Made by a program: the position numbers and the translations under genes
From: Sulfurimonas sp. endosymbiont of Alviniconcha boucheti
GTDB lineage: Bacteria; Campylobacterota; Campylobacteria; Campylobacterales; Sulfurimonadaceae
Length of the DNA: 34,699 nucleotides
Direction: 5' to 3'
Assembly (NCBI GenBank): GCA_021766785.1
Contig: JAICBP010000076.1
Coordinates: 183,743 to 218,441, forward strand
Notes under the pieces: model-generated
What the model saw: only the letters and a program-made list of their open reading frames with translations
What the model was told of the DNA's origin: nothing
Database searches by the model: none
In this document: positions 1-34,699 of the stretch, piece after piece
How positions within the stretch are numbered: position 1 is the stretch's first letter
Layout: each line of letters begins with the position of its first letter

Positions 1-197
1 TCCTCACCTACTAGAGTAATATTAAAATTTTTATCTTCATCAGTTACAAGAGTAAGAGCTCTAGCCGTTGGTATTTTATTGTCAGTAGCAACAACTGTAA
101 CTACTATATCATCAGAAGATGAACTTCTACGGCCACATCCAGTAAACAACAGACCAAAAACGAGTAAACTACACAGGACAATATTATATTTTTTCAA
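1..197 (-). CDS. Secreted lipoprotein, N-terminal part only (tandem-95/cadherin-like repeat start)
   Basis: This reading frame runs off the left edge of the window, so only about 65 residues are seen. It opens at a TTG codon at 197, chosen because AGGGAG lies six bases upstream and no ATG gives the signal peptide. The N-terminus has two lysines, a hydrophobic stretch and LLFTGC, a fair type II signal peptide with lipidated Cys near residue 20. After a Ser/Asp-rich linker the sequence reads like the start of a tandem-95 or cadherin-like repeat (NKIPTARALTLVTDED), a fold common in large surface proteins. The function is unknown and the repeat call rests on a short stretch. Confidence 0.6.
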   Translation of the reverse strand, partial: MKKYNIVLCSLLVFGLLFTGCGRRSSSSDDIVVTVVATDNKIPTARALTLVTDEDKNFNITLVGE

Positions 198-344
198 AAT
201 AATCTCCCTAATCAATTGTACAAACTTATCTAAATAAATATTATAAAACAATAAACATTGACAAAATCTCTTTCATTTTTTTTTGGGGGATGGACTCTGT
301 ATATTTGTAACTTTTGAATTTATAATTTCTATGCAATATTCTCG

Positions 345-366
345 TGACTAAGCTCTAGCTTAGTCA
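345..366. repeat. Perfect 9-bp stem-loop
   Basis: TGACTAAGC and GCTTAGTCA are exact inverted repeats around a TCTA loop. No clear T-run follows on either strand, so this may be a bidirectional terminator between two minus-strand units or a repeat-type hairpin. The structure is certain; its role is not. Confidence 0.5.
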
Positions 367-413
367 TGCATATCTCTTATTTTTGGCTTTATTTTGTTGT
401 AGTTTAGGCATTT

Positions 414-428
414 CCAAGTGGAACTTGG
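414..428. repeat. Short hairpin CCAAGT-GGA-ACTTGG
   Basis: A 6-bp perfect inverted repeat with a three-base loop lies just downstream of the methyltransferase stop codon. It could be a weak terminator or a relic of a REP-like palindrome. It is single copy in this window. Confidence 0.35.
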
Positions 429-448
429 GAAGGAGGGATGGAAGGACT

Positions 449-1003
449 CTAAGCCCTTTTTCTTGCAACAAGTGAAGCTACACGGGTGTTTTCTCCACGA
501 AGATTTACATCACTCCTCTCTTCATAAAAAATAATATCTAATCCTATAAAGGCATGTAAAAGTTCATTTTTACGAAGAAGAAACTCTGGATTTTCAGGTT
601 GTGTAAACTCTCCATGAGCTATGATAAATGTTTCAAAGATAAGAGTACCACCACCACGAAGTGCCTCTTTTATCTGTGGAAATAATCTTCTACTTAAGTA
701 GTTTATATTTACAATAAGATCATAGCTGTTGCTCTCTAGGTTATAAGTGTCTAAATCAACTTCAAACTTTTTTATAGTTTCGATATTTTTCACTTGAGAG
801 AGTGCATAGTCACTGATGTCAACTGCATCGACTACAAAACCTTTCTCTTCTAAGAAGTGTGTATTTCGTCCTATACCACAAGCTATATCTAAAGCTTTAC
901 CAACTTGAACCTCTTCTATATACTTCTCTATGAGAGGTTCAACTCTCTGCCTCATTGGTTTTTCTACATGGCGTTTGTTCCAACGTTCTTTATCTGCTAT
1001 CAT
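449..1003 (-). CDS. Class I SAM-dependent methyltransferase (TehB/UbiE-like)
   Basis: This 184-residue protein has the class I methyltransferase core. Motif I, LDIACGIGRNT, is at residues 38-48, and an acidic strand end (VDIS) at 61-64 would hold the SAM ribose. It is short and has no added substrate domain, which suggests a small-molecule or tellurite-resistance (TehB-like) enzyme; the substrate cannot be read from sequence. The ATG at 1003 has GGGAG at good spacing. It begins 15 bases after the nspC stop and is probably the last gene of the six-gene run. An AAACGCCA octamer (969-976) lies inside it. Confidence 0.75.
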   Translation of the reverse strand: MIADKERWNKRHVEKPMRQRVEPLIEKYIEEVQVGKALDIACGIGRNTHFLEEKGFVVDAVDISDYALSQVKNIETIKKFEVDLDTYNLESNSYDLIVNINYLSRRLFPQIKEALRGGGTLIFETFIIAHGEFTQPENPEFLLRKNELLHAFIGLDIIFYEERSDVNLRGENTRVASLVARKRA

Positions 1004-1018
1004 ATTCTCCCTTTACTT

Positions 1019-2167
1019 TTAGCTTAATCTATCTCTATACTCTTTATACCCAAACTCTTTGACAACTTCTAGACTTCCATCTACTCTCTCTACAACTAAA
1101 GAAGGAAGCTTTATACCATTAAAAGTAGTGTTTTTTACAAAAGTATAATGTATCTGATCTTCAAAGATAACTCTATCACCTATTTTTAGAGGTTTATCAA
1201 AAGAGTAATCCCCCATAATATCTCCAGCAAGACAGGTATTTCCACCTAAACGGTAGGTGTATTTTTTTTCACCTGATCTACCTGCTCCTCGTACATCTGC
1301 ACGATAGGGCATAGCCAAAGTATCTGGCATATGTGCTTCTGCTGAAGTATCAAGTATAGCTACAGGCATACCATTTTCAAAAACATCTAAAACAGTACTC
1401 TCTAGGTAACCAGTTTCCCAGCCAACTGCTTCACCAGGCTCCAGATAGACGTCTATTTGATATTTCAAACGAAACTCTTTGATTATACAAATCAACTTCT
1501 CAATATCATAACCTTTTTTAGTAATATGATGACCACCACCAAAGTTAATATATTTTAAATTTTTGAAATACTTAGAAAAGTTCTTTTCAAAAACTTTTAA
1601 CACCTCTTCTAAAGCTTCTACATTTTGCTCACAAAGCGCATGAAAGTTAAGCCCATCTAAGCTATTCAAGGCACTTTCATCGATATTAGCAAGTGTTGTC
1701 CCTAAGCGTGAGTAGAGACCACAAGGATTATAAATATCTTTTGGAGAGGCTGAAACTTCAGGATTTATTCTTAAAGATGTATGAATATTTGGATTATATT
1801 CTTTGGCTTTTAAAAGAAACTTGTTTATTTGGTTTATTGAGTTAAATACTATATGATTTGAGAGTTTTGAAATCTCTTCTATCTCATTTTCTTTAAAAGC
1901 TGGTGAGTATGTATGTACTTCGGCATCTCTGTTATAACGTGAAAACTCTTCTCTTGCAAGTCTTGCTTCATACACTCCACTTGCAGTACACCCCTTTAGA
2001 TACTTAGAGACTAGAGCAAATGTACTCCACATAGCAAAACCTTTAAGTGCTAAAATAATCTTCGCACCACTACGATTTTGTATATCATCCAATATCTTAA
2101 GGTTTCTCTCTAAAAGTTTCTCTTTACAGAGATAAAAAGGTGTCTCTATAGCTCTTTTATCTGCCAT
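1019..2167 (-). CDS. nspC: Carboxynorspermidine decarboxylase
   Basis: NspC is a PLP enzyme of the alanine racemase-fold decarboxylases. It removes CO2 from carboxynorspermidine or carboxyspermidine, the last step of the alternative polyamine route used by Campylobacterota. At 382 residues it is full length. The PLP lysine is K42 in ALKGFAMWS, the glycine loop NFGGGHH (209-214) binds phosphate, EPGE is at 243-246, and GNTCLAGD around C312 matches the catalytic cysteine region. The start ATG has AGGG six bases upstream. It overlaps the synthase gene by 22 bases, so the two steps of the pathway are translationally coupled. Confidence 0.93.
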   Translation of the reverse strand: MADKRAIETPFYLCKEKLLERNLKILDDIQNRSGAKIILALKGFAMWSTFALVSKYLKGCTASGVYEARLAREEFSRYNRDAEVHTYSPAFKENEIEEISKLSNHIVFNSINQINKFLLKAKEYNPNIHTSLRINPEVSASPKDIYNPCGLYSRLGTTLANIDESALNSLDGLNFHALCEQNVEALEEVLKVFEKNFSKYFKNLKYINFGGGHHITKKGYDIEKLICIIKEFRLKYQIDVYLEPGEAVGWETGYLESTVLDVFENGMPVAILDTSAEAHMPDTLAMPYRADVRGAGRSGEKKYTYRLGGNTCLAGDIMGDYSFDKPLKIGDRVIFEDQIHYTFVKNTTFNGIKLPSLVVERVDGSLEVVKEFGYKEYRDRLS

Positions 2168-3327
2168 GGTAAGCCCTGCTTATTTAACTCATCCATAAAA
2201 AAATCTGGATCAAACTCTTCCATATTATAAACGCCGTTACCAGACCATTTCCCTTCAAGCATAAGTTTTGCACCTATCATTGCTGGAACGCCAGTTGTAT
2301 AAGAGACTGCCTGGCTATTAACTTCAGCAAAACATCTCTCATGGTCACTAACTTGATAGATATAAATAGACTTCTTAGATCCATCTTTTATACCTGTAGC
2401 CACTATGCCAATATTTGTTTTTCCTTTTGTTCTTGAACCAAGAGAAGCAGGATCAGGTAGAAGAGTTTTTAAAAACTCTATAGGAACTATCTTCATTCCC
2501 TTATGTTCTACCTCTTGTATGCCTAGCATCCCAACATTTTCAAGAGACTTCATATGCATAAGATAACTCTCACCAAAAGTCATAAAAAATCGTATACGTT
2601 GCAGCCCTTTAATATGCTTGACTAAAGACTCCATCTCTTCATGGTAAAGTAGATAACTATCTTTTTTTCCTACTTCAGGATAATCCCAAACCATCTTTAT
2701 CTCCATTGGTTCAGTCTCTATCCATCTGCCCTCTTCCCAGTAGCGTCCTTTTGCAGAGACTTCACGAAGATTTATCTCAGGGTTAAAATTTGTTGCAAAG
2801 GCATAGCCATGATCTCCAGCATTACAATCAAGTATATCAATAGTCTCTATAGTATCAAAGTAGTGTTTTTGTGCATAAGCACAAAAAACATTTGTTACAC
2901 CAGGATCAAAACCACTACCAAGTAGAGCCATGATACCAGCCTTTTTAAATGCCTCATCTCTCTCCCACTGCAACTTATACTCAAACTTTGCCTCATCAGG
3001 ATGCTCATAGTTTGCAGTATCTAAGTATGGCGTTTGTGTAGCTATACAAGCATCCATAATAGCAAGATCTTGATAGGGCAAAGCTACATTTATGACAATA
3101 TCTGTATCTATGGACTCAATAAGTGCTATAAGTGCCTCTGTGTTGTCAGCATCTACTGCTCTAGTCTCTATATCAGCATTTGGAAGTTCACTCTTTATCT
3201 CTTCACACCTACTAAGTGTTCTACTTGCTAATATTATCCTACCAAAAACTTCTGCATTTTGCACGCATTTATGTACGACAACACGACCAACACCACCAGC
3301 TCCAATTATTAAAGTCGTTTTTTTCAT
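2146..3327 (-). CDS. Carboxynorspermidine synthase (saccharopine dehydrogenase family)
   Basis: This 393-residue protein begins with a Rossmann motif, IIGAGGVGRVV, and has the saccharopine dehydrogenase-family body, for example ALLGSGFDPGVTNVF. In this family, members next to nspC are the NADPH-dependent carboxy(nor)spermidine dehydrogenase, which joins aspartate semialdehyde to a diamine. The 22-base overlap with nspC makes that reading much more likely than lysine metabolism. A strong AAGGAG site lies ten bases before the ATG. The 38-base gap after dgkA could hold a promoter, but the gene is probably read with its upstream neighbours. Confidence 0.9.
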   Translation of the reverse strand: MKKTTLIIGAGGVGRVVVHKCVQNAEVFGRIILASRTLSRCEEIKSELPNADIETRAVDADNTEALIALIESIDTDIVINVALPYQDLAIMDACIATQTPYLDTANYEHPDEAKFEYKLQWERDEAFKKAGIMALLGSGFDPGVTNVFCAYAQKHYFDTIETIDILDCNAGDHGYAFATNFNPEINLREVSAKGRYWEEGRWIETEPMEIKMVWDYPEVGKKDSYLLYHEEMESLVKHIKGLQRIRFFMTFGESYLMHMKSLENVGMLGIQEVEHKGMKIVPIEFLKTLLPDPASLGSRTKGKTNIGIVATGIKDGSKKSIYIYQVSDHERCFAEVNSQAVSYTTGVPAMIGAKLMLEGKWSGNGVYNMEEFDPDFFMDELNKQGLPWQIKEL

Positions 3328-3366
3328 TATGATCTCTCTCCTTTTATACTATTTTCTTCAATAAAA

Positions 3367-3738
3367 TCATACTAATGCAAACGCCACAGCTAAAACACTC
3401 AACCAAATCATCACCATCACTATAAGGCTCAACAGAACCATAGCAGCACCTACATCTTTAGCTTGTTTTGCAAGTATATGGTAATCGCTTGTCACAAGAT
3501 CTACAACTCTCTCTATTGCAGAGTTTGCTACTTCTGCAAGTATAGGAATAAAAAGAGATAAAAAGAGGATACTAGAGTATCCAAAGCTAATAGGAAGATT
3601 CCATGCCACTATGCCTAAGAGAAGAAGCATCAGAAGTTGCCACTTAAAAGATGTTTCATTTTTGACTATATCTACAAAACCTTCTACGGCATAGATACCG
3701 TTTCTAAACAGATTGTGCTTTGGTTTATTGAGTTTCAT
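3367..3738 (-). CDS. dgkA: Diacylglycerol kinase
   Basis: DgkA is a small inner-membrane kinase that phosphorylates diacylglycerol to phosphatidic acid. The 123-residue length, three hydrophobic segments and the signature EVANSAIERVVD followed by KDVGAAMV are diagnostic. The ATG has AAGGA five bases upstream. Its start overlaps the acyltransferase fusion by 14 bases, which places phosphatidate recycling and lysophospholipid reacylation in one transcript. The AAACGCCA copy at 3379-3386 lies in its last codons. Confidence 0.93.
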   Translation of the reverse strand: MKLNKPKHNLFRNGIYAVEGFVDIVKNETSFKWQLLMLLLLGIVAWNLPISFGYSSILFLSLFIPILAEVANSAIERVVDLVTSDYHILAKQAKDVGAAMVLLSLIVMVMIWLSVLAVAFALV

Positions 3739-5545
3739 ATTTTTCCTTCATTTTTTGAATTTTATATTGGATCTCCTCTGCTTTTGTCTCTCTTGGAAGC
3801 TCCCTACCAAAGTAGATATGAATCTCTCTACGTCTATAAAAGGGCTTGTTACTTTTTTTATACCTAGCAAAACTACTTCCAAACATACCATCTATAAAAA
3901 CAGGAATGATACAACCCTCATATTCAGGTTTTATGAGTTCATACCCACGATGAAAGCTATTGAGTTTCCCATCAGCAGTGATTTTCCCCTCGGGAAATAT
4001 CCCCACTATATGACCTTTTTCAAGTCTCTTTTGAGCTTCTCTCCATGCATCTTTACTCCCTTTTGCAGATACTGGAATTGCCTCACCTTTTTTGAAAAAA
4101 GCGTGAAACCCAAACCAGTGATAAATATCTCTATCTATCATATAGTTTATATGGCGTTTAAGTGGTAACTGTAGCACTACCCAGTCTAACCAACTGACAT
4201 GATTACTGAGTAAAAGAACAGCACCATTTTGTGGAATATTTTCTAAGCCGTGGTAACGATACACATGTCTTAAACTACCAAAAATAGTCATCACTGCCCA
4301 AAAAGTATCTACAAAATAGTGTTTGAGTGTTATATAACTTAAAAATACTCCAACAACTCCCATAAGGTAAAAGAGTACCTCTGTATGCATACCATAGTAA
4401 GCAAAAAGTGTAGTCAATACTAAAAAACTAAACATAAAAATATTTTGAATAAAATTATTTCCAGCTAAAATAGTCCCCAAATGCACAGGTGAAGCCAAAA
4501 ATTGTATACGAGCATTTAAAGGTACCATCAAAAAGGCAGAGAAGATACCAAAAAGTGTAAAAACAGTAGCCATCAACCAAAGAGAGTGAATAAAAGGGAC
4601 ACTAATGACAATAAGAGTAATAGATAAAGCACCAATACCTACAAGACCCATATTAATAAAATACTGAGAATACTTCAAAGCAATAATAGCCCCAACAACT
4701 ATACCAATCCCTGCTAACGCCATCACACCCTGTACAAAGATAGTATTTGTTATACCTAAGTCACTCTTGGCATACTCACCGAAAATAGCAAGTACCACCT
4801 GAGAGATAGACCAAAAAAGACTCAAAGCGATAATAGCTTCAAATATCTCTCTATTATAAGTGAGTCTTTTTAGATTTTTACGAAGATAAACGCCACTCAA
4901 ATGGTGTTTTAGTTTAAATTTACTCCTGCTTGCCTCTTGCATTTTGTTTGGAAGTTTTGATGCAAAAAACCATTCCACAAGAGAACTACCAACTAAAAGC
5001 CAACCAATAGGAGCAATAGCTTTGAGTATCTCTTTTTCATTAATAAGGGTGTCACTATACATTCCCTCAAAAAGGATAGTATAAAAAATAATGCCTCCAA
5101 GAATTGCAACAGTAGTCACAGACTGAATGAGAGCATTTGCACTACTGATATACTTTATACCAACAAGCTCTTTAATGTACCCATATTTAGCAGGTCCATA
5201 GATAGCACTCTGTAGAGCAAGTAAAAATGTCATAGCAAATGCAAATAGGAAGAGCCCGTTGTAGTATGCATAGGTGATACCAAGAGTAATGAAAACAGCA
5301 AAAAGAGAGGAGTACTCCATAATCTTATTTTTAGGAAATCTATCTGCTAAAAAACCTGAGGGAGAGAAGATTAAAATAAATGGTAAAAGGATAAGTCCAT
5401 TGACTATAGCTGTCAAAACAACTTGTGTATTGCCATCATAGACTTTAAAAATTGTATTTTGTATAATGATTTTATGCCCCAAATCAGTAAAAGCATTGAG
5501 AAAAATCACTACAACATAATTAATAACACCTGCAATTTTGTACAT
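3725..5545 (-). CDS. Lysophospholipid transporter-acyltransferase fusion (LplT-like MFS + PlsC)
   Basis: This 606-residue protein has two parts. Residues about 1-410 form a polytopic MFS domain of the LplT type. Residues about 420-606 are a PlsC/LPLAT acyltransferase with the HX4D box in NHVSWLDW, the FPEGKIT motif and IIPVFIDG. In E. coli, LplT flips lysophospholipid inward and Aas re-acylates it; here transport and acyl transfer are fused, without the AMP-binding acyl-ACP synthetase half of Aas. The acyl donor is therefore probably acyl-ACP or another carrier (inference). The ATG directly abuts the upstream stop, so translation is coupled. Confidence 0.88.
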   Translation of the reverse strand: MYKIAGVINYVVVIFLNAFTDLGHKIIIQNTIFKVYDGNTQVVLTAIVNGLILLPFILIFSPSGFLADRFPKNKIMEYSSLFAVFITLGITYAYYNGLFLFAFAMTFLLALQSAIYGPAKYGYIKELVGIKYISSANALIQSVTTVAILGGIIFYTILFEGMYSDTLINEKEILKAIAPIGWLLVGSSLVEWFFASKLPNKMQEASRSKFKLKHHLSGVYLRKNLKRLTYNREIFEAIIALSLFWSISQVVLAIFGEYAKSDLGITNTIFVQGVMALAGIGIVVGAIIALKYSQYFINMGLVGIGALSITLIVISVPFIHSLWLMATVFTLFGIFSAFLMVPLNARIQFLASPVHLGTILAGNNFIQNIFMFSFLVLTTLFAYYGMHTEVLFYLMGVVGVFLSYITLKHYFVDTFWAVMTIFGSLRHVYRYHGLENIPQNGAVLLLSNHVSWLDWVVLQLPLKRHINYMIDRDIYHWFGFHAFFKKGEAIPVSAKGSKDAWREAQKRLEKGHIVGIFPEGKITADGKLNSFHRGYELIKPEYEGCIIPVFIDGMFGSSFARYKKSNKPFYRRREIHIYFGRELPRETKAEEIQYKIQKMKEKYETQ

Positions 5546-6268
5546 CTACTCTTCTACCTCTGAAGCTAAAACTGTACTCCAACCTTCATAATAACCTTGT
5601 GCTTTTTTAATAGCACTAAAAAGCCTACTTACCTCTTCGTAAAGTGTTGTGCTTTGAACATCATGCTTCTTAAGCAGAGCTATGCCATGCTCAAACTCCT
5701 CACTACTTATCTCATCTTTAAGTGTGTAGCCATCAATATTTAGAGTATTGATAAATCTATCTTTTTGTGTTGGCAACTCAAAAGAGATATAGTGTTCTAC
5801 AGGACGGATAGAGGCTAAATCATCACCCTCCTCTTCTAACATAGAGATAATCTTTTGACTCTCTATATGGCAGAGTTCAAGTTCTGTAGGTTTTAAGTTT
5901 TTATGGTGGAAGTCCCATTTTGTATCACGAACGACACTATTTTCATAAATATATGGAGTTGAAGAGAGTATTGTAGTAGCTATAGCGTCTAGCTCTTTTG
6001 AATCATTTGCATAAAAATAGAGTTCACTCCAACCATCAACACTACGCATACCTACATATTTTGCACGATCTTTATGCTCTAAAGCGATAATAAGAGCTTC
6101 TCTGTTCTCAAAGAACTCCTCAAGATCTCCACTTGACTTATCAGAGGCATCAAACTTTATAAAGAGACTAAATAGCCATGGATAATCACTACGGTAAGCA
6201 AAAGCATCCATCTCCACTTCTAAATGGACTAGATTATTCTCTTCCTCTCTTGTAAAAAATTCTCTCAT
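5546..6268 (-). CDS. DUF695 / RraB-domain protein
   Basis: This 240-residue acidic cytoplasmic protein appears to have two modules. Residues about 1-130 resemble DUF695 (RSDYPWLFSLFIKFD). Residues about 145-235 resemble RraB, with SFELPTQKDRFINTL and a C-terminal YYEGWSTVL. RraB inhibits RNase E in enterobacteria, yet Campylobacterota are generally reported to lack RNase E/G, so the role here is open. It is the first gene of the minus-strand run and is divergent from ligA, so its promoter should lie in 6269-6333. Confidence 0.7.
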   Translation of the reverse strand: MREFFTREEENNLVHLEVEMDAFAYRSDYPWLFSLFIKFDASDKSSGDLEEFFENREALIIALEHKDRAKYVGMRSVDGWSELYFYANDSKELDAIATTILSSTPYIYENSVVRDTKWDFHHKNLKPTELELCHIESQKIISMLEEEGDDLASIRPVEHYISFELPTQKDRFINTLNIDGYTLKDEISSEEFEHGIALLKKHDVQSTTLYEEVSRLFSAIKKAQGYYEGWSTVLASEVEE

Positions 6269-8301
<2,033 letters not shown>

Positions 8302-8337
8302 TGGACTTCTCCTAAAACTATCAATGTCTTTCGTATT

Positions 8338-8354
8338 TTATAATGCTCCTAAAA
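8338..8354. repeat. Left 17-bp direct repeat flanking the R-M island
   Basis: TTATAATGCTCCTAAAA at this position matches 12234-12250 with one mismatch in the same orientation. The pair brackets the five-gene R-M island almost exactly, which suggests a target duplication or recombination site (inference). Confidence 0.5.
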
Positions 8355-8355
8355 A

Positions 8356-9363
8356 TCAAAAAGACCGTTCAAGAATATGCAAATATTCATAAGTTTTATT
8401 AGCTTTATGATTTCTATTTTCTGTTTTATCTGCTTTAAATCTTTGATACTCTTTTATTTGTAAACTATATTTTCCATATTTTTTCATAACTTCTTCTACA
8501 TCTTCTTTACTCATCAATCCCTCATTATTGTAACTTAAAAATATATATTCAAAATTTGCATTTTTGATAAGTTCATCAAAACTATTTGTTACTTCAGATT
8601 TTTTACAATATTTTGAACGATTGTATTGTGGTAATCCTGTTTTACCTTTTGGATCAAAGGGTTCATATTTTGTTATAGTATTTAGTAAATGATAATTAGA
8701 ACTATATTGTCTTTGATTATAAGGTGGGTCAAGATATAAAATATCTCCACTTATATTTTTAATGAGTTGATTACTATCCATATTAAAAACTTGATGAGAA
8801 TTATCATTTACAATAAAATGAGCAGGTTCTAAAATTAATTCTTTTGAAGCAGATTTTTTAATATGCTTTAAAAATGCTCCATAGACACTAGCAGTATTTG
8901 CTACTTTATCGGCACTTTCAACTAAAGATGCTAATAAAAAATAGTATAAACTATCATTTATTTTTTTAGCTTCATACCATTGTTTTATTTTAGTTCTAAT
9001 TGTATCTATTTTTTTACCATTAATATCACTAAAATATTGTCTTTGACTTCCACTTCCCATACAATAGTTTTTATATATAAAACCATTATCAATTAAAGGT
9101 AGATTATTAAGTTCTTTAATATATTTTTCTTTATCGTTTATGTCTTCATGATTTTCTATATAGTTTTTATTTAATACATAACTATAATGTTCCAAATCAT
9201 TACTAATCACTTGTTTAACATCTTTTTTAAATGTTCTTCCAACTATTCCAGTTCCAGCAAATATATCGCAAAATACCTTTTGAGATAAATCATCTCCAAC
9301 TACTTTTTTAACTTCTTCCTGTATCCAAGAAGATAATTTAAATTTTGAGCCTATATAGTTCAC
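8356..9363 (-). CDS. DNA adenine N6-methyltransferase, D12/Dam class
   Basis: This 335-residue protein has the alpha-type order: the SAM motif FAGTG at 35-39, a long target-recognition region, then DPPY at 212-215. This is the D12 class of N6-adenine methyltransferases and would protect host DNA in the island. The start is GTG at 9363, whose bases overlap the stop of the small HTH gene as GTGA, so the regulator and methyltransferase are coupled. The recognition sequence cannot be read. Base composition is more AT-rich than the flanking genes, which suggests transfer. Confidence 0.88.
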   Translation of the reverse strand: MNYIGSKFKLSSWIQEEVKKVVGDDLSQKVFCDIFAGTGIVGRTFKKDVKQVISNDLEHYSYVLNKNYIENHEDINDKEKYIKELNNLPLIDNGFIYKNYCMGSGSQRQYFSDINGKKIDTIRTKIKQWYEAKKINDSLYYFLLASLVESADKVANTASVYGAFLKHIKKSASKELILEPAHFIVNDNSHQVFNMDSNQLIKNISGDILYLDPPYNQRQYSSNYHLLNTITKYEPFDPKGKTGLPQYNRSKYCKKSEVTNSFDELIKNANFEYIFLSYNNEGLMSKEDVEEVMKKYGKYSLQIKEYQRFKADKTENRNHKANKTYEYLHILERSF

Positions 9364-9575
9364 TTGTTAACCTTTTTATTCTCAATAATTTCTAATGGGC
9401 TAACCTCTAAAAATTCTGCTAATTCAATAACATTACTTTTTATAGGATTAAATTTTTCAGATAAAATATTTGAAACTTGATTTTTAGAAATACCTAATAC
9501 TTCTGCTAATTCAGTTTGATTATTTATTTGCTTTTTTGCCATTAATTCTTTTACCTTGAATTTGTTTATTTTCAA
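9360..9575 (-). CDS. Small XRE-type HTH regulator (controller-like)
   Basis: This 71-residue protein is almost entirely a helix-turn-helix: QTELAEVLGISKNQVSNIL is the recognition module. Its size and place inside a restriction-modification cluster, coupled by a GTGA overlap to the D12 methyltransferase, fit a C (controller) protein that times methylase and nuclease expression. That role is inferred from context. An antitoxin or phage-type repressor is possible but no toxin partner is seen. Confidence 0.75.
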   Translation of the reverse strand: MKINKFKVKELMAKKQINNQTELAEVLGISKNQVSNILSEKFNPIKSNVIELAEFLEVSPLEIIENKKVNK

Positions 9576-9627
9576 AATTATATCCTATAAAAACTTAAAA
9601 TACAAATATTTTATTAACTTTATCATA

Positions 9628-10254
9628 TTATTTTATTAATTTTAGTTCTTTTCTAAAGGCTATTGGATCATACCAAAAACAACCTATGCATCCAAGTTTA
9701 TCTGTATAATTTATATCTCCTTGTGTAAATGATACAGTATAACCCATATGTTCTTTAGCATCATATCTTAAATTAGTTTCTTTACACTCTTTACAGAACT
9801 GTCTTTTTGCATCATTTGCTGGTTTACTTAATGGTTGAAAGTCATCTAAAGTCTGTGTTGTGGTACTCATCACTCTTGAATCGTTCTTTCTTCCATCTTT
9901 GTGATCTACCTCTGTTTTATGATCACAACTTCTAGTTGTACCTAGTACAACACATCTTTGTTTAGCAATTTCTTTTTTTATATCACTTCTTATTGATTGT
10001 GTATGTATTGATGTAGGACAAGTATTAAATCCATTCAATCTAATTCTATCAATCTTATTTCCACTTGTTATAGATTTGTCCGTTTCTAAAATATATTTTT
10101 TTGCTAATGCTGAAGATTTTCTTCCCCAACTTAGACCATTTAAAAGCTCTAAAGTTGAATATTGACCTACAAATTCAGTTGTATTAACCCATCGTGAAAC
10201 ACCATTTTTGTCAGGGTTTGCTAATTTTAAAAATAATTCTTGTTGTGTTGCCAT
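9628..10254 (-). CDS. HNH endonuclease, probable restriction enzyme
   Basis: I place the start at the ATG at 10254, giving 208 residues. It overlaps the upstream stop as TAATG and has AAGGAG 12 bases upstream, whereas the longer TTG-initiated frame contains that ribosome site inside it. The HNH core is C101, C110, then EVDHKDGRKND with H118 as the likely general base, N147, and zinc cysteine pairs C154/C157 and C189/C192. In this cluster it is most simply a type II restriction nuclease. The target is unknown, and a homing or nicking role cannot be excluded. Confidence 0.75.
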   Translation of the reverse strand: MATQQELFLKLANPDKNGVSRWVNTTEFVGQYSTLELLNGLSWGRKSSALAKKYILETDKSITSGNKIDRIRLNGFNTCPTSIHTQSIRSDIKKEIAKQRCVVLGTTRSCDHKTEVDHKDGRKNDSRVMSTTTQTLDDFQPLSKPANDAKRQFCKECKETNLRYDAKEHMGYTVSFTQGDINYTDKLGCIGCFWYDPIAFRKELKLIK

Positions 10255-11309
10255 TATATTATTTGACTCCTTATTATATTCCAATTGTTTAGATAGTCAA
10301 TTTTGTTTAAAATAATTGAATTATTATTTACTTCATATTCAAAGTATTTAAGTGGCATTGCATTTGAATTTTGATTAAAATAAATAAATTCTTGTTGTCT
10401 TAAATTTTTTTTACGAGTACCATTAATTTTGTAACCAATAATTATTGGTTGAAAATATATCAAGTTAAAATTTTGAAATCTATTTTGTAGCCATTGTACA
10501 TATTTAAATATTTGAGTTGTTATACCTTTAGGTATTTCATCTTTTTTTATTTCTATAATATTAAAAATATTATTTATGTCTATTGTTAAAATATCAATAG
10601 CTTGCATACCAGCTCCTGAATACACTTCGTTACCAAGCCATGTAATGTTATTGAATAGTAAATTTGGAAGATTTTCAATTAATAAGGCATGAATATGGTG
10701 TTCTGAATATTGATTATTCAATATTATATTTCGTATATTTGGAGTATTTATTTGTCCTTGATACAGCATTCTGTTAAAAGATAAAATATTATTTCCGTTA
10801 AATGAAAAACTATTTCCAAGCATTGGTGTTGAATTATTTACTAAATTTAGTTTATTAAAAATAATGTTAAATTCATGTGGAAAAATTGGACTACAGCCTC
10901 TAGCCCCTTTTAATTTTCTGTATAATACACTCCACAATATATCTGTAACATTATTAGGTAATATATCAAGTAAATCAAATTCTTCAATACCATATTGAAA
11001 AACAATGTCTGGTTGAATTAAAGCCCTATATTGCAACATTATATTTTGATTATTACCCAAAAATGGCATTATCATTGGTTGTAAATAATGTGTGGTATCA
11101 AAAAAAGGATAAGATGATACTTTATATACTCCATAGAATTTTTTTGTTTTTTGAACATAAAAAATAATTTTGTCATCTATTTTTAATCTTGCAATATCTT
11201 TCCATAATCCAATATTAAAATTTTGATTTGAATTACCAGTACCCACAAATCCATATTCTAAATGAAATTTTAGACTAATTTCATCAACAATAAATAAATG
11301 ATAATTCAT
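10254..11309 (-). CDS. EVE/PUA-like domain fused to NucS-like PD-(D/E)XK nuclease
   Basis: This 351-residue, Asn/Ile-rich protein seems to have two modules. Residues 1-130 (IGLWKDIARLKIDDKIIFYV, then FYGVYKVSSYPFFD) resemble the EVE/PUA-like fold that reads modified bases. Residues about 200-290 look like a DUF91/NucS-type PD-(D/E)XK nuclease, with acidic E212, D239 in AIDIL, and E253-I-K255 in the following strand, then a helix FKYVQWLQ. Such a build suits a restriction or modification-dependent nuclease. The start ATG has AAGGAG nine bases upstream and follows the methyltransferase stop by three bases. The domain calls come from motif reading, not a profile search. Confidence 0.6.
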   Translation of the reverse strand: MNYHLFIVDEISLKFHLEYGFVGTGNSNQNFNIGLWKDIARLKIDDKIIFYVQKTKKFYGVYKVSSYPFFDTTHYLQPMIMPFLGNNQNIMLQYRALIQPDIVFQYGIEEFDLLDILPNNVTDILWSVLYRKLKGARGCSPIFPHEFNIIFNKLNLVNNSTPMLGNSFSFNGNNILSFNRMLYQGQINTPNIRNIILNNQYSEHHIHALLIENLPNLLFNNITWLGNEVYSGAGMQAIDILTIDINNIFNIIEIKKDEIPKGITTQIFKYVQWLQNRFQNFNLIYFQPIIIGYKINGTRKKNLRQQEFIYFNQNSNAMPLKYFEYEVNNNSIILNKIDYLNNWNIIRSQII

Positions 11310-11312
11310 ATC

Positions 11313-12137
11313 TTAAAACTCCTTCTTAAACACAAAAATATATTCATGTTTAAATATATAATAATCACTATTTAAAGCCCTATATCTCCAAATACCACCA
11401 ACACCAAGCTTTCCACGATTTCCTTCAATATTTTTAATAATTGTGCCTTTTAATTTTACTTTAAAATTTCTTTTTATCATATCCATACAATAAAACCCAA
11501 GCGGTATTACTTCACTATTTTTATAAACATCACCAATAACCACAGCAAAATATCTACCTTTTTCTAAATATTTTAGACTATTTTCACAGATAATTTTAAA
11601 CTGTTTTACAAAATCATTTATATTATCAATTTGTGATAAATCATCTTTATTTTCAGTAAATTTAACTATATCCATATAAGGTGGGTGCATAAGCACAAAT
11701 TGTACATTTTTAGAACTAAACATTTTATTTGCATTATCTATGTTTTCATTTACTTGTAACTCATCTAATGAATTACAATGATTTATATAAAAATTATTTG
11801 TATAATTTTCATTATTCATACTATTGTTTACATAATCTAACATTTTAGGATTTATGTCAAATCCTATATATTTTCGATTTAGTTTTTCACATTCAAAAAG
11901 TGTTGTACCACTTCCCATAAATGGTTCTAAAACAATATCATTTTCTTTTGTATATCTTCTAATTAATTGATTTGGAATTTGTGGTATAAAATTACCATGG
12001 TAAACATTTTTGTGTTTACCACTTTTATCTCTTTCACTTATCATCCACAGTGAATCTGTATTTATATCAAGTTCTTTCCAGTTTTGCATATCTAAATCAT
12101 TATATTTCATATCAATATAGTATCTAAAAAATTCCAT
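11313..12137 (-). CDS. DNA methyltransferase, N4-cytosine/N6-adenine, gamma-like order
   Basis: In this 274-residue protein the SAM motif EPFMGSGTT (about 71-79) with YIGFDINP precedes the catalytic motif MHPPY (about 150-154), unlike the usual beta order. HPPY in place of SPPY/DPPY is a less common variant. It is the first gene of the island run and likely the partner of the EVE/PD-(D/E)XK protein. No convincing Shine-Dalgarno precedes ATG 12137, and an internal ATG at residue 10 is an alternative start. It is AT-rich and lacks the window's AAACGCCA octamer. Confidence 0.83.
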   Translation of the reverse strand: MEFFRYYIDMKYNDLDMQNWKELDINTDSLWMISERDKSGKHKNVYHGNFIPQIPNQLIRRYTKENDIVLEPFMGSGTTLFECEKLNRKYIGFDINPKMLDYVNNSMNNENYTNNFYINHCNSLDELQVNENIDNANKMFSSKNVQFVLMHPPYMDIVKFTENKDDLSQIDNINDFVKQFKIICENSLKYLEKGRYFAVVIGDVYKNSEVIPLGFYCMDMIKRNFKVKLKGTIIKNIEGNRGKLGVGGIWRYRALNSDYYIFKHEYIFVFKKEF

Positions 12138-12182
12138 GTTTTTGATAAAATGAAATTATTAATGTACATCCAACAACTGAAG

Positions 12183-12220
12183 ATAGCCAATAAATTTCCG
12201 TTAGGTAATTTATTGGCTAT
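12183..12220. repeat. Long perfect hairpin
   Basis: ATAGCCAATAAATT and AATTTATTGGCTAT are exact 14-bp inverted repeats around a ten-base loop that can form two more C-G pairs. It sits between the island's first gene and the right direct repeat. No T-run follows, so an operator, mRNA leader structure or element end is as likely as a terminator. Confidence 0.55.
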
Positions 12221-12233
12221 ATAGTGTATCTCA

Positions 12234-12250
12234 TTATAATGCCCCTAAAA
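12234..12250. repeat. Right 17-bp direct repeat flanking the R-M island
   Basis: TTATAATGCCCCTAAAA differs from the left copy at 8338-8354 at one position and has the same orientation. Confidence 0.5.
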
Positions 12251-12292
12251 TCTAAGACAGCAATTCAGTAGAATTTATTTTCAAAAAAGTTA

Positions 12293-12606
12293 AAATATAA
12301 TATCCTCCTTTGTCAAGACCACTTAACCAAACACTCTTATTTTACTCATTATGCTACTAATCGTAACTCTTGATTTTGAAACTCTAAACTATGAACAGCA
12401 TTATAATAAACCTCATTAGGAGTTTTGTTTCCAATAGCAGAGTGTAATCGTTTTGAGTTGTATTTTACTATGTAGTTATCTATAGAATACCTAAAAACTC
12501 TGCGCTATATGTTTTTCTTTTGGTACTTATTTGTATTGTTCTTATTTTATCATTTGAAATAAGAATATTTTATTAAGTGGTTTATTTTTCTGAGGACATT
12601 ATATTT
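12293..12606 (-). mobile_element. Internally deleted IS3-family element with inverted ends
   Basis: The left end, read rightward from about 12293, and the right end, read leftward from about 12606, align without gaps over about 52 bases with about 37 matches. Shared blocks are AAATATAAT, TCCTC, ACCACTTAA and TCTTATTT. Between them lies only the C-terminus of an IS3 transposase. The element is about 310 bp, so most of the transposase genes are gone, leaving a MITE-like relic. Exact termini and target duplication are not resolved. Confidence 0.65.
12349..12504 (-). pseudogene. IS3-family transposase (OrfB) C-terminal remnant
   Basis: The minus strand encodes about 51 residues ending in a normal stop. 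They include YIVKYNSKRLHSAIGNKTP and NEVYYNAV, the typical C-terminus of the IS3 OrfB DDE integrase (the YNxKRxHSAxGxxTPxE motif). An in-frame TAG at 12505-12507 and loss of all upstream catalytic sequence show it is dead. It lies inside the deleted element. Confidence 0.85.
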
Positions 12607-12727
12607 ATCAATTTTTTAAGTAACTTTAGTGTACTATATTACAAATAATCTAGCAAAAAAAGCTTATGTTCCTATACGAACTTTGTTCAAAATGGTTACA
12701 AATTTACAAGCAAATAAAAGAGTAAAA

Positions 12728-13393
12728 ATGATAGATAAAAGTAAAATAATAGAAGCCTACAACTTTAGACATGCATGCAAAATTTTTGATGCAAAGAAAA
12801 AAATCAGTGAAGATGATTTTCTTACTATTTTAGAGGCTGGACGTTTGAGTCCTAGCTCTTTTGGATTTGAGCCTTGGAAATTTTTAGTAGTACAACATAG
12901 CAAACTTCGAGAAAAACTTCTTCCTGTGACATGGGGTGCACAAGGGAGTCTTCCTACAGCTAGTCACTTTGTGATTATCTTAGCACGTAAGCAAAAAAGT
13001 ATGCACTATAGTAGTAGCTATATAGAGCATATTATGTCTGATGTGCATCATCTACCAAAAGAAGCTTTGGAGACTCGTAAAGAGCTTTATAAAACTTTTC
13101 AAGAAAAAGATTTTTCTCTTTTAGAGAGTCAGAGAGCTACTTTTGACTGGGCGGGGAAACAAGCTTATATCGCCTTGGCAAATATGATGACCACCGCAGC
13201 TATGCTTGAGGTTGATTCTTGTGCGATTGAAGGGTTTAAGAGTAAAGAGCTAGAAGATGTGATGGCTAGTGAGTTTAATGTCGATACAGAGATGTTTGGT
13301 GTAGCTGTTATGGTGGCGTTTGGGTACAGAAAAGAGTCTCAAAAGGTCAAAACTCGTCAAAATATGCAAGATATTACTGAGTGGTATCACTAA
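12728..13393 (+). CDS. NAD(P)H nitroreductase, Nfs family
   Basis: This FMN-dependent nitroreductase-fold protein has 221 residues from ATG 12728. A longer frame opens at GTG 12629, but the added 33 residues are unlike the family and the nitroreductase pattern (YNFRHACKIFDAKKKIS, LSPSSFGFEPWKFLVV) starts right after 12728. GVAVMVAFGYRKE near the end is the usual C-terminal FMN-site region. Its substrate (nitro compound, quinone or flavin) cannot be told. It stands alone between the IS relic and thiI. An octamer copy is at 13314-13321. Confidence 0.87.
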   Translation: MIDKSKIIEAYNFRHACKIFDAKKKISEDDFLTILEAGRLSPSSFGFEPWKFLVVQHSKLREKLLPVTWGAQGSLPTASHFVIILARKQKSMHYSSSYIEHIMSDVHHLPKEALETRKELYKTFQEKDFSLLESQRATFDWAGKQAYIALANMMTTAAMLEVDSCAIEGFKSKELEDVMASEFNVDTEMFGVAVMVAFGYRKESQKVKTRQNMQDITEWYH

Positions 13394-13508
13394 AAGTATC
13401 TACTGCTTTGGTAATACTGCATGAAAAGCTTTAAACTCTTACTAGCATTATGATATAGTAGCAAACAAGAGAAGCACCTTGTAAAGGGCTTATGGCATAC
13501 ACTTATGT

Positions 13509-13514
13509 TATAAT
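13509..13514 (+). promoter_or_regulatory. -10 box for thiI
   Basis: TATAAT lies about 31 bases before the thiI GTG start, leaving a short leader with its AAGG site. Its position inside the longer ATG frame argues against that frame. Confidence 0.45.
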
Positions 13515-13545
13515 TTTACACTTCAAAACAACTAAGGTAACCGTA

Positions 13546-15006
13546 GTGCAAACAACTTCACAAATAAAACAGAAATTTATACTCAAACTTTTTCCTGAGA
13601 TTATGATAAAAGGCTCTTCAGCAAAACGCCAGATGATAGGACAGCTCTACATAAACTTACTCACTATATTTGAACGAATTTCTTCAAATATTGAAGTGAA
13701 AAAGTTCTCGGACAAGATGGAAGTACTCTGCCCTACTCAAGCACTCCAAGAGGTAAAACAGAAACTTTTAGATACTTCAGGTATCGAACAGATATTAGAA
13801 GTACTTCAATTTGATGGTATGGACTCTTTGGAGAAGATCAAAGTAAAAGTTGGTGAGCTTGTTATAGATAGCTTGGAAAATAAAACTTTTGTGGTTCGTG
13901 TGAAACGTACAGGAAAACATATGTATAGTTCTATTGAGATTGAGCGAACTGTTGGTGGCTATCTTCTTGCACACTCAAAGGCTCTTAAAGTAAGCCTAAA
14001 GAACCCTGAAGTAGTTGTCCAGATGGAACTCATAGAGAACCAGCTTAACATCATCACGACAAAGTATAAAGGGCTTAGTGGTTTTCCTATAGGAACGCAG
14101 GGAGATATTCTCTCTCTTATGTCTGGAGGTTTTGACTCAACTGTTGCCTCTTATCTTACTATGAAACGCGGTATAAAAACACACTTTGTCTTCTTTAACC
14201 TTGGTGGGAATGCTCATGAGATAGGAGTAAAGCAAGTAGCACTCTACCTCTGGAATAAGTTTGGCTCTTCTCATAAAGTAAAATTTATAACGATAAAATT
14301 TGAAGAGGTACTTACTGAAATATTTCGCTCTACACCACCTGCTTATATGGGTGTAACACTCAAACGCCTTATGCTCATGGCAAGTGAAAAAATAGCAGAT
14401 GATATGAATATAGATGCACTACTAACAGGTGAAAGTGTTGCACAAGTAAGTTCTCAAACACTTCGTAACCTTGCACTCATAGATGAAGTAAGCTCAAAAC
14501 TTATCTTGCGCCCTCTCTCAACTATGAACAAGCCAGAGATCATTAGCATAGCAAATGACATCGGAACACGTTCATTTGCCGAGAGTATGCCTGAGTATTG
14601 TGGTGTTATCTCTCAAAATCCTATCACTCATGGTTCATTTAAACGCATGGAAAAAGTCGCACTCAAGTTTGACTATGATGTTTTAAACAAAGCAGTAGAA
14701 AATGCTGAGCATATCTATGTACACGATATAGTACAGGATATTAACGATTTGGCTGCTGTTGAAGTTGTCCATGATTTAAAGAGTGATGAGTTTGTTGTGA
14801 TCGATATTCGTGGAGAAGATAAAGTGATAGAGACAGAGTGTGAAACACTCAACATCCCATTTCATAAGCTCAAAAAAGAGTTTCAGTCGCTTCCAAAGGA
14901 CAAAGAGTACTTACTTTACTGTGAGAAAGGGATAATGAGTCAGCTCCATGCTCAGTACTTAAGAGATGAGCATAAGTGTGAGAATGTAAGAGTTTACAGA
15001 CCATAA
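13546..15006 (+). CDS. thiI: tRNA 4-thiouridine synthetase with rhodanese domain
   Basis: ThiI adenylates uridine 8 of tRNA and transfers sulfur to it; it also feeds thiazole synthesis. The GTG at 13546 is chosen because AAGG lies eight bases before it and the ferredoxin-like N-terminus KFILKLFPEI follows at once; the ATG at 13492 overlaps a TATAAT promoter box at about 13509-13514. From this start the 486 residues show a THUMP domain, the PP-loop SGGFDS at 193-198, a conserved cysteine C352 in PEYCGVIS, and a C-terminal rhodanese with active cysteine C459 in YCEKGIMS. These match E. coli C344 and C456 closely. Confidence 0.95.
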   Translation: MQTTSQIKQKFILKLFPEIMIKGSSAKRQMIGQLYINLLTIFERISSNIEVKKFSDKMEVLCPTQALQEVKQKLLDTSGIEQILEVLQFDGMDSLEKIKVKVGELVIDSLENKTFVVRVKRTGKHMYSSIEIERTVGGYLLAHSKALKVSLKNPEVVVQMELIENQLNIITTKYKGLSGFPIGTQGDILSLMSGGFDSTVASYLTMKRGIKTHFVFFNLGGNAHEIGVKQVALYLWNKFGSSHKVKFITIKFEEVLTEIFRSTPPAYMGVTLKRLMLMASEKIADDMNIDALLTGESVAQVSSQTLRNLALIDEVSSKLILRPLSTMNKPEIISIANDIGTRSFAESMPEYCGVISQNPITHGSFKRMEKVALKFDYDVLNKAVENAEHIYVHDIVQDINDLAAVEVVHDLKSDEFVVIDIRGEDKVIETECETLNIPFHKLKKEFQSLPKDKEYLLYCEKGIMSQLHAQYLRDEHKCENVRVYRP

Positions 15007-15015
15007 AGGATAATA

Positions 15016-15778
<763 letters not shown>

Positions 15779-15797
15779 CTAATATTTTAATTATGAA

Positions 15798-15803
15798 ATT
15801 ATA
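15798..15803 (-). promoter_or_regulatory. -10 box for the long adk
   Basis: TATAAT on the minus strand lies 28 bases upstream of the adk start with AGGA between. No -35 hexamer stands out, as is common in Campylobacterota sigma-70 promoters. Confidence 0.45.
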
Positions 15804-15839
15804 TAGTAATGAGTTTAAAACTAAATTTAGATATCTTCT

Positions 15840-16694
15840 CTACTCACCCCACCCTAGTTTCTCTTTGAGCACATCAAAGTAGTTAAACTCTTCTCTGTGT
15901 ATAAGCTTTACTTTTTTTAAATCAAGTTGTATCTTAATACTCTCATCTTGCTCTAGCTCATACTTATCTTGTCCATCTATGATAAAGAGTGCTCTCTCTT
16001 TTGGCGTTTTCATCTCTATAGAGAACTCCCCTGGAAGTACTACTGGTCTCTGTGTTAGAGAGTGGGGACAGATAGGTGTAAGTGCAAAAACATTTGTAAG
16101 AGGAAAAAGTACTGGTCCTCCTGCTGAAAGGTTGTAAGCAGTTGACCCTGTTGGTGTTGAGACGATGACACCATCTCCAAAGTAAGTATTAAAAGCCTTT
16201 GAATCCACAAGAGTTTCTATCTGTATCATATTTGAGATAGAGTGGCGAGTAAGAACTATATCATTAAAGGCATACTGTACTATCTCTTTTCCATTTTGCA
16301 TAAACTCTACTCTCAAAATAGCGCGCTCATCAATTCGCACATCCCCTGTTAGCATCTTCTTGACAAACTCTTCAAGCTCTTTAAGTTGTATATCTGCTAA
16401 AAAGCCTAAAGAACCCGCATAAACGCCAAGTATAGGGATATCATATTTAAAAGAGCGACGCACAACAGAGATAAGTGTGCCATCACCACCAAGAGTAACT
16501 AAGATATCTGACCATTCACAAAGCAGATCAAAGTCCATTCCCATTATACCTATCATACCACCACTTACACTATCTATATTTATTTCAAGATCTAAAGATC
16601 TAAATATTTTTTCGATTACAAGATAACTAGACTTAAGTTCTGGTGTAGATGGACGGAGGATAACACCAACTTTTTGAATATTTTTTGATAACAT
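15840..16694 (-). CDS. nadK: NAD kinase
   Basis: NadK phosphorylates NAD+ to NADP+. The 284-residue protein has the GGDGTL motif in LVTLGGDGTLISVVR, the NDIVLTRHS segment and STPTGSTAYNLSAGGPVL, all diagnostic. It reads away from aspS and ends upstream of the adk promoter. Two octamer copies (16002 and 16421) lie in it in opposite orientations. Confidence 0.95.
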   Translation of the reverse strand: MLSKNIQKVGVILRPSTPELKSSYLVIEKIFRSLDLEINIDSVSGGMIGIMGMDFDLLCEWSDILVTLGGDGTLISVVRRSFKYDIPILGVYAGSLGFLADIQLKELEEFVKKMLTGDVRIDERAILRVEFMQNGKEIVQYAFNDIVLTRHSISNMIQIETLVDSKAFNTYFGDGVIVSTPTGSTAYNLSAGGPVLFPLTNVFALTPICPHSLTQRPVVLPGEFSIEMKTPKERALFIIDGQDKYELEQDESIKIQLDLKKVKLIHREEFNYFDVLKEKLGWGE

Positions 16695-16776
16695 AACTTT
16701 TCTCTCTTTTTAAGTGCACAATTATAACCAATAAACACCTTTTTGTAAAAAAAGCAGTTTCTAAAGTAGATTTAGT

Positions 16777-16782
16777 TATAAT
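16777..16782 (+). promoter_or_regulatory. -10 box for aspS
   Basis: TATAAT lies 31 bases before the aspS ATG and is followed by AGGA as ribosome site. The likely unit is aspS plus the short adk. Confidence 0.45.
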
Positions 16783-16813
16783 CTAAAAAATTATTTTTAG
16801 GACTCTATATACG

Positions 16814-18565
16814 ATGAGAAGCCATTACAATACAGATTTAAGTGAAATAAATGTTGGAGAAGAAGTTACTCTAACAGGTTGGGCAAATAGCTACCGTGAC
16901 CATGGTGGGATTATTTTTATTGATTTACGTGACAAAACTGGACTTATTCAGCTTACTTGTGACCCTAAGGATTCAAAAGAGTCTCATGCCATTGCAAATG
17001 ATGTAAGAGATGAGTATGTACTTATTGCTAAGGGAAAGGTTCGTCTTCGTGGTGAAGGTCTTACAAACCCACGCCTTAAAACTGGTGCTATTGAGATAGT
17101 TGTTACTGAGCTTATCATCGAAAATAAGTCAGCGGTACTTCCATTTGTTATTGGTGATAAAAAAGTTGGTGAAGAGACTACTCTTAAGTACCGTTACTTA
17201 GAGCTCCGTGACCCAGACCTTTACAATATCTTTAAACTGCGTTCAAAGGCTGCTATTGCAGCACGTAACATTCTTGATGCAAACGGATTCTTAGAAGTTG
17301 AAACGCCAATCCTTACTAAATCAACTCCAGAGGGTGCAAGAGATTATCTAGTGCCTTCTCGTGTACATGATGGTGAGTTCTATGCACTCCCACAATCTCC
17401 ACAGCTTTTTAAACAGCTCTTAATGATTGGTGGATTTGAGCGTTATTTTCAGATAGCAAAATGTTTTCGTGATGAAGATCTTCGTGCTGATAGACAACCT
17501 GAGTTTACCCAAATAGATGTTGAGATGAGTTTTTGTACTCAAGAAGATGTTATTAAAGTTGCTGAGGATTTACTCGTTGCTATGTTTAAAGCAGCAGGAC
17601 ATGATATAAAACCACCTTTTAACCGTATCACTTATAATAATGCGATGGAGTGGTATGGTTCTGATAAGCCTGATATGCGTTATGATCTTAAAATGGTAGA
17701 TGTTATCGATATTTTTAGCCGTTGTGATAATGAGATCTTTACAAATATCGCTAAAGATCCTAAAAACAATCGTATAAAAGCTCTTAAAGTTCCAGGAGCT
17801 GATCTCATCTTCTCTAAACGAGAGATGAAGTCTTTTGAAGAGTATGTTCGTAAATTTGGGGCACATGGTCTTGGTTATTTCCAGATGAAAGAGGATGGAT
17901 TAAAAGGTCCTCTTGTTAAATTCTTTACTCAAAAAGATATAGAACTCATCATCAAAACTACTGAACTAGAAGTTGGTGATGTAGTATTCTTCGGTGCTGG
18001 TGAGAAGAAAACTGTATGGGATTATATGGGTCGATTTAGAAACTTTATCGCTGAACATGAGAAGATGAATCTCATAGATGAAAATGTTTTTGAGTTTGTA
18101 TGGGTTGTAGATTTTCCTATGTTTGAGATTGAAGATGGTCGTGTTAAAGCACTGCACCATCCATTTACTCAACCAAAAGATACAAATAAAGAAGATCCTC
18201 AAGAGATAGAATCTATCGCATATGACATTGTTCTAAACGGTACTGAGCTTGGTGGTGGATCTATTCGTATCCATAAAGAAGAGGTTCAAGAAGAGGTATT
18301 TAAACTTCTTGGTATAAAAGAGGAAGAGGCTCAAGAGAAATTTGGTTTCTTACTTGATGCTCTTAAGTTTGGTGCACCTCCACATGGTGGTTTTGCTCTT
18401 GGTTTTGACAGACTGATGATGCTAATCTCAAAAACGCCAAGTATTCGTGATGTTATCGCATTTCCTAAGACACAAAAAGCAGCTTGTGTGCTTACAAACG
18501 CACCTTCTGAAGTAGATAATACTCAACTTCGTGATCTTCATATCCGTTTACGAGAAAAGAAGTAA
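16814..18565 (+). CDS. aspS: Aspartyl-tRNA synthetase
   Basis: This bacterial-type class II synthetase of 583 residues charges tRNA-Asp. It has the N-terminal OB fold, [11 protein letters not shown], motif 2 with [18 protein letters not shown], the inserted GAD domain, and motif 3 [12 protein letters not shown]. In Campylobacterota this enzyme is usually non-discriminating and also charges tRNA-Asn for GatCAB, which cannot be decided here. Two octamer copies occur in it (17301, 18432). The short adk follows by eight bases, as in Campylobacter. Confidence 0.96.
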
Positions 18566-18573
18566 ACAATTTT

Positions 18574-19149
18574 ATGAAAACAAAAAAATTATTTTTAATC
18601 ATAGGAGCTCCAGGCTCTGGCAAGACTACAGATGCAGAACTAGTAGCTAAGCGAAATAAAAATATTACTCACTACTCTACTGGTGATATGCTTCGATCAG
18701 AAGTTGCTAGTGGTAGTAAACTGGGCAAAGAGATAAACTCCTATATCTCTAAAGGGCTTATAGTTCCTATTAAGATCGCAATAGCTACTATTACTAATGC
18801 AATTTTAAATGCACATACTGATGTTGTAATTCTTGATGGTTATCCTAGAAGTATTGAGCAGATGGATGCTTTGGAAAACTTTTTAAACAGTAATAATTCT
18901 ATTAAATTGACTAATATTATTGAGCTAAAAGTAAGTGAAGAGACTGCCCGTGAAAGGGTTCTTGGTCGTGCTCGTGGGGAAGATGACAATGCAAAAATAT
19001 TCAATAACCGTATGAGAGTATATATTGAACCTTTAGAAAAGATACAAGCATTTTATAGTGAGAAAGGTCTTTTAGAAGTTATAAGTGGAGAAGGAACTAT
19101 TGAATCTATTGTGACAGAAATGGAATCTTTTATAATTTCTAAAATCTAA
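18574..19149 (+). CDS. adk: Adenylate kinase, short Campylobacter type
   Basis: This 191-residue protein has the P-loop IIGAPGSGKTT, THYSTGDMLR, LDGYPRS and GRARGEDDN. It lacks a full LID domain and closely follows the short adenylate kinase known from Campylobacter and Helicobacter, where it also sits after aspS. It is probably co-transcribed with aspS. With a long adenylate kinase 2.8 kb away, one of the two may have another preferred nucleotide or be an extra copy. Transcription probably ends at the hairpin at 19170-19190. Confidence 0.9.
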   Translation: MKTKKLFLIIGAPGSGKTTDAELVAKRNKNITHYSTGDMLRSEVASGSKLGKEINSYISKGLIVPIKIAIATITNAILNAHTDVVILDGYPRSIEQMDALENFLNSNNSIKLTNIIELKVSEETARERVLGRARGEDDNAKIFNNRMRVYIEPLEKIQAFYSEKGLLEVISGEGTIESIVTEMESFIISKI

Positions 19150-19169
19150 CTCTCTATACTTAAACAGTT

Positions 19170-19190
19170 AAACGCCAAGTAATGGCGTTT
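19170..19190. terminator. Inverted AAACGCCA pair, likely bidirectional terminator
   Basis: AAACGCCA and TGGCGTTT form a perfect 8-bp stem with loop AGTAA between the 3' ends of two convergent genes. No strong T-run follows. The arms are exactly the octamer that is enriched in this window, an arrangement known for uptake sequences in Neisseria and Haemophilus. Confidence 0.6.
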
Positions 19191-19198
19191 GGACTACC

Positions 19199-19489
19199 CT
19201 ACTCTTCTACAAATCCAAACTCTTCTACCTCTTCACTACTTGCTTGAGCTTCTTTAATATCATCTATAAGCTCTTTACACTCATCCTCTTCAATATCCCC
19301 ACTCATAATATCATCTAAAACATCTTGCAGGTCAGCTTTAAACTCACGAAGCTCTTCTATCTCCTCTTTTGCATCTTCTGTAGCCTCTTTATTATCGGCA
19401 ATCTCTTCAAAAATAGTATCTAATGACTCATCAATATCTGGAATAACACTCTCTTTTATCAGTATTTCTAACTCTTGTGCATAGGACAT
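19199..19489 (-). CDS. Small acidic coiled-coil protein, unknown
   Basis: This 96-residue protein is very acidic, with roughly a third of residues Asp or Glu and heptad-like stretches (EDAKEEIEELREFKADLQ). It has no cysteine pair, signal peptide or known motif; one Cys is at about residue 71. It starts divergently from the MoaB/CinA-like gene and ends against the octamer hairpin. I do not recognise it. Its length and clean frame suggest a real gene conserved in relatives. Confidence 0.7.
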   Translation of the reverse strand: MSYAQELEILIKESVIPDIDESLDTIFEEIADNKEATEDAKEEIEELREFKADLQDVLDDIMSGDIEEDECKELIDDIKEAQASSEEVEEFGFVEE

Positions 19490-19519
19490 AATTTAAACCT
19501 TATTTTTTTAATATTATAC

Positions 19520-19525
19520 TATAAT
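19520..19525 (+). promoter_or_regulatory. -10 box six bases from a start codon
   Basis: TATAAT is followed by TACCTT and then ATG 19532. Transcription would begin at or next to the A of the start codon, giving a leaderless mRNA. Confidence 0.5.
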
Positions 19526-19531
19526 TACCTT

Positions 19532-20263
19532 ATGAATTTTTATGCAGTAATAATCGGAACAGAAATATTAAACGCCAGACGTAAAGATGCTCACTTTGAG
19601 TTTCTTCAAAAAGAGTTAGCAAAATATGGTCATGAACTCTTCGCAAGCTTTATCATTAAAGATGATAGTGAACTCATAAAACAGACCTATAGAATGATAC
19701 TAGAAGATAAGAGTGCTGTTATGTTCTCTTTTGGAGGAATTGGATCTACTCCTGATGATCTTACAAGAGAGATAGCATCTGAAGTTTTTACAGGTAAACA
19801 GGTAGAGACACATCAAAAATTTTTAGCAGATATTATTGAAAGATTTGGTGAAAAAGCTTATCCTCACCGTATCCATATGTCAGAACTCCCCCCAAATGCA
19901 GACTTAATACATAATCCTATAAATAATATGTCAGGATTCTCTTTAGAAAATCGCTACTTCTTTACCCCTGGCTTTCCCTCTATGAGTCATCCTATGGTTA
20001 CAAATATCATTAAAAAATATTTTAATGAAGCGGTACAAAAAAAACGACTTACACTCTATGCACATACAAGTGAAGAGCAGCTTATCACTCGTATGCAAAA
20101 GCTTCCAAAGAGTATAGAACTATCTTGTTTACCACTTTTTGTGGATGGAAAACCTCATGTGGAACTTTCGCTCTCAGGAAGAGACATTCAAGAGTTAGAG
20201 AGATATTTCTCCCTTTTTAAAGAGGATTTAGATAAGAAAAATATATACTATAAATTAATATAA
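19532..20263 (+). CDS. MoaB/CinA N-terminal-like molybdopterin-binding domain protein
   Basis: This 243-residue protein has the fold of the molybdopterin-binding/CinA N-terminal family: AVIIGTEILNARRKD at the start, SFGGIGSTPDDLTRE in the middle and FFTPGFPSMSHPM later. In CinA this domain is linked to nucleotide or pyridine-nucleotide pyrophosphatase activity; the C-terminal deamidase is absent. An exact role (cofactor synthesis or house-cleaning) is not clear. The start is ATG 19532, not the upstream ATG at 19475, because the conserved strand begins here. An octamer copy lies in codons 13-15. Confidence 0.82.
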   Translation: MNFYAVIIGTEILNARRKDAHFEFLQKELAKYGHELFASFIIKDDSELIKQTYRMILEDKSAVMFSFGGIGSTPDDLTREIASEVFTGKQVETHQKFLADIIERFGEKAYPHRIHMSELPPNADLIHNPINNMSGFSLENRYFFTPGFPSMSHPMVTNIIKKYFNEAVQKKRLTLYAHTSEEQLITRMQKLPKSIELSCLPLFVDGKPHVELSLSGRDIQELERYFSLFKEDLDKKNIYYKLI

Positions 20264-20413
20264 AAAAAGTAAATACCCATTTTTCTTATATATTCTTTGA
20301 ATATTGGTACTTTTTTTGCTACTTTATTTTATATATGTTGTTTCCCGCGCAAATTTTAAGTAAAATTCAAGAAGAAAAGCAACATTGGACTTTTAAATAT
20401 AAAAGAAGAACTT

Positions 20414-21025
20414 ATGGCAATACCATTTAACAACCATGTATTTAAGGGGCATCGTACACTACTAGGAAATAAGTATGTCACTTATGCCGAAATAGAGTTA
20501 CCAACAAGAGAAGAACTGTGTGCATTTTCTACATATGGTTTTGACTGGGGAAATTGTGGTAAATCAGCACAACAACTTGCATTTTCAATGCTTGCTCAAC
20601 TCAGTGATGCAACAATGGCTCAAAAATATGCTAAACAATTCACAGAAGATGTTATCATAAAATTAAATGGAAGAGACTGGATACTCTCAGCCCCTGAAGT
20701 ATTAGAGTGGATAGAAAAGCACTATGATCTTCCAAAAAATGAGACACACACGCTAGAACAACCTAAACCATTAAATAAACTTCCAAAAATCGCAAAAAAA
20801 CAGAAATCAAATATCATCAAAGATATTTGCAAAGAGTTAGGTATAACACAAAAAACACTTGCAAAGATACTTGAAGTTCCAGAGGGAACTGTAAGTTCAT
20901 GGGCTGTAAAGAATGAGATACCACGTTTAGGAAAAAAAGCTATAGAGTTTTATATGCTTAATGTAAAAAATCAAAAAATAGTAGATAGCTATAGAAATTT
21001 CAAAGAACTTATAGAAAACTCTTAA
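20414..21025 (+). CDS. DUF6166 domain protein with C-terminal HTH
   Basis: In this 203-residue protein, residues about 10-105 match the DUF6166 pattern (TYGFDWGNCGKSAQQLAFSM, then QFTEDVIIKL and WILSAPEVLEWI). After a basic linker, residues about 133-175 form a helix-turn-helix, ITQKTLAKILEVPEGTVSSW. It may be a DNA-binding regulator with an unknown sensory domain. The 150-base upstream region holds a CCCGCGC patch and A/T-rich DNA but no clear operator. It is convergent with the ankyrin gene, and the two stop codons share the bases TTAA. Confidence 0.75.
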   Translation: MAIPFNNHVFKGHRTLLGNKYVTYAEIELPTREELCAFSTYGFDWGNCGKSAQQLAFSMLAQLSDATMAQKYAKQFTEDVIIKLNGRDWILSAPEVLEWIEKHYDLPKNETHTLEQPKPLNKLPKIAKKQKSNIIKDICKELGITQKTLAKILEVPEGTVSSWAVKNEIPRLGKKAIEFYMLNVKNQKIVDSYRNFKELIENS

Positions 21026-21495
21026 GACACCGAATCTAAAAGAGTTACAATAGATTTTTTATTCATTTTTCGAGCAAAGTCAATAGCTTTAAAACCTTCA
21101 GCATCTGTTGCATTCTTATTTGCTCCTGACTCTAACAATAATTTAGTAATTTCACTACGACCATAACAAGCAGCAGCCATAAGTGCTGTAAAGCCACTTC
21201 TTCTACTTGTTACATTAATATCTATACCATGCTCTATTAAGTATTTTACCAACTTTATATTATCATAAGTAATAGCCATATCAAAAATGCTAACACCCTC
21301 TTCATCAAACTCTTTAATCTCTGCCCCACTCTCTATAAGAAGCATAATAGTGTCAAACTCGCATCGCTCTCGTATAGCACACGCCAAAACTGACTCACCA
21401 CTCTCATTGGTCTCTTGTAAGTTCGCTCCATTTTTGAGGTACTTTTTTATCCCAATATAATCATCATTTCGTAAAAGTTCAAGCCATTTATTCAT
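21022..21495 (-). CDS. Ankyrin-repeat protein
   Basis: This 157-residue cytoplasmic protein is built of about four ankyrin repeats, such as GFTALMAAACYGRSEITKLL and LVKYLIEHGIDINV. Such repeats bind protein partners; there is no signal peptide or catalytic domain. Its stop overlaps the DUF6166-HTH stop in a shared TTAA. Its promoter lies in the 147-base divergent region shared with ybeY. The partner is unknown. Confidence 0.85.
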   Translation of the reverse strand: MNKWLELLRNDDYIGIKKYLKNGANLQETNESGESVLACAIRERCEFDTIMLLIESGAEIKEFDEEGVSIFDMAITYDNIKLVKYLIEHGIDINVTSRRSGFTALMAAACYGRSEITKLLLESGANKNATDAEGFKAIDFARKMNKKSIVTLLDSVS

Positions 21496-21629
21496 TAGAT
21501 ACTCTTGTAATTATAATTGGCAAGATTATATACCAATTTACATTTAAAATGTATAATTTTGCTACGAAAGTAATTAAATAAGTTATAAAAAGAGTCTATA
21601 GTACTACCTAAAGTATAAGTCTAATTTGT

Positions 21630-21635
21630 TATAAT
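21630..21635 (+). promoter_or_regulatory. -10 box seven bases from the ybeY start
   Basis: TATAAT is followed by TTACCTT and ATG 21643, nearly the same layout as at 19520-19532. It implies a leaderless ybeY transcript. Confidence 0.5.
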
Positions 21636-21642
21636 TTACCTT

Positions 21643-22062
21643 ATGATTGAATTAGACAATAGAACCTCACTTGAGATTGAAGAATCTTTTTTAAATACCA
21701 TTGCAAATACTCTTACAGATAGAGTAATAGAGCTCATTATTACGACAAATAAAGAGATACAGAAGATAAATAAAGAGTGCAGAGGAATAGATAAACCTAC
21801 TGATGTACTTAGTTTTCCTTATGAAAATATGCCTATGTCTCCATTAGGAAGTATAGTTATTGCTCAAGGGTTTGTAGAGTCCAAAGCAGAAGAGCTGGGT
21901 CACACTCAAAAAGATGAATGTACATTACTCTTTATTCATGGGCTATTACATCTACTCGGTTTTGATCATGAGGTAGATAGTGGTGCGATGAGAGAAGAAG
22001 AGAAAAAGCTTATAAAAAAGTTCAATCTACCAAAAAGTTTAATAGTCAGAACAGAAGGATAA
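21643..22062 (+). CDS. ybeY: rRNA maturation RNase YbeY
   Basis: YbeY is a zinc-dependent single-strand endoribonuclease needed for 16S rRNA maturation and ribosome quality control. In 139 residues it has DKPTDVLSFPYE (about 50-61) and the metal motif HGLLHLLGFDHE, with H99, H103 and H109. No Shine-Dalgarno precedes the ATG, and a TATAAT box seven bases away suggests a leaderless mRNA. The exchanger gene follows by two bases. Confidence 0.95.
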   Translation: MIELDNRTSLEIEESFLNTIANTLTDRVIELIITTNKEIQKINKECRGIDKPTDVLSFPYENMPMSPLGSIVIAQGFVESKAEELGHTQKDECTLLFIHGLLHLLGFDHEVDSGAMREEEKKLIKKFNLPKSLIVRTEG

Positions 22063-22064
22063 TT

Positions 22065-22991
22065 ATGGATTATATAATATTTTTAGTATCGATGGCAGCA
22101 CTTATTTATGGTGCTGATTTTATTATTAAGGAGTCTGAACGTATTGCACTACATTTTAATATTTCACACTTTGTCATTGGTGCAACTCTAGTTGCATTTG
22201 GAACAAGTCTTCCAGAGATGGCAGCTTCTATGATGGCAGCTAGTCATGATAAAATTGATATGGCAGTAGCAAATGTTATAGGAAGTGTAGTGTTTAATAT
22301 TACTTTGGTATTAGGAACAATCTTTTTTATAGCAAAATCCATAAACCCTGAACGTGATCTTTTTCGACTAGATAGTGCTTGGGTTATTGTACCTCTCATT
22401 ATATTTTTAGTGATGATTCAAGATGGTATTATTGGGCGAGTGGATGCTGTAATATTTTTATTTATTATGGTCTCTTATCTCTTCTTCTTATTTACAAGTT
22501 CAAAAGAAAATTTAGAGGGTGAGATAGATGACTCTATGAGTAAAAAGTTTAACTGGTCAAAAAGTATATCTCTTTTAGCAGTTGGTTTTACTTTTACACT
22601 AGGAGGAGCTAACTTTGTTGTAGAGAGCGGAACAAGTATAGCACACCAACTTGGTGTAAGTGAGTGGATTATTGGGCTATTTCTTATCTCCTTAGGCACT
22701 TCTTTACCAGAGCTTGTCGTTTCTCTTGTAGCTATTAAAAAGGGAAATGCAGATATGAGTATTGGTAATATAATTGGATCAAATGTTGCTAACTTTTCTA
22801 TGGTTCTTGGTGGTTCAGCACTTATAAAGCCACTCTCTGTCAATCTTCAAACAAGTAGTTTTGATCTTATAATACTTACTGCTGCATCTTTCACACTACT
22901 CTTTATACTTGCTAATAAACTCTATAACAAAGTAGGATCAATTTTTCTCTTAACAATTTTAGTACTGTTTATTCAAAACTCTTTCTCTTGA
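22065..22991 (+). CDS. Sodium/calcium exchanger family (CaCA) transporter
   Basis: This 308-residue inner-membrane protein has about ten hydrophobic segments and the two internal alpha repeats of the CaCA family: GATLVAFGTSLPEM near residue 40 and GLFLISLGTSLPEL near 205, each followed by an NVIGS/NIIGSN segment. It would exchange Ca2+ for Na+ or H+ (YrbG-like). It starts two bases after ybeY, so the two are probably co-transcribed, and ends four bases from the convergent mrdA. Confidence 0.9.
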   Translation: MDYIIFLVSMAALIYGADFIIKESERIALHFNISHFVIGATLVAFGTSLPEMAASMMAASHDKIDMAVANVIGSVVFNITLVLGTIFFIAKSINPERDLFRLDSAWVIVPLIIFLVMIQDGIIGRVDAVIFLFIMVSYLFFLFTSSKENLEGEIDDSMSKKFNWSKSISLLAVGFTFTLGGANFVVESGTSIAHQLGVSEWIIGLFLISLGTSLPELVVSLVAIKKGNADMSIGNIIGSNVANFSMVLGGSALIKPLSVNLQTSSFDLIILTAASFTLLFILANKLYNKVGSIFLLTILVLFIQNSFS

Positions 22992-22994
22992 AGA

Positions 22995-24779
22995 TTACTT
23001 TTTTATATATCCAAGTTCAAGAAGCTTGTTATATATATTTGAGACAATACTACCTGCTGCATGACCACCATGACCACCATGCTCTACCATTGCCATAACA
23101 ATATACTGAGGGTTCTTATAGGGTCCATAAGTAGTAAACCAAGCATGGGAACGGTTATAGTAAGAGAGTTCATGCTCTAATTTTCTTTTTTCAATATCTT
23201 GTTTAATCCCAACAACTTGTGCAGTTCCAGTTTTTCCTGCTATAACTACTTTTGAGTGTAAAAAGTGTGTTGCTGTTCCTTTAGTATGATTACATACTTG
23301 ATACATGGCTTTTCGAATAATGGATAATCTCTTTTTTTCAAACTCTGTAAGTGGATCTTTTAACTCTGGCTTATATATCTTATCTCCTATCTTCTTAGCG
23401 AAGTGTGGTGTCGGAAGTTTTCCTGTGGCTATGAGTGCTGTCTGTTGGGCTATCTGTAGAGGAGTAACAAGTACATCACCCTGCCCTATAGACATATTAA
23501 GAGTCTCTCCAGCATTCCAATTTTTATGATATTTTTTTAATTTCCATTTACGAGAAGGTACAACACCGATAAATTCATTTGGAAGATCTACACCTGTTTT
23601 GTGTGCTAAACCATAACGCTTGAGACCCTCACTCATTTTTTCATTTCCAAGAACGAGACTTCCCTTATAAAAATAGTCATCACAACTCTCTCTGATAGCT
23701 TTTATTATACTAGTCTTGCCATGTCCATGATGTTTCCAGCAACGGAAGATCCTTCCTCCAAGTGGTAAGTGAGATTTACAATCAACACTCCATGATGGTG
23801 TTAAGTCTGTTGTTATATATATTAGACCAAGCATAGGTTTTATAACAGAACCTGGAGGATAAAGACCATGTGTAAGTTTATTTGAAAAAGGGTGATCAAG
23901 ACTAGAAGAGAGACTATTATACATTTTGTGGGACATTCCATTCACAAAAATATTAAGATCATAATTTGGAAAGCTTCCAGCAGCTAAAATAGAACCATCA
24001 ACATTCATAACTAAAATAGCCCCTACCTTACCTTTAAAAAGTGTGGATATATAAGATTGGAGTTGCATATCTAGTGTCAGAGTAAGTTTTCTATCTTCAT
24101 CAGCATTTTGGTGCATAATCTCTGCAACTTCTTGATTATTTGCATTTACTTGAATCTTACGTACTCCTGCCTTTCCCTGAAGATATGTATTATAATACCT
24201 TTCTAAGCCTGTTTTTCCTGTATGTCCTATTAGTTTCAGTGAATTATCTGCATCAATATCTCTTTTGTTTGCACGAGCTACATAGCCTATCATATGTGCT
24301 GCAATATTTTTATAGGGATAAAAACGTTTAGGCACTGGTCGTACACGAATATATTTTTTTAAGTTTAAAATAGAGTAAACAGGCATTATATCTTTATAAT
24401 CAATAAATGGTACAATATCAATGAAATTATGGTTATAAAATGACTCTTTTTTTCTGTAAATTTTCATTATCTTTTTTTTATCTAAAGATGGAAGAAGTTT
24501 TACCAAAAGATCAACTGTCGCAATGAGATCTTTTTGCTTTTTTTTAGAAGTCATATGTGGTGCTAAAGATATTTTAAATCCAAGTTCATTTATAGCGATT
24601 GATCGGTTATGATTATCAACAATTTCTCCACGAATTGGGGCTATCTCTTCATTATGTATAGTGTTGTGTTCTGAAAGTTTTGAGTATTTTGTATTTGACT
24701 CAATACTAAGCGAAAAGATACGTGTCAAAAGTGTTAACCATGTCACAAAAAAGAAAAAAAGTATAAATTTTATTTTCAT
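22995..24779 (-). CDS. mrdA: Penicillin-binding protein 2 (elongasome transpeptidase)
   Basis: This 594-residue class B PBP crosslinks peptidoglycan for rod-shape elongation. It has an N-terminal membrane anchor (about 4-20), the dimerisation domain with PIRGEIVDNHNRSIA, and the transpeptidase domain with S311-V-I-K314 in PPGSVIKPM, an SCD second motif in RESCDDYF, and KTG in AGKTGTAQ. Its start overlaps the upstream membrane gene as ATGA. It is the last gene of a ten-gene envelope run. Confidence 0.95.
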   Translation of the reverse strand: MKIKFILFFFFVTWLTLLTRIFSLSIESNTKYSKLSEHNTIHNEEIAPIRGEIVDNHNRSIAINELGFKISLAPHMTSKKKQKDLIATVDLLVKLLPSLDKKKIMKIYRKKESFYNHNFIDIVPFIDYKDIMPVYSILNLKKYIRVRPVPKRFYPYKNIAAHMIGYVARANKRDIDADNSLKLIGHTGKTGLERYYNTYLQGKAGVRKIQVNANNQEVAEIMHQNADEDRKLTLTLDMQLQSYISTLFKGKVGAILVMNVDGSILAAGSFPNYDLNIFVNGMSHKMYNSLSSSLDHPFSNKLTHGLYPPGSVIKPMLGLIYITTDLTPSWSVDCKSHLPLGGRIFRCWKHHGHGKTSIIKAIRESCDDYFYKGSLVLGNEKMSEGLKRYGLAHKTGVDLPNEFIGVVPSRKWKLKKYHKNWNAGETLNMSIGQGDVLVTPLQIAQQTALIATGKLPTPHFAKKIGDKIYKPELKDPLTEFEKKRLSIIRKAMYQVCNHTKGTATHFLHSKVVIAGKTGTAQVVGIKQDIEKRKLEHELSYYNRSHAWFTTYGPYKNPQYIVMAMVEHGGHGGHAAGSIVSNIYNKLLELGYIKK

Positions 24780-25228
24780 AAAAGACTCACTAAAAAGAAT
24801 TCAATTACCATATAGTAAATTACATAATAATTTATATTGGGAGTAGGCAATAAAAAGATATTTGTCACTAAAGATAAAAAGAGAAAATAGCCAATATAAG
24901 CAAGAAAAACACTAAATATCTTTACACAAGAGAGACATGAAAAGTTTTGATATATTTTAGGTAAAAGTATTTTATATATTAAATAAAAGTAGATAATAGA
25001 ACTAAAGAGAATATAACCATAATTAGCTTCAAAAATGACTAAACAAAAAGCTAAGAGTACAATCTGAAATGTCTCTTCTCGCTCAAGAGCTCTCGAGAAG
25101 AGAACAAGTAGCAGAGCGAACATAGGAGGTAGTATAGGGTATATACTACTTAAACTACTATAGAGAATAAATACTACTACATAAAGTAGTGCTATAAGAG
25201 GGTTTTTATTAAAGAGATTTCGTTGCAT
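24776..25228 (-). CDS. Small polytopic membrane protein, MreD-like candidate
   Basis: This 150-residue protein is almost wholly hydrophobic with about five membrane spans. It has no strong family motif, but its size, topology and ATGA overlap with mrdA are what MreD looks like in other bacteria (mreC-mreD-mrdA). I infer an MreD analogue with moderate doubt; mreB and mreC are not nearby. The start overlaps the acetyltransferase by 37 bases and lacks a ribosome site, suggesting re-initiation. Confidence 0.6.
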   Translation of the reverse strand: MQRNLFNKNPLIALLYVVVFILYSSLSSIYPILPPMFALLLVLFSRALEREETFQIVLLAFCLVIFEANYGYILFSSIIYFYLIYKILLPKIYQNFSCLSCVKIFSVFLAYIGYFLFLSLVTNIFLLPTPNINYYVIYYMVIEFFLVSLL

Positions 25229-25659
25229 ATTGGGAAGTGTTTACATTTGATACAATCAGCCCAGATTTTATGTTCTGGGAGGGACTCTTTAGGAATTTCA
25301 ATAAATCCCAAACGTTCAAAAAAGGTCTGTTTATAAGTAAGGCTAAGTACTCTTTTTATCCCTAATTTTACTGCTTCTTCTAAAGCATTTTTAACTAGAT
25401 ACTCTCCTATCTTTTGTCCTCGCATTTCATCTTTTACTATCAGTGAACGTACTTCTGCCAACTCCTTTGTATGAATATGTAGAGCAGTAAAACCTACAAG
25501 TATATCCTCTTGATAAGCTAAGATATAGGAGCGAATATTTGTAGCAATCTCATCTTCACTTCTATCAAGGATTATACCATTATCAACTTCTGGAAGAATT
25601 AAATCTTGCATCTCTTGGATATTTGAGAGTTTAGCTTTAGCGTACTTAATTGGCATCAT
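25192..25659 (-). CDS. GNAT acetyltransferase, ArgA-like (probable N-acetylglutamate synthase)
   Basis: This 155-residue single-domain GNAT protein has the acetyl-CoA loop in VRSLIVKDEMRGQKIGEYLV. The late segment FFERLGFIEI and a C-terminal IWADCIKCKHFPICNE with paired cysteines are typical of short N-acetylglutamate synthases of the ArgA-like group. It would give the first step of arginine synthesis in a lineage without classical ArgA. The start is ATG 25659 or 25656. It overlaps engB by 14 bases and has no evident link to its envelope neighbours. Confidence 0.75.
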   Translation of the reverse strand: MMPIKYAKAKLSNIQEMQDLILPEVDNGIILDRSEDEIATNIRSYILAYQEDILVGFTALHIHTKELAEVRSLIVKDEMRGQKIGEYLVKNALEEAVKLGIKRVLSLTYKQTFFERLGFIEIPKESLPEHKIWADCIKCKHFPICNEISLIKTLL

Positions 25660-26275
25660 CGACTACACCTCTATTTTTAAGTATGTCAAATATGACTCTG
25701 TTTATCTTATCTGTACCACGTTTTTTTGAACTTGATACTGTCATGGCGTTTGGAAATTCTCGTCTAAGTGCACTCTGCTCTTTTTGATTAAGTTTATCTA
25801 TCTTTGTAAATATCTGCAAAATAATTTGGTTTTCTCTTACATGTTCAAAAAGAAATTCACTCACTTGTGTATCTATCTCTAAATGAGGATGGCGACAATC
25901 AATAAGATGTATGAAAAGTTTTATCTGTTCACGTTCTGCAATATAGTCTGTAAGATTTTTCGCCCAGTCATACTTCATCGACTTTGAGACTTTTGCATAA
26001 CCAAAACCAGGGAGATCTACAAATTTTGCAATCAGTTTTTCATTTTCATTATCTCTATCAATATAAGTAATTTCAAAATAGTTTATAAGACGTGTCTTAC
26101 CTGGTGTAGAAGATACTTTTGCTAAGCCTTTATGATTTGTAAGTGCATTCAAAAGTGAACTTTTTCCAACATTACTTCTTGCTAAAAATACCACCTCATT
26201 TTGTGTTGTGGATTCTGGTGCTAAGTTTAAGGTCGGTGCTGATGTTATAAATTTTGCTTCTACTATCTCTACCAT
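25646..26275 (-). CDS. engB: Ribosome biogenesis GTP-binding protein EngB/YsxC
   Basis: This 209-residue TrmE-Era-like GTPase acts in large-subunit assembly. G1 is ARSNVGKSS at about 32-40, with Ala where most homologues have Gly; G2 is in STPGKTRLINYF, G3 in DLPGFGYAKVS, and TKIDK is G4. The start overlaps the lptA stop as TAATG. An octamer copy (25744, minus) lies in it. Confidence 0.95.
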   Translation of the reverse strand: MVEIVEAKFITSAPTLNLAPESTTQNEVVFLARSNVGKSSLLNALTNHKGLAKVSSTPGKTRLINYFEITYIDRDNENEKLIAKFVDLPGFGYAKVSKSMKYDWAKNLTDYIAEREQIKLFIHLIDCRHPHLEIDTQVSEFLFEHVRENQIILQIFTKIDKLNQKEQSALRREFPNAMTVSSSKKRGTDKINRVIFDILKNRGVVDDAN

Positions 26276-26745
26276 TATCTTTTTTTCTCATCCTTTATAT
26301 CATATATCATGATAACTGGTGCTTTTTTAAACCCTTTTGCACTGGCTTTGCCATCAATTGTATTTAGTATTACTTCATCACCAAAAATCTCTTTTTTCTC
26401 ATTTATCTGCTTTAGATGCACATCTTTATAAAACTTATACTCTTTTTTGAGAGGTAGATATATTGCCTTTTGCGCAACACCCTCATACTCTGTAAGGGCT
26501 ACTGTTTGAATCTTAAACGAAACATCACCAACTGCTACAAACTTTGTAGGCTTATTCTTCTTATCTGTATATATCGTAACTTTTGTCGCATTAAGTTCAT
26601 CATGATCCCTTTTAATCTTTACATTTCCAGTAAAAATAGAGATGCCAACGACCTCATCAGCGGAAAATGTATCTGCGACTACCTTAAGCTCTTGTGCAAC
26701 TAGTATCTTACTACAAAACATTACTATTAGTAAAATATACTTCAT
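26275..26745 (-). CDS. lptA: LPS transport periplasmic protein LptA
   Basis: LptA bridges the periplasm in the Lpt machine that carries lipopolysaccharide to the outer membrane. I place the start at ATG 26745 (156 residues): GAGGA lies eight bases before it, and the upstream ATG at 26760 would put this site inside the gene. A signal peptide (YILLIVMFCSKILVA) is followed by the OstA/LptA beta-jellyroll, for example VADTFSADEVVGISIFTGNV. It follows lptC directly and overlaps engB as TAATG. Confidence 0.88.
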   Translation of the reverse strand: MKYILLIVMFCSKILVAQELKVVADTFSADEVVGISIFTGNVKIKRDHDELNATKVTIYTDKKNKPTKFVAVGDVSFKIQTVALTEYEGVAQKAIYLPLKKEYKFYKDVHLKQINEKKEIFGDEVILNTIDGKASAKGFKKAPVIMIYDIKDEKKR

Positions 26746-26746
26746 T

Positions 26747-27265
26747 CTATTTTTCCTCATCTAGTTTATATATGATCTCTACTGTTTTTGAGTGCATTTG
26801 TTTTAACTTAGCATTGTACATTAACTCTTTTCCTTTCATATAGCTTTTACCTTTATGTGAGGTATAAGGAGTTGTTGTCGTTACAATTTTACTCTTAGTA
26901 TTATAAAGCATAGCATCTGTATTAAAAGTGAATCCATCCTCTCTAACATATACAACATCTCCCTTTAAATCTACTAAATTAGCTTTATAAACGCCATAGT
27001 TGGCTTTCATATTTGAAACAAATCCTTTAGAATTATCAGTATAGTCTATACTCTCTACTCTATATCTATCACTAAAACGAAGAGCATTTTTTCCAGTCAT
27101 AATCGTTTTGATCCCTTTTGTAGTCAGCTCATAAAGTGTAAATTCATGAGCATTAAGTAGTGGTACATTAGTAAATTTCTTCTCAGTTATTTTAATAGGT
27201 TCAAAAAGAAAATAGATAGATATTAATCCACCTAAAATAGCTACAAAGAAGAGATTTATATTGAT
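26747..27265 (-). CDS. lptC: LPS export protein LptC, apparent AUC start
   Basis: LptC is the bitopic inner-membrane Lpt component that passes LPS to LptA. The first in-frame ATG, at 27100, would leave a protein without a membrane anchor. The same frame stays open upstream to just after the kdsC stop and encodes an anchor (INLFFVAILGGLISIYFLF) with the usual LptC start of the jellyroll. No NTG codon exists there. AAGGA lies six bases before an ATC codon at 27265, so I place the start there, giving 172 residues. A sequencing error is the alternative. The neighbours kdsC and lptA support the call. Confidence 0.75.
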   Translation of the reverse strand: MNINLFFVAILGGLISIYFLFEPIKITEKKFTNVPLLNAHEFTLYELTTKGIKTIMTGKNALRFSDRYRVESIDYTDNSKGFVSNMKANYGVYKANLVDLKGDVVYVREDGFTFNTDAMLYNTKSKIVTTTTPYTSHKGKSYMKGKELMYNAKLKQMHSKTVEIIYKLDEEK

Positions 27266-27268
27266 AAC

Positions 27269-27769
27269 TTATCCTTTTATCCAAATAGACAAAAACTCTT
27301 CTCTCTGATCATTTTCATCGATTATTATCTCTATCATCTCTCTAACAGCTCCATCCCCACCCACATTTTTGAGTGTAGTCTTCACGAGTCGTTGAATCTC
27401 TTTTGCTCCATTTTTAGGCGTGAAGCTTCTTCCTACCATACTAAGCATACCATAGTCATTAAGATCATCACCAATAGCAGCTACTTCATAAAGTTTTAGA
27501 TCCAATGAGGCTATAATTTCTTGAAGTACTCTCTTTTTATCTCCTATGCCTTGATACAGATGTGTAACTCCAAGCTCTTCAGCACGTCTTTTCACTATAG
27601 TAGAGTTGCGACCAGTGATAATGGCTAGACTATGCCCCATTTTGATCCAAGTTGTAATACCTAATCCATCTTTGACATTGAAGTTTTTGCTCTCAACACC
27701 GTTCGCATCGTAAATAAGTTTGCCATCACTCAGACATCCATCTACATCTAAAACTATAAGTTTAATCAT
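27269..27769 (-). CDS. kdsC: KDO-8-phosphate phosphatase
   Basis: KdsC is a HAD-family phosphatase that makes KDO for the LPS core. The 166-residue, cap-less HAD protein has the nucleophile motif VLDVDGCLSDG (D8, D10), ITGRNS as motif II and GDDLNDYGML as motif IV. The start overlaps the hisB stop as ATGA. Next to lptC and lptA it forms an LPS cluster. Confidence 0.94.
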   Translation of the reverse strand: MIKLIVLDVDGCLSDGKLIYDANGVESKNFNVKDGLGITTWIKMGHSLAIITGRNSTIVKRRAEELGVTHLYQGIGDKKRVLQEIIASLDLKLYEVAAIGDDLNDYGMLSMVGRSFTPKNGAKEIQRLVKTTLKNVGGDGAVREMIEIIIDENDQREEFLSIWIKG

Positions 27770-28338
27770 AATACATCTTTTGTACTAGGAATAGCAACTC
27801 TTTCATTTTTAGTAGTTGCACGACGAATTGCTACTGCTAGAGATTTAAATGCAGCTTCTATAATATGGTGCTTATTTTTTCCACGAATTTCTACAATATG
27901 AACACTCATACGAGCATTAAGAACAAAAGCACGAAAAAACTCCTCTACTAGCTCTGTATCAAACTTTCCAACCTTACCAGTAGGAGAGAGTTCAAAAAGT
28001 AAAAAAGGACGATTACTTAGATCTAAATCACAAGAGACACAAGCTTCATCCATCACAATATTAGCACTTCCAAAACGCTCCATCTCCTTTATAGGATAGA
28101 GTGCTTCTGCCAGAAGTGAGCCTATCACTATCCCAACATCTTCAACACTATGGTGATCATCAATATGAGTATCACCTTTACAAGTAATGTTTAGATCTAT
28201 AAGTGAATGCTTAGAGAAACTCTCTAACATATGATCTAAAAAACCAACACCTGTTGCGATGTTACTCTTCCCTGTTCCATGTATATCTAGCTCTATTTTT
28301 ATATCTGTCTCTTTTGTTTTTCTCGTTTTACTTATCAT
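27766..28338 (-). CDS. hisB: Imidazoleglycerol-phosphate dehydratase
   Basis: HisB catalyses the sixth step of histidine synthesis. The 190-residue monofunctional enzyme has the paired metal-binding histidine motifs, HIDDHHSVEDVGI and, near the end, KNKHHIIEAAFKSLA, plus GVGFLDHMLESFSKHS. It lacks the phosphatase half found in enterobacterial HisB. It sits between rlpA and kdsC, apart from other his genes, so the link is positional only. Confidence 0.96.
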   Translation of the reverse strand: MISKTRKTKETDIKIELDIHGTGKSNIATGVGFLDHMLESFSKHSLIDLNITCKGDTHIDDHHSVEDVGIVIGSLLAEALYPIKEMERFGSANIVMDEACVSCDLDLSNRPFLLFELSPTGKVGKFDTELVEEFFRAFVLNARMSVHIVEIRGKNKHHIIEAAFKSLAVAIRRATTKNERVAIPSTKDVL

Positions 28339-28343
28339 ATCTT

Positions 28344-29129
28344 TTAATCCTCTCTTATTATAAATGCTCTATTAAATTGACTATTTAGTTTATAGTCTCT
28401 TGCCTCTTGCTCACTTTTAAAACCAGTAAGTATAACTTTATATATATGCCCATTAGAACTCTCTACATCTTTGATAATAGTTCTATAACCATCTCTACCA
28501 TCATACTCCTCTTGAGTAGAAATTGCTCCCTCTATATGAGAAAAAGAGGCTATCTGCAGTGCAAAGTTACCAACAATATTAGTTCGTGGAGCTCTTTGCA
28601 TCTGTTTTTTTGTTGATATGCTTCTTTTATCTTTTGCCTCAAATCCTAAAACCTCTATAGTGACAGGTGCGGTACCATGTCCAATCATATTGATCTTTTT
28701 TGCAGCAGCATTAGAGAGATCTATAATACGAGTCGATACGAAAGGACCTCTATCATTTATACGTACTACAGTAGTTAATCCATTTCTTTTGTTTGTTACT
28801 TTTACTATTGTATTCATTGGCAATGTTTTATGTGCGGCTGTCATAGCATACATATTGTAGGTTTCACCATTAGATGTAAGTTTACCATGAAAATCAGGAC
28901 CATACCATGAAGCATTTCCGCTAAATTTATCACCAACACTCACAACAGTTGGATAATATGTTATACCACGTATAGTATAGGGTCGCATTGTAGGATGAGA
29001 GTAGTTTTTAGCAGAGTGATGTTTAGATTGTAAATAAGTTCTGTGTCTATATGCACCTTTCCCTCTTGTACTACATCCACTCATAAAAAGAATGAGTCCA
29101 GAGAGACCTACGATATATAATTTATTCAT
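28344..29129 (-). CDS. rlpA: RlpA-like septal ring lipoprotein with SPOR domain
   Basis: RlpA proteins cleave or bind denuded glycan strands. This 261-residue lipoprotein has a lipobox ending at C19 (LFMSGC), a double-psi beta-barrel (about 75-165) with [17 protein letters not shown] and INDRGPF, and a C-terminal SPOR domain (about 190-260), which targets septal peptidoglycan. It overlaps the upstream transglycosylase by eight bases, so two glycan-acting enzymes are coupled. Confidence 0.92.
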
Positions 29130-30351
29130 AAATTTTTAACCTTTCACCAACTTTTATTAAAGAACCTTTTATGTTATTTTGCATTTTAATATTTCTTACA
29201 CTTACTCTATATGCTCTTGCAATAGAGTCAAGAGAATCACCACGTTTTACCATATAGTAGTTTCGTGTGTTTATCTCTTTTTTAGCTCTTGATTTAGAAA
29301 TAGGAATAATAAGCTTTTGCCTCAAATGAAGTCTATCGCTCTTTAGATGGTTAAAATCTTTTATAAGAGGATAAGAGACCCCATACATCTTTCCAATATA
29401 GGAAAGATTATCTCCACTTTTGACAATATGAACTTTATAGATATTTTTCATTGGTGCTTCATAATATTTACGCTTAAAATCAGCAAGCTTAACATAGGGG
29501 ATATATATATCATACTTTTTAGAGTAAGGAGGTACAAAATCGTATTTGAGATGACGATTTAGTTTTTTCAAATCTTTAAGTGGAAGATCTATAAGTTTTG
29601 CTAGACGCTTAAGCGACTCACCACCAGAGATTTTTACAGTTGAAATTGAGTAGGCATTTGCACGATTAAGAAGGTACTCATACTCATTAGAGAGAAGATG
29701 TTGCTCATCAGTCCCAATAATAGCTAATGCAACAATCTTACGAATATAATTACGACTCTCTTTTGGAAGATATTTCTTCTTCTCATCAAGAAGCACTGAG
29801 AGTTCATCACTACCTGCCTTTTTGATAGCACGACTCAATCTAGCACCACCACAATTGTAAGCGATAGCAGCTAAATACCACTTTCCAAATTTTTTGTGTA
29901 AAAAAGAGAGATACTTTGCTGCTGCCTCTGTTGATTTAACAAGATCTCGTCTCTCATCTACATACTCATCTATATGAAGGTTATAGAGTCGTCCTGTTGC
30001 AGACATAAACTGCCATAAGCCTGCGGCACGTTTATTAGAGTAGGCTTTTGTATGAAAATTTGACTCTGCCATTGCCAGGTAAAGAAACTCTTGTGGAACA
30101 TTATACTTTGCTAATATATTCTTAATGATAGGAATAAAGATATATGCATCTTTCATAGTACGGAAGAAATGTTTTCCTCTTTGTGTAGAACTACTTTTTC
30201 TTCGCATACTATTCATAACAGGATCATAAAGAAAAGTAGGTTCTATATCAAAAGAGTTAAGCAATGCTAACTCATTTTTTGAGTTGGATTCATATGTTAA
30301 ATTAGCAAAAAGGAACAGAGGCAAGAGAGAGAGAAGTAAATATTTAAACAT
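29122..30351 (-). CDS. mltD: Membrane-bound lytic transglycosylase with two LysM domains (MltD-like)
   Basis: This lytic transglycosylase has a signal peptide ([15 protein letters not shown]), an SLT domain (about 85-200) with catalytic Glu in [13 protein letters not shown] and [17 protein letters not shown], and two C-terminal LysM motifs (about 310-355 and 365-408) that bind peptidoglycan. I prefer ATG 30351 over the TTG two codons upstream. It heads the ten-gene envelope run; A/T-rich DNA at 30358-30455 would hold the promoter. Confidence 0.9.
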
Positions 30352-30455
30352 GGGCAACTTTTCTATATTGATTTTGAATTAATAGTTATTATTTTAGCTA
30401 AAAATATATTAATCTTCTATGATAAAGCTTTTTATTAGAGATCTAAATATTAATA

Positions 30456-31232
30456 TTAAGAAATATTAAATAGTTTTTGTGCATTTTTTGTAGTATTTAT
30501 CTCTATTACCTCCAGAGGTGTTTCTAAAATATCAGAGATCTTCTTTGCTACAAAAGTAGTATAATAAGGCTCATTTCTCTCCCCTCGATGGGGTGTAGGA
30601 GTAAGATATGGTCCATCTGTTTCTATAATAAGTTTTTCCTTTGGAATTTTAGGAAGTATATTAACAAGTTTTTTGGCATTTTTAAAAGTAAGTACCCCTC
30701 CTATACCAAAGTAAAAGCCCTCATCTGCTAGACTAAGCAACTCTTCATCTGCATTATAGCAGTGCAACACTCCGCCAACTTCACTAGCACCCATTTGAAG
30801 TATTAACTCTTTTGCATCACGAGAAGCATCACGAATATGAACTATAAGAGGTTTTTTATACTTTTTGGCAAGCTCTATTTGTGCACAAAAGACCCGCTTT
30901 TGTTCTTTTTTTTCAGCTTTTTTCTCTTCATCTGAACCTTCAAGACGAAAGTAATCAAGCCCACACTCACCTATAGCCACACACTTTTCATGTTCTACAT
31001 AGTTTTTAAAATCAAGCCCATTAAACTGCTTCATATCATAAGGATGTACTCCAACTGCAAAGTAAATATCTTCATATCTCTCAGCTATTTGTACTGCTTT
31101 ATCGAGAGTTGTAACATCAGCGCCAGGGATGATAAAGCGCTCTACTCCACCCTCTTTTGCACGTGCTAAGACCTCCTCTAAATCATCATCATATCTCTCA
31201 CTATCTAAATGTATATGAGTATCTATTATCAC
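30456..31232 (-). CDS. tatD: TatD-family deoxyribonuclease
   Basis: This 258-residue TIM-barrel metal hydrolase has DTHIHLDSERYDDDL at the start, GVHPYD, GECGLDYF, IVHIRDA, LHCYNA and ETDGPYLTP, the metal ligand set of TatD. It acts in DNA degradation and repair. The GTG start overlaps the recN stop as GTGA, which ties it to a repair gene. Confidence 0.93.
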   Translation of the reverse strand: MIIDTHIHLDSERYDDDLEEVLARAKEGGVERFIIPGADVTTLDKAVQIAERYEDIYFAVGVHPYDMKQFNGLDFKNYVEHEKCVAIGECGLDYFRLEGSDEEKKAEKKEQKRVFCAQIELAKKYKKPLIVHIRDASRDAKELILQMGASEVGGVLHCYNADEELLSLADEGFYFGIGGVLTFKNAKKLVNILPKIPKEKLIIETDGPYLTPTPHRGERNEPYYTTFVAKKISDILETPLEVIEINTTKNAQKLFNIS

Positions 31233-32764
31233 CTATTTGCCTCCAGAAGTTCACGAGCAAATTTTTTCGCTTCATTTGAGATGTTTTCCCCACTTATAAT
31301 ACGGGCTATCTCATCTACTTTTTCATTGAAGCTAAGCTCTTTTGTTTTTGAAATAGTACCATCTTTATAGACCAAAAAGTGTTGATCCCCCATTGAAGTG
31401 AGTTGTGGCTGATGAGATATGACAAATATTTGAAAATGTTTGGAGAGTGTACGAAGGACTTTTGCAACTGACATAGACTCCTCACCACTAAGGTTTGCAT
31501 CTATCTCATCAAGCATCAATACCCCACCATTTTTACTCATAAACTCAGACTTCAGTGCTAAAATAGCCAAACGTAGACGGTTAAACTCTCCCGTACTTAT
31601 TTTAGAGAGTGCTGTATCACTAAGTGCTATACTCAACTCATCACAACCACTAAGAGTATACTCTTGGCGTTTTAATGATAGAGTAGCATCACGGAGATAG
31701 AGACTACTAAGGTAGCTATTTAAAGCACTCTCAAACGCCACTAACTCATTTTCTCTTAAGTCACTAATCTGTGCAGCTAAACTCTCTACTAATGTACTTA
31801 GTATCTCATATCTATCACAAAGGTCACTCTTGGCTATCTCTATGTTTTCATACTTTGCAAGTTCTTGTTTTTTTAGCTCTTTGTAGTTTAAAGCTTCCTC
31901 TACACTTCCATAACGGCGTTTTATCCAACTTATCTCTTCTATGCGTGTTAATATCTCTTCTACATCTATATCTTCAAGTGCTGAAAACTTCTCCGTAGCT
32001 GAGTCAAAATGTGCACGAAGCTCATTCATAGCATCATCAAAAAATGAACTCTCAACTCCCAAAGTATCAAGTGCAGAAGAAGCTAAATGCTCATAGTTGA
32101 AAATCTCCATGGCAGACTCTAAACTCTCAAGTACTTTCTCTTTTCTAGAGAACTCTTTTTTGACAAGCATAAGCTCTTCATCTTCCCCAACAGTTGGGTT
32201 AATATCTTCTATCTTTTTTATCTCAAACGCCGCAAACTCTTTGAGCTCAACTATCTTTTTCTCCTCCTCTTCTATTTTAGAGAGCTCTTTTTTCACTTGA
32301 ATATACTCTACAAAACTCTTTTTATACTTCTCTTTAAGTGTCGTTATCTTTTTTGATTTTGAGGCTATTCTTGCGTCTACTATGGAGAGCAAGTTCTCGT
32401 TTTCAAAGTCACTAAAATCTTTGAGACTTAAATGCCTTAAGTAGCTAGAAGCAACTGCACCTATAGACTTACGAGATAGACTCTGGTTGTTTATAAAGTA
32501 GCGAGTTTTCTCTTTTTTTATCTGTTTAAAGACATTAATATCTTCATTTTCTATACCCATCTCTTGAGTGTTTATATCCCAAGTAACACTAGACTCACAC
32601 AGAGAAGCATCACAAGGAGTACCACCTAAAGATGCAAGTATGGCGTTCATAAGTATAGACTTTCCACTCCCACTAGGACCAGTAAATACAACTAATCCTG
32701 TATCTAAGTTGAGTTCTGTCTCTTTAAAACTTAGGTAATCTTTGAGGTAAAATCTCTCTATCAT
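31229..32764 (-). CDS. recN: DNA repair protein RecN
   Basis: RecN is an SMC-like ATPase in double-strand break repair. The 511 residues carry Walker A GPSGSGKSIL near residue 30, a central coiled coil (about 140-360), the ABC signature KISTGEFNRLRLAI and Walker B VLMLDEIDANLSG. AAGGA lies eight bases before the ATG. It begins only 13 bases after the stop of the broken intI, so its transcription may come through that gene. Octamer copies at 31665 and 31733 and three near-copies lie inside it. Confidence 0.95.
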   Translation of the reverse strand: MIERFYLKDYLSFKETELNLDTGLVVFTGPSGSGKSILMNAILASLGGTPCDASLCESSVTWDINTQEMGIENEDINVFKQIKKEKTRYFINNQSLSRKSIGAVASSYLRHLSLKDFSDFENENLLSIVDARIASKSKKITTLKEKYKKSFVEYIQVKKELSKIEEEEKKIVELKEFAAFEIKKIEDINPTVGEDEELMLVKKEFSRKEKVLESLESAMEIFNYEHLASSALDTLGVESSFFDDAMNELRAHFDSATEKFSALEDIDVEEILTRIEEISWIKRRYGSVEEALNYKELKKQELAKYENIEIAKSDLCDRYEILSTLVESLAAQISDLRENELVAFESALNSYLSSLYLRDATLSLKRQEYTLSGCDELSIALSDTALSKISTGEFNRLRLAILALKSEFMSKNGGVLMLDEIDANLSGEESMSVAKVLRTLSKHFQIFVISHQPQLTSMGDQHFLVYKDGTISKTKELSFNEKVDEIARIISGENISNEAKKFARELLEANR

Positions 32765-32777
32765 TTTTTCTTTCCTT

Positions 32778-33759
32778 TTAAAAGTCTAATGGACTTATGA
32801 GTTTGGTTTTGTTCATCTCAGAGACTACATGAGTGTATCTGGCACTAAATGCCGACACCACCGTCGCTAAAGCGTAAGTGTGGTGAATCATAGTAGTCTC
32901 GACAGATTTATGCCCTAAAAGCTCTTGTATCGACCTTAAATCTATACCAGCTTGAAGAAGTTACTCTTTTGTTTAGGTTGGCTTTTTGTGCAGCTACTTT
33001 TATATTTCGTCCTAGTGTTTGTGGATGTACATGATGCCGCCTTTTTTCTTTACTTCGTGGATCTATTGAGATATTTTTCATTGGAAATAAATATTGCCAT
33101 TTATTTTCTATCATGGAATGAGGATATTTTTTAGCTAAAGCATAAGGTATATAAACATGTCCATACCCTTTATCTAAATCCTGTTTATGAAGTGTAGTAA
33201 CCATTTCTACTTGCTCGAACAACTTCTCTTTTAGCTTTTGAGGAAGGGGAATCGTTCTGTCTTTAAGTGATTTAGAGTCCCAAATATATATCTTGTCAAA
33301 TCCAAAATCTATATCTTTTATTCGTAAACTTAAAGCTTCATTCATTCGTAAGCCACAGCCATACATCAAATGGACGAGAAGACTATACTCTTTGGAAACA
33401 TTTTGTAAAATAACTTTTACCTCTTCTTTTGTTAGAACAACAGGAATATGCTTTCTCTCTTGTGCGCGAAGTGCTTGAATATTCCACTCAGACATATCGA
33501 TACCTAAAACCTCTTTATATAAAAAGAGTAATGCACTAAAAGCCTGATTTTGTGTCGTTGGTGCTACATTGTCTTCAGTAGCAAGTTTTGTTAAGTACAT
33601 CTCAATTTCTCTTTTCCCCATTTCAATTGGATGCTTTTTAGAATGAAAAAATATATAGTGCTTAATCCAATGTACATAAGTTTTCTCTGTTGAATAACTA
33701 TAATGTTTAAATTGTATTTTCTCTCGAACTAAATCTAATAACTTCTTTTTTACTCTCAT
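32778..33759 (-). pseudogene. intI: Integron integrase, frameshifted and with an insertion
   Basis: This is an integron tyrosine recombinase. Residues from ATG 33759 (AAGGAG six bases upstream) show the SAM-like N-terminus, box I arginine R138 in GCGLRMNEALSL, DRTIPLP, and the IntI-specific insert around residues 200-245 with DPRSKEKRRHH. After T267 about 35 bases are missing, judging from other IntI proteins. The HxxRH box is lost and the frame shifts near 32956. Downstream, GIDLRSIQELLGHK is intact in another frame, then TTMI and YTHVVSEMNKTKL are split by 16 extra residues, ending at 32778. It should be inactive. Confidence 0.88.
32838..32885. repeat. 48-nt palindromic insertion inside intI
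   Basis: These 48 bases separate TTMI from the catalytic YTHV and keep the frame. They can fold into two hairpins: CACCAC/GTGGTG enclosing CGC-TTTA-GCG, and GGCA/TGCC around a five-base loop. They are richer in GC than their surroundings. The pattern resembles small mobile palindromes that insert in frame, such as Rickettsia palindromic elements. It is single copy here, so mobility is inferred. Confidence 0.6.
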
Positions 33760-34019
33760 AATCAACTCCTTAATTAAGAACATTTTTGTGTATTATGTAA
33801 AGATTCTACCAATTAACTATCATTTTAGGCAGTTATTTTTCTATGGAGCATTAAAAACACACAAATTCTTTAAGAATAGTATGAGATTTTTAGAAAATTT
33901 ATCAATTTTATTGCGTTGTGCCATATTTTCTAGCTAATTAGTAGGTTTATCAATAAATAATCGTGTGTGTTATTTTTAGTATTTAAGGTTCTTCTGTGTA
34001 TAATGTGTTTGAATAAATA
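33760..34019. promoter_or_regulatory. attI region and divergent promoters of the integron
   Basis: This 260-base AT-rich region separates intI from the first cassette and should contain attI, Pint and Pc. TTTATCAAT occurs as a direct repeat at 33898-33906 and 33946-33954, which could be integrase-binding repeats. ATTCTT-T-AAGAAT is an inverted repeat at 33865-33877. CATAAT on the minus strand at 33792-33797 is a plausible Pint -10. No gene is seen. Confidence 0.6.
33999..34004 (+). promoter_or_regulatory. Cassette promoter (Pc) -10 box
   Basis: TATAAT lies 38 bases before the cassette gene ATG and just upstream of the recombination point at 34020/34021. No good -35 is visible. It would drive cassettes inserted at attI. 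Confidence 0.5.
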
Positions 34020-34020
34020 G

Positions 34021-34696
34021 TTATATACCTCAAGGAATTAAATGCAAATAAATAACACTCAATATAAACCAATCATAAAATTTATTGATGAAAATTTTCT
34101 TCAGTATTACAACATGTATGATTTCAGTAAATATTCTTTAGATGAGTATAAAGAATATCAATATAGTTTTTCAAGGTTAGCACCTACAAATACTTTTATT
34201 GAAGAAGCATTAAAATGGAAATGGGGTCATGCTGGAAAAAGTAATTTTCCTCAAAGTCATAAAGATATTATCCAAGAAGTTCAAAGCAATTGGAAAACTT
34301 TTGCATCAAAAAAATTTACTAACCCTCAAGATACTTTTGAATATTGGAAAAGTATATTTAATAGAAAGACAACATATATCACAACAGTTTACATTACACA
34401 CCTTGTCCATTATTCTGAAGTACCTATAATAGACCAACATAATTATAGAGCGATGAACCATTTGACAAAACTTTTTGTAGATGGCGATTACCAATTTAAA
34501 AAGAAACCGTCTAATTGGAATGATCTAATTCAATTTACAAAGTTTATTAATGATATTTCAGAATCTATGACTATTGATAAAGAAAAGTTAGATAAATTTT
34601 TAATGATGTACGGTAAAACTATTAAGAAAAGTATATAACAAGTACGAGGAGACCAATAATTTACCCTAGCGGGAAAATTATCGCTCACGACAGTCG
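34021..34696 (+). mobile_element. First integron gene cassette
   Basis: A GTTATAT core at 34020-34026 marks the attI junction. The same core in reverse, ATATAAC, begins the attC at 34633, and GTTA reappears at the window edge (34696-34699). The excised cassette would therefore run from T34021 to G34696 and carry one gene plus most of attC. Its reading direction, away from intI, fits normal integron architecture. Confidence 0.72.
34042..34638 (+). CDS. Cassette-encoded protein of unknown function
   Basis: This 198-residue soluble protein is rich in aromatic residues, with no signal peptide or membrane span. A conserved-looking core reads KWKWGHAGKSNFPQSH and then ITHLVHYSEVPIIDQHNYRA. The latter has a faint likeness to the PIYDxxVxxAL segment of HhH-GPD DNA glycosylase-like proteins, but I cannot assign a family. 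AAGGA precedes the ATG by about six bases. The stop codon overlaps the attC R'' box, as in many cassettes. Confidence 0.75.
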   Translation: MQINNTQYKPIIKFIDENFLQYYNMYDFSKYSLDEYKEYQYSFSRLAPTNTFIEEALKWKWGHAGKSNFPQSHKDIIQEVQSNWKTFASKKFTNPQDTFEYWKSIFNRKTTYITTVYITHLVHYSEVPIIDQHNYRAMNHLTKLFVDGDYQFKKKPSNWNDLIQFTKFINDISESMTIDKEKLDKFLMMYGKTIKKSI

Positions 34697-34699
34697 TTA
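34633..34699 (+). repeat. attC recombination site, cut by the window edge
   Basis: The site begins with ATATAAC (R'') at 34633-34639 and reaches GTTA (R') at 34696-34699 where the window ends. CGAGGAG and CGCTCACG can pair as L boxes with unpaired bases. The centre is a hairpin of ATAATTT/AAATTAT with an inner CCC/GGG pair around TAGC. Imperfect inverted symmetry with a hairpin centre is what attC sites show. The last three bases of R' lie outside the window. Confidence 0.68.

What the first reader, a model, noticed from the sequence alone, without database searches (positions are those of the whole stretch)
8356..12137. R-M island with two methyltransferases, two unlike nucleases and a regulator
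Five tightly spaced genes encode a gamma-order methyltransferase, an EVE/PUA-like PD-(D/E)XK protein, an HNH nuclease, a small HTH protein and a D12 adenine methyltransferase. Either two R-M systems are interlocked by overlapping genes (TAATG, GTGA), or one asymmetric-site system uses two methylases plus an extra reader-nuclease. The combination is not one I recognise.
Basis: partly seen in the sequence, partly recalled or inferred. Interest (0 to 1): 0.62.

Follow-up and report, generated by a model that had tools for sequence, protein, structure and literature searches.

The report
CATG restriction island, two swappable nucleases
Five neighbouring genes form what looks like one bacterial DNA-defence system: two enzymes that mark the cell's own DNA, very probably at CATG, and two unrelated nucleases that cut unmarked DNA, one of them a known kind (NlaIII) and the other an undescribed, widespread family that seems able to stand in for it.

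Summary
The five genes are real, intact and at the stated place (refined: 8356-12110, minus strand). The HNH gene is a clear ICEA/NlaIII nuclease (PF05315, E 3e-79). The D12 methyltransferase belongs to the family whose Campylobacter and Helicobacter members methylate CATG, so that half is a known kind. The EVE-like gene is the interesting part: a predicted EVE/YTH-fold domain fused to a NucS/EndoMS-like PD-(D/E)XK nuclease, found in no family library above cut-off. I found about 85 distinct relatives in many phyla; 79 sit beside one or both of the same two methyltransferases, in almost every combination. In the D12 tree the nuclease partner has been swapped repeatedly; one EVE-partnered D12 is 96% identical to an ICEA-partnered one. 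A published C. jejuni cluster with the same set of genes (by order and annotation) shows only CmATG methylation attributable to it, and CATG is the most avoided tetranucleotide around several ICEA-free EVE loci. Best reading: one CATG specificity, two methyltransferases (as in DpnII), two isospecific, interchangeable nucleases plus a regulator. It is neither an asymmetric-site system nor, most likely, two systems of different specificity. EVE's specificity is inferred, not shown. New variant of a known kind.

The parts
11313..12110 (-). GAM: gamma-order N6/N4 DNA methyltransferase (265 aa from the start used by relatives; ORF opens at 12137)
   Evidence: PF01555 E 1e-25; FMGSG before HPPYxDIxKF, HPPY present in all 77 relatives listed; relatives start at residue 10
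10254..11309 (-). EVE: EVE/YTH-like N-terminal domain plus NucS/EndoMS-like PD-(D/E)XK nuclease, 351 aa
   Evidence: AF2 pLDDT 80; Foldseek to EVE 1wmm E 1.6e-7, YTH domains, EVE-HNH VcaM4I, and NucS 2vld/5gke; conserved D239, E253-x-K255, Q266
9628..10254 (-). ICEA: NlaIII/IceA1-type HNH nuclease (208 aa from ATG 10254)
   Evidence: PF05315 E 2.9e-79; conserved E-x-D-H-K and N residues retained
9606..9639 (-). Two direct repeats TTAATAAAATA 22 bp apart, probable operator of the HTH protein, just upstream of a TATAAT
   Evidence: Copies at 9629-9639 and 9607-9617; block conserved upstream of HTH in L017, L018, L027, L076, L078
9360..9575 (-). HTH: small Cro/CI-type regulator, 71 aa
   Evidence: HTH_3 E 3e-9; orthologues directly upstream of D12 in L017, L018, L027, L076, L078
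8356..9363 (-). D12: D12-class N6-adenine methyltransferase, 335 aa, predicted target CATG
   Evidence: PF02086 E 5e-55; DPPYNQRQY and FAGTG motifs; clusters with ICEA-partnered D12s

Best explanation
The island is one Type II restriction-modification system built around one palindromic site, CATG. D12 methylates the adenine of CATG in duplex DNA. GAM is a second methyltransferase for the same site, most likely a DpnA-like helper that covers substrates D12 handles poorly, such as incoming single strands or newly replicated DNA (its role is inferred). ICEA is the NlaIII-type HNH nuclease that cuts unmethylated CATG. The EVE protein is a second, unrelated nuclease with the same specificity: its EVE/YTH-fold domain helps recognise unmethylated CATG and its NucS/EndoMS-like PD-(D/E)XK domain cuts. 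The HTH protein binds direct repeats in the ICEA-HTH gap and controls the HTH-D12 transcript, so modification can be set independently of restriction. Shown: genes, motifs, predicted folds, neighbourhoods, partner swapping, CATG avoidance in several relatives. Inferred: specificity of EVE and GAM, methyl sensitivity, regulation.
For: ICEA and D12 are the HpyI/NlaIII pair (CATG assignment: PMC4687069, PMC8743553). About 85 distinct EVE relatives: 79 lie within 5 kb of GAM and/or D12; distinct loci GEID 29, GE 18, GED 18, ED 7, GEI 6, E 5, EI 1, EID 1 (G=GAM, E=EVE, I=ICEA, D=D12); without EVE, ID 10 and GID 8. D12 tree: EVE-only loci pair with ICEA-only loci (L020 with L067, L022 with L059, L025 with L074/L075); at least 10 changes of EVE and 19 of ICEA. 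H. typhlonius (1,920,832 bp) carries EVE+D12 plus a second D12, 96% identical, next to an 87-aa ICEA remnant; CmATG is reported in its methylome and CATG is at 0.03 of expectation. An ICEA-partnered D12 in G127 is also 96% identical to that EVE-partnered D12. C. jejuni HS:19 cluster X has the order D12-hypothetical-zinc ribbon-REase-MTase, as in L024/L026, and its methylome holds RAATTY, CmATG (99%) and one long motif, with no further m6A motif to credit to GAM. CATG is the most depleted tetranucleotide around ICEA-free EVE loci L092, L115 and L122. Two-methyltransferase precedent: DpnM+DpnA.
Against: No experiment shows what EVE or GAM recognises. The window genome shows no CATG avoidance beyond same-genus genomes lacking the system (0.64 against 0.51-0.81), so its activity there is unproven. 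GAM+EVE-only loci show only mild avoidance (0.71) and a mostly separate GAM branch, so they may have another site. The window's EVE sits on a long branch (about 35-39% to most relatives) while its methyltransferases are close to those relatives. Helicobacter EVE+D12 loci may descend from four-gene loci that lost ICEA (zinc-ribbon remnant upstream). Some Helicobacter-family genomes without the system also avoid CATG (2 of 12). The C. jejuni protein sequences were not compared here.
Confidence: 0.64

Rival explanations
1. Two R-M systems of different specificity have merged: ICEA+D12 (CATG) and GAM+EVE (another, unknown site), interleaved in one operon.
For: GAM+EVE stands alone in 18 distinct loci and ICEA+D12 in 10; together they make the four-gene set. 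GAM+EVE-only loci lack strong CATG avoidance and their GAMs are mostly a separate branch.
Against: EVE occurs with D12 and neither GAM nor ICEA in 7 distinct loci, where a different EVE site would be unprotected. GAM accompanies ICEA+D12 without EVE in 7-8 loci. The C. jejuni cluster with the matching gene set shows no second m6A motif attributable to it and no m4C motif is listed. CATG is the lowest tetranucleotide near ICEA-free EVE loci L092, L115, L122.
Confidence: 0.22
2. EVE is a Type IV, modification-dependent nuclease (EVE/YTH domain binds a modified base in phage DNA) that travels with a CATG R-M system as a second layer.
For: The EVE/YTH/PUA fold binds modified bases and the known EVE-HNH enzyme VcaM4I is modification-dependent (fold match; paper title and abstract).
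Against: 79 of 85 EVE loci keep GAM or D12 beside it, including two-gene pairs with no other recognised nuclease; a Type IV enzyme needs no cognate methylase, and one reading m6A at CATG would kill its host. Nuclease swapping around near-identical D12s.
Confidence: 0.1
3. EVE and ICEA act as subunits of one heteromeric restriction enzyme.
For: Both are often adjacent and their genes overlap by one base in the window (TAATG).
Against: Each occurs without the other in many loci; NlaIII-type enzymes act without such a partner (established knowledge).
Confidence: 0.03

Closest known systems
HpyI (iceA1-hpyIM) / NlaIII CATG R-M system
   Same: PF05315 HNH nuclease next to a D12 adenine methyltransferase of the same family
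   Different: The window adds GAM, the EVE-NucS nuclease and an HTH regulator between ICEA and D12
Campylobacter jejuni cluster X (HS:19, CjjRM3420_1717-1722) and ST-677 cluster cjj5070_14910c-14950c
   Same: Same set by order and annotation: D12 (CmATG by SMRT), hypothetical (= EVE position), zinc-ribbon protein, REase (iceA1), second methylase
   Different: Gene order differs from the window, no HTH; the hypothetical protein was not recognised as a nuclease in the passages read
DpnII system (DpnM D12 class + DpnA + DpnII)
   Same: One palindromic site served by a D12 methyltransferase plus a second methyltransferase of the N6/N4 type
   Different: GATC not CATG; DpnA ssDNA activity and competence induction are not known for GAM; one nuclease rather than two
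EVE-HNH modification-dependent endonucleases (VcaM4I)
   Same: N-terminal EVE/PUA-superfamily domain fused to a nuclease
   Different: PD-(D/E)XK instead of HNH, and a partner methyltransferase is nearly always present
NucS/EndoMS mismatch endonuclease
   Same: Catalytic domain fold match; conserved D, E-x-K and Q of the PD-(D/E)XK core
   Different: N-terminal domain is EVE/YTH-like; sits in R-M operons, not a housekeeping repair gene

Membership tests
NlaIII/HpyI CATG Type II R-M | ICEA (PF05315) HNH nuclease | tested here: met
   266 bits against cut-off 24
NlaIII/HpyI CATG Type II R-M | Adjacent D12 methyltransferase of the same family | tested here: met
   50-79% identical to D12s directly beside ICEA in relatives' loci; same tree
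NlaIII/HpyI CATG Type II R-M | CATG methylation and cleavage by the window proteins | not testable with these tools
   Inferred from homologues
NlaIII/HpyI CATG Type II R-M | CATG avoidance in the host genome (supportive, not required) | tested here: inconclusive
   0.64 in own genome, 0.51-0.81 in same-genus genomes without the system
EVE domain family (PF01878) | Score above curated cut-off | tested here: not met
   14.8 against 23 bits; best relative tried 22.1
EVE/YTH/PUA-like fold | Fold match of the N-terminal domain | tested here: met
   1wmm E 1.6e-7 TMt 0.75, THYN1, YTH domains
NucS/EndoMS | Family score above cut-off | tested here: not met
   NucS_C 14.8 against 24; NCBIfam NucS 23.4 against 216; catalytic domain fold match only
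Type IV modification-dependent restriction (EVE-HNH) | HNH catalytic domain | tested here: not met
   PD-(D/E)XK residues conserved
Type IV modification-dependent restriction (EVE-HNH) | Works without a cognate methyltransferase | tested here: not met
   79 of 85 distinct loci carry GAM and/or D12
DpnII-like two-methyltransferase arrangement | D12 plus N6/N4-type methyltransferase in one locus | tested here: met
DpnII-like two-methyltransferase arrangement | Second enzyme methylates the same site in single-stranded DNA | not testable with these tools
   needs enzyme assay
Asymmetric-site R-M with two methyltransferases | Non-palindromic target, one enzyme per strand | tested here: not met
   D12 family target is CATG by published methylomes of relatives; D12 is the only methyltransferase in ICEA+D12 loci
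C-protein controlled R-M | Match to known controller (C) protein family | tested here: inconclusive
   PADLOC Control_protein E 0.012 only; conserved direct repeats upstream

The most novel reading that the evidence does not exclude
The EVE-NucS protein founds a new, phylum-spanning family of Type II restriction enzymes in which an EVE/YTH-type base-reading domain recognises CATG only when its adenine is not methylated, the reverse of the known modification-dependent EVE enzymes, and which is freely interchangeable with NlaIII-type nucleases around shared methyltransferases.
Probability: 0.45. Interest if true: 0.68.

Novelty: new variant of a known kind. Interest (0 to 1): 0.52.

Why it matters
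If right, it adds an unannotated restriction enzyme family with a new domain pairing (EVE/YTH plus NucS-like) and shows one recognition site served by a kit of interchangeable parts: two methyltransferases and at least two unrelated nucleases, recombined many times across phyla. It would show a modified-base reader fold working as a sensor of the unmodified state, give a testable reason why some hosts keep two nucleases for one site (resistance to phage inhibitors or DNA modifications that stop only one), and annotate hypothetical genes in Campylobacter, Helicobacter, Bacteroidales and candidate phyla.

Tried and rejected
A first GTDB scan with the single window EVE found nothing, because exact peptide patterns were too window-specific; the alignment query worked. 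No relatives of EVE in plasmid or phage records. BFVD fold search did not return the chlorovirus CATG enzyme CviAII, so a link to it is unsupported. PDB sequence search gave nothing useful for ICEA, D12 or EVE. The empty-site test failed: the neighbouring nitroreductase lies in other surroundings in related genomes. Structure prediction of the small extra nuclease-like protein U207 was too poor to use (pLDDT 41). The EVE-domain survey PMC7641849 returned no passage for the terms tried. A heteromeric EVE-ICEA enzyme and an asymmetric-site system were considered and set aside (see rivals and membership table).
Full report
OBSERVATION. The window holds five minus-strand genes between ligA and a nitroreductase gene. 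In order of transcription: GAM (N6/N4 methyltransferase, motif I before HPPY, gamma order), EVE, ICEA, HTH and D12. Spacing runs from short overlaps to about 50 bp; EVE/ICEA share one base (TAATG at 10254) and HTH/D12 overlap (GTGA). Relatives show that GAM starts at 12110, and the ICEA start is the ATG at 10254. Pfam: GAM PF01555 E 1e-25, ICEA PF05315 E 3e-79, HTH_3 E 3e-9, D12 PF02086 E 5e-55; EVE has only sub-threshold matches to EVE and NucS_C. PADLOC recognises both methyltransferases as Type II but neither nuclease as a Type II restriction enzyme.

THE EVE PROTEIN. An AlphaFold model from 12 relatives has mean pLDDT 80. It matches EVE proteins (1wmm, E 1.6e-7), THYN1 with modified DNA, YTH m6A readers and the EVE-HNH enzyme VcaM4I; weaker matches are to the NucS/EndoMS nuclease (2vld, 5gke). 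D239, E253-x-K255 and Q266 are invariant in all 12 relatives. So it is a predicted EVE/YTH-like reader fused to a PD-(D/E)XK nuclease.

NEIGHBOURHOODS. In 397 genomes of the phylum 14 have EVE matches; an alignment search of 84,980 species found 80 loci in many phyla (Campylobacterota, Bacteroidota, Clostridia, Spirochaetota, Patescibacteria, Alphaproteobacteria and others). HMM-based annotation gives these distinct classes: four-gene sets 29, GAM+EVE 18, GAM+EVE+D12 18, EVE+D12 7, GAM+EVE+ICEA 6 (some cut by contig ends), EVE with none of these partners 5, EVE+ICEA 1, EVE+ICEA+D12 1. So 79 of 85 have GAM or D12 within 5 kb. Loci fetched by ICEA add ICEA+D12 (10) and GAM+ICEA+D12 (8). Gene order is shuffled, and in Clostridia and some Alphaproteobacteria the methyltransferases are on the opposite strand, so the association is not mere inherited synteny.

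PARTNER SWAPPING. In the D12 tree EVE-only and ICEA-only loci are neighbours several times (L020 with L067, support 99; L022 with L059; L025 with L074/L075, support 100); at least 10 changes for EVE and 19 for ICEA are needed. One genome, identified as Helicobacter typhlonius by its exact length of 1,920,832 bp, has EVE+D12 and, elsewhere, a 96% identical D12 next to an 87-aa ICEA remnant. An ICEA-partnered D12 in another genome (G127) is also 96% identical to that EVE-partnered one. Enzymes this similar should have one target, so EVE must be compatible with the ICEA/D12 target.

THE TARGET. C. jejuni ST-677 and HS:19 carry iceA1, hpyIM-type D12 and a second methylase. In HS:19 cluster X the order 1718 D12, 1719 hypothetical, 1720 zinc-ribbon protein, 1721 REase, 1722 methylase is that of L024/L026, where the hypothetical position is EVE; the C. 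jejuni sequences themselves were not compared. The SMRT motifs of two such strains are RAATTY, CmATG (99.1-99.6%) and AGTN6RTTG; CmATG was assigned to the D12 gene, and no further m6A motif remains for GAM. CmATG is also reported for H. typhlonius. CATG counts against a maximal-order Markov expectation: H. typhlonius 0.03, three other EVE+D12 Helicobacter-family genomes 0.05-0.13, one 0.86; 12 family genomes without a close D12 relative range 0.02-1.03 with two at or below 0.10. This is suggestive only, because the genomes are related. Independent support: around ICEA-free EVE loci in a MAG labelled only 'bacterium', whose EVE groups with Patescibacteria ones (L092), and in two Bacteroidales (L115, L122), CATG is the most depleted of all tetranucleotides, 4/36, 3/43 and 7/53. 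GAM+EVE-only loci pooled show 329/461, about the background level, so their site is open.

MECHANISM. Shown: gene content, motifs, predicted folds, partner swapping, avoidance. Inferred: D12 makes CmATG; ICEA and EVE each cut unmethylated CATG; GAM is a second CATG methyltransferase. The closest precedent is DpnII, where DpnM protects duplex DNA and DpnA methylates single strands during transformation (that DpnM is of the D12 class is from general knowledge). The HTH gene probably has its own promoter region: direct repeats TTAATAAAATA at 9629-9639 and 9607-9617, 22 bp apart, lie in a block conserved upstream of HTH orthologues even where the upstream gene is not ICEA, so HTH probably controls its own and D12's transcription.

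RIVALS. Two merged systems (ICEA+D12 and GAM+EVE) explain the four-gene set simply, but not EVE+D12 loci without GAM, GAM+ICEA+D12 loci without EVE, or the methylome. A Type IV role for EVE does not explain its near-constant methyltransferase company. A heteromeric enzyme is made unlikely by independent occurrence. Weak points: the window EVE is on a long branch (about 35-39% to most relatives) though its methyltransferases are close to theirs, so its specificity is the least certain; the host shows no extra CATG avoidance, which is consistent with recent arrival; and Helicobacter EVE+D12 loci may be four-gene loci that lost ICEA.

VERDICT. Observation confirmed, interpretation partly supported. 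The ICEA-D12 half is an ordinary NlaIII/HpyI-type system. The EVE-NucS nuclease and the interchangeable-parts architecture are a new variant of Type II restriction worth an in vitro test.

Noticed in passing
window 12349-12504, minus strand: Degenerate C-terminal piece of an IS3-like transposase (RRVFRYSIDNYIVKYNSKRLHSAIGNKTPNEVYYNAVHSLEFQNQELRLVA) just upstream of the island; a hint of mobile arrival (translation; family recalled, not searched).
   Followed up: partly
L018 7312-7935; also L137 8208-8771, L153 295-912, L154 277-909, L157 3522-4157: A small protein (about 205 aa) with invariant E, D and D-x-K residues recurs beside these loci; possibly a third interchangeable PD-(D/E)XK nuclease. 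The structure model was too poor to test it.
   Followed up: partly
L018 7932-9185 and L027 7284-8543: Homologous 417/419-aa proteins of unknown family occupy the ICEA position between EVE and HTH-D12.
   Followed up: no
L024 7021-7242, L026 7211-7432, L020 and L022 upstream of EVE: A 73-84 aa zinc-ribbon protein sits before EVE in Campylobacter and Helicobacter; a longer homologue in L078 also matches the ICEA C-terminus.
   Followed up: partly
L118 1172-2104 and L159 7123-7842: Two EVE relatives sit beside a different methyltransferase with DPPY early in the chain, so the family may have moved to other sites.
   Followed up: no
L026 6064-7208: Campylobacter volucris EVE is split into two ORFs (198 and 197 aa), a likely frameshift.
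   Followed up: no
L086-L088, L094, L097, L107, L143, L155, L156, L161: In many GAM+EVE-only loci GAM carries about 100 extra residues and mostly forms a separate branch; these may be a distinct two-gene R-M family with its own specificity.
   Followed up: partly
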